Positions 1 through 64,000 of a DNA stretch of 64,000 bases are shown here, piece by piece. Below the pieces are notes generated by a model, which was given only the letters and a program-made list of their open reading frames with translations, was not told the origin of the DNA and made no database searches. The translations under genes and the position numbers were made by a program. Location: NCBI GenBank assembly GCA_030427885.1, contig JAUICM010000007.1:62001-126000 (forward strand). Reading direction: 5' to 3'. Numbering within the stretch: position 1 is the first letter of the stretch; each line of letters begins with the position of its first letter. This stretch comes from Rhodothermia bacterium (lineage in GTDB: Bacteria > Bacteroidota > Rhodothermia > Balneolales > Balneolaceae).

Positions 1-1
1 G

Positions 2-1210
2 GATGTACCTAAAGGAAAACTAGCTCATTATTTCGATTTCGTACATGCTAAAAATATGTTGCTCATTCCTTTTATAAATAAAGGAGAAACAGTGGCGATC
101 ACAGTTCTTGAAACTGAAAATGAAATCAACCTTCGGGCAATCAATGATCAGATTCATTCTTACAATAATGCACTGGTAAACGTACTGGATACTTATCTGG
201 AAATCGTTGATCTGCATGAACAGCAAAAGGAATGGGAAGAATATGAGCAATCTCTCAAAGCGCTGGACTACAGATTACACCGGGTTGATCTGCTGAGTAA
301 GATGCTGGAAGAAATGCAACTATTCCTGCCTAATGGGGGAGCATGTCTTATTTGTCCGGGTATGGAAAGCTGGAATCTGGTACTTAGTTCTAAATTTTCA
401 AAGAATCCACCTCTGCTAGGTCTTCAACTAGAAGAAAAAAGTGTGGCCTACGATGCAGTTGAAAAAGGAGAGCCTGTTTTCAGCATGCATTTCAATAACA
501 ACCCAAAGCTTATTTCCAGTAAAGAGAAGAGGACAGAGGGAGCCAGTTACGCCATTCCGATCCTGATACATGACCGGAGACAGGCCGTTGTACTCACCTA
601 CGATTCTGATCCTCTCACATATAAAGAATCGACTAAACACAAACTTTCGAATCTGGCCAGAATTGCTTCATTGTCTATTCAGTCTGTGGTAAAGAAAACG
701 GGAATGGCGGAGGAACTGCTTACTCAGAATTTCGGTGCATTTATGTCCGAAGTTTGGGAGAAATCCTTGGAGAATGAACTTCATAAAGTTAGAAAGGGAA
801 CCGATAAGCATACCTGGTTCGGGCTGATCTCACCGGATGAATTATCAAGTCTGAGAACACAATTCAGGTTGGAGGAGCTCCAGAAGATACAGCAGGATTT
901 CGTGAGCTTTTTGAATCCATCACTCCACGGAATACCCGGCTATGTGGGGTATAATTCGGATTATGTATACACCTTTATCATCCAAAGCGATAATGAAAAT
1001 GCAGTAGCTGAATGGATGGATAAAATTAAAGGCAGACTCGAGAATGGATTAAGGTTATCGTTTGGAGGAACGCTGAAGGTTTCTTTCAAAGCAGGATTTA
1101 CGAAACTCACACCTGATTTTAGCAATGCTTATCAGGTACTCACCAAAGCCAAACAGGCACTCAGCGAAGTTGTAAAGAACGAAGAACTGGAACTCTACGA
1201 AGCATCCTGA
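2..1210 (+). CDS. Partial GAF-like / degenerate GGDEF-like protein
   Basis: The reading frame is open to the left edge of the window, so the N-terminus is missing; the first internal ATG at 56 is not a convincing start. The middle part (roughly residues 80-215 counted from that ATG) looks like a GAF-type sensor fold, preceded by a helical stretch rich in Glu, Gln and Leu that could be a coiled coil. The last 130 residues resemble the end of a diguanylate cyclase domain: a 'LKVSFKAGFT' strand where the family has a SIGVA-like strand, followed by a helix with 'LTKAKQAL'. The GGDEF signature itself is absent (the equivalent region reads GYNSDYVYTF), so cyclase activity is unlikely. No signal peptide or membrane segment is visible. 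A role as a signalling or scaffold protein is inference; family assignment is weak. Confidence 0.5.
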   Translation, partial: DVPKGKLAHYFDFVHAKNMLLIPFINKGETVAITVLETENEINLRAINDQIHSYNNALVNVLDTYLEIVDLHEQQKEWEEYEQSLKALDYRLHRVDLLSKMLEEMQLFLPNGGACLICPGMESWNLVLSSKFSKNPPLLGLQLEEKSVAYDAVEKGEPVFSMHFNNNPKLISSKEKRTEGASYAIPILIHDRRQAVVLTYDSDPLTYKESTKHKLSNLARIASLSIQSVVKKTGMAEELLTQNFGAFMSEVWEKSLENELHKVRKGTDKHTWFGLISPDELSSLRTQFRLEELQKIQQDFVSFLNPSLHGIPGYVGYNSDYVYTFIIQSDNENAVAEWMDKIKGRLENGLRLSFGGTLKVSFKAGFTKLTPDFSNAYQVLTKAKQALSEVVKNEELELYEAS

Positions 1211-1297
1211 GAAAAAGTCTCCTCTTGGGAGTGGATTTAGAGGTGGGTTGAACTACATCAGGTTTAACAATTGTTTTAAATCCTCAGAAAAGTACTA

Positions 1298-2464
1298 ATG
1301 GGAAATTGTTACCTCATAATAATTGACGGACTCGGTATCGGAGCTCAGGAAGATGCCCATCTTTATGGGGATGAAGGAATGGATACGCTGGGACATGTAT
1401 CTGAACAAACCGGGGTTGAGCTCCCAAATCTTTCTAAGATGGGTATCGGAAATATCAAAGCACTTGCATCCATTCCCTCAACTGATTCTCCGTTAGCAGC
1501 ATATGGAAAAATGCGGGAAGTATCCGGCGGCAAAGATTCTACAACAGGACATTGGGAGATAGCAGGAATTCAACTGGAGAAACCATTCCCAACCTATCCG
1601 GAAGGATTTCCAAGATATCTGATCGATGAGTTTTGCCGCAAGATCGGTGTGGATGGGGTTTTGTGTAATCAGCCTTATTCAGGCACAGAAGTGATCCGGT
1701 GTTATGGAGAAGAGCACACCAAAACCGGAAAGCCCATAGTCTATACCTCAGCCGACAGCGTTTTCCAGGTTGCAACTCATGATAAGGTAACACCCATTGA
1801 AAAACTCTATGAATGGTGTGAGATAGCCCGGGAGCAGATCTGTGTGGGTAAGCATGAGGTGGGTAGGGTAATAGCACGTCCATTTAACGGTGAGCCAGGG
1901 TCTTTTGAACGCATATCAGATAAGCGACATGATTTCTCAGCTATCCCACCAAAAAATAATGTAGTGCAGCTCTTGTATGATTCGGGAGTAAGAACCTATT
2001 CCATCGGCAAGATCATTGATCTGTTTGCAGAGAAAGGTTTCACAGATTTCCAACGAACTAAGAATAATGCTGAAGGGATCAACGTACTTCTTGAGGTGAT
2101 GGATGAAGTTCAGGATACTTTTGTATTTGTGAACCTAATCGATACTGACCAGCTATATGGCCACCGCCTCAATCCGGAAGGTTATGCCGGAAGTTTAGAG
2201 GAATTTGATCAGGCGTTGCCTGATATCTTAGCTAAAATAAAAGAGGATGATCTGATGATCATAACCGGTGACCATGGCAATGATCCCTGTTCCACCTCAA
2301 CCGATCATTCCAGGGAGTTTGTGCCACTGCTGGTTTACCCAGTAGAAAAAGCGAAATGTGAAGATCTTGGAACAAGGGAAACTTTCAGTGATATAGCGGT
2401 TTCGGTATCAGAGTTTTTGGGAGGTACCGGAAAATTCCCCGGTTCGGGTTTTTTGAAACTGTAG
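1298..2464 (+). CDS. deoB: Phosphopentomutase
   Basis: This enzyme interconverts ribose-1-phosphate (or deoxyribose-1-phosphate) and the 5-phosphate in cytosolic nucleoside salvage. The 388-residue length is normal for DeoB. The alkaline-phosphatase-superfamily metal-site motifs are in place: DGLGIG near the N-terminus, the phospho-acceptor region KDSTTGHWE at about residue 85, and GDHGNDP...TDHSREFVP near residues 325-345. It starts with ATG 87 bp after the preceding gene and is followed by an 83 bp gap before an aminotransferase, so it may be a single gene or part of a loose operon. A short palindrome AACAATTGTT lies at 1266-1275 in the upstream gap. I see nothing unusual in the protein. 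Confidence 0.95.
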   Translation: MGNCYLIIIDGLGIGAQEDAHLYGDEGMDTLGHVSEQTGVELPNLSKMGIGNIKALASIPSTDSPLAAYGKMREVSGGKDSTTGHWEIAGIQLEKPFPTYPEGFPRYLIDEFCRKIGVDGVLCNQPYSGTEVIRCYGEEHTKTGKPIVYTSADSVFQVATHDKVTPIEKLYEWCEIAREQICVGKHEVGRVIARPFNGEPGSFERISDKRHDFSAIPPKNNVVQLLYDSGVRTYSIGKIIDLFAEKGFTDFQRTKNNAEGINVLLEVMDEVQDTFVFVNLIDTDQLYGHRLNPEGYAGSLEEFDQALPDILAKIKEDDLMIITGDHGNDPCSTSTDHSREFVPLLVYPVEKAKCEDLGTRETFSDIAVSVSEFLGGTGKFPGSGFLKL

Positions 2465-2547
2465 ATGGGATTTCGTTACTTTAAACTACTTACTCACTTC
2501 ACATCGCTTTATACTATTTAGTTGAATTCTCAATTAGTTCTGAGGAA

Positions 2548-3954
2548 ATGAAGTTGGATATAACTACTCCAGGGGAAAAACAAACATTGTCAGTTAAGCT
2601 CAAAGAAGATCAGTTTTTCAATGAGCTGAGAAAAAAAGAATATTCCAGACTTGACGAAAAAGGGCATGTGTATCTCGATTACACTGGAGGGAATTTATAC
2701 AGCAGTTCCCAGATTAACGCTCATTTCGATCTTCTGAAAGATCACACATTCGGAAATCCACATTCAACTAATCCTACATCACAGTTTGCTACAAAACTGG
2801 TTAACGATACCAGAAATGCGGTTCTGGATTTTTTCAATGCCCACGATTATTACTGTATTTTTACTCAGAATGCTTCGGGAGCATTGAAGATCGTAGGGGA
2901 ATGCTACCCATTTGATATGGATGGTGAATTGCTGCTACTAGCTGATAACCACAATTCAGTGAATGGAATCAGAGAGTACTGCAGCCGTAAAGCAGGTGCA
3001 TACGAATATATTCCGATCCAATATGAAGATCTTCATATTGATGCGGGTATTCTCGAAACAGCTCTGAATAAATTCCCCGGGAAGCAAAACAAACTGTTTG
3101 CATATCCTGCTCAAAGTAATGTTACCGGAATAAAACATGATCTTGGATGGGTTAAAAAGGCTCAGGATCAGGGTTGGGATGTGTTGCTGGATGCTGCTGC
3201 TTTTGTGCCTAGCTCAAAACTGGATCTGCAGGAAATAAGTCCTGATTTTGTATCAGTTTCCTTTTATAAGATCTTTGGCTATCCAACAGGAGTAGGGTGT
3301 TTATTGGTAAAAAAGTCAAAGTTCAACAAGTTGATAAAACCATGGTTTGCGGGTGGGACAGTTACACTCGCAGCAGTTAAAACCCCTCATCACTATCTTG
3401 CTCAGGATCATGAACGATTTGAAAACGGTACTGTTAGTTATCTGGATCTGCCGGCCATAAAAACAGGCCTGGATTATATTTCTGATATAGGCATGGGTCG
3501 TATAAGTGAGAGGGTGAAATCCCTGGCTGATTATCTGTATCATGAACTAAATAAAATAAATCATGATTCAGGTGAACCGGTAGTTCATATATTCGGTTCT
3601 GAAAACAGGGATGATGCCGGGGGGACCATGATCATGACGTTTTTTGACGCTGAGGCAAACCCAATACCATTTGAGAAGATCGAGGAACTTGCTAACGAAA
3701 GAATGATCTCGATCCGTTCAGGCTGCTTTTGCAATCCCGGGATTGATGAGATCAATAACTGCCTGACTACAGATGAACTTGCTAAGTATTTTTCAAGTAG
3801 GGATAGCGGGAATTATCAGGATATGATCTCCTATTTGAATAAAATGCGTGGAGCAACCAGGGTTTCTGTCGGATTGGCTACAACAAAGGCCGATCTTGAT
3901 AGCTATATTGAATTTGTTCGTGAGTTCAGAAACAGAAAAGAATTTTCAACCTGA
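2548..3954 (+). CDS. Class V aminotransferase-fold PLP enzyme, MoCo-sulfurase-like
   Basis: This is a fold-type I PLP enzyme of the class V aminotransferase/cysteine desulfurase group, 468 residues. The expected Schiff-base lysine is K241 in SFYKIFGYPTG, a motif shared with the N-terminal domain of molybdenum cofactor sulfurases. C393 and C395 in RSGCFCNPG sit where desulfurases carry the catalytic cysteine loop, so persulfide formation from cysteine is plausible. The MOSC domain of eukaryotic MoCo sulfurases is absent. The substrate cannot be told from the sequence and no molybdopterin gene is nearby. Its TGA stop (3952-3954) directly abuts the stop codon of the convergent sensor kinase gene. 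Confidence 0.8.
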   Translation: MKLDITTPGEKQTLSVKLKEDQFFNELRKKEYSRLDEKGHVYLDYTGGNLYSSSQINAHFDLLKDHTFGNPHSTNPTSQFATKLVNDTRNAVLDFFNAHDYYCIFTQNASGALKIVGECYPFDMDGELLLLADNHNSVNGIREYCSRKAGAYEYIPIQYEDLHIDAGILETALNKFPGKQNKLFAYPAQSNVTGIKHDLGWVKKAQDQGWDVLLDAAAFVPSSKLDLQEISPDFVSVSFYKIFGYPTGVGCLLVKKSKFNKLIKPWFAGGTVTLAAVKTPHHYLAQDHERFENGTVSYLDLPAIKTGLDYISDIGMGRISERVKSLADYLYHELNKINHDSGEPVVHIFGSENRDDAGGTMIMTFFDAEANPIPFEKIEELANERMISIRSGCFCNPGIDEINNCLTTDELAKYFSSRDSGNYQDMISYLNKMRGATRVSVGLATTKADLDSYIEFVREFRNRKEFST

Positions 3955-6279
3955 TTAAAGAGCAGAAACCTCCATCTCTGATCCATTCATGCAATCATAA
4001 ATAGTCTTGATTAGCACAGCTTGTTTATAAGGTTTGGGAATGTAACCATTCATGCCGGCATCAAAGCATTTATTGATTTCAGACTTAAAGAGACTGGCAG
4101 TCATAGCAATAATTGGGGTGGGTAGTTTACCGGTTTGGTTTTCGAGTTCTCGGATCTTTTTGGTGGTGGAATAGCCATCCATTTCAGACATCTGGATATC
4201 CATAAGTATCAGGTCAAAATTATTATATTCATAATGTTTAATGGCACTTTCTCCATTTGGGGCAATAGTGATCTGTACTTTAGGGATGTACCATTCCAGG
4301 TCATCTTTGGCAACCATTACATTGAATTCATTGTCTTCCACAAGAAGTACATGTAATCCGGATAGCTGATCTCCAATTCTTTTAAGTTCATCATCACCAA
4401 CAGAAGGGATATTAATTTCCACGGATTCAGGGATGAGAACAGGGATGGTGAAGCAGAATATGCTTCCTTGTTCAGGCTTTCTCTCCAGCCAGATCCTGCC
4501 ACCAAGCAGTTCGGTGATTTGTTTCGAAATACTTAATCCAAGTCCGGTTCCTTTGATACTTGAATTTCCGGATGATTTACCCTGTTCAAAAGTAGAGAAA
4601 ATGGTGTCAATATCACTTTCGTTAATACCACTTCCTGTGTCCTCAACTTTAAACTGTAAAATTTGCTCTTCTTCCTTGTATGAGATACCAATGGTTATTA
4701 CCCCGGTTTCAGTGAATTTTATGGCATTTCCAACCAGATTCAAAAGAACCTGGGTAAGTCTTGCTGGGTCAGTAAGAATATGAGATGGGATGTTTTCAGG
4801 AAGGTCAGTTTCCATGGAAAGTCCTTTATCTTCAGCTTTAAATTTCAGGATCTTGGTAACTCCTTCGATCAATTCAACAGGATCAGTGATGCTTTGCAGT
4901 ATCTCCAGCTTTCCGGATTCCATTTTTGCCAGGTCGAGAATATCATTTATCAGGACAAGAAGGTTATCAGAACTTTGCTTCATGGCATCAAGGAAGGGTT
5001 CCTGTTCCTTTGAATATTCCTTTCTCTGCAGTGAATTTAACATCCCTGAAATGGCGTGCATTGGGGTTCTTATCTCGTGACTCATATTTGCCAGAAACTG
5101 CTCCTTATATTTCTCAGAGCGTTCGGCACGTTCTTTCTGTCTTTGTATCTCCTGATTTTGCTCACGAATCAACTTTAATCTGCTTAGAATAAATGTAATT
5201 ACAATGATCAACCCAAGTAATCCAATTACTGATACCACGATCACCAGGCGCTGGGAAGCAAGCTTTTGTTCTGCAAGTTGTTCCTGAAGAGCCATTTTTT
5301 CTTCTGCCATTCTTGAATTAGCCTCCCCGAAGGCCAGAACATTTTTAATTGAACTTTCAGAGGGGCTTTCATCAATAAAAAGTCGATAAAAATGCAGAGC
5401 ATCCTCAAAATTGTTATTTGCTGCACTAGCCAGATACAGGCTGTAATTCACAGCAGTTTTTTCATTGACCAGATTATGGGTCTCCAACAACTCTTTTGCT
5501 ATAGTGGCATATTTAAGAGCTGAATCTGGTTCGTTCATATCGATAAATACCTCTGAGATCTTAGCATATATAAATGTGATACCTTCTACACTTGATTCTG
5601 GTGTGATACTTAAAAATCCATGTTCCAGTGCTTTTCTATATTCCCCTGTTTCTTTATAAAAAGTGAAATAAAATTGATGGACACGCCATTTGTAATAGTT
5701 ACTTCCGAGCAACGCAGTTTCAGTCTCGTACTGTTTAATGAGATCCAAGGACTTATTATAGTTTCCAATGGGATCAGCTTTGATAAGACCATCGGCTAGA
5801 AAAAGTGTAAAATCTCTTTCTGGGAGGTCAGGTGGGGGTTGTATTGAAATTATCGCTTTCCTGTAATATTCAGCACCTCGCACATAATCACCAAGATTTA
5901 AATGATGGTAACCCAATGATCCATATACACGAGAACTAATATCCATTGCTGTTTTACTTTCAGGAAATTTCTCAATCAAATATTCAAGTTCAAGCAGCCG
6001 TTCATACCTGCGTGGAAGATCAACTCTTTGGTTATGTATTTCCATTAGTTGATAGGTCAACCGTATTTGTGTATCACTTTTGTTTTGGGCAGCGAAATAT
6101 TGAATACTATCCTGGTATGTATCAATGAATCGCTCATAAATCTCATTATCCAGGTTAACCCAATATTCAGTATCTCTCCAATTAGAGATTATCGGCTCAA
6201 TATTCTGACTTGATCCCCGGTCAGGAAACAGAACAATAATAAAGAGCAGGAAACAGATATATTTAGATCTAGCCGGCAT
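3955..6279 (-). CDS. TPR-containing hybrid sensor histidine kinase/response regulator
   Basis: The protein is predicted to sense through a periplasmic helical-repeat domain and start a phosphorelay. From the ATG at 6279 it has 774 residues: a signal peptide (CFLLFIIVLFP), TPR-like helical repeats to about residue 320, a coiled stretch, a membrane segment near 345-365 (VIGLLGLIIVITFIL), HisKA with H401 in SHEIRTPMH, HATPase_c with NAIKFTETG, DTGSGI and GTGLGLS, and a C-terminal receiver with D694 in LMDIQM and the KP motif. A longer frame opens at 6342, but the 6279 start places the signal peptide at the N-terminus and overlaps the upstream regulator gene by 11 bp, suggesting translational coupling. 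It is the last gene of an Hpt-LytTR-kinase operon. Confidence 0.88.
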   Translation of the reverse strand: MPARSKYICFLLFIIVLFPDRGSSQNIEPIISNWRDTEYWVNLDNEIYERFIDTYQDSIQYFAAQNKSDTQIRLTYQLMEIHNQRVDLPRRYERLLELEYLIEKFPESKTAMDISSRVYGSLGYHHLNLGDYVRGAEYYRKAIISIQPPPDLPERDFTLFLADGLIKADPIGNYNKSLDLIKQYETETALLGSNYYKWRVHQFYFTFYKETGEYRKALEHGFLSITPESSVEGITFIYAKISEVFIDMNEPDSALKYATIAKELLETHNLVNEKTAVNYSLYLASAANNNFEDALHFYRLFIDESPSESSIKNVLAFGEANSRMAEEKMALQEQLAEQKLASQRLVIVVSVIGLLGLIIVITFILSRLKLIREQNQEIQRQKERAERSEKYKEQFLANMSHEIRTPMHAISGMLNSLQRKEYSKEQEPFLDAMKQSSDNLLVLINDILDLAKMESGKLEILQSITDPVELIEGVTKILKFKAEDKGLSMETDLPENIPSHILTDPARLTQVLLNLVGNAIKFTETGVITIGISYKEEEQILQFKVEDTGSGINESDIDTIFSTFEQGKSSGNSSIKGTGLGLSISKQITELLGGRIWLERKPEQGSIFCFTIPVLIPESVEINIPSVGDDELKRIGDQLSGLHVLLVEDNEFNVMVAKDDLEWYIPKVQITIAPNGESAIKHYEYNNFDLILMDIQMSEMDGYSTTKKIRELENQTGKLPTPIIAMTASLFKSEINKCFDAGMNGYIPKPYKQAVLIKTIYDCMNGSEMEVSAL

Positions 6280-7042
6280 TGAGATCAAACCATTCTTTGA
6301 ATTCTGTTTTTCTTCGTCTGGAGATAGGAAGTTGAGTACCACTTACTAATTCAATATGGTCATTGTTAGTGGTACGCCGGATATATAATTTATTTATCAG
6401 GTGTGATTTATGGATCCTGAAAAAACCTTTTCCATCCAACATCATTTCGATATCACTCAGAGTTTTAGAAACAAGTTCTTTTTTACCAGAGCTGAGGTGG
6501 ATAATACTGTAATTTCGGTCTCCTTCAATACGTGAGATCAGACCCACTTTCATGATCAACTCTCCGTTCTGGGTTTGAAGAATTAATTCATGATCTGCAA
6601 TATTGGGTTCATGATAATTTTTAACGGCTAACGGAACTGGGTTTGTTGAGTTTGATATCTGTTGTTGCTTAAATCGTTGAATAGCAATTTTCAATTCTTC
6701 CAGATCAAAAGGCTTAAGAAGATAGTCGAGTGCATTAAAGCGTATTGCTTTGATAGCATAATGGCTGTAAGAAGTAATGAAGATCGTTCTGAAATCAATT
6801 TTGGGTATTTGGGAAAGCATTTCAAAACCTGTCATGTCCGACATTTCTACATCTAAAAAAATAAGCTCTGGCTTGAACTCTTGAACTTTTTTTATGCCCT
6901 CTGATCCTGAATTAGCGATACTTAGAATTTTGACTTCTGGAAAGTGCTGCGAAAGTTTATCCTTTAGCAGGTCATGAATAAATGGATCATCATCGATGAT
7001 CAGGCAGTGTATTGAACCTCTTATGTCCCCATTATTTTTCAA
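6269..7042 (-). CDS. LytTR-family response regulator
   Basis: This DNA-binding response regulator has 257 residues. The receiver domain has the acidic pocket IIDDDP (residues 15-20), phospho-acceptor D64 in LIFLDVEM, and the conserved LKPFD lysine near residue 114. The C-terminal LytTR domain is recognisable from ISRIEGDRNYS, FFRIHKSHLIN and LPISRRRK. Its start overlaps the Hpt gene by 11 bp and its end overlaps the hybrid kinase by 11 bp, so the three are almost certainly co-translated. It is the natural output of the relay. A tandem repeat resembling LytTR sites lies about 90 bp upstream of the operon. Confidence 0.92.
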   Translation of the reverse strand: MKNNGDIRGSIHCLIIDDDPFIHDLLKDKLSQHFPEVKILSIANSGSEGIKKVQEFKPELIFLDVEMSDMTGFEMLSQIPKIDFRTIFITSYSHYAIKAIRFNALDYLLKPFDLEELKIAIQRFKQQQISNSTNPVPLAVKNYHEPNIADHELILQTQNGELIMKVGLISRIEGDRNYSIIHLSSGKKELVSKTLSDIEMMLDGKGFFRIHKSHLINKLYIRRTTNNDHIELVSGTQLPISRRRKTEFKEWFDLNAG

Positions 7043-7400
7043 AGTGATCCCGAATGATCCTGTTTATTTCTTCTGTAGCCCCTTCTAGCTTAATTAAAAT
7101 ATTTTTTACGATTGATTCCAGTTCATTCAAAGAAATGACTTGGTATTCTAACTCCAGTCTTTGTATGGGGATAAGCACATCGGGGATTCCAAAAAACTGG
7201 AGCTGGGGACTCATATTGTGGAGTATCTGCCTTACCTGGACCCGGTCACCATCAGCGAGTTTGTGCTTGAGGTTTTCAATTCTTTGAGGGATCAATTCCT
7301 GAAACTGTACGAGATACCGGTACATTTTCTTCTCATCACCTCTTGAGATGTCTATCAGGTTGATGGGATTAATAAATTTTGTATTCCAGTTTACTTCCAT
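7032..7400 (-). CDS. Histidine phosphotransfer (Hpt) domain protein
   Basis: This 122-residue all-helical protein carries the Hpt signature around H61 in RQILHNMSPQLQFFG, equivalent to the usual AHTLKG helix. It probably passes phosphate between the receiver of the hybrid kinase encoded two genes downstream and the LytTR regulator encoded between them. It is the first gene of the operon and overlaps the regulator by 11 bp. The assignment rests on the single motif, the size, the helical content and the neighbours. The second conserved Hpt position, usually Lys three residues after His, is here Ser or Pro, so phosphotransfer needs testing. Confidence 0.72.
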   Translation of the reverse strand: MEVNWNTKFINPINLIDISRGDEKKMYRYLVQFQELIPQRIENLKHKLADGDRVQVRQILHNMSPQLQFFGIPDVLIPIQRLELEYQVISLNELESIVKNILIKLEGATEEINRIIRDHFEK

Positions 7401-7486
7401 TCAAAGTGCTTTTTTGACTCAACTAAAGTATAGAATCCTGAAAGAGTATCCTCATAAACTGATCCTGCGGTAAGAATATCCTTGGT

Positions 7487-7510
7487 AACCGTTCGATCAA
7501 CCGTTTGATT
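7487..7510. promoter_or_regulatory. Tandem direct repeat resembling LytTR/AlgR sites
   Basis: Two 12 bp units lie head to tail: AACCGTTCGATC and AACCGTTTGATT. The core ACCGTTCG closely matches the published LytTR/AlgR-type site (ACCGTTCGTC; general form WMMGTTNRK). The repeat is in the divergent spacer between the Hpt-LytTR-kinase operon (start 7400) and the T9SS cargo gene (start 7600), so it could serve either or both. The 12 bp period is shorter than the 21-22 bp usual for LytTR dimers. Function is inferred. Confidence 0.5.
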
Positions 7511-7599
7511 AATGATAACTCCGAAAGATAAGACACGATTGGGCTTTTATGATTCGTGTGATACAATCAATGGTATAAAAAAACCATAATGCAAAATAA

Positions 7600-8919
7600 A
7601 TGGGTATGAATATGAATAAAATCGCTACAAGAATACGGTTAATATTGGTTCTGGCTTTCGCTGTAACGATAGTGAGTAATGCATTTGCTCAAAGCCATAC
7701 AAAGTTAAAAAAAGAACTGGATTACACTTCTAAAGGTACACTGAGCTGGTATTTAAAAAATATGAAAGATGTCTCAAGTGGAGTACCGGGAATGTTCAAA
7801 TCTGTTTCGGACAATAACCTTAACGAGGTTTCAACCGAGTTTCTGGATGTGGGATCGTGGATAGATGAAAGTGTTGCTGAATATAGCTACAGTAACGACC
7901 GGAAAACTATAACGATTACTATGCAGGTTTTGAACTGGGATACATTTGTAATGGAACCCGGAGGCACTATCGTTCTGGTTTTGAATGATGAAGGTTATCC
8001 TGTTTCATACACTCAAACCTATGAAACCGGTTCAAGTACTACTACTTTTAGTTTTGATGAAAATGAAAGGGTATCCAAGATCGAAATGGTGGATGATTTT
8101 GAATATGATGACGGGTATACCGTCGATTTTACAAGTACAACAAATCATAACTATATAACAGAAGATTCTGTCGAGTGGACCTCAGTGGATAATTTTAATG
8201 GGGATATATCCAATTACTCCGGTTATTACTTAAACAAGGATGGAAACTATATAGAGGTAAATAAATTTGTTCAGGAGAGTGAGTTGATCGTAAATACTGC
8301 TACCTATTACAATACAAGCATGAATGATATGCTGAAGCATTATTTTGATGATCTGTATATAATAGGTAGCTATACTACTCTCAAAGTTGGCAGTGAAGCT
8401 ACGAGACCATATATAAGAAATATTCTGGTTGAAGAAGATGGCAAGCCAAAAACAAGGACATTCGAATATTATCATGTTGAGGACGGTATTGAACCACACT
8501 GGGATTCCTGGTGGAGAACAACAGTAATGTATGATGGAGATACAGTAACCGGATTGTTTGATGCTTCATACGAAGAGGAAGGATGGGGCCCAACAGATTA
8601 CAGGAAGCATTTTACCTACAATGCTGCTTTATCTACAGAAGAAAGCGAAGAAATACAAGGATTTGAACTTCAGCAAAACTTTCCAAACCCATTCAATCCG
8701 GCTACAACCATTAATTATTCTCTCAGCTCAGCAGGGATGGTTAACCTCAAGGTATATAATGTGCTGGGCATGGAAGTGGCTGACCTGGTAAATGAGTTCA
8801 GATCACAAGGCAGTCATCAGGTGAAATTTAATGCATCAGATCTGCCAACAGGGTTGTACTACTATACATTAACCACAAATGGTAAAACTCAATCAAAAAC
8901 GATGATTTTGATGAAGTAA
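7600..8919 (+). CDS. Secreted protein with T9SS C-terminal sorting domain
   Basis: This 439-residue protein is likely exported through the Sec system and then the type IX system. It begins with a signal peptide ending near NAFAQ (ATGs at 7600, 7606 and 7612 are all possible; the context does not decide). The central 330 residues are beta-rich and acidic with no recognised catalytic motif. The last 85 residues form a typical type A sorting domain: FELQQNFPNPFNPATTI, VYNVLGMEV, LPTGLYYY and a final MILMK. The matching translocon subunit SprA is encoded at 46636-53931. A strong terminator follows. A LytTR-like tandem repeat lies 90 bp upstream, so the adjacent relay may control it. Confidence 0.85.
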   Translation: MGMNMNKIATRIRLILVLAFAVTIVSNAFAQSHTKLKKELDYTSKGTLSWYLKNMKDVSSGVPGMFKSVSDNNLNEVSTEFLDVGSWIDESVAEYSYSNDRKTITITMQVLNWDTFVMEPGGTIVLVLNDEGYPVSYTQTYETGSSTTTFSFDENERVSKIEMVDDFEYDDGYTVDFTSTTNHNYITEDSVEWTSVDNFNGDISNYSGYYLNKDGNYIEVNKFVQESELIVNTATYYNTSMNDMLKHYFDDLYIIGSYTTLKVGSEATRPYIRNILVEEDGKPKTRTFEYYHVEDGIEPHWDSWWRTTVMYDGDTVTGLFDASYEEEGWGPTDYRKHFTYNAALSTEESEEIQGFELQQNFPNPFNPATTINYSLSSAGMVNLKVYNVLGMEVADLVNEFRSQGSHQVKFNASDLPTGLYYYTLTTNGKTQSKTMILMK

Positions 8920-8946
8920 ACTGGCTTTTTCATGTACAAAACCAAA

Positions 8947-8980
8947 ACCCTGTCATCCGGCTGATGACAGGGTTTTTTAT
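8947..8980 (+). terminator. Intrinsic terminator of the T9SS cargo gene
   Basis: A perfect 11 bp stem, ACCCTGTCATC / GATGACAGGGT, with a 5 nt loop is followed by a run of T. It lies 27 bp after the stop codon. Confidence 0.9.
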
Positions 8981-9106
8981 GAATGGGAGTTAAACTTCTC
9001 ACACAATAAGCCTTACTGAAAGTGGTTTAAAACCTGAACCGGGCAAATGATGCAAGATATTTGTATATTAACCAGGTTATGTAGTATTAAAGAAGTAAGA
9101 GTAGTT

Positions 9107-9397
9107 ATGAATACTTCGGAAAAGAAATCTTTTAGTATAGAAGAAGAACAGGGAAGGAGATGTAGTTTCTGTGGAGCCGCGGAAGGTAAACCACACCCAA
9201 TGCGTGGATTCAAGGTAGAACTCAGTCATCCGATAGGGGATGATAAAGGAGAGCTGGCTTGTCAGGTATGCCGTATTCATTTCAGAAAAAAAAAGGCTGA
9301 AAAAGCTTCTTCGGTAGTTAAAAAAACCACAATCATATTTGCAGGTATCGTACTGGTTGCAGCTATTTTGATCATCATTGGAATTTCGCTGAACTGA
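9107..9397 (+). CDS. Small zinc-ribbon membrane protein
   Basis: This 96-residue protein has a CSFC...CQVC pair (C-x2-C twice, about 30 residues apart) that could bind zinc, followed by a Lys-rich stretch and one C-terminal membrane segment (IIFAGIVLVAAILIIIGISL). The frame is open from 9047, but the ATG at 9107 has a purine-rich AAGTAAGAG upstream and gives a sensible N-terminus. The ribbon would face the cytosol if the positive-inside rule holds. I do not recognise a named family. It precedes rpoD by about 210 bp, with no sign of co-transcription. Confidence 0.65.
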   Translation: MNTSEKKSFSIEEEQGRRCSFCGAAEGKPHPMRGFKVELSHPIGDDKGELACQVCRIHFRKKKAEKASSVVKKTTIIFAGIVLVAAILIIIGISLN

Positions 9398-9492
9398 TAC
9401 TTGTTTTCTAATCGGATTATTTGATTATTCTATATCGGAAAATCAAAATATTAAATCTACAATTTCGTATATTTGATAGATTTTTAATTCAG

Positions 9493-9603
9493 ATGGCGTG
9501 CAGACGCAAAAGAAGCTTCGAAAACAGGTTGCAACCGTTCAGCTTAATAGTAAACATCTCCTGCACCCGGATGCGTACACGCAAATTTTCACTAAACATA
9601 TAA
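9493..9603 (+). other. Possible upstream ORF in the rpoD leader
   Basis: A 36-codon ATG frame encodes a basic peptide (starting MACRRKRS) and ends with TAA at 9601-9603, one codon before the GTG start of rpoD and in the same frame. No ribosome-binding site is evident before the ATG. It could be chance or a coupled leader peptide; I cannot tell. Confidence 0.25.
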
Positions 9604-9606
9604 GTT

Positions 9607-10461
9607 GTGGCAAAAAGTTCAGGAATTTCGACTCGTGAATCGGAATCGTTAGATCGTTATCTCCACGAGATCGGTAAAGAGAAACTTATTACACCGGATG
9701 ATGAAGTTCGTCTGGCCAAAGAAATCCAGAAAGGAAGTCAGAGAGCCCTGGAAGACCTGACGAAAGCGAATCTTCGTTTTGTGGTTTCTGTGGCTAAACA
9801 GTATCAAAATCAGGGATTATCTCTTGGTGACCTTATCAATGAAGGGAACCTTGGTCTTATCAAAGCTGCAAAACGTTTTGATGAAACCCGTGGTTTTAAA
9901 TTCATTTCTTATGCGGTATGGTGGATCCGTCAGTCTATCTTACAGGCACTAGCAGAACAAAGCCGTATCGTTCGCCTTCCACTGAACAGGGTGGGAGCTC
10001 TGAATAAGATTGGTAAAGAGCTTTCTAAGCTTGAGCAGGAATATGAGCGCTTGCCATCGGCTCACGAACTTGCAGAAAGTCTTGAAATGACAGTTGGCGA
10101 AGTAGCTGACACACTCAAAATCTCGGGACGCCATCTTTCAATGGATGCTCCGTTTGCTCAGGGAGAAGATAACCGTCTTCTTGATGTACTTGAGAATGAA
10201 GAGATCCCAAATCCGGATTTTGAGTTAATGGGCGAATCGCTCAAGGTTGAAATTGAGAGAGCACTCTCAAAGCTCACCAAGCGTGAAGCAGAAGTTATCC
10301 GGCTTTATTTTGGTATTGGGCGAGAACATTCACTCACTCTGGAAGAGATCGGCGAACGTTTTGATCTGACTCGGGAACGTGTTCGTCAGATCAAGGAAAA
10401 AGCACTTCGAAAACTGCGTCATCATAACCGAAGCGCAGCACTTAGAGTTTATCTCGGTTAA
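9607..10461 (+). CDS. rpoD: Primary RNA polymerase sigma factor (Bacteroidota type)
   Basis: This is the housekeeping sigma-70 factor, which directs RNA polymerase to promoters. It has 284 residues, the short form typical of Bacteroidota that lacks the long N-terminal region 1.1. Region 1.2 ([10 protein letters not shown]), region 2 ([30 protein letters not shown] split across 2.1-2.2, then the [13 protein letters not shown] helices of 2.3-2.4), region 3 and region 4.2 ([20 protein letters not shown]) are all present. The start is GTG; an in-frame TAA at 9601-9603 excludes any longer version. It stands alone, with a terminator immediately downstream. Confidence 0.97.
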
Positions 10462-10472
10462 GAAGACCTTCG

Positions 10473-10507
10473 AAGCCCCGCTCAATTATTTGTGCGGGGC
10501 TTTTTTG
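10473..10507 (+). terminator. Intrinsic terminator of rpoD
   Basis: A 9 bp stem, AAGCCCCGC / GCGGGGCTT, with a 12 nt loop is followed by T6, 12 bp after the rpoD stop. Confidence 0.92.
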
Positions 10508-10595
10508 TGTGAGTGAATATGTAAATGGTTGTTGAAAGTTATCTTAGATATGGTTCATATTTTAAGAAGCTGTTATCATCCCTAAAAATTTTGCT

Positions 10596-12320
10596 ATGAG
10601 AACCTTATTCCTATCTTTTTTAATTGTTGCTGTCACGGCATGTACTACAAACAAACACACAGATCAATTTGAACCAGAAGTTGCTCCTTATTTTGAAATG
10701 GTTGATTCAGAATTTGATCAGGATCAGGCTTTTTCAACCGTAGCTTATGTTGAGAAGTATTTTCGGGTGGTAGGAAATGAAGGATTCAACAATAGTATCC
10801 ATTATGTGGAGAACCTGCTGAAGGAGCAAGGATTTGTAAAGGAAGAAAACGCTTCTTCATCGGACAGGCTTACATACAGAATTGAAAAACGACCACTGGA
10901 GAAAGCTGCCTGGCAGCCAGTTGATGGTAGTCTGAAGATCGGTGAGGAAGAAGTGTTGAATTTTGCTTCCAACCGGAATATGATCACCATAAATTCATTC
11001 AGTACCGATGGCCCTCAAGAATACGAGGTGGTTTATGTTGGAAGTGGAAGAGACCTCGATTTTCCGGAAGATGTGAAAGGGAAAGTAGTTTATGGGGAAA
11101 CCTCAGTGGGATATTTATTTAATGAAGCTGTTACAAAGAGAGGGGCAGCTGGAGTGTTAGCCTATCGCATGCCTGATTATACTAAACCGGAAGTAAATCA
11201 AACTTCAATTCAGTTTTCATCAATTCCAAGAAATGAAGATGCGAAGTCTTTTGGGGTACTATTGTCTTATGCAGCAAAACAGAAACTTGAAACCGAACTT
11301 GCCACAGGTAGTGCCACAATAACAATAGATCTGGACACCAAATTCGAAGGTAAAGAAGAACTTACAATTGTTGCGGAACTGAAAGGAAGTAAATACCCCG
11401 AAGATCGTTTTGTATTTAGTGCTCACGTCCAGGAGCCTGGAGCAAATGATAACGCCTCAGGAGTTGGTGCTTTAGCGGAGGTTGCTGGCACCAGTGCCCG
11501 TTTATTTAAAGCAGGGAAGATTAATCCTGAACGAACGATCACCTACTTGTTCGGAGATGAAATCGTTTCAACCCGTAGATATATTCAGGAAGATTCAGTT
11601 CGTGCTGAAGACATTAAATGGGGAATGAGTTTGGATATGGTTGGGGAGAATACTGAGATCACCGGTGGTACTTTTCTAATTGAAAAAATGCCCGATCCCG
11701 GCGCGATTTGGGTGAGAGGCGAGGAACAGCATACCGAATGGGGAGGAAGGCCTCTATCGAAAGAAGAGATGACCCCACATTATTACAACGATTTTATTAT
11801 CAACCGTTTTAAAGAGATAGGAAAGGCAAAAGATTGGGTTGTTAAAACAAATCCATTTGAAGGAGGTAGTGATCATGTTCCTTTTCTTAGGGCTGATATC
11901 CCCGGATTGTTGCTATGGCATTTTACAGATCAGTTTTATCATACCAGCAATGACAGACTGGATAAAGTTTCGGCAACAACTCTGAAAAATGTAGGAACCG
12001 GAGCCTTGGTTAGCGCTCTGGTGTTGACCTCTGATCCAGTTAAAACAGCTAATTTTGTACTTGAAGAAACAAAAGCTTCGGCTATCAAAAGACTTAATAT
12101 TGAATACAATCTAAGCAAAGAGGCTATGTTTGCAGATAGTGATATCGAGATGGAAACTGATATCATTGAAACCTGGGGTGATTGGTATATAAAAGCACTG
12201 CAATCAAGTTCCGATATTCTTCCAGCTGAGGATGCTAAGTTTCAGGAGGAAATAAACTCAGCAATTGATGGTGTTACGATGGAGAAAGATCTGCTTATAA
12301 AAAAATTAAAGGCATTATAA
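10596..12320 (+). CDS. M28-family zinc peptidase lipoprotein
   Basis: This is a predicted secreted aminopeptidase-like enzyme of the M28 clan, 574 residues. The N-terminus MRTLFLSFLIVAVTAC is a lipoprotein signal with C16 as the lipidated residue. A PA-like insert (about residues 130-230) is followed by the catalytic core: AHVQEPGANDNASG (first metal ligand His and bridging Asp), GDEI, LDMVGEN, GGSDHVPF and FYHTSNDR (last metal His). In many M28 enzymes the first motif is HxD; here it is HVQEPG, a variant I recall from PA-domain M28 members. Localisation to the outer membrane or periplasm is inferred. Its TAA stop overlaps the convergent oxidoreductase gene by 6 bp. Confidence 0.85.
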   Translation: MRTLFLSFLIVAVTACTTNKHTDQFEPEVAPYFEMVDSEFDQDQAFSTVAYVEKYFRVVGNEGFNNSIHYVENLLKEQGFVKEENASSSDRLTYRIEKRPLEKAAWQPVDGSLKIGEEEVLNFASNRNMITINSFSTDGPQEYEVVYVGSGRDLDFPEDVKGKVVYGETSVGYLFNEAVTKRGAAGVLAYRMPDYTKPEVNQTSIQFSSIPRNEDAKSFGVLLSYAAKQKLETELATGSATITIDLDTKFEGKEELTIVAELKGSKYPEDRFVFSAHVQEPGANDNASGVGALAEVAGTSARLFKAGKINPERTITYLFGDEIVSTRRYIQEDSVRAEDIKWGMSLDMVGENTEITGGTFLIEKMPDPGAIWVRGEEQHTEWGGRPLSKEEMTPHYYNDFIINRFKEIGKAKDWVVKTNPFEGGSDHVPFLRADIPGLLLWHFTDQFYHTSNDRLDKVSATTLKNVGTGALVSALVLTSDPVKTANFVLEETKASAIKRLNIEYNLSKEAMFADSDIEMETDIIETWGDWYIKALQSSSDILPAEDAKFQEEINSAIDGVTMEKDLLIKKLKAL

Positions 12321-13421
12321 CTGCACTCTGATACCGCCTTTTTTAGCGGATTCAAAAATTCCTTCTACGATATGGATGTCTGCCATACCTTCTTCACCGG
12401 GAACGATCGGGTTGGTGCTTTCTTTGATCGATAAAGCATCATTATCCATTTGCCGGGCTTGTTGATGATTCGGATCCGGGGCTAATTTGGTTCCGTTGCT
12501 TGTTACTCCCTGCACTCCGCCATAGCTTTGAAAAGGATTAAGCCTATACCACCCCTTGTCGCAGGTAACTTCCAGTTCATTCATCCCCCTGGCAAAACTG
12601 GTCTTGCATGAGGCTAGTGCCCCGGAAGGAAACTGAAGTTCAAAATGCATTTCCTCGTCAACATCTTTGTAAATGTTTGTACGGGTATTTATTTGTCGGG
12701 CTGTTACTGAAACAGGCTCCTCTCCGGTGGTATATCTGGCGGCGTTTATGCAATAGACTCCCATATCAAATACGGCACCTCCTCCAAATTCTGAGTTAGC
12801 TCTCCAGTTATCAAGACTGTGATTTGCCCGAAATCCGGCCTCAGCTGTTACTTCCCGGATCTTACCAAATGGTTTATCAGAACTGTATTTGATTAATGTT
12901 TGGGTATTTGGTTCGTGCTGCATTCGATATCCGATCGTAAGCTGAACCTTATTTCTTGATGCGGCATTGATGATCTGCTGGCATCGTTCAACTGTAGTTT
13001 CCATGGGTTTCTCACACCAAACATTTTTTCCGACTTCAGCTGCTTTTATCGCATATTTTCCATGTAAACCACTGGGAGTTACGATGTAGAGTACATCGAT
13101 ATCATCATTATTTGCGATCTCATGCATGTTATCATAATTGTAGACGTTCTTATCTTTAATGCCGAACATATTTTGCCAGCGGGGTATTTTTGCAGGGGTT
13201 CCGGTGACAATTCCTTTTAATTCACAGTGTTTGGTTTGCTGTAGTCCAGGAGCTAATAACCCGGAGCTATAATAACCCAGACCAACGAGTACTACGCCCA
13301 GCCTATCTTTTTTCTTTGGAATGATGATGGAAGGGAATCCAGCTCTAGGCAGTAGAGCAGAAGCACCCAGAGCAATACCTGTTTTTCGAAGAAAATCTTT
13401 CCTGGAGATATTAGAAGCCAT
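12315..13421 (-). CDS. Tat-exported Gfo/Idh/MocA-family oxidoreductase
   Basis: This NAD(P)-dependent sugar or polyol oxidoreductase-like protein has 368 residues. The N-terminus carries a Tat-like signal (SRKDFLRKTGIALGASALLP), as is common for periplasmic members in Bacteroidota. The Rossmann fold begins at RLGVVLVGLGYYS and the family motif EKP appears in WCEKPMETT. The C-terminal alpha/beta domain has the usual GGGAVFDMGVY segment. The substrate is unknown. It is divergent from the propeller kinase gene, sharing a 143 bp spacer. Confidence 0.85.
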   Translation of the reverse strand: MASNISRKDFLRKTGIALGASALLPRAGFPSIIIPKKKDRLGVVLVGLGYYSSGLLAPGLQQTKHCELKGIVTGTPAKIPRWQNMFGIKDKNVYNYDNMHEIANNDDIDVLYIVTPSGLHGKYAIKAAEVGKNVWCEKPMETTVERCQQIINAASRNKVQLTIGYRMQHEPNTQTLIKYSSDKPFGKIREVTAEAGFRANHSLDNWRANSEFGGGAVFDMGVYCINAARYTTGEEPVSVTARQINTRTNIYKDVDEEMHFELQFPSGALASCKTSFARGMNELEVTCDKGWYRLNPFQSYGGVQGVTSNGTKLAPDPNHQQARQMDNDALSIKESTNPIVPGEEGMADIHIVEGIFESAKKGGIRVQL

Positions 13422-13493
13422 AGTCAGTACTTATGTGAGTTTTCCTGAATATGTGTAATTCAAATGAAGTAGAAAAAATAAATATCAGCTATT

Positions 13494-13515
13494 ATTGTTT
13501 GGATTGATAAACAAT
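13494..13515. promoter_or_regulatory. Inverted repeat in divergent spacer
   Basis: ATTGTTT and AAACAAT are separated by 8 bp in the spacer between the Gfo/Idh/MocA gene and the propeller kinase gene. It may be an operator, but no specific regulator family is indicated. Confidence 0.3.
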
Positions 13516-13564
13516 CGATAAATAGATTTCTATTATTCTCAACCATTTTGCGTTACTTTCGGAT

Positions 13565-16456
13565 ATGAAAAAGGCGCCAATCATAGTCTTATTGTTTCTG
13601 AATTTATTCAGTTATGACGGGTTTGCTCAAACTTATCCGATAAGAGTCTATTCTATCGAAGATGGGTTAAGTGAGTCGGTTGTGAATGCTATGCTGCAGG
13701 ATAGAGATGGGTATATTTGGTTTGCTACCGGGTATGGACTGAACAAGTTTGATGGCACCTCATTTCGGAGCTTCTTCGAAGATAACGGGTTGAACAGCAG
13801 CAAGGTTTTATCGCTCTATCAGTCAAGAGATGGTACCATTTGGATTGGTACCGACCGGGGTATTAATTACATGTCTGGAGATAGTATTTATACGAATACG
13901 GTATTTCAATCTCTCAATAATAGTTCGGTCATCAGTATTTTTGAAGATGCACAGGGTGAAATGTGGTTTGGTACTGACGGTGATGGCTTGTGGTATTCCA
14001 ATAATGGGACAGATCTTGGGACCTATACTACATCCAATGGATTAAGAAGTAACGAGATCAGGGCAATTGCTCAATCTGAAAACGCAGATCTTTGGTTTGC
14101 AACGCGTAATGGATTGACAAGGCTTTCGAATGGAAATCTCCGAACATATACCATTTTGAATGGATTGCCTGAAGATCGTACAAGAGATGTTTTGGTTGAT
14201 GATTCGGGCTATATATGGATCGCGACAAGGAATGGGATATCGAGATTTAACGGACAGACTTTTATGAATTTCGGGGCAGTTGAAGGTATTGCAGATCTGA
14301 AAGTCCAAACGATATCACAATCAGAAGACGGAACTATTTGGGCAGGAACTGAATCAGGTATCAGCCACCTGAGAGATGGTAAGTTCAGAAATTATGGCAT
14401 TCCGGAGGGCATGTCTAATGAGATAGTGTATTCCTCCATGGTCGACAGAGAAGGCAATATTTGGTTTGGAACTTTTGGCGGTGGAGCTAATGTCTTTTTT
14501 GGGGAATATATCGAGAGTTTTGATACTAATACCGGACTGCCGAACGATGTGGTTACTTCTATGTCAGAAGATGACCGTGGCAATCTTTGGGTAGCTACTT
14601 ATGGGGGCGGGCTTGCGAAGAGAAATTCAGAACCAGATGCGGTTTCAAATTTTGACTATATGAATTCGAGAGATGGTTTGTTGGATGAAAGGGTATACCA
14701 CATAAGTAAAGATTCTAAGGGGAGAATGTGGATAGGGATGAGAGATGGCCTGGCTTTTTATAAAAACGGAGTGATCCGAAATTTCACCGAAGATGAATTT
14801 CCTTACAGGAAAGTACGCCACGTAATGGAGGATTCTAAAGGAGATATCTGGATTAGTGCTTATGATGAGGGACTTATTAAGATGAACGAAAGTGGATTAA
14901 CACATTTCGATGAATCTTCAGGCTTACCAAACAATCCAATAATTGCCACAGTTGAGGATGATGAAGGTGTGATCTGGATCGCAACCTATGGGGGAGTGGT
15001 AAGATTCAGGAATGGAGAATTCGAGAATTTTACCATTCAGGAAGGGCTGCCAAACAATAGTGTGATGTCCATTATAAAAGATCAATCAGGAACAATCTGG
15101 GTTTCAACAGATCAGGGGGTTGCCTGGTTTGATGGAGTGCGCTTTGTTGATATCACAGAAGAAGATGGTTTGCCAGATAAAAAATGCTATTTCATTTCAC
15201 AGGATAGTAATGGAATGTTCTGGATTGGAACCAATGCGGGAATAGCGCGATTGGATGTGCAAAAGTTCTATAGTGATGATATGGCCAATTCTGAAGATGC
15301 CATTCAAACATTGACAAAGGAACAGGGATTGGTTGCTGATGAAATGAACCTGGGTGCCGTTTTCGAAGATGATGACGGCCATATGTGGTTTGGAAGTGTG
15401 GAGGGGGTAAGTCACTTCGATCCAGGTATTTATAAAGGGAATCATGAACCACCGATTGTTCATATACTTAGCTTTAATGCATCGGGGCAGGAATACAAAT
15501 TGAACGGTGTTGAATTACCACACAGTAAAAATTTTATCGAGATCAGCTTTGCAGGGATAAATTTCACAGCTCCGAATAAAGTGCTTTTCGAATATCAGAT
15601 GGAAGGTATTGATCCGGGATGGCAGCGAACATCATTAAGAACGGTAAGATACCAATCGTTGCCACCGGGAGAATATACATTCAGGATACATGCCCGGAAT
15701 TCCAGCGGAATCTGGAGTCCAAAAATGTCTGAGATCCGGTTTACAATAACTCCACCGTTTTGGATGACCTGTTGGTTTATCATATTAAATGCCCTGGCAT
15801 TGTCGGGGGTGATATATTTGTTCTACCGGAACTATAAGATTTCAAAGATGGTAGATATAGAAAGAATGAGGGTAAGAATTGCCAGCGACCTGCATGATGA
15901 TGTTGGAGCTAGTTTAACAGAGATAGCTCTTCAGTCAGATTTTTTGCAGGCCAGTAGTCTCGACGATGAGTTTAAGAGTTCACTTACGCAGATCGGAATG
16001 CAGTGTAGAAGAATAGTTACAAGTCTGGATGATATTGTATGGTCGATCGATGCAAGGAATGATACATTGGGTGATCTGACCGATCGAATGCAGGATTATG
16101 CTTTGAATGTTCTGGATCGAAAAAATATCGAAGTAAGTTATGATTTTGATGATCTGAAGATGGAAGATAAGCTTCCCGTTCCGATAAAAGAGAACTTATA
16201 TCTGATCTTTAAAGAAGCAGTAAATAATATCTCGAAGTACTCAAATGGTGATAAAGTGAGAGTGGAAATGAAAACGAATAATGATGACTATCACTTTATG
16301 GTTCACGATAATGGTACAACGGGAAAAGGACTTAAGAAAACGGGCCACGGATTGCGTAACATGGAAATGCGAGCGCATAGGATCGGTGGAATTTTTGATT
16401 TTAACGACGAAGACGGCTTCACCATCACTCTTGATGGAAAGTTGAATATGAATTAA
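13565..16456 (+). CDS. Two-component propeller sensor histidine kinase (HTCS-like, HisKA_3)
   Basis: This membrane sensor kinase has 963 residues. A signal peptide (ending GFAQ) leads into 14 propeller repeats of the form D-x-x-G-x-I-W-x-G/A-T (from residue about 20 to 645), enough for two seven-bladed propellers, then a Y_Y_Y domain (about 655-725) and one membrane segment near 738-757. The cytoplasmic part is a HisKA_3 kinase with H777 in DLHDDVGAS and a HATPase_c domain. Unlike classical HTCS proteins it has no fused receiver or AraC domain; the partner is the NarL-type regulator starting 10 bp downstream. The ligand is unknown; in the family the propeller often reads carbohydrates. Confidence 0.93.
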   Translation: MKKAPIIVLLFLNLFSYDGFAQTYPIRVYSIEDGLSESVVNAMLQDRDGYIWFATGYGLNKFDGTSFRSFFEDNGLNSSKVLSLYQSRDGTIWIGTDRGINYMSGDSIYTNTVFQSLNNSSVISIFEDAQGEMWFGTDGDGLWYSNNGTDLGTYTTSNGLRSNEIRAIAQSENADLWFATRNGLTRLSNGNLRTYTILNGLPEDRTRDVLVDDSGYIWIATRNGISRFNGQTFMNFGAVEGIADLKVQTISQSEDGTIWAGTESGISHLRDGKFRNYGIPEGMSNEIVYSSMVDREGNIWFGTFGGGANVFFGEYIESFDTNTGLPNDVVTSMSEDDRGNLWVATYGGGLAKRNSEPDAVSNFDYMNSRDGLLDERVYHISKDSKGRMWIGMRDGLAFYKNGVIRNFTEDEFPYRKVRHVMEDSKGDIWISAYDEGLIKMNESGLTHFDESSGLPNNPIIATVEDDEGVIWIATYGGVVRFRNGEFENFTIQEGLPNNSVMSIIKDQSGTIWVSTDQGVAWFDGVRFVDITEEDGLPDKKCYFISQDSNGMFWIGTNAGIARLDVQKFYSDDMANSEDAIQTLTKEQGLVADEMNLGAVFEDDDGHMWFGSVEGVSHFDPGIYKGNHEPPIVHILSFNASGQEYKLNGVELPHSKNFIEISFAGINFTAPNKVLFEYQMEGIDPGWQRTSLRTVRYQSLPPGEYTFRIHARNSSGIWSPKMSEIRFTITPPFWMTCWFIILNALALSGVIYLFYRNYKISKMVDIERMRVRIASDLHDDVGASLTEIALQSDFLQASSLDDEFKSSLTQIGMQCRRIVTSLDDIVWSIDARNDTLGDLTDRMQDYALNVLDRKNIEVSYDFDDLKMEDKLPVPIKENLYLIFKEAVNNISKYSNGDKVRVEMKTNNDDYHFMVHDNGTTGKGLKKTGHGLRNMEMRAHRIGGIFDFNDEDGFTITLDGKLNMN

Positions 16457-16466
16457 AGAGGTAGAT

Positions 16467-17099
16467 ATGGCAGTAATAGGGATTGTAGAAGACAACAAAA
16501 AGATCAGAGATTTAATACAAAGATATCTGGATATGCAGGATGGAATGGAATGTCCGGTTGCAACAGATACGGTGGAAGAAATGCTTGATTTCCTGGAAGG
16601 CCATCAGAAACCGGAAGTTCTTTTGATGGATATTCAACTACCTGGTATGTCCGGGATAAAAGGTATGGAAATCATTAAGTCAAAATATCCTGAGATCGAT
16701 ATTATCATGCTGACGGTATATCATGACTCACATAAGATCTTCGACTCACTAAAAGCGGGTGCATCAGGTTATTTGTTAAAGCATACTTCTCTTCCAGAGA
16801 TCAAAGAATCTATTGATACCCTGCTTAAAGGAGGCGCACCAATGTCGCCACAGATAGCCCGTAAAGTGATCACTCACTTTAATGAACAGGCTCCTAAAAA
16901 GAACGAAGACAGTATGCTTACATCCAGAGAGCAGGACATTGTGAATGGACTGGTTGATGGGTTGAGCTATAAGATGATCGCAGATCGTTTTGATATATCC
17001 ATTGATACGGTCAGGGCGCATATACGCAATATCTATAAGAAGCTTCACGTAAACTCTAAAGCAGAGGTGATCGCAAAATCACTGAGAGGTGAAATATAA
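16467..17099 (+). CDS. NarL/LuxR-type response regulator
   Basis: This 210-residue regulator has a receiver domain (VEDNKKI, phospho-acceptor D55 in LLMDIQLPG, conserved Lys near residue 105) and a C-terminal LuxR helix-turn-helix (LTSREQDIVNGLVDGLSYKMIA...VRAHIRNIYKKL). It starts 10 bp after the propeller kinase with AGAGG upstream of the ATG, so the two form a kinase-regulator operon. Likely targets are the lipoprotein and barrel genes just downstream; that is inference. Confidence 0.95.
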   Translation: MAVIGIVEDNKKIRDLIQRYLDMQDGMECPVATDTVEEMLDFLEGHQKPEVLLMDIQLPGMSGIKGMEIIKSKYPEIDIIMLTVYHDSHKIFDSLKAGASGYLLKHTSLPEIKESIDTLLKGGAPMSPQIARKVITHFNEQAPKKNEDSMLTSREQDIVNGLVDGLSYKMIADRFDISIDTVRAHIRNIYKKLHVNSKAEVIAKSLRGEI

Positions 17100-17102
17100 T
17101 GG

Positions 17103-17118
17103 TCACATTATCATGTGA
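17103..17118. promoter_or_regulatory. Perfect hairpin/operator-like palindrome
   Basis: TCACAT-TATC-ATGTGA lies 4 bp after the response regulator stop; a second ATGTG follows at about 17128 and then a T-rich run. It could end the kinase-regulator transcript or be an operator for the downstream lipoprotein gene. Confidence 0.35.
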
Positions 17119-17182
17119 TTTAATATGATGTGTGGTTTTTTAATTTTACTGGCAAGTATTTCTAACCAGATCGGAGCACAAA

Positions 17183-18508
17183 ATGAAAGTTCCAAATTCT
17201 ATTCCCGGTATTTTAATAGCATCAGCTTCACTATTCTTATCAGGATGCTACACTCAACTGCAAAGCACAGATTATTATTCTCATACCAATCGGGGTATTA
17301 CAACCGATTATTATAATTGGGGAGATGAGCCTGAAAAAGGCTATGACAACTCGAGCTGGGAAGATCAAGAGGAAAATGCAGAGGAATATCCTGTCACAGA
17401 AGCTCAATATGCTGATGATGAGTATGCAGAAGAAGGATACTCAGAAGAATATACCGAGCAGGATCTGGATGAGATGGGAATCTATTATAAAGATCTGGAA
17501 GCAGAGCAGTGGTATAAAGATAATTACGCTGACAAGATCTACTGGGAAGGCTATGATGATGGCTATATTGATGGGTATAACGAAGCTGCTGATAATTACT
17601 GGCTGAGTAGTTATGGTTATTACAACTATCCATACAGCAGGATCTTTTATAGCCGGTATGGATATCGTTATAGAATGGGATTCTATTGGGGCTTCAATGC
17701 ATGGGATAATTATTATACCGGATACCGTTATCCGCTTTACTGGGACTGGTATGATCCATACTGGGGTTATTCGCCAGGCTGGGGTTGGAATTATCCAACT
17801 ATCATAGTCTATAATGACTACCATAAGCCATACAACAGAACACGAAGTGGTGATTTTGTTTATGGACCAAGAAATTCAGGGCTTCATAGTAAAGGAAATG
17901 GTGTGAATGATAACAGATCAGGAACACGTACCCGTTCTGGTTCTGGAATTGTTACCCGTCCAAGAACTACTGGAAATACGGGAATTACCCGTTCAGGTCG
18001 AACCACAGATACTAAATATACCGGAAGAACCGGAACCTCCGTACCAGTAAGAACCTCTGGCAATTCAGGAGTGACCCGAACCAGATCAGGTTCGGGAAGT
18101 ACCGGTACTGTAAGAACAACAGGGCGTTCAGGCTCTGGCTCTTCATCTGGATCAGGTGGAACAGAAACAAGATCTAGAAGCGGAAACAGAAGCTCCTATT
18201 ATATAAATACCGAAAGACCAACGAGAACAACTGAAAGTACTACAAGATCCAGAACTACAGGGTCAGCGGTAGAACCAAGAAGACCCTCAGGTAATTCAGG
18301 CTCAACGGTAAGACCTCCTTCAAGTCCTCAACGATCTTCATCTGGAAGTAGTTCAACACCAAGAACAGTACGAAGCAGCTCATCCTCAGGATCTTCTTCA
18401 GGGAGAGCGGTTAGAAGTTCTTCATCAGGATCATCGGGCCGCTCATCCTCAGGTTCAAGATCTTCATCATCTTCTTCATCAGGAAGTAAGTCGAAAAGAG
18501 GAAATTAA
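17183..18508 (+). CDS. Low-complexity lipoprotein (Tyr/Asp/Glu-rich, then Ser/Gly/Arg/Thr-rich)
   Basis: The 441-residue product begins with a lipoprotein signal; C22 in LFLSGCY is the likely lipidated cysteine. Residues about 25-130 are acidic and Tyr-rich, about 130-215 are strongly Tyr/Trp/Gly-rich (repeated YWDWYDPYWGYS-like segments), and from about 220 to the end it is a low-complexity basic tail of Arg, Ser, Gly and Thr ending GSKSKRGN. No catalytic domain is recognisable. It may be a surface or cell-wall-interacting lipoprotein. It lies between a two-component pair and a FadL-like barrel and may be co-transcribed with the barrel (26 bp gap). The function is unknown. Confidence 0.7.
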   Translation: MKVPNSIPGILIASASLFLSGCYTQLQSTDYYSHTNRGITTDYYNWGDEPEKGYDNSSWEDQEENAEEYPVTEAQYADDEYAEEGYSEEYTEQDLDEMGIYYKDLEAEQWYKDNYADKIYWEGYDDGYIDGYNEAADNYWLSSYGYYNYPYSRIFYSRYGYRYRMGFYWGFNAWDNYYTGYRYPLYWDWYDPYWGYSPGWGWNYPTIIVYNDYHKPYNRTRSGDFVYGPRNSGLHSKGNGVNDNRSGTRTRSGSGIVTRPRTTGNTGITRSGRTTDTKYTGRTGTSVPVRTSGNSGVTRTRSGSGSTGTVRTTGRSGSGSSSGSGGTETRSRSGNRSSYYINTERPTRTTESTTRSRTTGSAVEPRRPSGNSGSTVRPPSSPQRSSSGSSSTPRTVRSSSSSGSSSGRAVRSSSSGSSGRSSSGSRSSSSSSSGSKSKRGN

Positions 18509-18534
18509 TAATAAAAAAAGGTCAGAAGCAGTCT

Positions 18535-20076
18535 ATGAAGAGATTATGTTTTGTTCTCTTGATGGTTATCCTGTTTTATAATTCAGAGCTTGTTGCTCAG
18601 GATGGCAGGAATCAACTTAACTACTCCAGTATCGCACAGCAACTGGTACTGGGAAATGCAAATGGCGATGCCAATTCAGGAATATTACCATCTGTAGCTA
18701 TGGAAAACGGATTCGGAAGTTTTATGGAGAATCCGGCAAGTGTAGCGTTAATTAATGCCAGTTACTTCAATCTGGGGTATCTGGCAAACTATGCTGATAA
18801 TGAGAATACCTTCCAGGGAAGCAATGTTGCTTTTGATAACAGGGTAGGACGGTTCGGCAGTGCAGGCTTAATTTACGCTGTTCCAACAGACAGAGGTAGC
18901 CTGGTTGTGGGTGGCGGCTATAATTTATACTCCAACATCAACAGAACAAATTCTATTAGTACTTATAATTCCAACAGTACTATAACTGATGCTTTTGTTA
19001 ACAGTGGCAGTGATTATCATGACCTCGCTTTTGAAACCTATGCCATCGACTGGTATGATACTGAACAAACTCAGTTGGAATCGATCTTTCGGGTTGGATT
19101 TGCTCCAGGTGATTATCTCGGAATAGCACAGGAGGCTGAAATCAAACAGAGAAGTAATCTGGGTGAGGTTTCCATCTTCATGGCCACTGAATTCAGAAAG
19201 AACCTGTTTTTTGGTGCCTCATTAGGGATGATTACCGGAAAGTATAGTTATGAGCGAAATTTTCTGGAGGACGACAGGGATAATCTGTATGATGGAGATT
19301 TTATAGAGCCGGATAATTCGGGTAACAATGGGACGGATATCAATGATATTCTGGTGTATGATAAGATCGACTCAGAGATTCTGGGGGCCACAATCAGAGC
19401 GGGATTTATCTATAAAATTCTTCCAGAACTAAATATTGGAGCAAACTTCACAGTTCCGACAAAACTAATAATCTCGGAAGACTATTACTCTTCTATCACC
19501 ACAAGTTTTGATGATGGCAGGGATAACTTCTTTGATGATCTTGCCGGTAAATACACTTATAGCGTAAGAAAACCATCTCAGTACAGTCTAGGTGTAGCTC
19601 TGGATGATTATGAAGGATTGAGCCTTTCTGCTTCTGCGGAATTTATTGATTACAGAAATACATCCATTGATCTGACAAGAGATAATAATCTTGATTTTCA
19701 GCAGGAAAGATACCTTCGAATGGAAGAGGAAGTGATCGATAGTGTGATCAATGCAGATTATAATTTTACGGCGAATTTAAGAGGCGGAGTTGAGTATCGA
19801 ACAAATTTTGGTTTAGAACTGAGAGGTGGAATGGGATACTATCCTGGTAAGAGTTCAAAGTTTTCGGCGAACAAATATATCTTCTCAGGAGGGATAGGGA
19901 TACCAATTTCAAAGGAAGTATTCATTGATGTAAATGCACAATATTCCCGCTGGAATGACCGTTCTGTTATATACGAATACAATGATATACAAACAGGAGA
20001 GTTAAGGACAGAAGGAATTGGAGAGACGATAAGCCAGCTAAATGTATTAGTGGGTTTCAAATTCAGATTTTATTAA
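18535..20076 (+). CDS. FadL/OMPP1-like outer membrane beta-barrel protein
   Basis: This 513-residue protein has a signal peptide (ending ELVAQ) and alternating amphipathic strands, ending in an aromatic C-terminus (GFKFRFY) typical of outer membrane barrels. The pattern MENGFGSFMENPASVALI resembles the N-terminal NPA region of the FadL/OMPP1 family of hydrophobic-compound transporters. The substrate is unknown. It follows the low-complexity lipoprotein by 26 bp and is closed by a terminator, so the two are likely one unit, possibly controlled by the upstream two-component system. Confidence 0.75.
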   Translation: MKRLCFVLLMVILFYNSELVAQDGRNQLNYSSIAQQLVLGNANGDANSGILPSVAMENGFGSFMENPASVALINASYFNLGYLANYADNENTFQGSNVAFDNRVGRFGSAGLIYAVPTDRGSLVVGGGYNLYSNINRTNSISTYNSNSTITDAFVNSGSDYHDLAFETYAIDWYDTEQTQLESIFRVGFAPGDYLGIAQEAEIKQRSNLGEVSIFMATEFRKNLFFGASLGMITGKYSYERNFLEDDRDNLYDGDFIEPDNSGNNGTDINDILVYDKIDSEILGATIRAGFIYKILPELNIGANFTVPTKLIISEDYYSSITTSFDDGRDNFFDDLAGKYTYSVRKPSQYSLGVALDDYEGLSLSASAEFIDYRNTSIDLTRDNNLDFQQERYLRMEEEVIDSVINADYNFTANLRGGVEYRTNFGLELRGGMGYYPGKSSKFSANKYIFSGGIGIPISKEVFIDVNAQYSRWNDRSVIYEYNDIQTGELRTEGIGETISQLNVLVGFKFRFY

Positions 20077-20132
20077 TCCTTTGTTAGTTAGATATCCCCA
20101 AAACCCAAAAACAAACCTCCGTAGTTAGTTTT

Positions 20133-20169
20133 TAGCGAAGGCCTTGTGAAAGAGTCCTTCGCTATTTTT
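20133..20169 (+). terminator. Intrinsic terminator after the barrel gene
   Basis: TAGCGAAGG and CCTTCGCTA form a 9 bp stem with a 14 nt loop, followed by TTTTTA. Only the plus strand has the T-run. The end overlaps the stop of the convergent corA gene. Confidence 0.82.
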
Positions 20170-21250
20170 ATAGCCACTTTTTTCGCTTAAAGTAAATGAT
20201 CATCACAAAAGTAAGTGAAATCATTATTACCCAAACGGTGGGATATCCATATTTCCAGTTCAGTTCAGGCATATTTGCGAAGTTCATCCCGTAAATACCA
20301 GCTATGAAAGTAAGGGGAATAAATATAGTGGCAATGATGGTAAGTACTTTCATCACCTCATTCATGCGATTGCTGATATCTGTCATATACATATCATATA
20401 AGCCACTAAGCATCTCACGGGAGTTATCGATCATTTCAATGACCTGAAACAAATGATCAAAAGTGTCGCGGATGAACAGTTTGGTTTCAGCTTCAATGAG
20501 AGGTGACTCATCTCTTAATAGTGAATTAATACCATCTCTGAGAGGCCAAACCGATCTTCTGAAGTTGATCAGCTCTCTGCGCAGGTTGTGAATTTCTTTG
20601 AGATGGGAATCTTTCGTCTTTTCGAAAATCTCGTCTTCAATTTCGGTGATCTTGTTTCCGATCTCTTCCAGAGTCTCAAAATAATAATCGATAATGGCAT
20701 CCATAAGAGCATAAGCCAGGTAATCCGTCCCCGACTTTCTTATTCTGCTGTTCTCAACCTGCAGGCGTGTTTTTATAGGATCTAAGAATGGTTCGTCAGT
20801 TTCCTGAAATGAGAATACATAATCTGAGGAAAGTACCAACGAAACCTGTTCTTCCTGAATTTCCCCATCCTTAATTCTAAGCATCTTCATTACTATAAAG
20901 ATCTGTTCGCCATAATCCTCAATTTTCGGGCGCTGTAAAGTATTTACAATATCTTCCTGAATGAGGGGGTGGAAACCGAAGTCATCCCACAATGTTTTAA
21001 GCTTATCAGTCTCATGAAGTCCCATGACCTCAACCCAGGTAACTGCTTTGGAAGCTGCGAATGGTTTACATTCGATAACTTTATCTATCTCTTCAATAGT
21101 AATTTTCTCATGATCGTAGTCGAGAATATTGATGGACATATTCTCAAGAACCTTACGTCCAATATGTGCTACGGTACCGGGTGCTGAACCTGCTTTCTTC
21201 TTTTTGAAATTAGGCAGGTTTCTTTGTCTGATTAATTTTAGTGGGCTCAT
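20168..21250 (-). CDS. corA: CorA-family magnesium/cobalt transporter
   Basis: This divalent-cation channel has 360 residues from the ATG at 21250. The C-terminal two-helix membrane part carries the selectivity motif in YGMNFANMPE followed by a second membrane helix and a basic KRKKW tail. The N-terminal cytoplasmic domain and the long stalk helices are normal for the family. The frame is open up to 21304, but a longer start would read through the terminator of the upstream OmpA gene, so 21250 (MSPLKLIRQ) is preferred. Confidence 0.93.
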   Translation of the reverse strand: MSPLKLIRQRNLPNFKKKKAGSAPGTVAHIGRKVLENMSINILDYDHEKITIEEIDKVIECKPFAASKAVTWVEVMGLHETDKLKTLWDDFGFHPLIQEDIVNTLQRPKIEDYGEQIFIVMKMLRIKDGEIQEEQVSLVLSSDYVFSFQETDEPFLDPIKTRLQVENSRIRKSGTDYLAYALMDAIIDYYFETLEEIGNKITEIEDEIFEKTKDSHLKEIHNLRRELINFRRSVWPLRDGINSLLRDESPLIEAETKLFIRDTFDHLFQVIEMIDNSREMLSGLYDMYMTDISNRMNEVMKVLTIIATIFIPLTFIAGIYGMNFANMPELNWKYGYPTVWVIMISLTFVMIIYFKRKKWL

Positions 21251-21286
21251 GAAATTATGTTTTGCTAAGCATAACAAATTGAGAGC

Positions 21287-21316
21287 AAAAAAAAACCCCT
21301 TCACTTAGTAAGGGGT
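21287..21316 (-). terminator. Intrinsic terminator of the OmpA-family gene
   Basis: On the minus strand ACCCCTT and AAGGGGT form a 7 bp stem with an 8 nt loop, followed by a run of about nine T. It lies 17 bp after the OmpA-family stop and before corA. Confidence 0.88.
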
Positions 21317-21332
21317 AAGAAAGTTTTAATAA

Positions 21333-22007
21333 TTATTGAATTTCGCCTTTTTCGGCTGCTTCTTTTAACTCATCGTTCGCCCAGATTGCTATTTCTACAC
21401 GGCGATTTTTAGAGCGCCCTTCAACGGTACTGTTAGAGGCGACCGGATCATTTTCGCCATAGCCAATGATCGTCATTCTTTCGCCGCTTACACCAGTGAA
21501 AGCTGTGTATTCTGCAACTGATTTGGCTCTCTGTTCCGACAATTTCTGATTGTAATCTTCTGAACCAGTGTTATCAGTGTATCCACTGAACATGATGTTA
21601 GTGTCTTCATATTTCTGAAGTACTTCTGAAAGCTTACTGATCTCATTTTTTGATGCACCACTCAGGGTGTATGAGTCGACTTCGAAGAGAATGCCTGAAT
21701 CAAAGGTAACTTTAATTCCTTCTCCAACACGTTCAACGGTAGCTCCGTCCAGATCTTCTTCAAGTTCTCTGGCCTGTCTATCCATATAGTTACCAATAGC
21801 TGCCCCGGTAGCACCACCTACGGCTGCTCCAACTATTGCTCCTGTTGTAGTGTTACCTGCAGCCTTTCCAATTACAGCACCAGCCAGAGCCCCGGCTCCG
21901 GCACCGATCACGGTTCCTTTTGCAGTTTTACTTATGCGTTCACAACCAGTAAATGGTAATAGTCCTGCTAGTGCGATGATAATTACTTTAATTGATATCG
22001 TTCTCAT
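21333..22007 (-). CDS. OmpA-family lipoprotein with glycine-zipper segment
   Basis: This 224-residue envelope protein begins with a lipoprotein signal (C22 in LPFTGCE). Residues 30-75 are a glycine-zipper stretch (GAGAGALAGAVIG and relatives), and residues about 95-210 are an OmpA-like peptidoglycan-binding domain with FDSGILFEV, FSGYTDNTGSEDYN, LSEQRAKSV and GRSKNRRVEI. The architecture matches the YiaD type. It probably anchors the outer membrane to peptidoglycan. It is a single gene closed by its own terminator. Confidence 0.9.
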   Translation of the reverse strand: MRTISIKVIIIALAGLLPFTGCERISKTAKGTVIGAGAGALAGAVIGKAAGNTTTGAIVGAAVGGATGAAIGNYMDRQARELEEDLDGATVERVGEGIKVTFDSGILFEVDSYTLSGASKNEISKLSEVLQKYEDTNIMFSGYTDNTGSEDYNQKLSEQRAKSVAEYTAFTGVSGERMTIIGYGENDPVASNSTVEGRSKNRRVEIAIWANDELKEAAEKGEIQ

Positions 22008-22081
22008 GACAAATGATTTATTTAGTATTTGATACTGTTATAAATCTGAGTACGATATGTTCCGTTAATTAATGTGCAGGA

Positions 22082-24616
22082 TCAGATGTTTTCAGCTCTC
22101 AGGACCTCCAATGGAGGTTTTTTATGGATTCCCCGGGTGTTTAAGAGTCCGATTGTCAATACCAGTAAAACAAGTAATACTACTTCAGTGGCAAGGATGG
22201 TGAAACCAGGTGTGAAATCAATTTCGAAATAAAACTTACCGAGCAGCACACTGGTACCTACCGATAGTGTGAGACCGATCAATGATGCCAGGATCCCAAG
22301 GAAAACATATTCGATAACCTGAATACGAACAACCTGTCTTTGTTTAGCTCCCAGCGTTCTCAATAATACAGCTTCACGTATACGCTGGTATCTGCTTGTA
22401 GTAGCGGAGCCCGCCAATACAATGAGCCCGGTGATGATACTGAACAAGCCTATGAACTGAATTACAAAGGTGATCCGGCCAAGAAATTCACGGACTGTAT
22501 TTATGATCTGACCCACGTCAATTGCGGAAACATTTGGATAAGCCTGAACGATCTGTTGTTGTATATCAAGGGATGATTCCTTGCTTGGAGTATTTAGGGT
22601 GGTCGCAAAAAACTGGGGTGCCGGTTCCAGAACTCCGGTTGGAAAAACTACAAAGAAATTAGGTTGAGGGGTTTGCCAGTTTACCGTTCGGGTGCTCGAG
22701 ATATAACTGCTAATCGGGATGCCCTGGATGTCCCAAACAATAGTATCCCCAAGAGCTACATTCAGGTCTTCAAGGAGGTCGGAGGACATCGATATTGGAA
22801 CAGGTACACTCAGATCAGAAACAGAGCCGATGAACTCGCCTTCCTCAAGAGTTTCGGTATCAACCAGGCTATCGCGATAGGTTGAACGATATTCACGTGT
22901 GAGTGCCCAACGCCGAGCGGCCCGGCTGGTATCCTGAAGAATCTTATCAACTGAGATGTTTTTTACAGATTGGATTCTCATAGTCACAATCGGGACGTTC
23001 TGAATGATCTCGAGCCCATTATCCCGGATGATTTTATTTACACCATCATTCTGGTCGTATTGGATATCAAACAATGCAAGGTTTGGGAGATCATCCTGTC
23101 CCTCAAAATCAATGGTACTCAGTAACATATCCTGGCTTAGGTACAAGGAGCTTATAAGAGTTACACCCAATCCAAAGGTCAGAAGCAGAGTGCTGGTTTG
23201 ATTGTTCGGACGATAGAGGTTTGATAAGCCCTGTCTCCATTCATAACTCCAGCCAATAGGGATGAACTTCCGGGCTCCTTTCATCACTAATACTGAAAAA
23301 CCTGCCAGCAACAGCAGACAAACACCGAGGCCAAAAGTGAAAATGATTGCGGCGATAAGTTCACCCAACATGATCCATGCATATCCGGTAACAGCCAGTG
23401 TTATTACTCCATAGAGAATCACTCTTGTTAACAGACTCATTAGCTTTGAGAGGTTAACTTCTGCAGAACGAAGAGTAAAAAGAGGAGAGATCTTACGGAT
23501 TGCCATGAGCGGGAAAAGCGCAAAAACAATAGAAATCAGTACGCCGGTAAATAAACCCGTAAATATAGAAGTCCAGGAAATGAATAATTCGATATCAACA
23601 GGAATGAAATCCTGAACCAAAACTGGTAGATATAACTGTACAAGGGCTCCGAGCAATGCACCAAGTGCTGCACCAATAAATCCCATAGAACCTGCCTGGA
23701 TGAGGTAAATTGCCATAGCCTGCCTGGATGAGGCACCAACACAACGGAGAACTGCTACCGTAGCGATCTTTTGCCTGATATAAACAAAGATGGAAGAGGC
23801 GATACCAATTCCACCCAATAATAAAGCAATGAATCCGATCAGGTTCAGAAAACTGGCCAGATTTGAAACAGCTTCCCCTACTTCCTGTTGGCGCTCAGCA
23901 ATATCATCAAACCTGAAATCAAGTGAGTCGTTCATAGCGTCGAGACGCTCTTCTATAACTTTCGGTTCAGTACCTTCCGGATATGTAAGATACAGCTTGT
24001 GCTCCAATCGGCTTCCTCGTTCCAGAAGACCCGTATTCTCCACATCTTTTAAAGGGATAAGAACCCGGGGCCCGAAAACTGAAGTTGCCATCGATTGCCC
24101 GGGAATATCCTGGATCGCACCAATGATAGGATAAGTAACATAGCCCACTTTAACGGAGTCGCCCGGTGAAAGTCCAAGTTGTAATAAGATAGCTTCATCA
24201 ACTAAGGCACCGAACTCATCAAGATAGGTGTCTGAAGCTTCAGCCGGGTTGGTTTGAATGTGACCGTAAAATGGGAATCCATCTTCCATTGCAGAAATCT
24301 GTGACAAGCGGGTGGTTCCTGTTTCAGGAAAAAGAACCATAGAACTGAATGCCAGCATCTTGGACTGTTCTGAACTTATTGAATCCAGATACGCCAGTAA
24401 TTCTGGCTGGAAGGGAGCATTGCGCTCGACTTCAAGATCAGCTCCAAGTAATTCTTTGGATTGATCGGATATACTTTTATTTAAGTTCTCTCTGAATGAA
24501 GTGATCGCGACCTGAGCAGCTACCCCAACGATAATAGCTGCCATATAGAGAAATAATTTCCGGCGGTTGGAGCGGGAATCTCTCCATGCCATTTTAAAAA
24601 CCCAGGACCAACTCAT
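22082..24616 (-). CDS. ybbP: FtsX-like ABC transporter permease, YbbP-type
   Basis: This large 844-residue permease has an N-terminal membrane helix followed by a periplasmic MacB-type domain, a first FtsX core (about residues 255-375), extra membrane helices in the middle, a second periplasmic domain and a second FtsX core near the C-terminus (about 730-835). The size and double layout fit YbbP rather than LolC/LolE. Its start overlaps the ATPase gene by 4 bp. Together with ybbA and the divergent tesA it reproduces the E. coli tesA-ybbA-ybbP arrangement. The substrate is not established; lipid or hydrophobic-compound extrusion is inferred from the neighbours. Confidence 0.85.
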   Translation of the reverse strand: MSWSWVFKMAWRDSRSNRRKLFLYMAAIIVGVAAQVAITSFRENLNKSISDQSKELLGADLEVERNAPFQPELLAYLDSISSEQSKMLAFSSMVLFPETGTTRLSQISAMEDGFPFYGHIQTNPAEASDTYLDEFGALVDEAILLQLGLSPGDSVKVGYVTYPIIGAIQDIPGQSMATSVFGPRVLIPLKDVENTGLLERGSRLEHKLYLTYPEGTEPKVIEERLDAMNDSLDFRFDDIAERQQEVGEAVSNLASFLNLIGFIALLLGGIGIASSIFVYIRQKIATVAVLRCVGASSRQAMAIYLIQAGSMGFIGAALGALLGALVQLYLPVLVQDFIPVDIELFISWTSIFTGLFTGVLISIVFALFPLMAIRKISPLFTLRSAEVNLSKLMSLLTRVILYGVITLAVTGYAWIMLGELIAAIIFTFGLGVCLLLLAGFSVLVMKGARKFIPIGWSYEWRQGLSNLYRPNNQTSTLLLTFGLGVTLISSLYLSQDMLLSTIDFEGQDDLPNLALFDIQYDQNDGVNKIIRDNGLEIIQNVPIVTMRIQSVKNISVDKILQDTSRAARRWALTREYRSTYRDSLVDTETLEEGEFIGSVSDLSVPVPISMSSDLLEDLNVALGDTIVWDIQGIPISSYISSTRTVNWQTPQPNFFVVFPTGVLEPAPQFFATTLNTPSKESSLDIQQQIVQAYPNVSAIDVGQIINTVREFLGRITFVIQFIGLFSIITGLIVLAGSATTSRYQRIREAVLLRTLGAKQRQVVRIQVIEYVFLGILASLIGLTLSVGTSVLLGKFYFEIDFTPGFTILATEVVLLVLLVLTIGLLNTRGIHKKPPLEVLRAENI

Positions 24617-25320
24617 TTTGTCACCGATGCTTTTTCTTTAGTGATATCTGAGTCTACCAGTCCATTCTTGATCTTGATGATTCTATCACACTTCTCGGCC
24701 AGTTCAAGATCATGGGTAACTAATATAAGAGTAGTATGTTCTTTCTGATTGAGGTCAAAGATCAGTTCTTCAACATGATCTCCGGTTTCGGTATCCAGGT
24801 TTCCTGTTGGTTCATCAGCGAACAGAATCTTTGGTTCATTTATAAAAGCACGGGCGATCGCCACACGTTGCTGTTCACCTCCGGACAGCTGAGTGGGGTA
24901 GTGATGTGTTCGGTCTCCCAGCCCTACTTCTTCCAGTAACTGAACGGCTCTTTTTCGAACATCCTTTGTTGCTTCTCCGCGCAGTTCAAGAGGAACCATA
25001 ACATTTTCGAGCGCAGTAAGCGTAGGCACAAGCTGAAAAGTTTGAAAGACAAACCCAACATGTTTATTCCTTACGGATGCTCGTTCATCTTCACTGAGAG
25101 GATTTAGCTTAATATTTTGAAGGATTACCTCACCGGAACTTGGCCGGTCAAGACCTGCACAGAGGCCAAGCAACGTTGTTTTACCACTTCCTGATGGTCC
25201 AACGATGGCACAGGAAGTACCTTCTTCGATCCCAAAGGAAATATCGTTAACGACAGTGAGGATCTTAGATCCACTTTTAAATTCACGGGTCAGGTTATTT
25301 ACCTGAAGAATATTCGACAC
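24613..25320 (-). CDS. ybbA: ABC transporter ATP-binding protein, YbbA/LolD-type
   Basis: This 235-residue cytosolic ATPase has Walker [11 protein letters not shown]-loop, the signature [15 protein letters not shown], Walker [13 protein letters not shown] and the switch His in VTHDLE. It belongs to the MacB/LolD/FtsE-type group. It overlaps the permease gene by 4 bp and is divergent from tesA, which supports the YbbA assignment over LolD. Confidence 0.9.
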
Positions 25321-25359
25321 AGTGCTTCTTATTTTGTTAAACTTGGAACCCTAAACCAT

Positions 25360-25380
25360 GGAATGATACTATTTCATTCC
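25360..25380. promoter_or_regulatory. Inverted repeat between ybbA and tesA
   Basis: GGAATGA and TCATTCC are separated by 7 bp in the 170 bp divergent spacer. It may be an operator acting on either gene; no known factor is implied. Confidence 0.3.
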
Positions 25381-25490
25381 GCACCAAAGAAATGTTGGCT
25401 ACGTTGTTAGCTTCGGGATGTTACTCCCAAACGAATGCTGTACAAAGTATTAGAGTTGAACATACATATACGTACCGATAAATTATTGAA

Positions 25491-26096
25491 ATGAAGCAAT
25501 TACTTTTCCTTTTTTTACTTGTTACTGCGTCTGTTAGCGCACAAGAGAAAAAAACTATTCTCTTTTTTGGTGATAGTATCACTGCTGGTTATGGTATTGA
25601 TCAGTCCAGAGCATTTCCTGCTGTTATTCAGGAGAAAATAGATTCGGCAGGTCTGAACTATACGGTGATCAATGGCGGATTAAGCGGTGAAACCTCAGCT
25701 GGTGGATTACGACGGATTGATTGGGTATTGCAAAGGAAAGTAGATATCATGATTCTGGAGCTTGGCGGCAATGATGGGTTGAGAGGCATTGATCTGAGCT
25801 CAACCAAAGACAATCTTCAGAAGATCATCGATAAAGCAAAGGCCAGATATCCGGAAATGAAGATCATTATTGCAGGGATGCAGGTTCCTCCAAATCTTGG
25901 TGTTGAGTACACAAAGGAATTTATGGACCTTTATCCATCACTTGCAGTCGAGAATGATCTGCCTCTTATACCAACGATACTGAATAAGGTCGGGGGGTAT
26001 GACGAATATATGCAGGCTGATCAAATTCACCCCAATGCGAAAGGTCACCGCATCGTAGCTGATGTTATTTGGGAAAAACTGGAAACTATTCTTTAA
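25491..26096 (+). CDS. tesA: SGNH-family arylesterase/thioesterase, TesA-like
   Basis: This is a periplasmic esterase of 201 residues with a signal peptide ending SVSAQ. The SGNH motifs are complete: block I FFGDSITAGYG (catalytic S29), the Gly of block II in GGLSGET, GGNDG (Asn of block III) and DQIHPNAKGH (catalytic Asp and His, block V). Length and motifs match TesA/arylesterase. It lies divergent from ybbA-ybbP as in E. coli and is followed by a PIG-L deacetylase 21 bp downstream, which may be in the same operon. Confidence 0.92.
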   Translation: MKQLLFLFLLVTASVSAQEKKTILFFGDSITAGYGIDQSRAFPAVIQEKIDSAGLNYTVINGGLSGETSAGGLRRIDWVLQRKVDIMILELGGNDGLRGIDLSSTKDNLQKIIDKAKARYPEMKIIIAGMQVPPNLGVEYTKEFMDLYPSLAVENDLPLIPTILNKVGGYDEYMQADQIHPNAKGHRIVADVIWEKLETIL

Positions 26097-26117
26097 AACG
26101 TTCGATATTTATTTCTT

Positions 26118-27011
26118 ATGAAAAGAATCTCACTATTCATCCTCACACTTATATTAACTCAAACGGCTTTTTCACAGGCCAGCCTGGATTACAAACCAAA
26201 GATATTACTTGTAACTGCACATCCTGATGATGATGCCTTGTTTTCAGCCACTGTCTTCAAAACCACTAAATTGTTGGGAGGTACCGTTGATCTTGCACTT
26301 ATGACCAATGGCGAGGGAGGATATAAATATTCTACACTTGGGAATTATATCTATGGGCTGGAATTGGATAAAGAGGAAGTGGGAAGAGCCTATCTGCCCG
26401 GAATCAGGAAGAAAGAGCTAATGGCAGGTGGCGATATTGTCGGGATCAGGAATTATTATTTCTTCGATAAAAAAGATTTCTACTACACTCTGGATGTTCA
26501 GGAGACCATGGAGAAATGGGAGACGGAGACCGTGGTTAAAAAGCTGACAGAAATCATGGAAGAAGGAGAGTATGATTTCGTATTTCTGATGCTTCCGTTT
26601 AAAGAATTTCATGGACACCATAAGGCATCAGCCGTACTTGGGCTGGAAGCATTGAGCCGTTTACCTAAGGGAGACCGGCCAATTGCTCTGGAATCAATGG
26701 TTAGAAGAGGAGATGATGCTCCTGGTGCGGGATTCACAGAGTTAGAGGGATATCCCAAAACCAGGATCATGAAGGATGTGATGTTTGAATTCGACCGGAA
26801 TCAGAAATTTGGGTACAACGACCAGCTCGACTACAACATGGTTGCCAATTGGGTTGTTGCAGAACATAAGTCACAAGGAACCATGCAGAAAGCAATGAAT
26901 CACCCGGAAGGAACGGTTGAGCAGTATTACTATGTGGAATTAAATGGTACTGATGGCATTGACAAAGCCCGAAAGTTCTTCGAAGTGATCAATGCCGTTC
27001 AGCCTGATTGA
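26118..27011 (+). CDS. PIG-L family deacetylase, secreted
   Basis: This zinc-dependent LmbE/PIG-L N-deacetylase-like protein has 297 residues. It carries a signal peptide (ending AFSQ), the metal motif TAHPDDDAL (His, Asp, Asp), and a later metal His in the HGHHKAS segment. Family members act on N-acetylglucosaminyl or related amides; the substrate here is not visible. It is 21 bp after tesA. Its stop lies 3 bp before that of the convergent SIMPL gene. Confidence 0.87.
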   Translation: MKRISLFILTLILTQTAFSQASLDYKPKILLVTAHPDDDALFSATVFKTTKLLGGTVDLALMTNGEGGYKYSTLGNYIYGLELDKEEVGRAYLPGIRKKELMAGGDIVGIRNYYFFDKKDFYYTLDVQETMEKWETETVVKKLTEIMEEGEYDFVFLMLPFKEFHGHHKASAVLGLEALSRLPKGDRPIALESMVRRGDDAPGAGFTELEGYPKTRIMKDVMFEFDRNQKFGYNDQLDYNMVANWVVAEHKSQGTMQKAMNHPEGTVEQYYYVELNGTDGIDKARKFFEVINAVQPD

Positions 27012-27014
27012 TGT

Positions 27015-27710
27015 TCAGAGAATAGCGAATTCAATATTGATATTAGCAGTAACCGAAACAGTCTGGTCGAAGTCCATCATGGAAGAACTTACCACTACTT
27101 GTTCCATATCCATAGTTGATTTAGCTCGAAAAGGAGTTACCTGATAATCTGAGTAGCTGATATTGATAACGGACCCCAGTTTAACTCCGGAAGCTTTAGC
27201 AATAAGCTGAGCTCTTTCTTTAGCGGAAGCGATCGCTGACTCCAATGCTTTCAGTTTACCGCTTTCAAGTTTTGAACTCGAGAAGCTGGCATTAAATGAG
27301 TCGAAGCCATTTTCGATCAGACGTACCTGAATTTCTTCATAGATCTTAAAATCATTGAAACTAACTGAAACCTGCTGGTTGGTTTGTGGAATCATGTTCC
27401 TGCCATTGTTGCTATATCTCTTACTGATCTGAACAGGCTGGAAATTGATATCCTCTTCGTCAATATCAAATTTTTTGAGAAGGTCAGCCAATACGGATTC
27501 TCTTTTTTTATGGATCTCAAACGCCTCTCTGGGTGAATCTCCTTCAGCATTAATATTAATGTTAAAGATGATCAGGTCAGCCGGGAGTAGCTCTGAGGCC
27601 GACATATTTATACTGATAGACTTTTCCTTAGGGGGCATTTGCGCCGGCACTGTCTTACAGGCTAAAAGCACAAAAAGAAGTAAAAAAGGGTAGATGCTAA
27701 GTTTTCTCAT
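27015..27710 (-). CDS. SIMPL-domain (DUF541) lipoprotein
   Basis: This 231-residue envelope protein begins with a lipoprotein signal (C18 in LLFVLLACK). The rest is a SIMPL/DUF541 domain, recognisable from DLIIFNININAEGDSPREA, the central KLKALESAIASAKERAQLIA helix and the strand VSVTANINIEFAI at the end. The family forms periplasmic oligomers whose exact role is unclear. The gene stands alone and is convergent with the PIG-L gene. Confidence 0.85.
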   Translation of the reverse strand: MRKLSIYPFLLLFVLLACKTVPAQMPPKEKSISINMSASELLPADLIIFNININAEGDSPREAFEIHKKRESVLADLLKKFDIDEEDINFQPVQISKRYSNNGRNMIPQTNQQVSVSFNDFKIYEEIQVRLIENGFDSFNASFSSSKLESGKLKALESAIASAKERAQLIAKASGVKLGSVINISYSDYQVTPFRAKSTMDMEQVVVSSSMMDFDQTVSVTANINIEFAIL

Positions 27711-28031
27711 GATGATCTGATATTGCTTGGATTATTTCATGACAAACTAAAATATTCACATTCTATTGCAGTAAACAGAAAATTTTTACCCAAAACTGGT
27801 AAAGCTAATTCTAATGGATTAAGGCTTTAGAAAAAATTTGTGTATTAAAACCTTCTCATCAGGCTAAAAAATGGGCATATAAGTGTATTAAAAATGTTTA
27901 GTTTCTCATCTAAAATTTTCATGGAAGCGCTTGCATAATCATAAAATCAGGCTTTTCTTTGTTATACCGCATTTATAAAGCGGAGCTATGGAAAAATCCC
28001 AGGAATAAATCAAACTAATACAGGATCAGAT
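27711..28031. promoter_or_regulatory. 321 bp AT-rich spacer before the TonB-receptor operon
   Basis: There is no gene in this stretch. It must hold the promoters of the SIMPL gene and the TonB-dependent receptor. The clear landmark is a LacI/CcpA-type operator at 27922-27935, listed separately. A small CCGC...GCGG inverted repeat lies at 27967-27983. Confidence 0.6.
27922..27935. promoter_or_regulatory. LacI/CcpA-type (cre-like) operator
   Basis: TGGAAGCGCTTGCA matches all ten fixed positions of the cre consensus TGNAANCGNTTNCA, with the AAGCGCTT core common to LacI-family operators. It lies 97 bp before the receptor ATG. About 0.06 perfect matches are expected by chance in 64 kb of equal base composition. 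The regulator is not encoded in this window. Confidence 0.6.
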
Positions 28032-30929
28032 ATGGTAAAACATATAAGGCTTACACTTTCTGTCTGCTTTGCATTGTTACTAGCAATTGCGCCACAACTG
28101 CAGGCAAATTCGAACCCGGTCTCGAGAGACGCCTCAGTTTCAGGTCAGGTAGTAGACTCCTATGGTGAACCTTTACCCGGAGTAAACGTTATTGTTAAAG
28201 GTACCATTGTAGGTACACCAACCGATTCAGAAGGAAGATTCGAACTTAATGTAAAACAGGATTTCCCTTTAACGCTTCAGTTTTCTGCAGTGGGATTTCA
28301 ACCACAGGAACTGGAAGTAACACAAAGTAATGCCACGGGCATTATGATCACTTTAGAAGAGCAAACCATTTATGGAAATGATATAGTGGTTTCGGCATCC
28401 AGAGTAGAAGAAAGTATTCTTAAATCCCCTGTATCCATTGAAAAAATTGATATTCTGGATATTCAGTCTACAGGTTCTGCAAACTTTTATGATGCTATTG
28501 GTAGTCTGAAAGGAGTGGATTTCAGTACACAGAGCATCACATTTAAATCCATTAATACACGCGGTTTTGCAGCGAACGGTAACACCCGTTTTGTTCAGTT
28601 GATCGATGGAATTGATAATCAGGCACCGGGACTCAATTTCTCAGTAGGTAACGTTGTTGGTATTTCTGAACTGGATCTTGAAAGTGCGGAACTTATTCCG
28701 GGAGCTGCTTCAGCCCTATATGGTCCTAATGCTATCAATGGTATTTTATTATTAAATAGTAAAAGTGCGTTTGATTACCAGGGAATCACTGTTAATGTGA
28801 AAACCGGTGTTAACCAGATCGACAGTGATATCGAAGACCCATCTCTGTATCAGAATTACAGTATTCGCTTTTCACAGGCATTCAATAATAAATTCGCATT
28901 CAAGCTGAATGCTTCATATCTGAAAGCAACAGACTTTGTTGCTCAGGATTACAGAGACCAAAGTGATCTGCTGGAGAGGGGAGCAACATCGAGAGCTGAT
29001 GCACGGATCCCTCGTTTATATGATGGTTTAAATACTTATGGTGATTTCACCATCACTGTTGGCGCTATAGCTGATAACGTAATTGCTGGTGGTGGAGCAC
29101 AGGGTGCACAGATCGCTGCAATCCGAACTTTATTCCCGGATGGCATTGAAGGCGCTTTTACCCCTACAGGTTATAATGAGCACTCTTTTGTAGATAACAC
29201 TTCCGAAAGTTTGAAACTGGGTGGAGCCTTACATTATCGTTTGAATGATCAGTTTGAATTAGTTGGTCAGTATAATATTGGCTTTGGTAGTACCGTCTAT
29301 ACTGCAAATGACCGCTTTGTGCTGGATGGTTTCAACATCTGGACCGGTAAACTTGAACTTAGAAACCCGAACTTCTTTATCCGGGCATATACTACTCAGG
29401 AAGATGCTGGTGATTCTTATGCAGCAAATACACTCGCTTCTCTGATCAATCAGCAGTTATATCTGCCGGTTTATTTCCAGACTTTTGCAAATGCAAGAAC
29501 TCAGGGAGCTACTGTAGATCAGGCTCATGCAGCTGCAAGAGCAACAGCTGATGCTCAGCAACCAAGTCCTGATGATCCTGCTTTCCAGAATCTTGCTAAA
29601 ACACTTAGAGAAACTCCGATCTCTGAGGGCGGTGCCATGTTCCTTGATGAGTCTGATCTGTATCATGCTGAAGGCTTATATGACTTTGCCAACGTGATCG
29701 ATCCTTCTACCGTTTCTATCCAGGCAGGTATGAATGTTCGCAGATATGCGCTTCAGTCTAAAGGAACTTTATTTGCCTATAAAGATATTGCCAGCCAGGA
29801 AGAATTCAATATTGATGAGTGGGGTGCTTTTGCTCAATTCTCAAAAACACTCATGGATGGTAATCTCGATCTGAGCGCTTCTGTGCGATATGATAAAAAT
29901 GAATATTTTGATGGCCAGTTCTCCCCACGTGCATCGGCTATCTTTACGGTGGCTGAGGATCATAACTTCAGAGTTTCCTATCAAAAGGGATTCAGGATTC
30001 CAACAACTCAGGATCAATTCATTGACCTTGATGTAGTTTCCAGAAGATTGGTAGGAAGTAACCCTGCACTGGTCGATCGTTATCGTTTCGAAAGTAACCC
30101 GGTTTATACTGGTGTTGCTCAGGCCAGACAATTACTCGCACAGGGTGAGAATATGAGTACTGTTCTATCTGTTGTGGAGCAATTCGATTTCGAAGATTTC
30201 CAGCCAGAGAAGATCAGCACCTATGAAGTGGGGTATAAAACTCTGATCGGAAACAGGTTGTTTATTGATGCTTACTACTATTTCAGTAACTATACTGATT
30301 TCATTGCAGAAGTGACATTCACTCAGGGAATCCCTGATGGATTGACAAATGAACCAAATGCCAGCTACACCGGAGCAACAGCACCAGGAAGTGCAAACTG
30401 GCAACAGTCGGTAGTAACCCAGCAGGATCCTAACAATCCTAATAGTTCATTCCCTACTCAGTCCTATGGGTTTGATATCAACGCGGATGGGAATGTGCGT
30501 TCACACGGTGTCGCGATGACAGCTGAATATTCATTATTTAAGGGATATTCGATAGGTGGTAACGTGTCGTACAACAAACTTCTGGATCAGGATGACCTGA
30601 TTAACCAGGGATTTAATGCCAGTTATAATACTCCTGAGTGGAGATATAACATCAAGCTTGAGAACAGAAAAATTACCAAGAACCTTGGTTTTAGTGTGAA
30701 TTACAGATGGCAGGACGCCTATCTGTGGGAGTCCTCGATCGGAACCGGAATCGTGGATGCATTTGGTAGTCTCGATGCGCAAGTATCGTATCGACTAACA
30801 CAACTCAACTCCACCATTAAAGTGGGGGGTAGCAACATTCTTAACGAGAAGTACACCACATCTCTGGCTAACCCAACACTTGGTGCGATCTACTACGTTT
30901 CTTTCACTTTCGATCAACTCCTGAAATAA
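28032..30929 (+). CDS. TonB-dependent receptor with carboxypeptidase-regulatory-like domain
   Basis: This outer membrane active transporter has 965 residues. After a signal peptide (ending LQANS) comes a carboxypeptidase-regulatory-like domain (about 36-110, SGQVVDSYGEPLPGVNVIVKG), a plug domain (about 115-245, IVVSASRVEES, LIDGIDNQAPG, GAASALYGPNAINGILLL) and a 22-strand-type barrel to the C-terminus (VSFTFDQLLK). It lacks the long SusC signature regions I would expect in a SusD-paired receptor. The next gene, 15 bp downstream, is an SGNH lipoprotein instead of SusD. A LacI-type operator upstream suggests control by a carbon-source-sensing repressor. The substrate is unknown. Confidence 0.93.
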   Translation: MVKHIRLTLSVCFALLLAIAPQLQANSNPVSRDASVSGQVVDSYGEPLPGVNVIVKGTIVGTPTDSEGRFELNVKQDFPLTLQFSAVGFQPQELEVTQSNATGIMITLEEQTIYGNDIVVSASRVEESILKSPVSIEKIDILDIQSTGSANFYDAIGSLKGVDFSTQSITFKSINTRGFAANGNTRFVQLIDGIDNQAPGLNFSVGNVVGISELDLESAELIPGAASALYGPNAINGILLLNSKSAFDYQGITVNVKTGVNQIDSDIEDPSLYQNYSIRFSQAFNNKFAFKLNASYLKATDFVAQDYRDQSDLLERGATSRADARIPRLYDGLNTYGDFTITVGAIADNVIAGGGAQGAQIAAIRTLFPDGIEGAFTPTGYNEHSFVDNTSESLKLGGALHYRLNDQFELVGQYNIGFGSTVYTANDRFVLDGFNIWTGKLELRNPNFFIRAYTTQEDAGDSYAANTLASLINQQLYLPVYFQTFANARTQGATVDQAHAAARATADAQQPSPDDPAFQNLAKTLRETPISEGGAMFLDESDLYHAEGLYDFANVIDPSTVSIQAGMNVRRYALQSKGTLFAYKDIASQEEFNIDEWGAFAQFSKTLMDGNLDLSASVRYDKNEYFDGQFSPRASAIFTVAEDHNFRVSYQKGFRIPTTQDQFIDLDVVSRRLVGSNPALVDRYRFESNPVYTGVAQARQLLAQGENMSTVLSVVEQFDFEDFQPEKISTYEVGYKTLIGNRLFIDAYYYFSNYTDFIAEVTFTQGIPDGLTNEPNASYTGATAPGSANWQQSVVTQQDPNNPNSSFPTQSYGFDINADGNVRSHGVAMTAEYSLFKGYSIGGNVSYNKLLDQDDLINQGFNASYNTPEWRYNIKLENRKITKNLGFSVNYRWQDAYLWESSIGTGIVDAFGSLDAQVSYRLTQLNSTIKVGGSNILNEKYTTSLANPTLGAIYYVSFTFDQLLK

Positions 30930-30944
30930 TAAAAGAGCTTAACA

Positions 30945-32597
30945 ATGAAGAATACATTTAAGACAATACTTCTACTTGTAAGTGCAGCGGTTCTTGTAAC
31001 CGCCTGTGATGGCCAGGGCGATTCACTGATAAATGCACGCCTTGATGAGAATCCACTACCAGATCCGGTTTCGGGATCTTCAGGTGATGCCGATTTTTCA
31101 AAATATGTATCAATCGGTAACTCACTGACTGCAGGATACATGGACGGTGCCCTGTATACATTAGGACAAAGCAATTCGATCCCGGCGCTACTGGCTGGTC
31201 AGTTTGCCTATACCGTTGATGGAGATTATACCTTTAATCAGCCCGATATTAACTCTGTGAATGGATTCAATACAACGGTAACCAATCCGGCATTATCAAC
31301 AGTATTTGGTAGGTATAAACTGGATACAAGTATTCCGGGGCCTTCACCTACTATTAATGGAGATATACCAGCACCATATTCTGGACCTGCCTTAAATAAC
31401 TTTGGTGTTCCGGGAATTCAGGTAGGTCAGTTACTGACCGCAGCAACAGGTGGGCCAGATAATCCGGCGAACCCAGCTTATAATGGTTTATATGCCCGTT
31501 TTGCTAGTGATCCTGGTAACTCTACTATTCTTGGGGACGCTATTGCTGCGCAGCCTACCTTCTTTACTTTATGGATCGGTAATAACGATGTACTGGGATA
31601 TGCAGTGAGTGGGGCTTCCAATTCTGCTATTTTAACTTCTGATGCGGATTTCAATACCTATTTTGGTTCAACTGTTTCATCGTTGATGACAAATACCTCA
31701 GCTGACGGAGTGGTGATCGATATTCCATTCTTCCTGGGACTTGCATATTTCCAGGCAGTTCGTTGGAATAATATTACTCTTGACGCAAATACTGCAGCGG
31801 CAATCAATTCAGGTATGGAATCCATTAATGGTGCTATACAGGGGTGTGCTAATGTAGGTGTTGCCCAAAGCGATATTGATCAGCGGTTGGTAAGTTACTC
31901 TGAGGGAAACAACCCGATCCTGGTAATTGATGAAGAGTTAGATGATCTGGGAACTTGTTTTGATGCATTGCTGGCCGCAAATGCAATTGATGGTACTGCA
32001 AGAGCTCAATTGGTTCCTTATGAGCAATCTCGTCCGTTAACTCAGGGTGAGTTGGTACTATTATCAGCAGGCGCTGTTTTAGGTACGGAAGCTGATGGGG
32101 ATGCCACTACTGCAGACACTCCGATTGGTGTGGTTGTTCCATTAGGCTTTAATATGTCCGATGCGAGTTTAAATGGTGATCGTTATTATCTGAGCTTAGC
32201 AGAGCAACAGGAAATTGAGAATAAACGAATCACGTTCAATACAATTATAGCTGGAGCGGTTTCAGCAAATTCGGATAGACTTGCTTTATATAACACCAGT
32301 CCATTCGGTGGCCCCACAAATCCATGTACCAGTGGAATCTTTTGTGATCTGTTTGGTTTAAGTGATGGTGTTCCTGGTATCACTTATCAGGGGGTGAGTC
32401 TGGAGCCGGATTTCAGTCCAAATGGAGTACTTTCTACCGATGGTATTCATCCAAACCCAAGAGGTAATGCGATCATTGCCAATGAGATCATTAAGGTGAT
32501 CGAAGATAAATGGGGAAGCGATATCCCGATGGTAAATCTTATTAATCTTCCGAGTGTTACCCTTTGTGGAACCGGAGATTGCTTGAGCGAACAGTAA
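30945..32597 (+). CDS. SGNH/GDSL hydrolase-like outer membrane lipoprotein
   Basis: This 550-residue lipoprotein (C21 in VLVTACD) has SGNH features: block I reads IGNSLTAGYM (the usual Asp of GDS is Asn), block III IGNNDVLGY, and block V DGIHPNPRGNAII with the catalytic Asp/His pair. A large insertion of about 300 residues separates blocks III and V. It directly follows a TonB-dependent receptor, so it may be an exposed esterase that releases or captures the receptor's ligand. Co-transcription is supported by the 15 bp gap and a shared terminator. Esterase activity is inferred from motifs only. Confidence 0.82.
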   Translation: MKNTFKTILLLVSAAVLVTACDGQGDSLINARLDENPLPDPVSGSSGDADFSKYVSIGNSLTAGYMDGALYTLGQSNSIPALLAGQFAYTVDGDYTFNQPDINSVNGFNTTVTNPALSTVFGRYKLDTSIPGPSPTINGDIPAPYSGPALNNFGVPGIQVGQLLTAATGGPDNPANPAYNGLYARFASDPGNSTILGDAIAAQPTFFTLWIGNNDVLGYAVSGASNSAILTSDADFNTYFGSTVSSLMTNTSADGVVIDIPFFLGLAYFQAVRWNNITLDANTAAAINSGMESINGAIQGCANVGVAQSDIDQRLVSYSEGNNPILVIDEELDDLGTCFDALLAANAIDGTARAQLVPYEQSRPLTQGELVLLSAGAVLGTEADGDATTADTPIGVVVPLGFNMSDASLNGDRYYLSLAEQQEIENKRITFNTIIAGAVSANSDRLALYNTSPFGGPTNPCTSGIFCDLFGLSDGVPGITYQGVSLEPDFSPNGVLSTDGIHPNPRGNAIIANEIIKVIEDKWGSDIPMVNLINLPSVTLCGTGDCLSEQ

Positions 32598-32616
32598 ATT
32601 AGTTCAGTACTTATTT

Positions 32617-32652
32617 AAACCCCGTGCATAATTTATGTGCGGGGTTTTTTTA
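32617..32652 (+). terminator. Intrinsic terminator of the receptor-SGNH operon
   Basis: AAACCCCG and CGGGGTTT form an 8 bp stem, extended inward by G-U and A-U pairs, followed by a T-run. It lies 20 bp after the SGNH stop. Confidence 0.9.
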
Positions 32653-32715
32653 TGCATGTAAGCTAAAAGGTCAGAAATTGGGTAACTTTGTCACTTCAAT
32701 TTTTTTACCGACTGA

Positions 32716-32730
32716 TGGCATCATATTTGC
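32716..32730 (+). promoter_or_regulatory. Sigma-54-like promoter before grpE (weak)
   Basis: TGGCA at 32716 and TTGC at 32727-32730 have the spacing of a -24/-12 sigma-54 promoter (GG to GC, 10 bp between), 40 bp before the grpE ATG. About one half such match is expected by chance in a window this size. No CIRCE repeat is visible here. Confidence 0.3.
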
Positions 32731-32770
32731 TTAAGGCACAACAAAGAAATAACTATTTTAATAACTAAAA

Positions 32771-33379
32771 ATGAGCACTGAGAATACTAAAGAAGAAATT
32801 AAGTCTGAGAATGAAGAGGTGGCTGAAGGCCTGGAAGTAGAAACTTCTGAAGAACAGGCAGAAGAGGTTGCAGAAACAGAGGCAGCCGGTGAGGCTCAGG
32901 AATCAGAGGAAATTGATGAGAAACAGCAAATGATAGAGAAGCTGGAAAAAGAACTGGCAGAAGCTAAAGACTCTTTATTAAGAAAAGCAGCCGAGCTTGA
33001 GAACGTACGTAAAAGAGTACAAAGAGAGCGATATTCACTTTTTGAAGATGCAAAAGTAGCTGCATTGGAAGAATTTCTGCCGATATCTGAAGATATGAAG
33101 AGAACTCTGGATGCAAGTAATGGTACCGAAATAGAGAAGAACTTTCTTCAGGGAGTGCAACTTGTAGCCAATAAGTTCGAAGAGGTTTTGAACAAATACG
33201 GTGTTGAGCGAATTGACGAGGCAGGTGTTCCATTCGATGTGAACCTGCATGATGCAATGCTTCGGCAACCTGCACCAGACAAGAAAACCGAAAGTGATAC
33301 AGTGCTTCAGGTTCTTGAAAGTGGCTACAAGATTGGAAACAGAGTTATAAAGCACGCAAAAGTTATAGTTAGCGAATAA
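32771..33379 (+). CDS. grpE: Nucleotide exchange factor GrpE
   Basis: This is the nucleotide exchange factor for DnaK in the cytosolic heat-shock chaperone cycle, 202 residues. The N-terminal 60 residues are very acidic (Glu-rich), followed by the long dimerising coiled coil ([18 protein letters not shown]) and the C-terminal beta domain with [20 protein letters not shown] and [23 protein letters not shown]. It is 8 bp upstream of dnaJ. dnaK is not in the window. Confidence 0.97.
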
Positions 33380-33387
33380 AGAATTTC

Positions 33388-34563
33388 ATGAGTAAACGAG
33401 ATTATTACGAGGTACTTGGCGTAGAAAAAGGAGCCGGTGAAGCGGAGCTTAAAAAGGCTTATCGCAAACAGGCTATGAAGTATCATCCCGACAGAAACAA
33501 GGGTGATGCTGAGGCAGAAAAGAAATTCAAAGAAGCTGCTGAGGCCTATGAAGTTTTACGGGATCCACAGAAAAGAGCCCGATATGATCAATACGGTCAT
33601 GCTGGCGTAAATGGTCAGGGTGGCTTTGGCGGGGCCGGAGGAGGAGTTGAATTCGACATGGAGGATATCTTCAGCCGGTTTGGTGATATCTTTGGCGGCG
33701 GATTTTTTGGCGATGATATTTTCGGTGGTGGAAGAGGGCGCTCCAGAGGGGGAAGAAGGCAACCTGGAACACCAGGGTCTGATATGAAGATCCGTATGCC
33801 ACTTACTCTGGAAGAAATTGCATTCGGGACTGAGAAGACACTGAAAGTTAAGAAGCAGATCATTTGTAACGAATGTTCTGGTACCGGAGCAGAAACAGAT
33901 TCTGATTTTGAGACCTGTAGTACCTGTAATGGAATGGGTGCAGTGAGACAGGTTACCAGAACTATGCTGGGACAGATGGTGAGCGAACAGCCATGCCCAA
34001 CCTGTAACGGAGACGGACGGATCATAAAGAATAAGTGTAAGTCATGTTCTGGTGAAGGTCGGATCAAAGGCGAGGAAACTATTAAGGTGAATATCCCTTC
34101 GGGTGTATCCAATGGAAATTATATCACTTTACGAGGGCAGGGTAATGCCGGCCGGAGAGGAGGTCAGTCAGGGGACCTTATTGTTCTTATTGAAGAGAAA
34201 GAACATGAGCATTTTGTACGTGAAGGGAACAATATTTACTACAACCTTGGATTGAGTATCCCTGATGCAGTGCTTGGTACTGAAGTGCAGGTGCCAACTC
34301 TAAAAGGCAAAGCGAAACTCAAGATCGATGCAGGAACCCAGCCGGGTAAACTACTTCGAATGAGAGGTAAAGGTATCATTGGCCTGAACAACTCTGGCGA
34401 GGGTGATCAATATGTTCGTGTGAATGTATATGTACCCAAAGAGCTTAGTGAGAAGGAACGCAAAGCAATTGAATCACTGAAAGGCGCTGAAAATTTCGAT
34501 GCTTCTAATCAGACCAAAGAAGAGAAAAGTTTCTTTTCGAAAATGAAAGATGTATTTGGCTGA
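33388..34563 (+). CDS. dnaJ: Chaperone DnaJ
   Basis: This is a type I J-protein co-chaperone of DnaK, 391 residues. The J domain (1-70) has the HPD triad in KYHPDRN. A Gly/Phe-rich linker follows, then a zinc-binding domain with four CxxCxGxG repeats ([32 protein letters not shown]), and the C-terminal substrate-binding domains. It forms an operon with grpE. Its stop is 2 bp from that of the convergent acetyltransferase gene. Confidence 0.98.
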
Positions 34564-34565
34564 GA

Positions 34566-34853
34566 TCAGGTAATATCCTGAAAATCATCTTTATATCTTC
34601 TGAAAACCATTCGTGCATATGGACATAAAGGCAGCACTTTTAACTGGTGCTCTCTTGCGTATCCAGCAGCGTGATAGACCAGTTTCTTACCCAAGCCCTG
34701 TCCTGAGTAGGATTCGTTTACTTCAGTATGATCGATAATGATGCGATAATCTCCATTTTTAGTATAGGTAAGCTCCGCAATACGATCCCCATCTTCTACG
34801 ATGAAGAAAGCGCCTTTGGTTTTAAGATCTTCGTGCTTTATGTTCATGATCAC
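34566..34853 (-). CDS. Small GNAT-like N-acetyltransferase (YjdJ-type)
   Basis: This 95-residue protein (93 if the second ATG at 34847 is used) matches the short GNAT-like family. The acetyl-CoA loop reads YSGQGLGKKLVYHAAGYAR, preceded by the DHTEV strand and followed by PLCPYARMVFRRY. The substrate is unknown. It is a single gene on the minus strand, divergent from a lipoprotein gene 15 bp away. Confidence 0.85.
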   Translation of the reverse strand: MIMNIKHEDLKTKGAFFIVEDGDRIAELTYTKNGDYRIIIDHTEVNESYSGQGLGKKLVYHAAGYAREHQLKVLPLCPYARMVFRRYKDDFQDIT

Positions 34854-34868
34854 CTCTATTATTAGTTC

Positions 34869-35795
34869 ATGTTGATAGGAAGATACTCTAAAATTCTGAA
34901 GACCTTTACGCTGTTATGGCCTTTGATCTTTGTTTCAGCCTGCGCAAAGCAATCAAGGGTGGATGTTCCTCCATATAAGCCAGAGGCCTATAAGCGGATA
35001 GATGAGCCTGCCAGAGAAGAAGTTTCAGGAATTGTAAAAAGCAGGATTCATGAAAATACCTTTTGGGTACATGGTGATTCTGGTACAGAAGACAAAATTT
35101 ATGCGATCAAAGAAGATGGGGAGATCAAATCTAAAAAGAAGAAATATGGAGGAGCCAAAGTACACGGCGCCAGGAATAAAGACTGGGAAGATATCACTGT
35201 AGGCCCGGATCAAACACTTATCATAGCAGATATTGGTAATAATTGTTTTTGCAGGGAGGATCTGAAACTATTTTTTGTGCCGGAGCCAGATCCTGATGAT
35301 GAGGAAGTCGAAGTTTTTAAAGAATACGAAATAAAATATCCTGAGGATGTTCTGAATAGTGTTGGAATACTTGTCCCGGAGAAAAGTCTTAATGCGGAGG
35401 CTGTTTTTATGAGGGGGGGCAAGGTTCATATTTTGTCCAAGAACAGGAGTAATCCAAGCACTATGTTATTCAGGTTAGATGATCCAAAAGAGGGGGTGCC
35501 TAATATGTTGACATACATAGATCGCTTTGATGTTGGTGAATTGGTTACTGCAGCAGATATAACAACTGATGAAAGTAAAGTTGCAGTACTAACACGTGAG
35601 AGTATTTGGTTGTTTGAGCCCGGAGACCATGATTCAATTTTTGATGGCAAGATCTACTGGTTGCCTTTAAAAGGGATCACACAAATCGAGTCGGTTACGT
35701 TTTCAGGAGATAACCTGATTGTGGCAGAGGAGACAGGGGAGCTATTCAAGATTGCTATTAATAAGCTGGTGGAGTTCAAACCTGATAGTAAGTGA
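34869..35795 (+). CDS. Beta-propeller-like lipoprotein of unknown function
   Basis: This 308-residue lipoprotein (C25 in LIFVSACAK) has the motif series EEVSGIVKSR, FWVHGDSGTED, KDWEDITVGP and IIADIGNN. These recall a bacterial family of secreted beta-propeller proteins with 'SGL..S' and 'HNDSGD' signatures. I do not know a confirmed activity for them. No catalytic residues can be assigned with confidence. Its TGA stop directly abuts the stop of the convergent membrane-protein gene. Confidence 0.65.
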   Translation: MLIGRYSKILKTFTLLWPLIFVSACAKQSRVDVPPYKPEAYKRIDEPAREEVSGIVKSRIHENTFWVHGDSGTEDKIYAIKEDGEIKSKKKKYGGAKVHGARNKDWEDITVGPDQTLIIADIGNNCFCREDLKLFFVPEPDPDDEEVEVFKEYEIKYPEDVLNSVGILVPEKSLNAEAVFMRGGKVHILSKNRSNPSTMLFRLDDPKEGVPNMLTYIDRFDVGELVTAADITTDESKVAVLTRESIWLFEPGDHDSIFDGKIYWLPLKGITQIESVTFSGDNLIVAEETGELFKIAINKLVEFKPDSK

Positions 35796-36293
35796 TTAAT
35801 CTGGTTTAGCGTCTTTGAAGATCAAAGCCTGATCATTATCCAGAGTAAAAGTTTCAGTTGGGCTTAACTCAAAAACCTTTTTTACTTCAGTTTTTGAAGG
35901 GCGATAAAAGACAATTGCTCCCCATAACAATCCTGCAAAGAATAGCAGGAGTTGTTCATCAGTTATGGCATAACAAACTGCTGTGAAGAGAGCCATTCCT
36001 TCGATGAGAGCAGAACGAACGATAAAAGCCTGACGATATGCATTGAGTTTATCCTCAAGCTTTCCATTCGGCGGAATACTGCTGGTTTTCAGTTTAAAGA
36101 TGAACCGGGCCAGTAAAAGATTCGCTATGCCAAGTCCAATCGGGAGAATGAGCAAAAGTGTATCAAAAGGTGGCTCAATGGAGATATCAATTAAGTCACC
36201 ATAGGTTGCTGCTATTGCTACCACGAAGATAATACTGCTGAGGAATGCTCCGTAGAATATTCTCATCCCAAGAAAAAAAGCACGAACTTCCAT
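35796..36293 (-). CDS. Unknown membrane protein in the menaquinone operon
   Basis: This 165-residue protein has four predicted membrane helices: FYGAFLSSIIFVVAIAATYG, LLLILPIGLGIANLLLARFIF, a less hydrophobic segment near EGMALFTAVCYAI, and LLLFFAGLLWGAIVFY. The frame is open to 36380, but the ATG at 36293, 7 bp after the menB stop, gives a clean start. It is too short for MenA and has no prenyltransferase DxxxD motif. The position suggests a link to quinone synthesis or membrane delivery, but that is inferred only from gene order. Confidence 0.6.
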   Translation of the reverse strand: MEVRAFFLGMRIFYGAFLSSIIFVVAIAATYGDLIDISIEPPFDTLLLILPIGLGIANLLLARFIFKLKTSSIPPNGKLEDKLNAYRQAFIVRSALIEGMALFTAVCYAITDEQLLLFFAGLLWGAIVFYRPSKTEVKKVFELSPTETFTLDNDQALIFKDAKPD

Positions 36294-36300
36294 AAGCTGA

Positions 36301-37137
36301 TTATGAAGGCGACCGATCAAATTTCTTCCAATCGGGTTTTCTCTTTTCAAGGAAGGCGTTTTTACCCTCTTCTGCTTCATCAGTCATGTAGGCGAGTCGG
36401 GTTGCTTCTCCCGCAAATACCTGCTGTCCAACAAGTCCGTCATCGATCAGATTAAAGGCAAACTTCACCATTTTAGTAGCTGTGGGACTTTTAGAGAGAA
36501 TCTCCTGAGCCCACTGAAATGCTGTGTCTTCTAATTCATCATGAGGAATTGCGGCATTTACCATTCCCATTTCAAAAGCCTCCTGAGCTGAGTAATTTCG
36601 GCCTAGAAAGAAGATCTCACGTGCACGTTTTTGTCCGATTTGACGAGCCAGAAGGGCAGAGCCAAATCCTCCATCAAAGCTGGCCACATCGGTATCCGTT
36701 TGTTTGAAAATGGCATGCTCTTTACTGGCGAGGGTGAGATCACAGGTTACATGCAGGCTGTGTCCACCGCCCACTGCCCATCCGGGGACTACTGCGATTA
36801 TTACTTTCGGCATAAAGCGGATCAGACGCTGCACTTCAAGAATATTCAGTCGGGGAATACCATCATCGGCTTTGTAGCCGGTCTTACTCCGTACATTTTG
36901 GTCTCCGCCGGAACAGAACGCCCATCCTCCGTCTTTTGGAGAGGGGCCTTCCCCTGAGATCAGTACCACTCCGATCTCGTTATCTTCTTTGGCATCAAGA
37001 AGAGCTTCATAGAGCTCAAATACAGTTTTAGGTCGGAATGCATTTCTTACTTCTGGTCGGTTGAAAGCAATTCGTGCTACTCCATCACATTTCTTGTAAG
37101 TGATGTCTTCGTATTCCTTAACAGTGATCCAATTCAT
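36301..37137 (-). CDS. menB: 1,4-dihydroxy-2-naphthoyl-CoA synthase
   Basis: This crotonase-fold enzyme closes the second ring in menaquinone synthesis, converting o-succinylbenzoyl-CoA to DHNA-CoA. It has 278 residues with typical MenB segments: RPEVRNAFRPKTV, GGWAFCSGGDQNVR, VPGWAVGGGHSLHVTCDLTLAS, and a C-terminal KRKPDWKKF. Its start overlaps menH by 4 bp, so translational coupling is likely. menC, menE and menA are not in the window. Confidence 0.95.
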   Translation of the reverse strand: MNWITVKEYEDITYKKCDGVARIAFNRPEVRNAFRPKTVFELYEALLDAKEDNEIGVVLISGEGPSPKDGGWAFCSGGDQNVRSKTGYKADDGIPRLNILEVQRLIRFMPKVIIAVVPGWAVGGGHSLHVTCDLTLASKEHAIFKQTDTDVASFDGGFGSALLARQIGQKRAREIFFLGRNYSAQEAFEMGMVNAAIPHDELEDTAFQWAQEILSKSPTATKMVKFAFNLIDDGLVGQQVFAGEATRLAYMTDEAEEGKNAFLEKRKPDWKKFDRSPS

Positions 37138-37949
37138 GATAGCGTGTGTTTAGTAATAAAATTTCTGATTGTTTCCGCAGTAGCTTTGGGTTGATCAAGA
37201 TGTGCCCGGTGTCCCGATTCCTGTATGATCGAAAGTTCGGAATTGTTGATCTCTTTTTTCATGGTTTGGTTGATATGAATGAATTTTGAGTCCTGATCTC
37301 CGACTATCAACTGCACCGGAGCTACCAGTTCGTGTAGTCTTTCACGAACAACAGGCATGGTTCCTGTTCCAAAACCAAGTAAACTATTCGACATCCATAC
37401 GGGATTCTGTTGTTCCTGGATAGCTTCAAATTTGTTTGGTGCTTCTGTCGCCTTTTCACCAAATATCGGAAGTGTTTTCCAATCTTCTAAGAACCCTGAG
37501 AAATTACCCATGATCTGATCAGCGCGGGAAGCATCCAAAGCCTGACGTGCCTGTCGTTCCGTTTCATCTTCAATTCCGAACGTTCCGCTTTCAAGTAATA
37601 ATCCCTGGATAAGATCAGGACGAGTTAAAGTAAGCTGAAGAGCAAGCCGTGCACCCATACTGTAGCCATACAGAAAAACCGGAGGCGTGAATTGCTCGCT
37701 TATCAATTTTACCAGATCGGCAACCTGTTCTTTAGTCGAAAAACGATAATGTAATTCAGCACCTTCAGTCCGGGCGTGACCGAGAAGGTCTATGGTAACA
37801 GGATTACAAACTTCTTTAAGTGATTCCAGGATCAGCGAAAATGATTCACCACTTCCCATAAAACCATGTAACAGGATCAGGATCGGTTTTTCAGTGGTCT
37901 CAGAATGGGTTTCAAAATGATACGATATGCCTCTTACCCGGATATTCAT
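37134..37949 (-). CDS. menH: 2-succinyl-6-hydroxy-2,4-cyclohexadiene-1-carboxylate synthase (MenH-like alpha/beta hydrolase)
   Basis: This 271-residue alpha/beta hydrolase has the oxyanion-region LLHGFMGSGES, a nucleophile elbow GYSMGA, the Asp in VGDQDSKF and the His in ESGHRAHLDQP. Within a menF-menD-menB operon the MenH role (pyruvate elimination from SEPHCHC) is the natural assignment. The ATG at 37949 overlaps the menD stop by 4 bp and is preferred over an upstream ATG at 37973. Confidence 0.88.
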   Translation of the reverse strand: MNIRVRGISYHFETHSETTEKPILILLHGFMGSGESFSLILESLKEVCNPVTIDLLGHARTEGAELHYRFSTKEQVADLVKLISEQFTPPVFLYGYSMGARLALQLTLTRPDLIQGLLLESGTFGIEDETERQARQALDASRADQIMGNFSGFLEDWKTLPIFGEKATEAPNKFEAIQEQQNPVWMSNSLLGFGTGTMPVVRERLHELVAPVQLIVGDQDSKFIHINQTMKKEINNSELSIIQESGHRAHLDQPKATAETIRNFITKHTLS

Positions 37950-39658
37950 GATCCAGGGGGTGAATATCCCCAAACCTGATGACGTTGTTCCATAGAATCA
38001 TCAGGATCGGTTATGCATTCCAACACATGGACACCTGGTTTTTCGACCTTATACTCGAAGTTAGTGACTAACTGTTCCGGGCGGGTGATCAGATTATGCT
38101 TGATCTTGTAAGCCCGGCAGAGTGCGGCGATTGAAACATCCTGAGGAGTCTCAAAATATCCTGAGTATTTCTTTTTGTATTCATTCACCGGCAGCATTCT
38201 GAAAATGGTTCCACCTCCGTTATTCAGGATCACTATGATCAGTGATTCCTCAACGTATTTGGCATTCAAAAGAGCATTCGTGTCATGAAGGAAGGCAATA
38301 TCACCGACAAATAAAACTCCGGATTTTTTGAGTCCCAGGCTTAAGCCAAAAGCAGTAGAAGTAATTCCATCAATACCTGCTGCACCACGGTTTACATAAA
38401 TTTCTTTTCCATCAAATTCTCCGAACAGAGAGAGATCACGTACTGGGAATGAATTAGAGAGCATGGTGAAACTCTTTTTGGGGATCAGGGGACTAAGTGT
38501 CGAAAAAACGTATCCATCTGTAAGTGGAGTGGAAGGGTGTAGGTGTTCTTCCCGGAACTGCACAAAGTCTTTCTGATGTTTTCTCCAAGATTTGATCCAG
38601 TTTGAATCGGTTGATCCTGAAACTTCAGGGACAATAATGGTTCCTGAGATTGGGATATACTTGTGGGCTGATAGTGATTCATCTGTGATATGACCTGAAT
38701 CATGAAAACGAAGCTGCATAACCGAAGAGTATTCTGTCAGATAATTTGAAAGAGCCTTACTCACGGGTTCTTCGGCGAAACGAAGGATCAGATCAGGCTT
38801 TAATTCTTTAGCGATAGTTTTGTTTCTCAGGAATCCATCAAACCCACTAATGGTGTATTTTGACGAACTTATGTTAGAACCAGGTTCGGCGAGTATTGGT
38901 GCGTTAAGTTTTTTAGCGAGCGACTGAATGCTATCGTTGTGCTTGCCTTGGGAATCAGGCCCTGCAATGATAACGGGATGCTCTGATGAGATCAGGTCAG
39001 ACCAGAATTTTTCATCCATTTCAGTTCCTGCCGAAGATGATTTATAGCCGCCGAAGCTCCTTTTCGAATGTTTTTCATTATCAGATTCGATAACACTCAG
39101 GAAATCAGGAGAAGGTTCAAAAGGTTTGGAGAATGGGAAATTTAAATGCGCAACACCCGCTTTTTGCTTAGAAACATGGACTGCCTGTGCAGCAGCTCTT
39201 TCCAGCCGGAGAATACTATTGTTACTTTCTTTCGGTTCACCGACTTCATGAAAGAAAACAGGATAGTCTCCAAAGATCTTGATCTGATCGATGGTTTGAG
39301 AAGCACCTGTCTCACGTTGATATGAGGGCCGGTCGGCACTGGCAATGATCAAAGGAACAGAAGATTGAGTAGCTTCAACAACGGCGGGATAATAATTTGC
39401 CAAAGCTGTCCCTGAAGTGCATACAAGACAGGCCGGAATGCCTGTTGCTTTTCCGATACCTAATGCGGTGAATGCTGCAGAACGTTCATCAATAATAGTG
39501 GTTTTTCTGATACCCGGATGAGCACCAAATGCCAGAGTAAGTGGAGTGGAACGTGAACCCGGAGATATTACAACTTCCCGTAAACCATTCTCATAAAGTG
39601 CTCTGACAAATAGAGTAGACCAGTAAAAATTAAGATTTTGTGGATCACGTTCCGGCAT
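37946..39658 (-). CDS. menD: SEPHCHC synthase (MenD)
   Basis: This thiamine-diphosphate enzyme joins isochorismate and 2-oxoglutarate in menaquinone synthesis. It has 570 residues. The N-terminus shows ISPGSRSTPLTLAF and IIDERSAAFTALG; the catalytic-domain ThDP motif is GDIAFLHDTNALL...NNGGGTIFRMLP. Length is normal for MenD. It overlaps menF by 14 bp and menH by 4 bp. Confidence 0.96.
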   Translation of the reverse strand: MPERDPQNLNFYWSTLFVRALYENGLREVVISPGSRSTPLTLAFGAHPGIRKTTIIDERSAAFTALGIGKATGIPACLVCTSGTALANYYPAVVEATQSSVPLIIASADRPSYQRETGASQTIDQIKIFGDYPVFFHEVGEPKESNNSILRLERAAAQAVHVSKQKAGVAHLNFPFSKPFEPSPDFLSVIESDNEKHSKRSFGGYKSSSAGTEMDEKFWSDLISSEHPVIIAGPDSQGKHNDSIQSLAKKLNAPILAEPGSNISSSKYTISGFDGFLRNKTIAKELKPDLILRFAEEPVSKALSNYLTEYSSVMQLRFHDSGHITDESLSAHKYIPISGTIIVPEVSGSTDSNWIKSWRKHQKDFVQFREEHLHPSTPLTDGYVFSTLSPLIPKKSFTMLSNSFPVRDLSLFGEFDGKEIYVNRGAAGIDGITSTAFGLSLGLKKSGVLFVGDIAFLHDTNALLNAKYVEESLIIVILNNGGGTIFRMLPVNEYKKKYSGYFETPQDVSIAALCRAYKIKHNLITRPEQLVTNFEYKVEKPGVHVLECITDPDDSMEQRHQVWGYSPPGS

Positions 39659-41108
39659 ATTCGAGTGCTGATAGCATAGGTATGAATTTCAGGTTTGTCT
39701 CCTCCCATTCCCTTTCAGGATCGGAGTCCTCAACAATACCACATCCGGCAAAGAAACGCACTTCATCTTTTTTGATAAGACCGCATCGAATAGCTACCAC
39801 AAATTCTCCGTTTCCATGAGCATTGATCCATCCCACCGGAGATGCATACCAGCCTCTGTCGAAATCCTCATTCTCTTTTATGAAGTCAACTGCTCTGTCC
39901 CGGGGATAACCACCTACGGCAGGTGTTGGGTGCAGGGTCTTTAATACTTCTGTTCTGGATACCCCATCACGGATACGGGCTGTGATCGGAGTATACAGGT
40001 GCTGAACATTGGATAATTTCTTAACACTTGGATGAGTGGGATGTATAACCTCAAGAGAATACTCATTCAGGTTTTCCTCGATCACATCCCGAACAATGTT
40101 GTGTTCTTTTAGCTCTTTCTGATTGTTGAGTAGCTCATGCTCAAGTACAGCATCTTCGGTAGCAGTTTTTCCTCTAGGGGTGCTACCGGCAAGTCCTTCT
40201 GTTAACACGAATCTGGAATTGAATGTTGCCAGGCGTTCAGGAGTGCATCCTATAAAACATTGTTCACTATCGTGACTGATCAGGAAACTGTAGCAATCGG
40301 GATACTGATTACGAAGCCGGTTCAATATGTGAGTTCCGGATATTTCATCATCCAGTTTAATAGCAAGTTGTCTGGCAAGTACTACTTTTTCAAAGTTATG
40401 ATCCTGAATTTGTTTTCGTGCTTTTTCAACAGAAGAGATCCATCTCATATGTTCAGCTGAGTCTTTATCAGGAACCTTGAAATTAAATTGCTTTGCCTTT
40501 TTTGTAACCAGGGTATAATCCTCTGCATTACAGATATGTTCCAGTTCGGATAATTGATCCAGAAGGCGACTTTGTAGCTCATCAAAAGATTCAACCGGAT
40601 CAATTGGAGTAATGAAGGTTAAAATACAGGATTTACCTTCTTTGATGATCATCCATTCGGGAAGGGTGAACGAAGCAGAATCAAAAGATTGCCAGTTTTT
40701 AGAATTACTTTCATCAAAAAAAGAGAATCCACCAAATAAGTGAACAACTGCATTGGCATGATTAACTGCTTTAAAATGGTGAACCCGGCTTAATAATTCT
40801 TTTCCGTTTCGCGAAGAAGTTCTGAATCTCTTAGAACCTTCAGTGGTAAGGCGTTCCAATTCGCCACCAGCTGCCATTGCAAAGTCATTAACAGGTTTCT
40901 CCCAGTAATATCGAAAGCCTGCGCGTTTTGAATCCTGTTCTATAACAGCAAGTACATCAACAACGGGAATGGAGAGAGAGATAGCAAGATAGGAAGGCTT
41001 CTCAGTTTCTGAGGGTAATTCCTGCACATAGCTCTGAAGCGCATTAAGATCGACCTGATCAGCGAAATATGATGTTAATTTCTGTCCTCTTGCTTCAGTC
41101 TCTGACAT
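39645..41108 (-). CDS. menF: Isochorismate synthase
   Basis: This chorismate-utilising enzyme converts chorismate to isochorismate, the entry to menaquinone synthesis. It has 487 residues from the ATG at 41108 (MSETEARG); a frame extending to 41117 is less likely. The C-terminal catalytic domain has ARQLAI, SFLISHDSEQCFIGCTPERL, LAGSTPRG, EHNIVRDVI, LYTPITAR, LHPTPAVGGYPRD and RCGLIKKDEVRFFAGCGIV. It is the first gene of the men operon. A perfect AT-rich inverted repeat lies 19-48 bp upstream. Confidence 0.93.
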   Translation of the reverse strand: MSETEARGQKLTSYFADQVDLNALQSYVQELPSETEKPSYLAISLSIPVVDVLAVIEQDSKRAGFRYYWEKPVNDFAMAAGGELERLTTEGSKRFRTSSRNGKELLSRVHHFKAVNHANAVVHLFGGFSFFDESNSKNWQSFDSASFTLPEWMIIKEGKSCILTFITPIDPVESFDELQSRLLDQLSELEHICNAEDYTLVTKKAKQFNFKVPDKDSAEHMRWISSVEKARKQIQDHNFEKVVLARQLAIKLDDEISGTHILNRLRNQYPDCYSFLISHDSEQCFIGCTPERLATFNSRFVLTEGLAGSTPRGKTATEDAVLEHELLNNQKELKEHNIVRDVIEENLNEYSLEVIHPTHPSVKKLSNVQHLYTPITARIRDGVSRTEVLKTLHPTPAVGGYPRDRAVDFIKENEDFDRGWYASPVGWINAHGNGEFVVAIRCGLIKKDEVRFFAGCGIVEDSDPEREWEETNLKFIPMLSALEYAGT

Positions 41109-41126
41109 TAGACACAATTATTGAAA

Positions 41127-41156
41127 TTCAATTTTCAATATAAATTGAAAATTGAA
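41127..41156. promoter_or_regulatory. Perfect 13 bp AT-rich inverted repeat in the menF leader
   Basis: TTCAATTTTCAAT and ATTGAAAATTGAA are separated by ATAA. The repeat lies 19-48 bp upstream of the menF start. It is not followed by a T-run in the minus direction, so an operator or leader hairpin is more likely than a terminator for the preceding small gene. Confidence 0.5.
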
Positions 41157-41200
41157 AATAATAAAGGGTCAGATAATGGTTATCAGTAGAAAATAATAAC

Positions 41201-41476
41201 TTACTTGGCGTCGTCGAATGAGCCGTTACGAAATGGATTGTAGATTCCAAGAGCTTCCAGATCAAACTCAGCCAGTTCATATAAATAATCCCAGGCGGCT
41301 TCACTTGTACCGTCTTCATGTACCCAGTTTGGGTGGCTTTGTTTGATAAGACCCACTACTCTTTTTGCATAAGCAATGCGCTCTTCACCTTCAGGGAGTC
41401 GTGGAATAGCGGCGATCATGAGATCAAGATTGTAGCCGCAGTCAAAGTCTTTAGGTTTGTTTTGTTCTATAAACAT
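41201..41476 (-). CDS. DUF4290-like small protein
   Basis: This 91-residue protein resembles the core of DUF4290 proteins of Bacteroidota in the pattern N...M...A/ERIAYAKRVV/HPNW/WDYLYELAEFDL/YNPF. Those proteins are about twice as long, so this may be a short member. No catalytic residues are evident. It lies upstream of menF on the same strand, with a 92 bp gap and no clear terminator, so it might be part of the men transcript. Confidence 0.55.
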   Translation of the reverse strand: MFIEQNKPKDFDCGYNLDLMIAAIPRLPEGEERIAYAKRVVGLIKQSHPNWVHEDGTSEAAWDYLYELAEFDLEALGIYNPFRNGSFDDAK

Positions 41477-41617
41477 GAAATAATATTCTTAAATATTCGG
41501 AGTAAAAATACAGGAATACATGAACTTATTAAACTAATTAATCCGATGTGTTGAGATTAGATTCTAACTGTATATTAAATCGAAGTTTAGTAGAATGTAT
41601 CTGAACGAGAGAAACAC

Positions 41618-42117
41618 ATGGAAAATTATTTCAAGACCCTGATAAGTACATTGGTTATGATCCTGCTGGTTGTTGGATCAGCCAATGCTCAAATGACTGA
41701 TACGACCAGGACTAAGATTTTAACCAGAAATGCTTTATATGTAGAAATTCTGGGTACATCAGGGGGGTTCTTATCATTGAATTATGAAAAGATCACGAAA
41801 AAAAATATATCAATGAGGGCCGGATTAAGTGTTACTAATTTTTTCTCCACAGAAATTTTAAGTATCCCATTCTCAGCTACATACATTACTCAGGGAAAGA
41901 AAAAACCTGATATAGAAATGGGCTATGGAATGTCACTATTATTGGTGAAGGGCATCCTGGTGTATTTACCGGTCCGATCATAGGATTCAGAGAACAAGAT
42001 AGGTCAAAACCAGGATTAGTGATCAGGTTGCTGCTTACCCCAAGCCTTTATCTTCTTGCAGATAATGAAGTAGATTTTTTAATAACAGGGGGACTATCCT
42101 TTGGCTTCAGCTACTGA
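41618..42117 (+). pseudogene. Frameshifted small outer-membrane barrel protein
   Basis: The frame from 41618 encodes a signal peptide (ending SANAQ) and barrel-like strands, and then stops early (121 residues) after LLLVKGILVYLPVRS. Reading in the +1-base-missing frame from about 41950 continues sensibly as GHPGVFTGPIIGF...TGGLSFGFSY and stops at 42115-42117, giving a 166-residue product with the aromatic end typical of outer membrane barrels. A single-base deletion in the GGG at 41950-41952 would explain it. It could be a true pseudogene or a sequencing error in a homopolymer. Confidence 0.7.
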
Positions 42118-42178
42118 AGTTGTTCTGATCATTGAATTATGAGGCGGGATATAATTCTTAAATTGTACGTTTCAGATT

Positions 42179-42415
42179 TTAAATTTTACTTGCACCTAAC
42201 CACTGGTCTGATAAAGCTCTGCAAAGAATAGCTAGCCCCCAAAGAGAGTAATAGGAATCAGCTCTTCTAACCCTTTCTTCTTGAATGAAGACAAACTGAT
42301 CCAGAACAATTCGAGGAATCTCAGGTTTTGACAGCAATGGCAGTTCTACTAAAACAGTACTGGTGATTAAATAAGGATAATGGTCCCCGAGAAATTTATA
42401 TCTGCTTCTTCCCAT
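42179..42415 (-). pseudogene. Internally deleted RAYT (REP-associated tyrosine transposase) remnant
   Basis: The N-terminal 47 residues (MGRSRYKFLGDHYPYLITST and following, to FIQEE) match the start of REP-associated Y1 transposases. After that the annotated frame is meaningless, but a shifted frame reads KKGLEELIPITLFGG and stops at 42232-42234, which looks like the conserved C-terminus of the same family (GLIPVTLF). The middle, including the catalytic His-x-His and Tyr, is deleted. It is therefore a dead, MITE-like remnant. Confidence 0.72.
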
Positions 42416-42465
42416 TTTTTAAAGAAGTAAGACTGTTTCTAGCAGAATTCCTTATAAAGTATTTT

Positions 42466-42513
42466 GGACCGGGTGGTCCACTCCTGGTTCCCAACCAGTG
42501 ATTTGGAACCAGG
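42466..42513. repeat. REP-like palindromes upstream of the RAYT remnant
   Basis: GGACC-GGGT-GGTCC at 42466-42479 is followed by CCTGGTTCC (42483-42491) paired with GGAACCAGG (42505-42513). Within the latter, CTGGTT-CCC-AACCAG forms an alternative hairpin. A related segment, ACCACTGGT, lies near the other end of the remnant at about 42199-42207. Such palindromes beside a RAYT are typical of REP/REPIN elements. Confidence 0.6.
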
Positions 42514-42579
42514 AAAAGGTTCAATAGAGCTAAGCCAAAATTCATATATTCAGGTAATTAATATTCTAAAAAATAGTTC

Positions 42580-43563
42580 ATGTATTTCAATTCTATTATT
42601 GATGCTGTTGGCAATACCCCTCTGGTGAAATTAAATAAGGTTAATGGAGGCTCAAAAGGCACTATTCTCGCCAAAGTTGAGTATTTCAATCCTGGGCAAA
42701 GTATCAAAGATCGTATTGCGATCAAGATGATCGATGACGCTGAAAAGGCCGGTCTACTAAAACCCGGAGGAACCATAATTGAAGGAACTTCCGGAAATAC
42801 CGGAATGGGTTTGGCTTTGGTAGCGATCTCAAAAGGATATAAATGTATTTTTACCACTACTGATAAACAAAGCCAGTCCAAGGTAGATATTCTGAGAGCT
42901 GTTGGAGCAGAAGTTATCATTTGCCCGACCAATGTAGAACCGGATGATCCAGAGAGTTATTACTCAGTGGCCAAGAGACTGAGTAAGGAGATCCCCAATT
43001 CTTACTATCCCAACCAGTACGAAAACCGAAGTAATACAGAAGCTCATTACGAAAGTACCGGACCAGAGATCTGGAAACAGACCGAAGGTAAGATCACTCA
43101 TTATGTGGCTGGAATGGGAACAGGAGGTACTATTTCAGGAACCGGAAGATACCTGAAAGAGCAGAATCCGGATATTAAGATCATCGGTATTGATTCGGTT
43201 GGTTCTGTGTATAAGAAATTCTTTGAAACCGGAGAGTTTGATAAAAATGAGATCAAACCTTATATGACCGAAGGTATTGGTGAGGATATCATGCCAGGTA
43301 CCATCGATTTTGAATATATCGATGCTGTTGAACAGGTGAATGATAAAGATTCCGCTGTGTACACACGCCGACTTTCCAGTGAAGAAGGACTTTTTGTGGG
43401 CTGGTCCAGTGGGGCAGCTGTAAAGGGAGCTCTTCAATATATTGAGAAAAACCCATTGAGCGAGGATGATATGATGGTTATCATAATGCCAGACAGTGGA
43501 ACCCGCTACATCAGTAAGATATACAATGATGAGTGGATGAAGGACAACGGATTTTTAGACTAA
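42580..43563 (+). CDS. Cystathionine beta-synthase-like / cysteine synthase PLP enzyme
   Basis: This fold-type II PLP enzyme has 327 residues. The PLP lysine is K43 in NPGQSIKDRIA, the phosphate/substrate loop is EGTSGNTGMGLA, and the later motif is GMGTGGTISGTGRYL. The segments DKQSQSKVDILRAVGAEVI and NQYENRSNTEAHYESTGPEIW are closer to the catalytic domain of cystathionine beta-synthase than to classical CysK. The C-terminal CBS domains are missing. Sulfur amino acid synthesis is the expected role. It is probably co-transcribed with the DUF3467 gene 12 bp downstream. Confidence 0.85.
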   Translation: MYFNSIIDAVGNTPLVKLNKVNGGSKGTILAKVEYFNPGQSIKDRIAIKMIDDAEKAGLLKPGGTIIEGTSGNTGMGLALVAISKGYKCIFTTTDKQSQSKVDILRAVGAEVIICPTNVEPDDPESYYSVAKRLSKEIPNSYYPNQYENRSNTEAHYESTGPEIWKQTEGKITHYVAGMGTGGTISGTGRYLKEQNPDIKIIGIDSVGSVYKKFFETGEFDKNEIKPYMTEGIGEDIMPGTIDFEYIDAVEQVNDKDSAVYTRRLSSEEGLFVGWSSGAAVKGALQYIEKNPLSEDDMMVIIMPDSGTRYISKIYNDEWMKDNGFLD

Positions 43564-43575
43564 AAAGAGGAACAA

Positions 43576-43893
43576 ATGTCAAAGAACGATCAAACAGCAA
43601 ACCCGGGAAAAATGGAAATCGAGTTGCCAGAAGCAGAAGCTAATGGTACCTATGCTAATCTGGTGATGATTACTCACTCACCATCCGAGTTTATATTAGA
43701 TTTCATTGCCGTAATGCCGGGTGTTCCTAAAGCAAAAGTGGCTAAACGTATGATCCTTACTCCGGATCATGCAAAAAGACTGGCTAGTGCGCTCAACGAG
43801 AATGTGAAGCGTTATGAAGATGAACATGGTCAGATCAACACGAGAGAAAAAGTGGAGATACCGATGTACCGTGGGCCTCTTCCGGAAGCCTGA
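43576..43893 (+). CDS. DUF3467-family protein
   Basis: This 105-residue protein has the family pattern TYANLVMITHSPSEFILDF and ILTPDHAKRLASALNENV. The function of DUF3467 is not established. An AGAGGAAC sequence upstream acts as a ribosome-binding site. Its TGA stop directly abuts the stop of the convergent lptG gene. Confidence 0.88.
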   Translation: MSKNDQTANPGKMEIELPEAEANGTYANLVMITHSPSEFILDFIAVMPGVPKAKVAKRMILTPDHAKRLASALNENVKRYEDEHGQINTREKVEIPMYRGPLPEA

Positions 43894-44976
43894 TCATTTT
43901 TTGGCACTTACCATCAGGTAGATGCCTACAGCCAGGAAAAAGAGATGTGGCAAGGTGGCGGCTACCATAGGAGAAATGGAGCCATGAGCCCCGAATGGCT
44001 CCGCAATCTTCATAAATGCCAGGTATAAAAAACTGATCGTCAGGCCTGCCGCAATATAGATGCCTTTGCCACCTCTTCGGCGAACAGAAGCCACAGAAAA
44101 CCCAACTATCATCACAACAATGATGGAGAAGGGATAAGCCAGCCGGCCATAAAAATGAACCTTTGGCAGATCCACACCACCAGCTCCACTTCGTTCGATC
44201 GAACTTATATATTGAGTTGCTTCAACATAGCTTAGCTGGTAGATATCGGAAGTGGAACGGGCAAGATCCTGTGGCTGAATGTTGAGTACAGTATCAATTG
44301 AACCAAAACGGGTTTGAACATAGCCGGAATCTGAGAACTCAGTTTTATTACCGGAAGACAATTTCCAGTTTCTGGTTTCTTCCTGCCAGGTCATGTTTTG
44401 TGCGGTTACAGTTTTTGTGATAGCCAGGCTATCGAATTCCACCAAGCGGATGCGGTAGCCTATGGCCTGGTCATCATCAAAATAGTTGACCTGGAGAATG
44501 GAATTTTTTGAAAGCTCACGATATATATCATTCCGGTCGATACGCTCATTTTTCTGGGAGATATATTTCTCCTCAAAAGCGATCCTTTCAGCATTGGATT
44601 TAGGGATCAGATATGAATCCAATGAACTTAATATGATAGCGCATAATATGGCGAAAGTAAGGTAGGGAACGATCATTCTGTAAAGACTAACACCGGCAGC
44701 TTTCATGGCTGTGATTTCGAGTCGTTCCGATAATTGTCCGGTTAAGAACAAACAAGCAGAGAATACTGCAACTGGAGAGACGAGTCGGATCATCTCAGGA
44801 ATGTAATTCAGATAATAGTCTCCCCAGATCTCGGCCAAAGTAGCCCCACGGTCCGTGAAATCATCACTGTTTTCAGAGAAATCGATCATTATGAAAATGA
44901 AGATCAGGATAAGAAGCACAAAGAATGTGATGCTCAGCAACCGGAAAAAGATATATTTGTTGAAATGTTTATTCAC
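43894..44976 (-). CDS. lptG: LptF/LptG-family permease, LptG-like
   Basis: This is a predicted inner membrane component of the lipopolysaccharide export ABC transporter LptB2FG, 360 residues. It has membrane helices near the N-terminus (FFVLLILIFIFIMI and LVSPVAVFSACLFL), the coupling-helix region LSERLEITAMKAAGVSLYRMI, a periplasmic beta-jellyroll and C-terminal helices. The start overlaps lptF by 8 bp. Confidence 0.87.
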   Translation of the reverse strand: MNKHFNKYIFFRLLSITFFVLLILIFIFIMIDFSENSDDFTDRGATLAEIWGDYYLNYIPEMIRLVSPVAVFSACLFLTGQLSERLEITAMKAAGVSLYRMIVPYLTFAILCAIILSSLDSYLIPKSNAERIAFEEKYISQKNERIDRNDIYRELSKNSILQVNYFDDDQAIGYRIRLVEFDSLAITKTVTAQNMTWQEETRNWKLSSGNKTEFSDSGYVQTRFGSIDTVLNIQPQDLARSTSDIYQLSYVEATQYISSIERSGAGGVDLPKVHFYGRLAYPFSIIVVMIVGFSVASVRRRGGKGIYIAAGLTISFLYLAFMKIAEPFGAHGSISPMVAATLPHLFFLAVGIYLMVSAKK

Positions 44977-46411
44977 TTCCCTTCAAAAATCTGGTGAAAC
45001 TTATTTCCGTACTCAAATGAATGATCATCAGTATTCCAATAATGGAGAAGACTATATCAAAGGTCCACATTCCCCAAAAGGGAGTTATGAAAAGCCGGTC
45101 AGCCAGTTTTTCGCCCTGAATGATAGATAACCAGTAAATAGTCAGGATAACTGTACTGATGATAGCAGCATAGCCAAAATTACCCCGCTTGGTCATAATG
45201 CCAATTGGCGCACCAAGGAGAATGAATACGACGCAAGCAAAAGGGATAGATACTTTTTTAAAGATCTCTACCATGAATTTATTAACCCTTCGTGTTCTCC
45301 ACAGAATATTACTCGTAGCTCGTGTGAAGGTAGATTGGTGTTCTTCAAGCCGGTTCTGAGCGATCTCCAGCACATCCTTTTGCCGGGCCTGATTAGGAAG
45401 CTGATTTAAAGAAAAATAGGGAGACTGAAAAGCAGGTTTTTCCGCAAGGGTGTCTCCCGGAAATATCCGAGTTACTCTTTTGGGTACCGTTCTAAAATCC
45501 TCGGTAAGTGCTGTGGTAAGATTTTTAAAACTGGTGCTGGTAGCTGCTTCTTCATGGAAAGTTCGGATCTCTTTCTCAAGAGTGTCAACAACTACAGCCA
45601 TGGCCTGGGCACTCATGGTACGGTCACTTCGGGTTCTTTGGCTGGGGTCCGTTTTGGAAAATTCCAGATCCGAAAGATCAAAAGTGATTCGATACTGATC
45701 GAAGACGGTCTTTTCAATGTTATCATCACCGGTCCGGGCATTTCTTCCCTGATAATGGAATATCTCTCCATCGTACAGCATCAGTGTAAGCCCCTGGTCA
45801 CCTTCACTCATAAGAAAACCCTTATCAGAACGGATCAAAGCCCTTGTCTTGTTATTCCTGGGTTCCTGAAAAAGTGTAACGTTATACAAGCTGTCGGTTT
45901 CCTTACTTATTTCCTTAACCAGGAAAGTGTAGCCCTCAATACCATCATAGAAAATATTCGGTTGTAGCTCAAAGCCCGGTTTTTTTATTCTGATATCAAT
46001 GAAAAGGGAGCGGGCCTTATTATTGGCTTCGGGAAGAACGCTATTCGAAAACCAGGCTAATCCGACACAAAGCAGCAGAGCTGCAACTAATACAGGCTGT
46101 ATGATCTTGATTGTATTAACGCCGGAAGCTCTTAAAGCAGTTAGTTCATTGAGCTCAGAAAATTTTCCAAAAGCCATTAAGGTAGCGACCAATACTGCCA
46201 TAGGTGCAGCTAAAACCACCATATAAGCCAGATTGGTCAGGATCAGTTCAATGATTACACCTATGGGTATATCCTTGCCGATGAGTTTATCTATATTCAG
46301 GATCAGGAACTGCATGAGCAATAAAAACATCATCGTAAGAAAGCAAAACAGGAAGGGCCCGACGTGTCTCTTAAGCAGGTCTATTTGTATTTTATTTTTC
46401 CAGAAGCTCAA
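44969..46411 (-). CDS. lptF: LptF/LptG-family permease, LptF-like
   Basis: This 480-residue partner permease of the LptB2FG complex is longer than the roughly 360-residue norm because of an expanded periplasmic domain (residues about 230-330 are hydrophilic). The motifs ELNELTALRASGVNTIKII and IPFACVVFILLGAPIGIMTKRG are typical. The start appears to be TTG at 46411; I see no better in-frame ATG before the first membrane segment. lptB is not in the window. Confidence 0.85.
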   Translation of the reverse strand: MSFWKNKIQIDLLKRHVGPFLFCFLTMMFLLLMQFLILNIDKLIGKDIPIGVIIELILTNLAYMVVLAAPMAVLVATLMAFGKFSELNELTALRASGVNTIKIIQPVLVAALLLCVGLAWFSNSVLPEANNKARSLFIDIRIKKPGFELQPNIFYDGIEGYTFLVKEISKETDSLYNVTLFQEPRNNKTRALIRSDKGFLMSEGDQGLTLMLYDGEIFHYQGRNARTGDDNIEKTVFDQYRITFDLSDLEFSKTDPSQRTRSDRTMSAQAMAVVVDTLEKEIRTFHEEAATSTSFKNLTTALTEDFRTVPKRVTRIFPGDTLAEKPAFQSPYFSLNQLPNQARQKDVLEIAQNRLEEHQSTFTRATSNILWRTRRVNKFMVEIFKKVSIPFACVVFILLGAPIGIMTKRGNFGYAAIISTVILTIYWLSIIQGEKLADRLFITPFWGMWTFDIVFSIIGILMIIHLSTEISFTRFLKGSE

Positions 46412-46635
46412 CTCAGAAGAATATTCTAATTACAGGCACTATTTTAGTGTAAAGTTCGTAAACAAAAAGCACACTGAAGTATTAAAAAACGATCTTTTAC
46501 AGGGGCATTTCGCTTTCAACATACTCAAATATATGGTATTATCTTTGTTCATTTGCTAAAAACTATCATCTAAGAATTTCCTGCTTATAGAGAACAGCTA
46601 CTAAAACATTCAAAACCGATACCTAATCTCTTTCG
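46412..46635. promoter_or_regulatory. Divergent spacer between lptF and sprA
   Basis: This 224 bp AT-rich spacer must hold promoters for both genes. I see no strong inverted repeat or known operator in it. Confidence 0.4.
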
Positions 46636-49600
46636 GTGCGTCAGATTTATAGGCTACTTTATTTAATACCATTCGCATTGTTGTTCAATGGGGCGATGGT
46701 TATGCAGGGACTTCATGCTCAGGAAGTAACGGACTCGTTGCGCACAGAAGTTGGGGAAGATTCTCTTGAAGGAATCAAGTTTTATCGTTCCAATCCGGTT
46801 AACCGTGTTAGTGGTTTAACAGGGGTTAGAAAAAGCAGATTGTATCAGGTTTCTAACGGACAAGATAAGACTACTGTTACCTGGGATTCACTGGGAACCT
46901 ACAAGATCAGCCGGACCCTGTATGGAAAACAGATATTTATACCGCAGGTTGTCTCATTCGAGAATTACATTGAATTAAAGAAAAAGCAGCAACAGAATAA
47001 TATCAGATTCAATCTTATTGCTGAAGGGAAAAGTCAGCAGGAAGAGAAAAAAGGTCTTTTAGATCTTAAAATTAGTGTACCGGGCGGCGAGAACTCTGCC
47101 TTTTCAACCATCTTCGGGAGCAACGAGGTGAACCTCAGGGTTAATGGCTCTGCAAATATGAATGTGGGTGCTACCGTTCAGAAACTGGATGACGGGACCT
47201 TGCCTGAAGACCTGAGAACCAGGATCGATCCTACTTTCAATCAAAACCTGCAGCTTAATATTCAGGGAACTATTGGTAGTAAATTAACTATAGCCACCGA
47301 CTGGGATACCGAACGACAATTTGATTTTGAAAACCGCCTCAGCATTGTATACAAAGGCTTTGAAGATGAGATCATCAAGAGTATTGAAATGGGTAACGTT
47401 GCGATGGAAACGGGGAACTCGCTGGTTACCGGTGGTAGTGCTCTTTTCGGGATAAAGGCCATTACGGAACTTGGCCCTTTAAAGGTTACCACGGTTGTAT
47501 CTCAACAAAAAGGGGAGAGCAATACCCAAACCATATCGGGTGGTTCTCAGGAACAGTCTATCAATATCACACCGGCTGATTATGAAGATGGAAAACATTT
47601 TTTCATTGACTATTACAACCGACAGGAATTTGAGAATGCACTTGCAGACCCGCAGAATATATTGCAGCCTTATCAGGTTTCCGAGCTATATGTATATGTA
47701 AGACGGGCAGAACAGATCCCTGGTGAGAACTCTATTCAGGCAATCGCTTTACTTGACCTGGGGGTGAATGACCTGGGTAATGGTGAGTTTGGGCTTCCCG
47801 GTAATAACCGTGACCGTTTCACAGACCAACAATTAGACAGCCTCAGAGCATCAAACAGTAATGCCACGAATGATGATTTTAATGCAGGGGCACAAGAGTA
47901 TGTAGACGCTCCATTCGAACTTTTGGAAGAAGGTATCGATTACACCTTCAACAGAGCTCTGGGCTTCATAAGCCTGAAGAGTTATATCAATTCCGGGGAT
48001 GCGATCGCTATCGCCTATGTATATACAGATCGTTCACAGGGCGGCACTCCCGTTGCAGTGGGTGAATTGAATGCTTCAGGAAATGACAGGAGATATTTGA
48101 AACTTATCCGGCCGGGTGGAATGACCACAGAAGACAAAGCGTGGCCTTTGACTATGAGAAATATCTATTCACTGGGTGTTTCAAGTGTTAGTCCGGATGC
48201 TTTTGAACTGGATATAGCAGATACCCGGGGTAATGTTGATGTAGTGAATCTACCAGGTCGGCCAAATTCAACCTTACTTCAGGATCTTGGGCTTGACCGG
48301 CTTAATTCTGAAGGGGCAAAACAACCGGATAACCAGATCGATTTTACAGGAATAACCCTGGATGCAGGATCAGGAAGGATCATGTTCCCATATCTGGAAC
48401 CCTTCGGCGATCGGATCTATCAACTGCTTGATGGAATGGTAGCTGACTCGATCAGGGATAACATGGCATTTACTGATCTATATGATATAAAGGCGGTTGA
48501 TGCCAGCAGGAGGTCAAAGAACAGTAGTTATACCATAACAGGGAAATCAAGTGGTGGTGTTAGTGGAACCTACAATCTTGGATTCGGACTTGTTGAAGGT
48601 TCGGTAAAAGTATTTGCCAATAATGTAGAGCTCTCCGAAGGAACTGATTATGAGGTTGACTATTCCTTTGGTTTGTTGACCATTCTGAATGAACGCTATC
48701 TGGCCTCAGGGCAGGAGATCAATGTTGAGTATGAAAGTAACCAGCTCACGATAATCGGGCAGAAGAACTTCACAGGAATTCGAGCTGAATACACCGTTAA
48801 TGATGATATAAAGCTGGGAAGTACCTTCTTCAAGTTGAAAGAACAGCCACTGTCCGACAAGATCCGGATAGGTAATGAGTCTATCAATAACACGGTTATA
48901 GGGCTTGACGCAAATGCTTCTTTTGATACCCCATGGATGACCCGGTTTATTGATAAGGTGCCGCTTTTGCAAACCAAGGCTCCTTCGAGCATCAGCTTTA
49001 GTGGTGAATTTGCTCAATTGCGACCCGGTATCGCTCAAACGAATGCGGTTCAGGAAGCTATAGATAAAAATGAGCTTTATAGCGATGAAGAGAACGGACT
49101 TGCATTCATTGATGATTTCGAGGGAGCGGAATACAATATCAGTTTTGTGAACCCATTGAGATGGAACCTTGCCGCTGCTCCTGCAGCAGTTCCAGGTTAT
49201 GCCCCTGACGAAACGTATTTTAGTGATCCGGACTTTTTGAGTCCCCAAACTTCAGCCGATCGTAAAGCCAGAGCTGACCTGAGATCTCAGTTTTCTTTTT
49301 ACTCAATACCAAGGAACCTGGAATCAATACAATCGGCCACCAGTACTGCTGAAACACAAACAGTTTTCATACAAGATGTATTCAAGGGAAGAGAGATTGA
49401 TCAACGTCAACCCGACGAACTTACTACTTTCGATGTGTATTACAATCCCGGTAACAGGGGCCCCTATAATTATAATATGGACCTTAAAAACCTGCTGGAA
49501 AATGAACCCCAGAGAACATGGGGTGGGGTAACAGCAGTAATTCCTCCGGGACAGGAGGATCTGGTTCAGAACAATATCGAGTTTCTGGAATTCTGGGTTC

Positions 49601-52600
49601 AGGCAATTCTTCCGAACGGTGAAGATCCTGCAGGACTGGAACAAGACTATGATGGTAAGATCTATATTGATCTTGGAGTGATCTCGGAAGATATCATACC
49701 GAATGTGCGGTTGAATACAGAAGATGGCCTTGCTTCCACATTGAATAATCTAGCTGAGGATGATCCATTCGGAACACCAAGGTCATATATACCACCGTCT
49801 CCACCGGTACCATTAGGACAATTCTCGAATTCGAACAGAGAGCTGGAAGATGTTGGACTGGATGGAGCACCAGACCCCGGAACAGCGGGAGCTAATGGAA
49901 AAGATGAGGGGGCCCTGTTTGCAGACTTTATCGAAACGATAAGGGTAAATTACGGGGAGTCCAGCGAAATGTATCAGTCGGTAGCAGAAGACCCCTCAAA
50001 CGATAATTACGTGTATTACAATGAAAACAAAGCACGTAATATGCCTCTGCTGAAAGACCGTTTTTATCGTATGCTGGGGTATCATGACGGAAACACCCCT
50101 GAAAGTGGTGGCAGCGATAACAAAACGGCAGTGACCCTGAAACCAGATACAGAAGGCTTAGTGAGTTCTTCTTCTATTCAGCAAACGAACTCCTACTACC
50201 AGTATGAACTTGATTTCAACCCGGCTGATGTCAGTAATCTTCAGATCGATGCCCCGGGAACTTATATTGTAGACAAGATCTCAAATAGCCCGTATTACCG
50301 TACCTGGTATCTGGTCAGGATCCCATTGAGTGAGTACACGCGTAAATTCGGAGATATCGATAACTTCCAGAATATTTCCTATATGAGAATGTGGATGTCC
50401 GGGTACAAAAAACCATTTACCCTGAGATTTGCAACTTATGAGTTTGTTGGAAGTCAATGGAAGAAGATCACTGATGAAATATCTGGTGTTCCTGCTTCTC
50501 AGGAGCAATTCCGGGTTTCCACGATCAATATTGAGGAAAACGCAAACAGAACACCGTTTCCATACCGTCAGCCATATGGTTCGATCAGAGCCCTGAACAG
50601 GTCGGCACAGGTTCAATCCCTCGAAAATGAACAGTCGCTGGTTTTGAGCGTGGAAGACTTGAATGGACAGGAATTACAAATGGTGAAACGGGTTTATCCG
50701 GGTAAACTAAACCTTCTCAATTATTCCAATATGAGGATGTTTGTGCATGGTGAGGGTTTCGATGCCCGTGGAGAGGCTGAGCTTGTTGTACGAATCGGTA
50801 GTGATCTGGAGAACAATTATTATGAATACCGGCAACCGGTTACACCCTCTCCAAATCATACATTTAATAAATATCCGGGTGATCAGGGAGATCTGGAATC
50901 GGATGCAGAAGTCATCTGGTTGTACGATGAAAACAGTATGAATATCGTGATCTCAGCTTTTAATGTACTTAAGCAGCTAAGAGATGACAACCAGATCGAG
51001 AATACTGAATACTTTGATTGTACAGAATTACCAGGAGGCTGCAAGGATATTATTGGGGATGATACCGTTGATGGAGCTGTAATTGGTATAAAGGGGGTTC
51101 CGTCACTTGAGAGTGTTTCCGAGATCGCACTGGGTATTCGTAATCCGTATAATGTTTTAGATCCAAACACAGTTGGTATCCCAAGTCTGGACGCAGAATT
51201 CTGGTTAAACGAGCTAAGGGTTTCCGGTTTTGATAATGAAAATGGATGGGCAGCCAATGCAAAATCTTCTGTTAAGCTGGCTGACTTTGCTACGGTTAAT
51301 GCAAACGTGACCCGTAAAACGAATGGCTTCGGTGGACTAAACTCAAGATTAGGTGACAGAGAAGTATCAGATCAGCTGGGATATTCACTAAGTTCTACAG
51401 TGAATCTCCATAAATTAGTGCCAGACAGGTTTGGCTGGAGTTTTCCGGTTACAATCTCTACCAGGCGAAATACACGGACTCCTAAATACCTGCCAAATCA
51501 GGGGGATATAAGGCTTACTGATTTTGTAGATAAGGTAAATTCAGATCCAAATTTGACCTCAGATGAGAAAAGTGCCATTATAAACGACCGTATCTCCAAT
51601 ATTGAGACAGTAAATGAGGATTTTTCGATCAATGTCTCCAGTATTTCCAAACAGAATTCCAGGAGTAAACTTGCCCAGTACACTCTTGATAATCTGAAGT
51701 TCAGCTATAACTATGCTGAAGGATATTCAAAGAATCCTCAACTACAGTTTCAAAATCAATGGAATTACAAAGCATCGGTTTCGTACAACCTTACTCTTCG
51801 GAGGGTACAACTTATCAGGCCATTTAAGTTCACGGAGAATATTCCAGTGCTTAAAGCTCTGTCAAATCTGAGATTTGGTTACCTACCTACTTCTATAAGT
51901 GCATCTTCAACACTCACAAGAAAATATGATGAGTCGAGGAGGAAGAATCTATCGGATCCGACTCTTCCTCAGTCGCTGAACCAAACACATGCGTTCACTG
52001 AGCAAAATAACTTCGGACTCAATTATAGTTTCACCAGAAGTATTCCTATCTCTTTTAATACAAGTACAAGTTTTGATCTTTCCAGCGCTGGTATAAGACC
52101 AAAGAATAATACCGGTGTGGATAGTCTGGCGTACGACCTTCGCCCTACATTCGATGTAATAAAAGGAGTGATCGGGGATACTCTGAGTGCCAGAAGGTCA
52201 ACCTATCAGGAGAATTATTCTGCTTCATGGAAGCCAACATTAACCCAGATCAAAGCACTGAGTTGGTTGAGTCTGTCAACTCAGTATAGTGGCGGGTTTC
52301 AGTGGACCAACAGTCCAAGTGGTTCTAATCTTGGATCAACGGTGGGGAACAGATTGCAGCTCGATAATACCGTTAGAATGAATACTGAAAAGTTATTGAA
52401 TGGTCTCGGATTCATAAAAAAGATCAAGGATCAGAATAAAAAAGAAACGAATGAAAGAGCTGACATAAAAAAGAAAAGGGCAAATGAAAAAGAAAAGGGA
52501 GTAGCCGATAGTTTGCGCACACCGCCGTTGCAACCAAATCTGTTCAGAGATGCAAAGTATCTTGGAAGAAAAGTGTTTCTGGGTTTGATCAGCCTTAAGG

Positions 52601-53931
52601 ATATTAGTGCCAATTATAAACATCAGAAGAATGGTACTCAGGTCGGATATGATGGAGATTCTCAGATCTGGTATGCGTTTAATAGTCCCGGAGCTAATAA
52701 TTTTAGTCCTGCATTCGGATATCGGTTTGGTATAAATGACAGGATCCCAGAATCAGAGTTGATCGATAATATAAACGGGAATAATAATATCCAGCTTCCT
52801 GCCAATAACAGTTATTCTGATAAATACTCATTCACCACAAGATTAACGCCATTTGAGAATATCAGTATTGACCTGGACTGGTCTGCAGATATTGGAACCA
52901 GAGTAACGGAATCGATTACATTGGGAACCAATAATGAATTTACATCTGTGACTACGGAATCCGGAACCTATACAAGTTCGGTCTGGTCTTTTAGCAGTGG
53001 CTATGATAATTTCTTTAGAACACAGCTTCAGACCGCATTAGATGACATCGATGATGGAAGTAACGTGATATCTGATGCTAATGGAAATGGGGATGGCAGG
53101 TCAGTTCTGAACAGAACCACTGTTCAGGAAGACTTCAGAAGATCATATTTGGGAGAGGGTGCTGAAGGTCATGGAGAAAAAGGATTTCTGGCATTTCCAA
53201 AACCAGCCTGGAAAGTAAACTGGACCCGATTTGAACGATTTCTCCCTTTCATTGGCAAATTCATGAGCAGCGCAACTTTATCTCACGGTTACAGAGGAAA
53301 TTATGTAGTGGATTGGAGCCTGAACGCTTTAACCGGGGTACAGCCAGCACAATCACTGGGCTCATTCAGTTTTATTGATGACAGGGGTAAGTATGAACCA
53401 ACAAGCATCAAGGTAGAACAAAGATTCCAACCACTACTGAAGCTGACCATGAGCTGGAAATCAGGATTAAGAACTGACATTGGTTACAACCGGAATAATA
53501 TATCCAGCTTTGCGATCTCCAGTAAACGTGTAACAGAGGTTCTTGATCATGGCTTTGATGGTAACATTAGTTATACCTTCAGAAATGTTACACTGCCGTT
53601 CCTGCCTAAAATTAAAAACAACATTGAGATGGGGATACGGGGAAGCCTGAAGAATAATACTGAGACCACGTACAAGCTCGATAGTGATCTTTCGGAAGCA
53701 CTGGTCTCAGGTATTAATTCTGAATCAGATGTTAACCAGGCGGTGGTTACAAAAAGAGGAGAAACCGGAGGGCGTAATATTAATGCCACCTTTACTTTGG
53801 GATATCAGATATCGAGTACGATAACCTCGAACTTCGAGTACACATTTTCAAAAAGAGAATCGAATAAATATCCAACCAATACCACTCACGATATCAGGTT
53901 CAATATCAAGATCGCTATTCGGTCCCGCTAG
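46636..53931 (+). CDS. sprA: T9SS outer membrane translocon SprA/Sov
   Basis: This is the giant 36-strand barrel through which type IX substrates cross the outer membrane. The protein has 2431 residues, within the family range. It begins with GTG; a signal peptide (ending GLHAQ) follows. Recognisable family segments include FNLIAEGKSQQEEKKGLLDLKI in the N-terminal region (shown here only in part), NVGATVQKL, TNYGESS-like loops and a C-terminal strand ending FNIKIAIRSR. The cargo protein at 7600-8919 is a likely client. Its end overlaps the convergent lnt gene by 17 bp. Confidence 0.95.
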   Translation: MRQIYRLLYLIPFALLFNGAMVMQGLHAQEVTDSLRTEVGEDSLEGIKFYRSNPVNRVSGLTGVRKSRLYQVSNGQDKTTVTWDSLGTYKISRTLYGKQIFIPQVVSFENYIELKKKQQQNNIRFNLIAEGKSQQEEKKGLLDLKISVPGGENSAFSTIFGSNEVNLRVNGSANMNVGATVQKLDDGTLPEDLRTRIDPTFNQNLQLNIQGTIGSKLTIATDWDTERQFDFENRLSIVYKGFEDEIIKSIEMGNVAMETGNSLVTGGSALFGIKAITELGPLKVTTVVSQQKGESNTQTISGGSQEQSINITPADYEDGKHFFIDYYNRQEFENALADPQNILQPYQVSELYVYVRRAEQIPGENSIQAIALLDLGVNDLGNGEFGLPGNNRDRFTDQQLDSLRASNSNATNDDFNAGAQEYVDAPFELLEEGIDYTFNRALGFISLKSYINSGDAIAIAYVYTDRSQGGTPVAVGELNASGNDRRYLKLIRPGGMTTEDKAWPLTMRNIYSLGVSSVSPDAFELDIADTRGNVDVVNLPGRPNSTLLQDLGLDRLNSEGAKQPDNQIDFTGITLDAGSGRIMFPYLEPFGDRIYQLLDGMVADSIRDNMAFTDLYDIKAVDASRRSKNSSYTITGKSSGGVSGTYNLGFGLVEGSVKVFANNVELSEGTDYEVDYSFGLLTILNERYLASGQEINVEYESNQLTIIGQKNFTGIRAEYTVNDDIKLGSTFFKLKEQPLSDKIRIGNESINNTVIGLDANASFDTPWMTRFIDKVPLLQTKAPSSISFSGEFAQLRPGIAQTNAVQEAIDKNELYSDEENGLAFIDDFEGAEYNISFVNPLRWNLAAAPAAVPGYAPDETYFSDPDFLSPQTSADRKARADLRSQFSFYSIPRNLESIQSATSTAETQTVFIQDVFKGREIDQRQPDELTTFDVYYNPGNRGPYNYNMDLKNLLENEPQRTWGGVTAVIPPGQEDLVQNNIEFLEFWVQAILPNGEDPAGLEQDYDGKIYIDLGVISEDIIPNVRLNTEDGLASTLNNLAEDDPFGTPRSYIPPSPPVPLGQFSNSNRELEDVGLDGAPDPGTAGANGKDEGALFADFIETIRVNYGESSEMYQSVAEDPSNDNYVYYNENKARNMPLLKDRFYRMLGYHDGNTPESGGSDNKTAVTLKPDTEGLVSSSSIQQTNSYYQYELDFNPADVSNLQIDAPGTYIVDKISNSPYYRTWYLVRIPLSEYTRKFGDIDNFQNISYMRMWMSGYKKPFTLRFATYEFVGSQWKKITDEISGVPASQEQFRVSTINIEENANRTPFPYRQPYGSIRALNRSAQVQSLENEQSLVLSVEDLNGQELQMVKRVYPGKLNLLNYSNMRMFVHGEGFDARGEAELVVRIGSDLENNYYEYRQPVTPSPNHTFNKYPGDQGDLESDAEVIWLYDENSMNIVISAFNVLKQLRDDNQIENTEYFDCTELPGGCKDIIGDDTVDGAVIGIKGVPSLESVSEIALGIRNPYNVLDPNTVGIPSLDAEFWLNELRVSGFDNENGWAANAKSSVKLADFATVNANVTRKTNGFGGLNSRLGDREVSDQLGYSLSSTVNLHKLVPDRFGWSFPVTISTRRNTRTPKYLPNQGDIRLTDFVDKVNSDPNLTSDEKSAIINDRISNIETVNEDFSINVSSISKQNSRSKLAQYTLDNLKFSYNYAEGYSKNPQLQFQNQWNYKASVSYNLTLRRVQLIRPFKFTENIPVLKALSNLRFGYLPTSISASSTLTRKYDESRRKNLSDPTLPQSLNQTHAFTEQNNFGLNYSFTRSIPISFNTSTSFDLSSAGIRPKNNTGVDSLAYDLRPTFDVIKGVIGDTLSARRSTYQENYSASWKPTLTQIKALSWLSLSTQYSGGFQWTNSPSGSNLGSTVGNRLQLDNTVRMNTEKLLNGLGFIKKIKDQNKKETNERADIKKKRANEKEKGVADSLRTPPLQPNLFRDAKYLGRKVFLGLISLKDISANYKHQKNGTQVGYDGDSQIWYAFNSPGANNFSPAFGYRFGINDRIPESELIDNINGNNNIQLPANNSYSDKYSFTTRLTPFENISIDLDWSADIGTRVTESITLGTNNEFTSVTTESGTYTSSVWSFSSGYDNFFRTQLQTALDDIDDGSNVISDANGNGDGRSVLNRTTVQEDFRRSYLGEGAEGHGEKGFLAFPKPAWKVNWTRFERFLPFIGKFMSSATLSHGYRGNYVVDWSLNALTGVQPAQSLGSFSFIDDRGKYEPTSIKVEQRFQPLLKLTMSWKSGLRTDIGYNRNNISSFAISSKRVTEVLDHGFDGNISYTFRNVTLPFLPKIKNNIEMGIRGSLKNNTETTYKLDSDLSEALVSGINSESDVNQAVVTKRGETGGRNINATFTLGYQISSTITSNFEYTFSKRESNKYPTNTTHDIRFNIKIAIRSR

Positions 53932-55474
53932 AAAATTTGTTCCCGAAAAGTAGAAATCCCCAAGCTCCAAAAGTAAGGAAGAGGCACAAATAAGAAAGCC
54001 AGTCTCCAAAACGAGCATAGAAAGTCTGGGTATCTTTTACTTGTATTCGGGCGTTGAAAGCCGTTCTTACCCAATAATCAGTTTTATACTGAACCGTACC
54101 ATCTGGTAGTATGATCCCGGAGGTTCCATTGTTGGCACTACGCACGATCCATCGGTCAAATTCAATGGCACGAAGCCGGGCATAGGCAAAATGCTGGCGA
54201 TGTCCGCTTGTATTTCCCCACCATCCATCATTAGTTATGATGGTTAAGAAATCAGCCCCCTCATTAACAAATTCCCTGGTCCAGCCAGGATACACGGAAT
54301 CATAGCACACTAAACCCGGGGTGATGAATGAACTGGTTTCAAGCATGTCTGGAGAAGTACCTTTACCATATCCGGCCAGATTTCCCCAATCAAACCAGCC
54401 AAATACATCAATGGCATTTAGAAAATTCACAAAAGGAATCCGTTCAACTATAGGTACCAGATTTGCTTTGTCATACCTTGAAGCAAATCCAGAAGGTTCT
54501 ATAAAAATACTGGAATTGAACACATTATATTTTTGTCCGTTGCCCGTGTTATGATGGAGTTCGGGTGCATCATTTGCATCATAGTACTGAACTACACCAG
54601 CGCCTACTATAAAACTGGTTTCCCACGTTTCAGCAGAATCAGCTATTCGTTTTATCGTGTAATTGTCCATCTGAACTGCTCTGTCAATTGCATTTTCAGG
54701 CCATACAATCAGTTCAGTTTCATTTGTTTTAAATTTGGAAGTAATGGAAAACAGGCTGTCCAGAACTTCGCCATTTCCACTCATTCCGCCATAATCGAGA
54801 TAGGAATCATGATTGGGTTGAACTACCAGAACATTCGCTGTTTTATCGGCACTAAGCTCTGGTGTATCAATAGCAAACCAGATCAACGAGAGGGAGGGGA
54901 GAAGTAACAACGAGGCGATAGTTGTGATCGCCAAAGTTTTGGTACGGTACCGCACGGTCTGGTATGCCAGTGCAGCAGTAAATACCACCCAGAAAGTAAT
55001 CCCCAGGTGGCCTGTAATTGAGATATACTGGATAATGCTGATCTGGTCAGACCATGCATTTCCGATGGACAGCCAGGGCCAGGCCAGATCCCAGTTGTGA
55101 TGAAGATATTCGTAGGAAACCCATGCTGCTGTCTGCAATAAACTGATGAGGACAGGTTTATCGAGTTTCTTATCAAAGTAGCGCATAAGGCAAAGTGGGA
55201 TGGTCATCAAAACACTGTTGGCCAGAATAGCAGCAACCCCCGCTATACCACTGGCTATCATAAGCCAGTAGGTTGTGAGAAGATTCCAGAAAACAAATCC
55301 GGCATAAGAATAATAGGCTGTTTGTTTAAACGAATCAGACCGGTCTGCCAATCTCAGAAGTAACATGAATGCCGGAATACTAAGGAAGGAGAGATCAACA
55401 GGGGGGAAACTGAGAGCCAGTAAAAGCCCGGCCAATAAACTTAAGGCCCAATTATTATTTAAGATCTTAATCAT
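53915..55474 (-). CDS. lnt: Apolipoprotein N-acyltransferase
   Basis: This inner membrane enzyme adds the third acyl chain to lipoproteins. It has 519 residues: about eight membrane helices at the N-terminus and a C-terminal nitrilase domain with the catalytic triad Glu in VWPENAID, Lys in YDKANLVPIVERIPF and Cys in GLVCYDSVYPG. The usual CFE is CYD here, as in many Bacteroidota. It overlaps rsmI by 4 bp. Many lipoproteins in this window are its likely substrates. Confidence 0.94.
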   Translation of the reverse strand: MIKILNNNWALSLLAGLLLALSFPPVDLSFLSIPAFMLLLRLADRSDSFKQTAYYSYAGFVFWNLLTTYWLMIASGIAGVAAILANSVLMTIPLCLMRYFDKKLDKPVLISLLQTAAWVSYEYLHHNWDLAWPWLSIGNAWSDQISIIQYISITGHLGITFWVVFTAALAYQTVRYRTKTLAITTIASLLLLPSLSLIWFAIDTPELSADKTANVLVVQPNHDSYLDYGGMSGNGEVLDSLFSITSKFKTNETELIVWPENAIDRAVQMDNYTIKRIADSAETWETSFIVGAGVVQYYDANDAPELHHNTGNGQKYNVFNSSIFIEPSGFASRYDKANLVPIVERIPFVNFLNAIDVFGWFDWGNLAGYGKGTSPDMLETSSFITPGLVCYDSVYPGWTREFVNEGADFLTIITNDGWWGNTSGHRQHFAYARLRAIEFDRWIVRSANNGTSGIILPDGTVQYKTDYWVRTAFNARIQVKDTQTFYARFGDWLSYLCLFLTFGAWGFLLFGNKFSSGTE

Positions 55475-56154
55475 TCAGAATATCCTTTTCCTGAAACCAC
55501 CACCACAATTTCACCTTTGATGGAGTCTCTGTTTTCAAACTCTTCTTTTAACTCCGAAACTGAGCCTCTTATTATCTCTTCAAAAGTTTTAGTGAGTTCG
55601 CGGGCCACAGCGGCGAGGCGGTCACCACCAAAGTACTTATCAAGTTCTCCTAGTAATTTAATGAGCCGGTTCGGACTTTCATAGATGATCAGCGTTCGTT
55701 CCTCTTCAGCCAGCTGTCCCAAGCGTTTTTGACGACCTTTCTTATGGGGAAGAAATCCTTCAAAAGAATAGCGGTCGGAGGGAAGCCCGCTGGCAATGAG
55801 TGCAGTTGTAGCCGCATCAGGTCCGGGAATCACAGTGATCGTATGGCCTTCCTGTTTAGCTGCTCTCACTGCAAGAAATCCCGGATCAGAAATTCCGGGC
55901 ATCCCTGCATCACTGATAAGAGCCACATTCTGATTAGCATTAAGAATATTCATCAGATGAGCTACTTTTTTATGCTCATTATGCAAATGAAAAGAAAAAG
56001 TCTGGGTTGCTATACCAAAGTGCTTCAGAAGTTTTCCGGAAGTCCGGGTGTCTTCACAAGCTATGTAATCCACAGATTTTAAAACCTCAACAGCCCTGGG
56101 GGATATGTCTCCAAGGTTGCCGATCGGCGTTGCTACGATATAAAAAATTGACAA
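55471..56154 (-). CDS. rsmI: 16S rRNA (cytidine-1402-2'-O)-methyltransferase
   Basis: This SAM-dependent tetrapyrrole-methylase-fold enzyme acts on 16S rRNA. It has 227 residues with YIVATPIGNLGDISPRAVEVL, CEDTRTSGKLLKHFGI, SDAGMPGISDPG, VIPGPDAATTALIASGLP and FEGFLPHKKGRQKRL. It is slightly shorter than the E. coli enzyme (about 286), lacking the small C-terminal extension. It heads an operon with lnt. Confidence 0.95.
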   Translation of the reverse strand: MSIFYIVATPIGNLGDISPRAVEVLKSVDYIACEDTRTSGKLLKHFGIATQTFSFHLHNEHKKVAHLMNILNANQNVALISDAGMPGISDPGFLAVRAAKQEGHTITVIPGPDAATTALIASGLPSDRYSFEGFLPHKKGRQKRLGQLAEEERTLIIYESPNRLIKLLGELDKYFGGDRLAAVARELTKTFEEIIRGSVSELKEEFENRDSIKGEIVVVVSGKGYSE

Positions 56155-56236
56155 AGGGGTTCCGCTTGATTAATAATAGATGGAAAATCCAAATTTCAAC
56201 ATCTAAAAGAAAATGAATCTCAAGGAGCAATTAAAA

Positions 56237-56290
56237 ATGGCTCAATTAAAAATTATGGATTATACTAATCGGACTTTGAATCATTTTTAA
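56237..56290 (+). other. Possible 17-residue leader ORF before the VOC gene
   Basis: ATG at 56237 with an AAGGAG ribosome-binding site (56222-56227) opens a 17-codon frame (MAQLKIMDYTNRTLNHF) ending TAA at 56288-56290, in the same frame as the VOC gene. CAATTAAAAAT occurs at 56228 and 56243 and in inverted form at 56283-56293. It could be a leader peptide with a hairpin, or chance. Confidence 0.35.
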
Positions 56291-56305
56291 TTGATAATAG
56301 AACAG

Positions 56306-56692
56306 ATGAATTTTACACCTACCGGATTAAACCATATTACGATCAGAGTAAACAGGATCGATGCTTCAAAAGAATTCTATGGAGATATTCTTGGATTCGA
56401 GCTTGTGAAGACAATGGGACAGAGCATGGCAGTATATGATATTGGTAATGGTGACACACTGGTGATCGTTGAGGCTGAAACAAGTTATGACCCTACTTCC
56501 AGGGACTTCAGGGTTGATCATTTTGGGTTTTATGTTGAGAGTCCGGAAAAGGTCGACGAACTTGCTTCATATTTCAGAGACAAAGAAGTTACCATTATGA
56601 GTGGTCCTGCAAACCGAAAGAAGGGAAGATTTGTTTTCGTAGCTGATCCGGACGGTAATATGATAGAGTTCTTTTATGAAGAAAAAGCTTAG
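56306..56692 (+). CDS. VOC-superfamily (glyoxalase/dioxygenase-like) protein
   Basis: This small metalloprotein of the vicinal-oxygen-chelate fold has 128 residues from the ATG at 56306; a TTG at 56291 gives a longer version that is less likely. The pattern LNHITIRVNRIDASKEFY, VDHFGFYVES and FVADPDGNMIEFF is typical, with the metal ligands His, His and Glu. The substrate cannot be assigned. It overlaps the next gene by 17 bp. Confidence 0.87.
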   Translation: MNFTPTGLNHITIRVNRIDASKEFYGDILGFELVKTMGQSMAVYDIGNGDTLVIVEAETSYDPTSRDFRVDHFGFYVESPEKVDELASYFRDKEVTIMSGPANRKKGRFVFVADPDGNMIEFFYEEKA

Positions 56693-57008
56693 TCAAAAAG
56701 AGTTAGCAGAATTAAGAAAGAGAGAACAAGCACGCAAGGAACTTGAGTTTCAAGTTGGCCGTGATCTGCATATTGAATATGGTAAACAGACAGCCGAAAA
56801 TAATATGTTGAAGGATAAGAACCCATGGGCGATCAGGGCCATTAACTTCTTTGGGACTCTGATCATCCTGTACGTACCATTTTGGATTGTCTCTATGCTG
56901 ATCCCTTTTGGACCATTTGCTCCATTCATCAAGTGGCTGATACTTATACTGGCGGTGATCAGTATGTTAAGAAAGAAATCAGTGCTCGATGAATTTATAT
57001 TCAGGTGA
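56676..57008 (+). CDS. Small membrane protein of unknown function
   Basis: This 110-residue protein has a charged N-terminal helix rich in Lys, Glu and Arg and two membrane segments (FFGTLIILYVPFWIVSMLI and FIKWLILILAVISML). No family is recognised. The 17 bp overlap with the VOC gene suggests coupled translation. Its TGA stop directly abuts the stop of the convergent LCIB-like gene. Confidence 0.65.
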   Translation: MKKKLSQKELAELRKREQARKELEFQVGRDLHIEYGKQTAENNMLKDKNPWAIRAINFFGTLIILYVPFWIVSMLIPFGPFAPFIKWLILILAVISMLRKKSVLDEFIFR

Positions 57009-57701
57009 TCAGAATGTGATCAACTCTGAATCTCTTACCTCGAACCAATCTTCTTTATCCCAGTCGGTGTTGATCACAATTCCGCCAATCATGTAAAGCT
57101 TAATATCATTGAGAGTGGGTTTCAGTGCATCAATTATTCGATTCAATTTTATATGAATGTCGATATAAGCGAAATCTGTAGCTTTTTTTAATGGAAACTC
57201 GTCCTCAAGTATTTCATTTCTGTATTGATCCAAATGTTTAATAACACGGGCCTGCTGATAATCAAGCGGATTATCGAAAGGTAAAATTTGATCCGCTTTT
57301 ATTGAGTTTAATGCCCCCACTAATGATCCACAGCAGGTAGTCAGGCCGAACTGATTTTGTCTGTTTACTTCTCCAAGTATACCATTACCGGACACTCCTA
57401 TATGAGGGCCATATATTATCATCGCACATCCATGTGCGGGGGCATGACTTAAAAACGCATTGAAACCAGTGATCCCAACAAATGGTAATCCAGATATTCC
57501 GCCTAATCTGAAAGGCCCCGGACCTGCAAAAACCGAGTTTAAGCCTTGTAGTAAATTATTTAATTCGTCACTACAAATTGAAGTTGCCCAAACCGTGTCA
57601 TTTGGGTCGATATTCATATTCTTAAAATCAGCAATAATCCTATCCTGAAATTCAGACATTAGAATTGCGTTAGGAAAATGCTTGGGAATAGTTGTATACA
57701 T
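57009..57701 (-). CDS. LCIB-type carbonic anhydrase homologue
   Basis: This 230-residue cytosolic protein matches the limiting-CO2-inducible protein B/C (LCIB_C_CA) family. The expected pattern is present: C43 in SICSDELN, then RLGGISGLPFVGITGFNAFLS with H86 and H90, IIYGPHIGV with H100, and C123/C124 in LTTCCGSL. In characterised members two Cys and one His bind zinc and interconvert CO2 and bicarbonate; C43, H100 and C124 are the probable ligands here. Some family members lack measurable activity. It lies downstream of icd with a terminator-like hairpin between them, and close to an SbtA-SbtB pair, which supports an inorganic-carbon role. Confidence 0.78.
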   Translation of the reverse strand: MYTTIPKHFPNAILMSEFQDRIIADFKNMNIDPNDTVWATSICSDELNNLLQGLNSVFAGPGPFRLGGISGLPFVGITGFNAFLSHAPAHGCAMIIYGPHIGVSGNGILGEVNRQNQFGLTTCCGSLVGALNSIKADQILPFDNPLDYQQARVIKHLDQYRNEILEDEFPLKKATDFAYIDIHIKLNRIIDALKPTLNDIKLYMIGGIVINTDWDKEDWFEVRDSELITF

Positions 57702-57760
57702 TATAAGATCTTGCTGGATGTTAAGGGCTCAAGTATACAAAAACCCAATCAAAGGGAGTA

Positions 57761-57791
57761 AAAGAACAGTCATAATGAAATGACTGTTCTT
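57761..57791 (-). terminator. Terminator-like hairpin after icd
   Basis: AAGAACAGTCA and TGACTGTTCTT form a perfect 11 bp stem with an 8 nt loop. On the minus strand it is followed by only a short T-run, so termination before the LCIB-like gene may be partial. Confidence 0.65.
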
Positions 57792-57805
57792 CTATCAATG
57801 TGAAT

Positions 57806-59269
57806 TTACTCGCCCTGGCCTAAAGAATATGCGGGCTCTCCATCAAATTCGTACAGATTCTCTGTTTTAATAATGTCGATACTGCCATTATTGAGGCTGC
57901 TGAGCAAGTCTATCACTGTACTTGAATCAGCTTCAGGGCCAGTGCTTTTGAAGCGGCACCGCCAGTGATCAGTGCAAAATGTCTGAGGAAGCCCGTTAGG
58001 CCAGACTTTAGTACCTCTGTTTGTGATCATGGTAAGTTCAAATTTACCATTGCTATAATGTTGCAACTGTTTTGCTAACAGATCCGGATTGTCAGGTTCC
58101 CAATACACAAATACATCGGTTCCCTTCAGTGCCCTGTGTTGTCTCAAGCCAGGCCTGACATCAGTTCTGCTTAAGAGAAGTTCAGGAATAATGGTCGCCT
58201 GATTAGCACTGAAGTCAGAAGCTTCAAGAATCTCAGGCTTTTGACCCAGTCTTTCAATTATTGCATCAGTAAATTCCGAAGTACTAAGTCTTTTTTTACT
58301 GGTTTCAGGGTTATAAGTGTCAGCGGTATGTAACCCTTCTTCCAACGTTTTCAGCCAGGCATTCTGAATTTTTTCTGCAGGTTCATTTTGTCCAATATGG
58401 CGCAACATCATCACTGCAGCATTAATAAGTGCAGAGGGGTTAGCTATATTCTTGCCAGCAATATCCGGTGCTGAACCATGTATGGCTTCGAACATGGCGC
58501 AATCCGGACCAATATTAGAAGAACCAACCATGCCAACTGAACCTGAAATTTGGGCTGCGACATCAGAGACAATATCACCATATAAATTTGGCATCACGAC
58601 CACGTCAAAATTTTCCGGTGTATCCGCCAATTTAGCTGTTCCGATATCAACAATCATGTTCTCAGACTCAATTTCGGGGTAGTCATTTGCAATGGTCTTG
58701 AAGATCTCATGGAATAACCCATCCGTGAGTTTCATGATGTTATCTTTAGTGAAGCATGTAACCTTTTTCCTGTTATTAGACCGTGCATACTCAAAAGCGT
58801 AACGAATAATTCTTTCTGTACCTGGCAGAGTTATAAGTTTCAGGCACTGATATACTTCGAAGGTCTGACGATGTTCAATACCGCCATAGGTGTCTTCTTC
58901 ATTCTCGCGAATGATGACCACATCCATTTCAGGATGTTTTGTTTTAATAAAAGGGGAATATGCTTTGCAAGGTCTCACATTAGCAAACAATCCAAGCGTT
59001 TTTCGCATGGTTACATTAAGGCTTTTAACGCCGCCACCCTGAGGAGTTGTTATTGGTGCTTTCAATAAAATTTTATTCTTTAATATTGGATCCCAGGAGT
59101 CATCTTCAATTCCTGATTTAATACCTTTCTGGTAGATTTTTTCACCAATTTCGATCTCATCAAATGTAAGTTTTGCTCCGGATGCTTCAAGTATTTTGAT
59201 AGTTGAGCTCATTATTTCCGGACCAATACCGTCACCATATGCAATAGTTATAGGGGTACTTTTATTCAT
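57806..59269 (-). CDS. icd: NADP-type isocitrate dehydrogenase (Thermus-like)
   Basis: This TCA-cycle enzyme converts isocitrate to 2-oxoglutarate and CO2. It has 487 residues from the ATG at 59269. The beta-decarboxylating dehydrogenase core shows IAYGDGIGPEI, TTPQGGGVKSLNVTMRKTLGLFANVRP, RENEEDTYGGIEHRQ, NLYGDIVSDVAAQISGS, and HGSAPDIAGKNIANPSA. A C-terminal extension of about 150 residues (from about residue 330) matches the larger Thermus-type enzymes. Cofactor preference is not proven by sequence reading alone. It is divergent from the LysR-type gene and upstream of the LCIB-like gene on the same strand. Confidence 0.9.
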   Translation of the reverse strand: MNKSTPITIAYGDGIGPEIMSSTIKILEASGAKLTFDEIEIGEKIYQKGIKSGIEDDSWDPILKNKILLKAPITTPQGGGVKSLNVTMRKTLGLFANVRPCKAYSPFIKTKHPEMDVVIIRENEEDTYGGIEHRQTFEVYQCLKLITLPGTERIIRYAFEYARSNNRKKVTCFTKDNIMKLTDGLFHEIFKTIANDYPEIESENMIVDIGTAKLADTPENFDVVVMPNLYGDIVSDVAAQISGSVGMVGSSNIGPDCAMFEAIHGSAPDIAGKNIANPSALINAAVMMLRHIGQNEPAEKIQNAWLKTLEEGLHTADTYNPETSKKRLSTSEFTDAIIERLGQKPEILEASDFSANQATIIPELLLSRTDVRPGLRQHRALKGTDVFVYWEPDNPDLLAKQLQHYSNGKFELTMITNRGTKVWPNGLPQTFCTDHWRCRFKSTGPEADSSTVIDLLSSLNNGSIDIIKTENLYEFDGEPAYSLGQGE

Positions 59270-59366
59270 GCCTTTTATAATTTGAAGTTTTGGGTTAAGC
59301 AAAAATAAAGTGTTTTATATATAAATAATAATTAATACATTTTATTAAAATCATATAAAATCATTT
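59270..59366. promoter_or_regulatory. Divergent promoter region icd / LysR-type regulator
   Basis: This 97 bp very AT-rich spacer separates icd and the LysR-type gene. AAAATCAT is repeated at 59347-59354 and 59357-59364, one helical turn apart, immediately before the regulator's ATG. LysR regulators usually bind in such divergent spacers, so autoregulation and control of icd are plausible. Confidence 0.45.
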
Positions 59367-60269
59367 ATGTCTTATTCTTTACATCAACTCCAGGTATTTG
59401 CATCAGTTGCAAAAAATAAAAGCATGACAAAGGCTTCTGAGGAATTATTCATGAGCCAGCCAGCTGTTTCAATTCAGGTAAAAAAACTACAGGAGCATTT
59501 CGACATTGAGCTTTTTGAGATGATCGGTAAACAACTCTATTTAACAGAAGCAGGAAAAGAATTATTTGAAACTCAAAAAAGGATAGAAGCAGAACTGGAG
59601 AACCTGAATATGGCTTTCCATGAGTTTAAAGGATCATTGAGAGGAGATCTTAAGATAGTGGTAGTATCAACAGCTAAATATTTCATGCCATATTTGTTAG
59701 GATACTTTCGTAAGCAAAATGAAAACATAAATATATCTCTCAAGGTTACGGATAGAATCGAGCTGATTGAGCATCTGAAACAGAATAGATATGATCTTGC
59801 TGTTGTATCTATGTTACCAGAGGATTTGGATCTTGAAGTGAATGAGTTTTTGAAGAACCCGCTTAATATTGCTGCCCCGGTCAATCATCCATTAGCAAAG
59901 AAAAAAGGTCTCAGTCTCAAAGATCTAAAAGATCATGATTTCGTTATTCGGGAAAGAGGATCGGGTACAAGGATGGTGATGGAGAAACTGTTTAAAAAGG
60001 CAAAGATTAATCCCAGGCTGGTAATGGAGTTAAGTACGAATGAAGCAGTTAAACAGGCCATTATGGCTGGGATAGGTTTATCTGTGATCTCTGATCATAG
60101 TATGGTTCTTGAAAGGTCAATGGATAGAATTCAAATATTGGATGTTGATGGATTTCCATATACAAATACATGGAAATTGGTATACCTGAAAGGGAAAAAA
60201 CTTAGTCCTGTTTCCAGAAACTTTATCGATTTTGCGGTATCCACAAAGGTCGATAAATGGTTACCATAA
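59367..60269 (+). CDS. LysR-type regulator, CbbR/CmpR-like
   Basis: This 300-residue transcription factor has an N-terminal winged helix-turn-helix (LHQLQVFASVAKNKSMTKASEEL, SQPAVSIQVKKLQEHF) and a periplasmic-binding-protein-like effector domain. The stretch VVSTAKYFMPYLLGYFRK, the RERGSGTR loop and STNEAVKQAIMAGIGLSVIS are characteristic of the CbbR/CmpR/CcmR group, which senses carbon metabolites in autotrophs. It is divergent from icd and 76 bp upstream of the sbtA-like gene, so it is the likely regulator of bicarbonate uptake. The effector is unknown. Confidence 0.88.
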   Translation: MSYSLHQLQVFASVAKNKSMTKASEELFMSQPAVSIQVKKLQEHFDIELFEMIGKQLYLTEAGKELFETQKRIEAELENLNMAFHEFKGSLRGDLKIVVVSTAKYFMPYLLGYFRKQNENINISLKVTDRIELIEHLKQNRYDLAVVSMLPEDLDLEVNEFLKNPLNIAAPVNHPLAKKKGLSLKDLKDHDFVIRERGSGTRMVMEKLFKKAKINPRLVMELSTNEAVKQAIMAGIGLSVISDHSMVLERSMDRIQILDVDGFPYTNTWKLVYLKGKKLSPVSRNFIDFAVSTKVDKWLP

Positions 60270-60273
60270 ATAA

Positions 60274-60295
60274 ATCGAATATGAAACTTTTCGAT
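60274..60295. promoter_or_regulatory. Inverted repeat before the sbtA-like gene
   Basis: ATCGAA and TTCGAT are separated by 10 bp in the 76 bp gap between the regulator and sbtA. It could be an operator for the LysR-type protein or a weak terminator, as T5 follows 4 bp later. Confidence 0.35.
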
Positions 60296-60345
60296 AAATT
60301 TTTAGCTTCGTAAATCTACTTAAGACTAACTACAAACCTATTTAA

Positions 60346-61302
60346 ATGGAATCATTACTTTCGAATTTTGCATCACCGGTTGTTTTAGCCTTTGTTTTGG
60401 GGATATTAGCAAAAGTATTAAAAAGTGATCTTGAAATTCCGAAGCCACTCTATCAGGGATTATCTATTTATCTGTTATTAGCGATAGGTCTTAAGGGTGG
60501 GGTAGAGCTGAGCCATACTCCTTTGAATGAATTTGTACTTCCGGCCGGAGCAACTTTCTTACTTGGATGTATTACACCAGTCATTGCATTCATAGTGCTC
60601 AGGTATTTGGGCAAGTTAGATATTACAAACAGTTCGGCAATAGCGGCTCATTATGGATCAGTATCGGCAGTTACTTTTATCGCTTCTATTAGTTATCTGG
60701 AATCGTTGAGCATAGAACCAGAGGGCTTTATGCCGACATTGGTGGCAATATTAGAAGTTCCGGGTATCATTGTTGCTCTCACAATACCACAAATGTTAAT
60801 GAATAATGGCGGCTCATTTAAAAAAGCTTTGCATGAAGTTGTAACGGGAAGCAGTATTATTCTGTTACTGGGAGGTTTGATAATAGGTTTTATCGCAGGA
60901 CCGGCCAAGTTTGAGGCCGTAGAACCATTTTTTGTAAGTGGTTTTAAAGGAGCATTGGTTTTATTTCTTCTTGAACTGGGAATGGTTACAGCAAGACGAC
61001 TTCAAGACCTTAAGAAAGTTGGTTTTTTTCTGGTAGGTTTTGCCATTATAGTCCCGATATTTCATGGATTTCTGGCAATCTGGCTGGGAATTTTAGCAGG
61101 ATTAAGTATCGGAGGTGCTACAGTTCTGGCTGCAATGGTTTCCAGTGGATCATATATCGCCGCACCTGCAGCTGTGAGGATTGCTTTACCAAAAGCAAGT
61201 CCTTCTTTATACCTTACTGCTTCATTGGGAATAACATTTCCTTTTAATATTACACTTGGAATTCCACTTTATTATTTAATGGCACAATGGATGGGGGCTT
61301 AA
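60346..61302 (+). CDS. sbtA: SbtA-family sodium-dependent bicarbonate transporter
   Basis: This inner membrane transporter has 318 residues and about ten membrane helices in two inverted halves. The family segments are present: VLAFVLGILAKVLKSDLEIP, LLAIGLKGGVEL, HYGSVSAVTFIAS in the first half, and FLLELGMVTARRL and SSGSYIAAPAAVRIALPKA in the second. In cyanobacteria SbtA takes up bicarbonate with sodium and is controlled by SbtB. Length is slightly shorter than the roughly 370-residue cyanobacterial protein. It is followed after 1 bp by an SbtB-like gene. Confidence 0.9.
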   Translation: MESLLSNFASPVVLAFVLGILAKVLKSDLEIPKPLYQGLSIYLLLAIGLKGGVELSHTPLNEFVLPAGATFLLGCITPVIAFIVLRYLGKLDITNSSAIAAHYGSVSAVTFIASISYLESLSIEPEGFMPTLVAILEVPGIIVALTIPQMLMNNGGSFKKALHEVVTGSSIILLLGGLIIGFIAGPAKFEAVEPFFVSGFKGALVLFLLELGMVTARRLQDLKKVGFFLVGFAIIVPIFHGFLAIWLGILAGLSIGGATVLAAMVSSGSYIAAPAAVRIALPKASPSLYLTASLGITFPFNITLGIPLYYLMAQWMGA

Positions 61303-61303
61303 T

Positions 61304-61606
61304 ATGAAATTAACAGAACTTTATTTAGTTACAATTATTACTGAACGCTATTTCAGAAATGAAATCCTTGAAAAAGTTAAAGAACTGGGAGCTAAAGGCT
61401 ATACACTTACAGATGCCACCGGAGAAGGGTCAAGAGGAATCAGAGCCAGTGATTTTGAAGGAAAAAATGTCAAGATTGAGCTCGTGGTCAGTAAAGAAGT
61501 CGGAAATGATATTATTGATTATATAGCCGATGCCTACTTCGAAAACTATGCAGTAATAACTTATGCTCATCCTGTGAGTGTGGTTCGTGGAGATAAATAT
61601 ATTTAG
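61304..61606 (+). CDS. sbtB: SbtB-like PII-family regulatory protein
   Basis: This 100-residue trimer-type signalling protein has the PII-like pattern YLVTIITERYFRNEILEKVKELGAKGYT, GEGSRGIRAS (nucleotide-binding and T-loop base) and VVSKEVGNDIIDYIAD, ending YAVITYAHPVSVV. In cyanobacteria SbtB binds cAMP, AMP or ADP and inhibits SbtA. The C-terminal CGPxGC redox loop of many cyanobacterial SbtB proteins is absent. The 1 bp gap to sbtA shows tight coupling. Confidence 0.85.
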   Translation: MKLTELYLVTIITERYFRNEILEKVKELGAKGYTLTDATGEGSRGIRASDFEGKNVKIELVVSKEVGNDIIDYIADAYFENYAVITYAHPVSVVRGDKYI

Positions 61607-61975
61607 CTGAATTGCTAAGAAACTATACCTGTATTTTATCCTGTCTCACTCTCAAAATGCCCCTTATCGTGCTTAAAGAGGTTTTTTTGGAAACGCTTTG
61701 AGAAGCGGTTTCATTCCGGGGTTTTGTATTAATATATCGTTAAAAAGATGTTTTTTTACGGATTCGGTACCGCTTTTTTATAGTCATCAACCAATCATAG
61801 ACAAGCGCAGATAGCTTGATAGACGTTAACTATGCATAAAAAGGGTAGAAAAGTCCCGAAATTAGACTTGTCAAAATCAAGACGGCAACACTGTGAAATT
61901 GATCACACAAAAATAACAGGAAAAGAGAGCCGATTGAAATTATTCATCAATTAATTCATCAACTAATAGAGAACA
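61607..61975. other. 369 bp intergenic region after sbtB
   Basis: I see no gene here. A bulged hairpin, GAAAC-GCTT / AAGC-GGTTTC, lies at 61690-61712 and could end the sbtAB transcript, since GGGG and T4 follow at 61718-61725. The left arm contains TGGAAACGCTTTGA (61688-61701), which matches the cre-type consensus at nine of ten fixed positions. A CAAGC/GCTTG hairpin lies near 61802. The rest is AT-rich and presumably holds the promoter of the GIN-domain gene. Confidence 0.45.
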
Positions 61976-62527
61976 ATGAAATCCTACGCTAGATATATCA
62001 TCCCAATGTTTGTTTTAATGTTGGCATCAAGTGTGCCATCGTTTGCGCAATTCACTACTTATCTTCGATTAGTAGAGTTAGAACCATACACAGAGATTAA
62101 CATGAATGTAGACTCAGAAGTTATTCTTCTGAAGAGCACCAGAGATCATATTACTTTCTCCGGTGATTCCACATTCATCGCTTCTATCAATGTTACTCAG
62201 AACGACAGCGTTCTTTCGTTTAATTACGAGAAAGAGCCTGAAGACAAACTGATTCGTGTAGTGATCGAATACAAAGACATTAGCTCTGTGACCACTGGTG
62301 GAAACGGAACCTACTATTTCCACAAACTAAAGCAGGACAATCTTGCGATCCGTAACCCACACGCGAAAGTTCACCTCAATGGTGATGCAGAAAACCTGAC
62401 GCTTGTTTCTGTTGACGGTATCAATGATGTAACCTCACTGAATGCAGATAAAATGTTTGTTCAGATCGGTGAGAAAGCAACCCTTATCAACCGGGAAGAC
62501 AGAACAGTTCTTTCTGCTCTTAACTGA
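61976..62527 (+). CDS. GIN-domain (DUF2807) putative secreted protein
   Basis: This 183-residue protein has a signal peptide (ending PSFAQ) and beta-helix-like repeats typical of the GIN/DUF2807 family: an N-terminal LEPYTEINMNVDSEVIL segment and a central IEYKDISSVTTGGNGTYYF segment. Family members are common in Bacteroidota and have no established activity. There is no lipobox, so it is probably periplasmic or surface-associated. An AGAGAAC sequence precedes the ATG. Confidence 0.75.
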   Translation: MKSYARYIIPMFVLMLASSVPSFAQFTTYLRLVELEPYTEINMNVDSEVILLKSTRDHITFSGDSTFIASINVTQNDSVLSFNYEKEPEDKLIRVVIEYKDISSVTTGGNGTYYFHKLKQDNLAIRNPHAKVHLNGDAENLTLVSVDGINDVTSLNADKMFVQIGEKATLINREDRTVLSALN

Positions 62528-62787
62528 TCTAAAAGATACTATTCATTAGAAAAAACAAATCTGAAGGTTCTGATAATTAATCCGTATCTTGACGCGTGAG
62601 TTCGTGATAAGACTGGATGCACCTGTTCACTCAGGTATCATAACCTTTCAGGTTTGTAAATTTTGCTGGCTTTTATAACTCAGGCTGTCGTGCCTGACTC
62701 TTGTCCAAAGCTCACCTAAATCAATTCCGGACAAGAAGACCGTGCAGCACAAAGTTTTTGAATGGGATTATAACGCAAAATTTTACA
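62528..62787 (+). promoter_or_regulatory. Structured leader of the DEAD-box helicase gene
   Basis: This 260 bp stretch has no gene. It carries ACCTG/CAGGT-type repeats at 62621-62654 that can pair in mutually exclusive ways (62621-62624 with 62633-62636; 62633-62636 with 62643-62646; AACCT 62642-62646 with AGGTT 62650-62654), a TCAGGC/GCCTGA hairpin near 62680-62697 and CTTGTCC (62700-62706) with GGACAAG (62729-62735). A long structured 5' UTR is known for several DEAD-box and cold-shock genes. Confidence 0.45.
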
Positions 62788-64000
62788 ATGACATCGTTTA
62801 ACGAACTAGGCCTGAAGCAGGAATTGCTTGAGGCAGTGGAACTACTGGGTTTCCAACATCCTACCCAGGTACAGGAAGAAGCAATACCTGCTATTCTTAA
62901 TTCACAGAATGATCTTATAGCTCTGGCTCAAACCGGAACCGGTAAAACCGGAGCATTCGGCTTGCCAAGTTTGCAGAAAGTAAATGCTGATTCGGGAGCT
63001 GTTCAGGTTTTGGTTTTATCGCCTACCCGGGAGCTTGCCATTCAGATCGCTAAAGATATGAAGGCATTCGCCAAGAAGATCAAAGGACTTAAAACAGTTG
63101 CCGTGTATGGGGGAGCAAATATCTCAACCCAGATTCGCGCACTCGACAATGGTTGCCAGGTAGTGATTGGAACTCCGGGCCGGATGCTCGATCTGATAAA
63201 ACGCCGTAAACTGGACGTAACCAATGTTCGTACTTTGGTACTCGACGAAGCCGACGAGATGCTCAACATGGGATTCCAGGATGACCTGGATGCGATCCTT
63301 GCCGATACTCCAAAAGAGAAGCAAACGCTGTTGTTTTCTGCGACCATGCCTAAAGGAATCGCAAAAATTGCAAAAAAGTATATGAATAACCCTGCGGAGA
63401 TTGAAGTAGGGGAACGAAATTCAGGCGCTAAAAACGTAGAACACCATTTTTATATGGTACACGCCAAAGACCGTTTTGAAGCGCTGAAACGGATTGTGGA
63501 TATGAATCCTGATGTATATGGGATCGTGTTTTGCAGAACAAGAAGAGAAACATCAGAGATCGCCCATAAACTGAATAAAGACGGATATGATGTGGATCTG
63601 CTGAACGGGGATCTGTCTCAGGCTCAGCGTGATGACGTAATGAACCGGTTCAGAACTAAAGAACTCCAATTGCTGGTTGCGACCGATGTTGCTGCCCGTG
63701 GTCTGGATGTGAATGAACTCACCCATGTGATCAACTTTAATTTGCCAGATGATCTTGAGGTGTATATTCACCGTAGTGGCCGAACCGGTCGCGCAGGCAA
63801 GAGTGGAATTTCTATATCTATTGTTCACACACGTGAAATGCGAAGGATCAAAGATCTGGAACGAATGAGTGGAAAGGAATTCATCAAAAAAGAAGTTCCA
63901 AGTGGAGAAGAGATCTGTGGTATCCGGATGCTGGATCTTATCGACACCGTTAAAGAAACAAAAGTGAATGAAGAGCAGATGCAGAAATTTCTGCCTCAGG
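62788..64000 (+). CDS. DEAD-box ATP-dependent RNA helicase (3' end outside window)
   Basis: The frame is open from ATG 62788 to the right edge, giving 404 residues without a stop. All helicase motifs are present in order: Q motif (FNELGLKQELL...PTQVQEEAIP), I AQTGTGKT, Ia PTRELA, Ib TPGR, II DEAD, III SAT, IV GIVFCRTRRET, V ATDVAARGLDV and VI HRSGRTGRAG. The window ends just after the second RecA domain, so the C-terminal tail that would separate DeaD/CsdA from RhlE is not visible. It unwinds RNA in ribosome assembly or mRNA decay. A long structured leader precedes it. Confidence 0.95.
   Translation, partial: MTSFNELGLKQELLEAVELLGFQHPTQVQEEAIPAILNSQNDLIALAQTGTGKTGAFGLPSLQKVNADSGAVQVLVLSPTRELAIQIAKDMKAFAKKIKGLKTVAVYGGANISTQIRALDNGCQVVIGTPGRMLDLIKRRKLDVTNVRTLVLDEADEMLNMGFQDDLDAILADTPKEKQTLLFSATMPKGIAKIAKKYMNNPAEIEVGERNSGAKNVEHHFYMVHAKDRFEALKRIVDMNPDVYGIVFCRTRRETSEIAHKLNKDGYDVDLLNGDLSQAQRDDVMNRFRTKELQLLVATDVAARGLDVNELTHVINFNLPDDLEVYIHRSGRTGRAGKSGISISIVHTREMRRIKDLERMSGKEFIKKEVPSGEEICGIRMLDLIDTVKETKVNEEQMQKFLPQ

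Follow-up and report, generated by a model that had tools for sequence, protein, structure and literature searches.

Does the short tandem repeat between a signalling operon and the gene of a secreted protein connect the two as an operator? The question was raised by an initial annotation of the window, the whole stretch of 64,000 nucleotides analysed here. In the window, AACCGTTCGATC at 7487-7498 and AACCGTTTGATT at 7499-7510 abut directly and are identical at 10 of 12 positions, in the place and back-to-back layout that had been described. The tandem is located in a 199-bp spacer (7401-7599) between a minus-strand operon encoding an Hpt protein, a LytTR response regulator (RR) and a hybrid kinase, and a plus-strand gene whose product has a type IX secretion system (T9SS) C-terminal domain. 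We consider it likely that the site is a putative operator of the adjacent LytTR phospho-RR, controlling the exported-protein gene and probably also the relay operon.

The genes on both sides were analysed for their domains. The first operon gene (7032..7400, minus strand) encodes a protein of 122 aa. Pfam Hpt matched all nine orthologous members with a best value of 4e-7, the window member reaching 0.022, which is below the curated cutoff. His61 is invariant among the members, and an AlphaFold2 model with a mean pLDDT of 92 had solved Hpt domains as its top structural matches (best E 1.4e-3, TM 0.76-0.79). Judged by its profile matches and predicted fold, the protein is an Hpt phosphotransfer protein. 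The RR of 257 aa (6269..7042, minus strand), our proposed operator binder, matched Pfam Response_reg and LytTR, the latter with 57.3 bits against a cutoff of 22.6, so the neighbouring operon does encode a LytTR regulator as had been stated. The hybrid histidine kinase (3955..6342, minus strand; 795 aa as called from a GTG) has a TPR-like sensor region followed by HisKA, HATPase_c and receiver domains in Pfam. With an Hpt carrying a conserved histidine, a kinase with a receiver and an RR with a receiver, the cluster has the composition of a phosphorelay operon. At a related locus (L177, 471-4427) a Reg_prop/Y_Y_Y sensor region replaces the TPR-type one in the hybrid kinase, showing that the input domain was exchanged while relay and operator were kept.

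The proposed target (7600..8919, plus strand) starts at 7600 or 7612 and encodes an exported protein of 439 aa. Its C-terminal sorting domain was recognised as Por_Secre_tail (PF18962, 42.2 bits against a cutoff of 27) and follows a signal peptide, called by eye, as expected for a type IX cargo. The window also encodes an SprA homologue of 2431 aa (46636-53931; SprA_N, 332 bits), a protein of the T9SS translocon.

Tandems of 12 bp with at least 10/12 identity occur six times in the 64-kb window, and therefore the repeat by itself proves nothing. On this count it could be a chance or low-complexity repeat, and since similar tandems arise by chance its significance as a repeat alone was rejected. 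When the window's genome was searched with the tandem pattern, one perfect match, the 7487-7510 tandem, and one weaker match were found, and the reversed control pattern gave seven matches. It is the conservation that raises the tandem above chance. A pattern search in 394 genomes of the phylum yielded 54 matches, most of them within reading frames and discarded. Three of the few intergenic matches (G127, G156, G162) adjoin an operon of the same Hpt-RR-HK type, and their RRs share 55-58% identity with that of the window. An independent RR profile search of the same 394 genomes gave the window's RR and these three at 469-487 bits, the next best match being at 214, and all four loci carry the site. 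Five further operons (G502, G587, G607, G541 and G876) were found via the RR protein alone, and each has the tandem. Among 84,980 species genomes scanned, the sole close RR, 63% identical over a partial length, was on a Flavobacteriales MAG contig (L031), where the spacer from the RR gene to a T9SS-tailed cargo contains CCGTTTGATCAACCGTTTGATCA.

The repeat was thus present at ten of ten loci encoding a regulator of this family. Nine of them have the divergent operon of Hpt, LytTR RR and hybrid kinase, and one is a partial contig. This comparison of orthologous spacers had been proposed as a check by the annotation, and the lack of conservation that would have spoken against its reading was not seen. 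Taxonomically the ten loci extend over several families in at least two classes, and their regulators are about 55-63% identical. In dinucleotide shuffles, the best spacer match to the 23-bp consensus was reached in none of 1000 at nine loci and in one of 1000 at the tenth (L174). When nine whole genomes were searched, every match with up to two mismatches was at the module locus. Two such sites were found in G502, together with a third that has three mismatches, and two in G127, ahead of exported-protein genes; a relaxed composite search added one weak match in G502. A genome-wide regulon is unsupported, as the nine genomes have no site with up to two mismatches beyond the module. With the conservation at ten loci, the shuffle tests and a sole strong copy in the genome, a chance repeat has next to no probability, and for practical purposes conservation refutes it. 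Since the repeat is conserved beside the same signalling genes in distant bacteria, it is very probably a DNA switch of that signalling system.

The relation of the site to the regulator was analysed with a tree of 72 RRs. The ten site-bearing RRs form one clade (92/87). Seven RRs from the family to which G162 belongs, encoded divergently from an HK-RR-Hpt cluster, form its sister group (100/100). In all seven sister spacers, two direct copies of the same half-site are exactly 20 bp apart, with at most one mismatch in six spacers and two in the seventh. No 12- or 20-bp half-site pair was found at any of 55 control loci with other LytTR RRs. The contrast of 10/10 with 0/55 loci supports the main interpretation of the annotation, a candidate operator linking a phosphorelay to a secreted protein. 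The two clades share the half-site and a near-canonical pair, and specific to the window's clade are the 12-bp unit and an inverted arm. Because the sister clade has the 20-bp direct pair only, the 12-bp repeat and the inverted arm appear to have been added, in the window's clade alone, to a classical LytTR pair; which arrangement is ancestral is our inference.

An alignment of 13 sites resolved the anatomy of the operator. The half-site consensus CCRYTNGATMA contains the AlgR core CCGTTYG, and the unit CCRYTNGATCAA is present twice. The first tandem copy, H1 (CCGTTCGATCA, 7489..7499, plus strand), has no mismatch to the consensus and is kept in all 13 sites. H2 (CCGTTTGATTA, 7501..7511, plus strand) follows 12 bp after H1 with one mismatch, and its position is kept in 13/13 sites with at most three mismatches. 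Exactly 20 bp after H2 is a degenerate third direct copy, H3 (CCGAAAGATAA, 7521..7531, plus strand; two mismatches in 11). With up to three mismatches in 11 allowed, H3 was found 19 or 20 bp after H2 in 12 of the 13 sites, and its GATAA has a constant offset in 11; at 11-18 or 21-34 bp no third direct copy was found in the same sites. An inverted half-site, H0, is 18 bp upstream of H1 at 7462..7470 (ATCCTGCGG on the plus and CCGCAGGAT on the minus strand) and faces the relay operon. Its core ATCNNNYGG occurs at a gap of 18 or 19 bp in 11 of 13 sites, compared to a background frequency of 0.0004; the window's H0 has one mismatch. H0 and H3 were first spotted by inspection, post hoc, and given their constant spacing a chance origin of both is very unlikely.

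This anatomy modifies the earlier description. The tandem stands, but it is part of four half-sites rather than two, and the bounds 7487-7510 were too narrow since the half-sites at 7462-7470 and 7521-7531 also belong to the element. The unusual 12-bp period is real; the near-canonical 19-20-bp pair beside it had been overlooked. No sigma-70-like promoter was found in the window's spacer.

Two loci show variants of the arrangement. L031 is reversed, with the tandem oriented toward the RR and the 20-bp pair, whose second copy is CCACTGGATAA, oriented toward the cargo; only there does H0 have a canonical minus-strand partner. L178 has two tandem pairs in head-to-head orientation, separated by about 6 bp (4708-4759 when the locus is reverse-complemented; about 600968-601019 in G876:C7). 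Its operator therefore reads nearly alike on both strands and is possibly a fully symmetrical version.

We then compared the site to known LytTR systems. LytTR operators are described as direct repeats of 9 bp that are 10-13 bp apart, and triple forms are known for RcoM1 and CoxC (PMC11347149). The H2-H3 pair at 19-20 bp and the sister pair at 20 bp match the spacing of canonical operators such as that of AgrA (PMC11347149), to which the present clade adds two conserved half-sites, one at a 12-bp period and one inverted at a distance of 18-19 bp. The operators of RcoM1 and CoxC also have more than two half-sites, near or over the -35 region, but their three repeats are all direct and about two helical turns apart, whereas here the arrangement is mixed (inverted, 12 bp, 19-20 bp). 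CoxC is a membrane one-component regulator, unlike the present phosphorelay RR (PMC11347149). The likeness to AlgR that had been noted was confirmed for the core: CCGTTCG/CCGTTTG is shared with the AlgR sites of Pseudomonas aeruginosa algD and algC and is identical to the published AlgR core CCGTTCGTC/CCGTTTGTC over its first seven bases (PMC4064291). The full 9-bp core CCGTTCGTC is not matched, as CCRYTNGATMA has one base inserted before TC; AlgR sites end directly in TC (CCGTTCGTC), whereas the present half-site ends in ATCA or ATAA. AlgR is a LytTR response regulator, as is the putative binder here, and its sites likewise can face toward or away from the promoter (PMC4064291). AlgR sites are single and far apart, whereas here four half-sites are held in a fixed register over about 70 bp beside the regulator's own operon. 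With an adjacent LytTR regulator, a direct pair in the 19-22-bp period, a half-site of known type and conservation restricted to orthologues, the site is by every testable feature a LytTR-type operator. No description of a mixed-spacing LytTR architecture was found in the literature searched, and a limited search on the control of T9SS by LytTR regulators, or on their operators in Bacteroidota, gave nothing directly relevant by title or abstract.

Conservation indicates constraint and says nothing of the identity of the binder, and a DNA-binding protein other than the RR could recognise the element. The core part TTGATCAA is palindromic in some members, which would fit such a protein; the palindrome is not kept, however, and because position 6 of the unit varies the palindromic reading was ruled out. 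Moreover, no gene of the module other than that of the RR encodes a DNA-binding protein, the element follows the RR clade, its half-site recurs in a different arrangement in the sister RR clade, and the core of the half-site equals the AlgR site. We therefore regard another binder as improbable.

Which gene is controlled was approached through the partners of the sites. The sites adjoin a gene for an exported protein at nearly every locus, but these partner genes are not one family: a T9SS cargo in the window and L031, related small lipoproteins (L131, L178, L186), another lipoprotein family (L176, L177), signal-peptide proteins of 148 aa (twice in L174, and L175) and a subtilase (L174), the lipoprotein and signal-peptide calls being made by eye or by a simple lipobox pattern and not by a trained predictor. 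The annotated T9SS cargo is correct for the window gene, but since the sorting domain occurs only in the partners of the window and L031, a T9SS cargo is ruled out as the general partner. The tandem is 105-157 bp from the start codon in seven cases; a further four measure 307-331 bp, counting an approximate start for the L174 subtilase gene. The three sites of L174 (8156, 9023 and 9983) each precede a different exported-protein gene, namely two 148-aa paralogues and the subtilase, apparently by local duplication of site plus target.

The operator might chiefly autoregulate the relay operon, the adjacent exported-protein gene not being its true target. In the sister clade the 20-bp pair separates the RR gene from what is at most loci a divergent kinase-cluster gene, in the window's clade H0 is oriented toward the Hpt gene, and the site of L187 adjoins no divergent exported-protein gene. 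Yet H1, H2 and H3 point toward the exported-protein gene in nearly all sites, two of the three L174 sites do not adjoin the relay operon, and a second site of L186 is ahead of a metallophosphatase lipoprotein gene. An operator that serves mainly the relay operon is therefore unlikely, and we favour control of the exported-protein gene by the RR.

For this preferred reading the following mechanism is proposed. The hybrid kinase would pass phosphate to the Hpt and from there to the RR, whose LytTR domain would bind the CCRYTNGATMA half-sites. The direct pair of H2 and H3, 20 bp apart and directed toward the secreted-protein gene, would position the RR over the promoter of that gene or immediately upstream of it. 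H1, 12 bp upstream, and the inverted H0, 18 bp farther, may recruit more RR for cooperative binding, for control of the divergent relay operon, or for both. Activation would be favoured over repression, and the relay operon may be autoregulated; a LytTR operator that overlaps the -35 region can repress, as known for CoxC (PMC11347149).

The distribution of the regulator is patchy in the window's class, since this RR was found in one of 195 genomes, namely the window's own. The relatives of the window RR (operon 6269-7400) near 55-63% identity sit in other lineages, and none is close in the 195 genomes of the same class. Either horizontal transfer or wide loss may have led to this distribution. 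Homologues of the cargo at L062, L063, L064 and L067 have no half-site pairs. The interrupted RR locus L214 (G994:C1:7586867-7587568) also has no half-site pair; its RR is a more distant one of the family, broken by a TAG stop and without an Hpt neighbour, and is possibly a decaying copy.

Tentatively, at a little under even confidence, we propose a new LytTR architecture. One clade would read its half-site as a direct pair at 19-20 bp, a direct pair at 12 bp and an inverted arm at 18-19 bp, derived from the sister-type 20-bp pair, and a single higher-order RR assembly of about 70 bp would control the relay operon together with an interchangeable exported-protein gene. Such a module of regulator, operator and target would travel among Bacteroidota lineages, retaining the site while exchanging the exported protein.

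These genomes are rich in LytTR-type regulators, reaching 30 or more RR matches in a single genome (E<=0.001). Sequence comparison here established the anatomy and conservation of the site and showed that within a genome it is confined to the module locus and that it follows the regulator clade. From this comparison the regulator clade, the half-site, two operator architectures and the likely targets could be read, with the sister clade as an internal control. The spacing of LytTR operators and its evolution thereby become directly testable, and a phosphorelay would be tied to specific surface or exported proteins.
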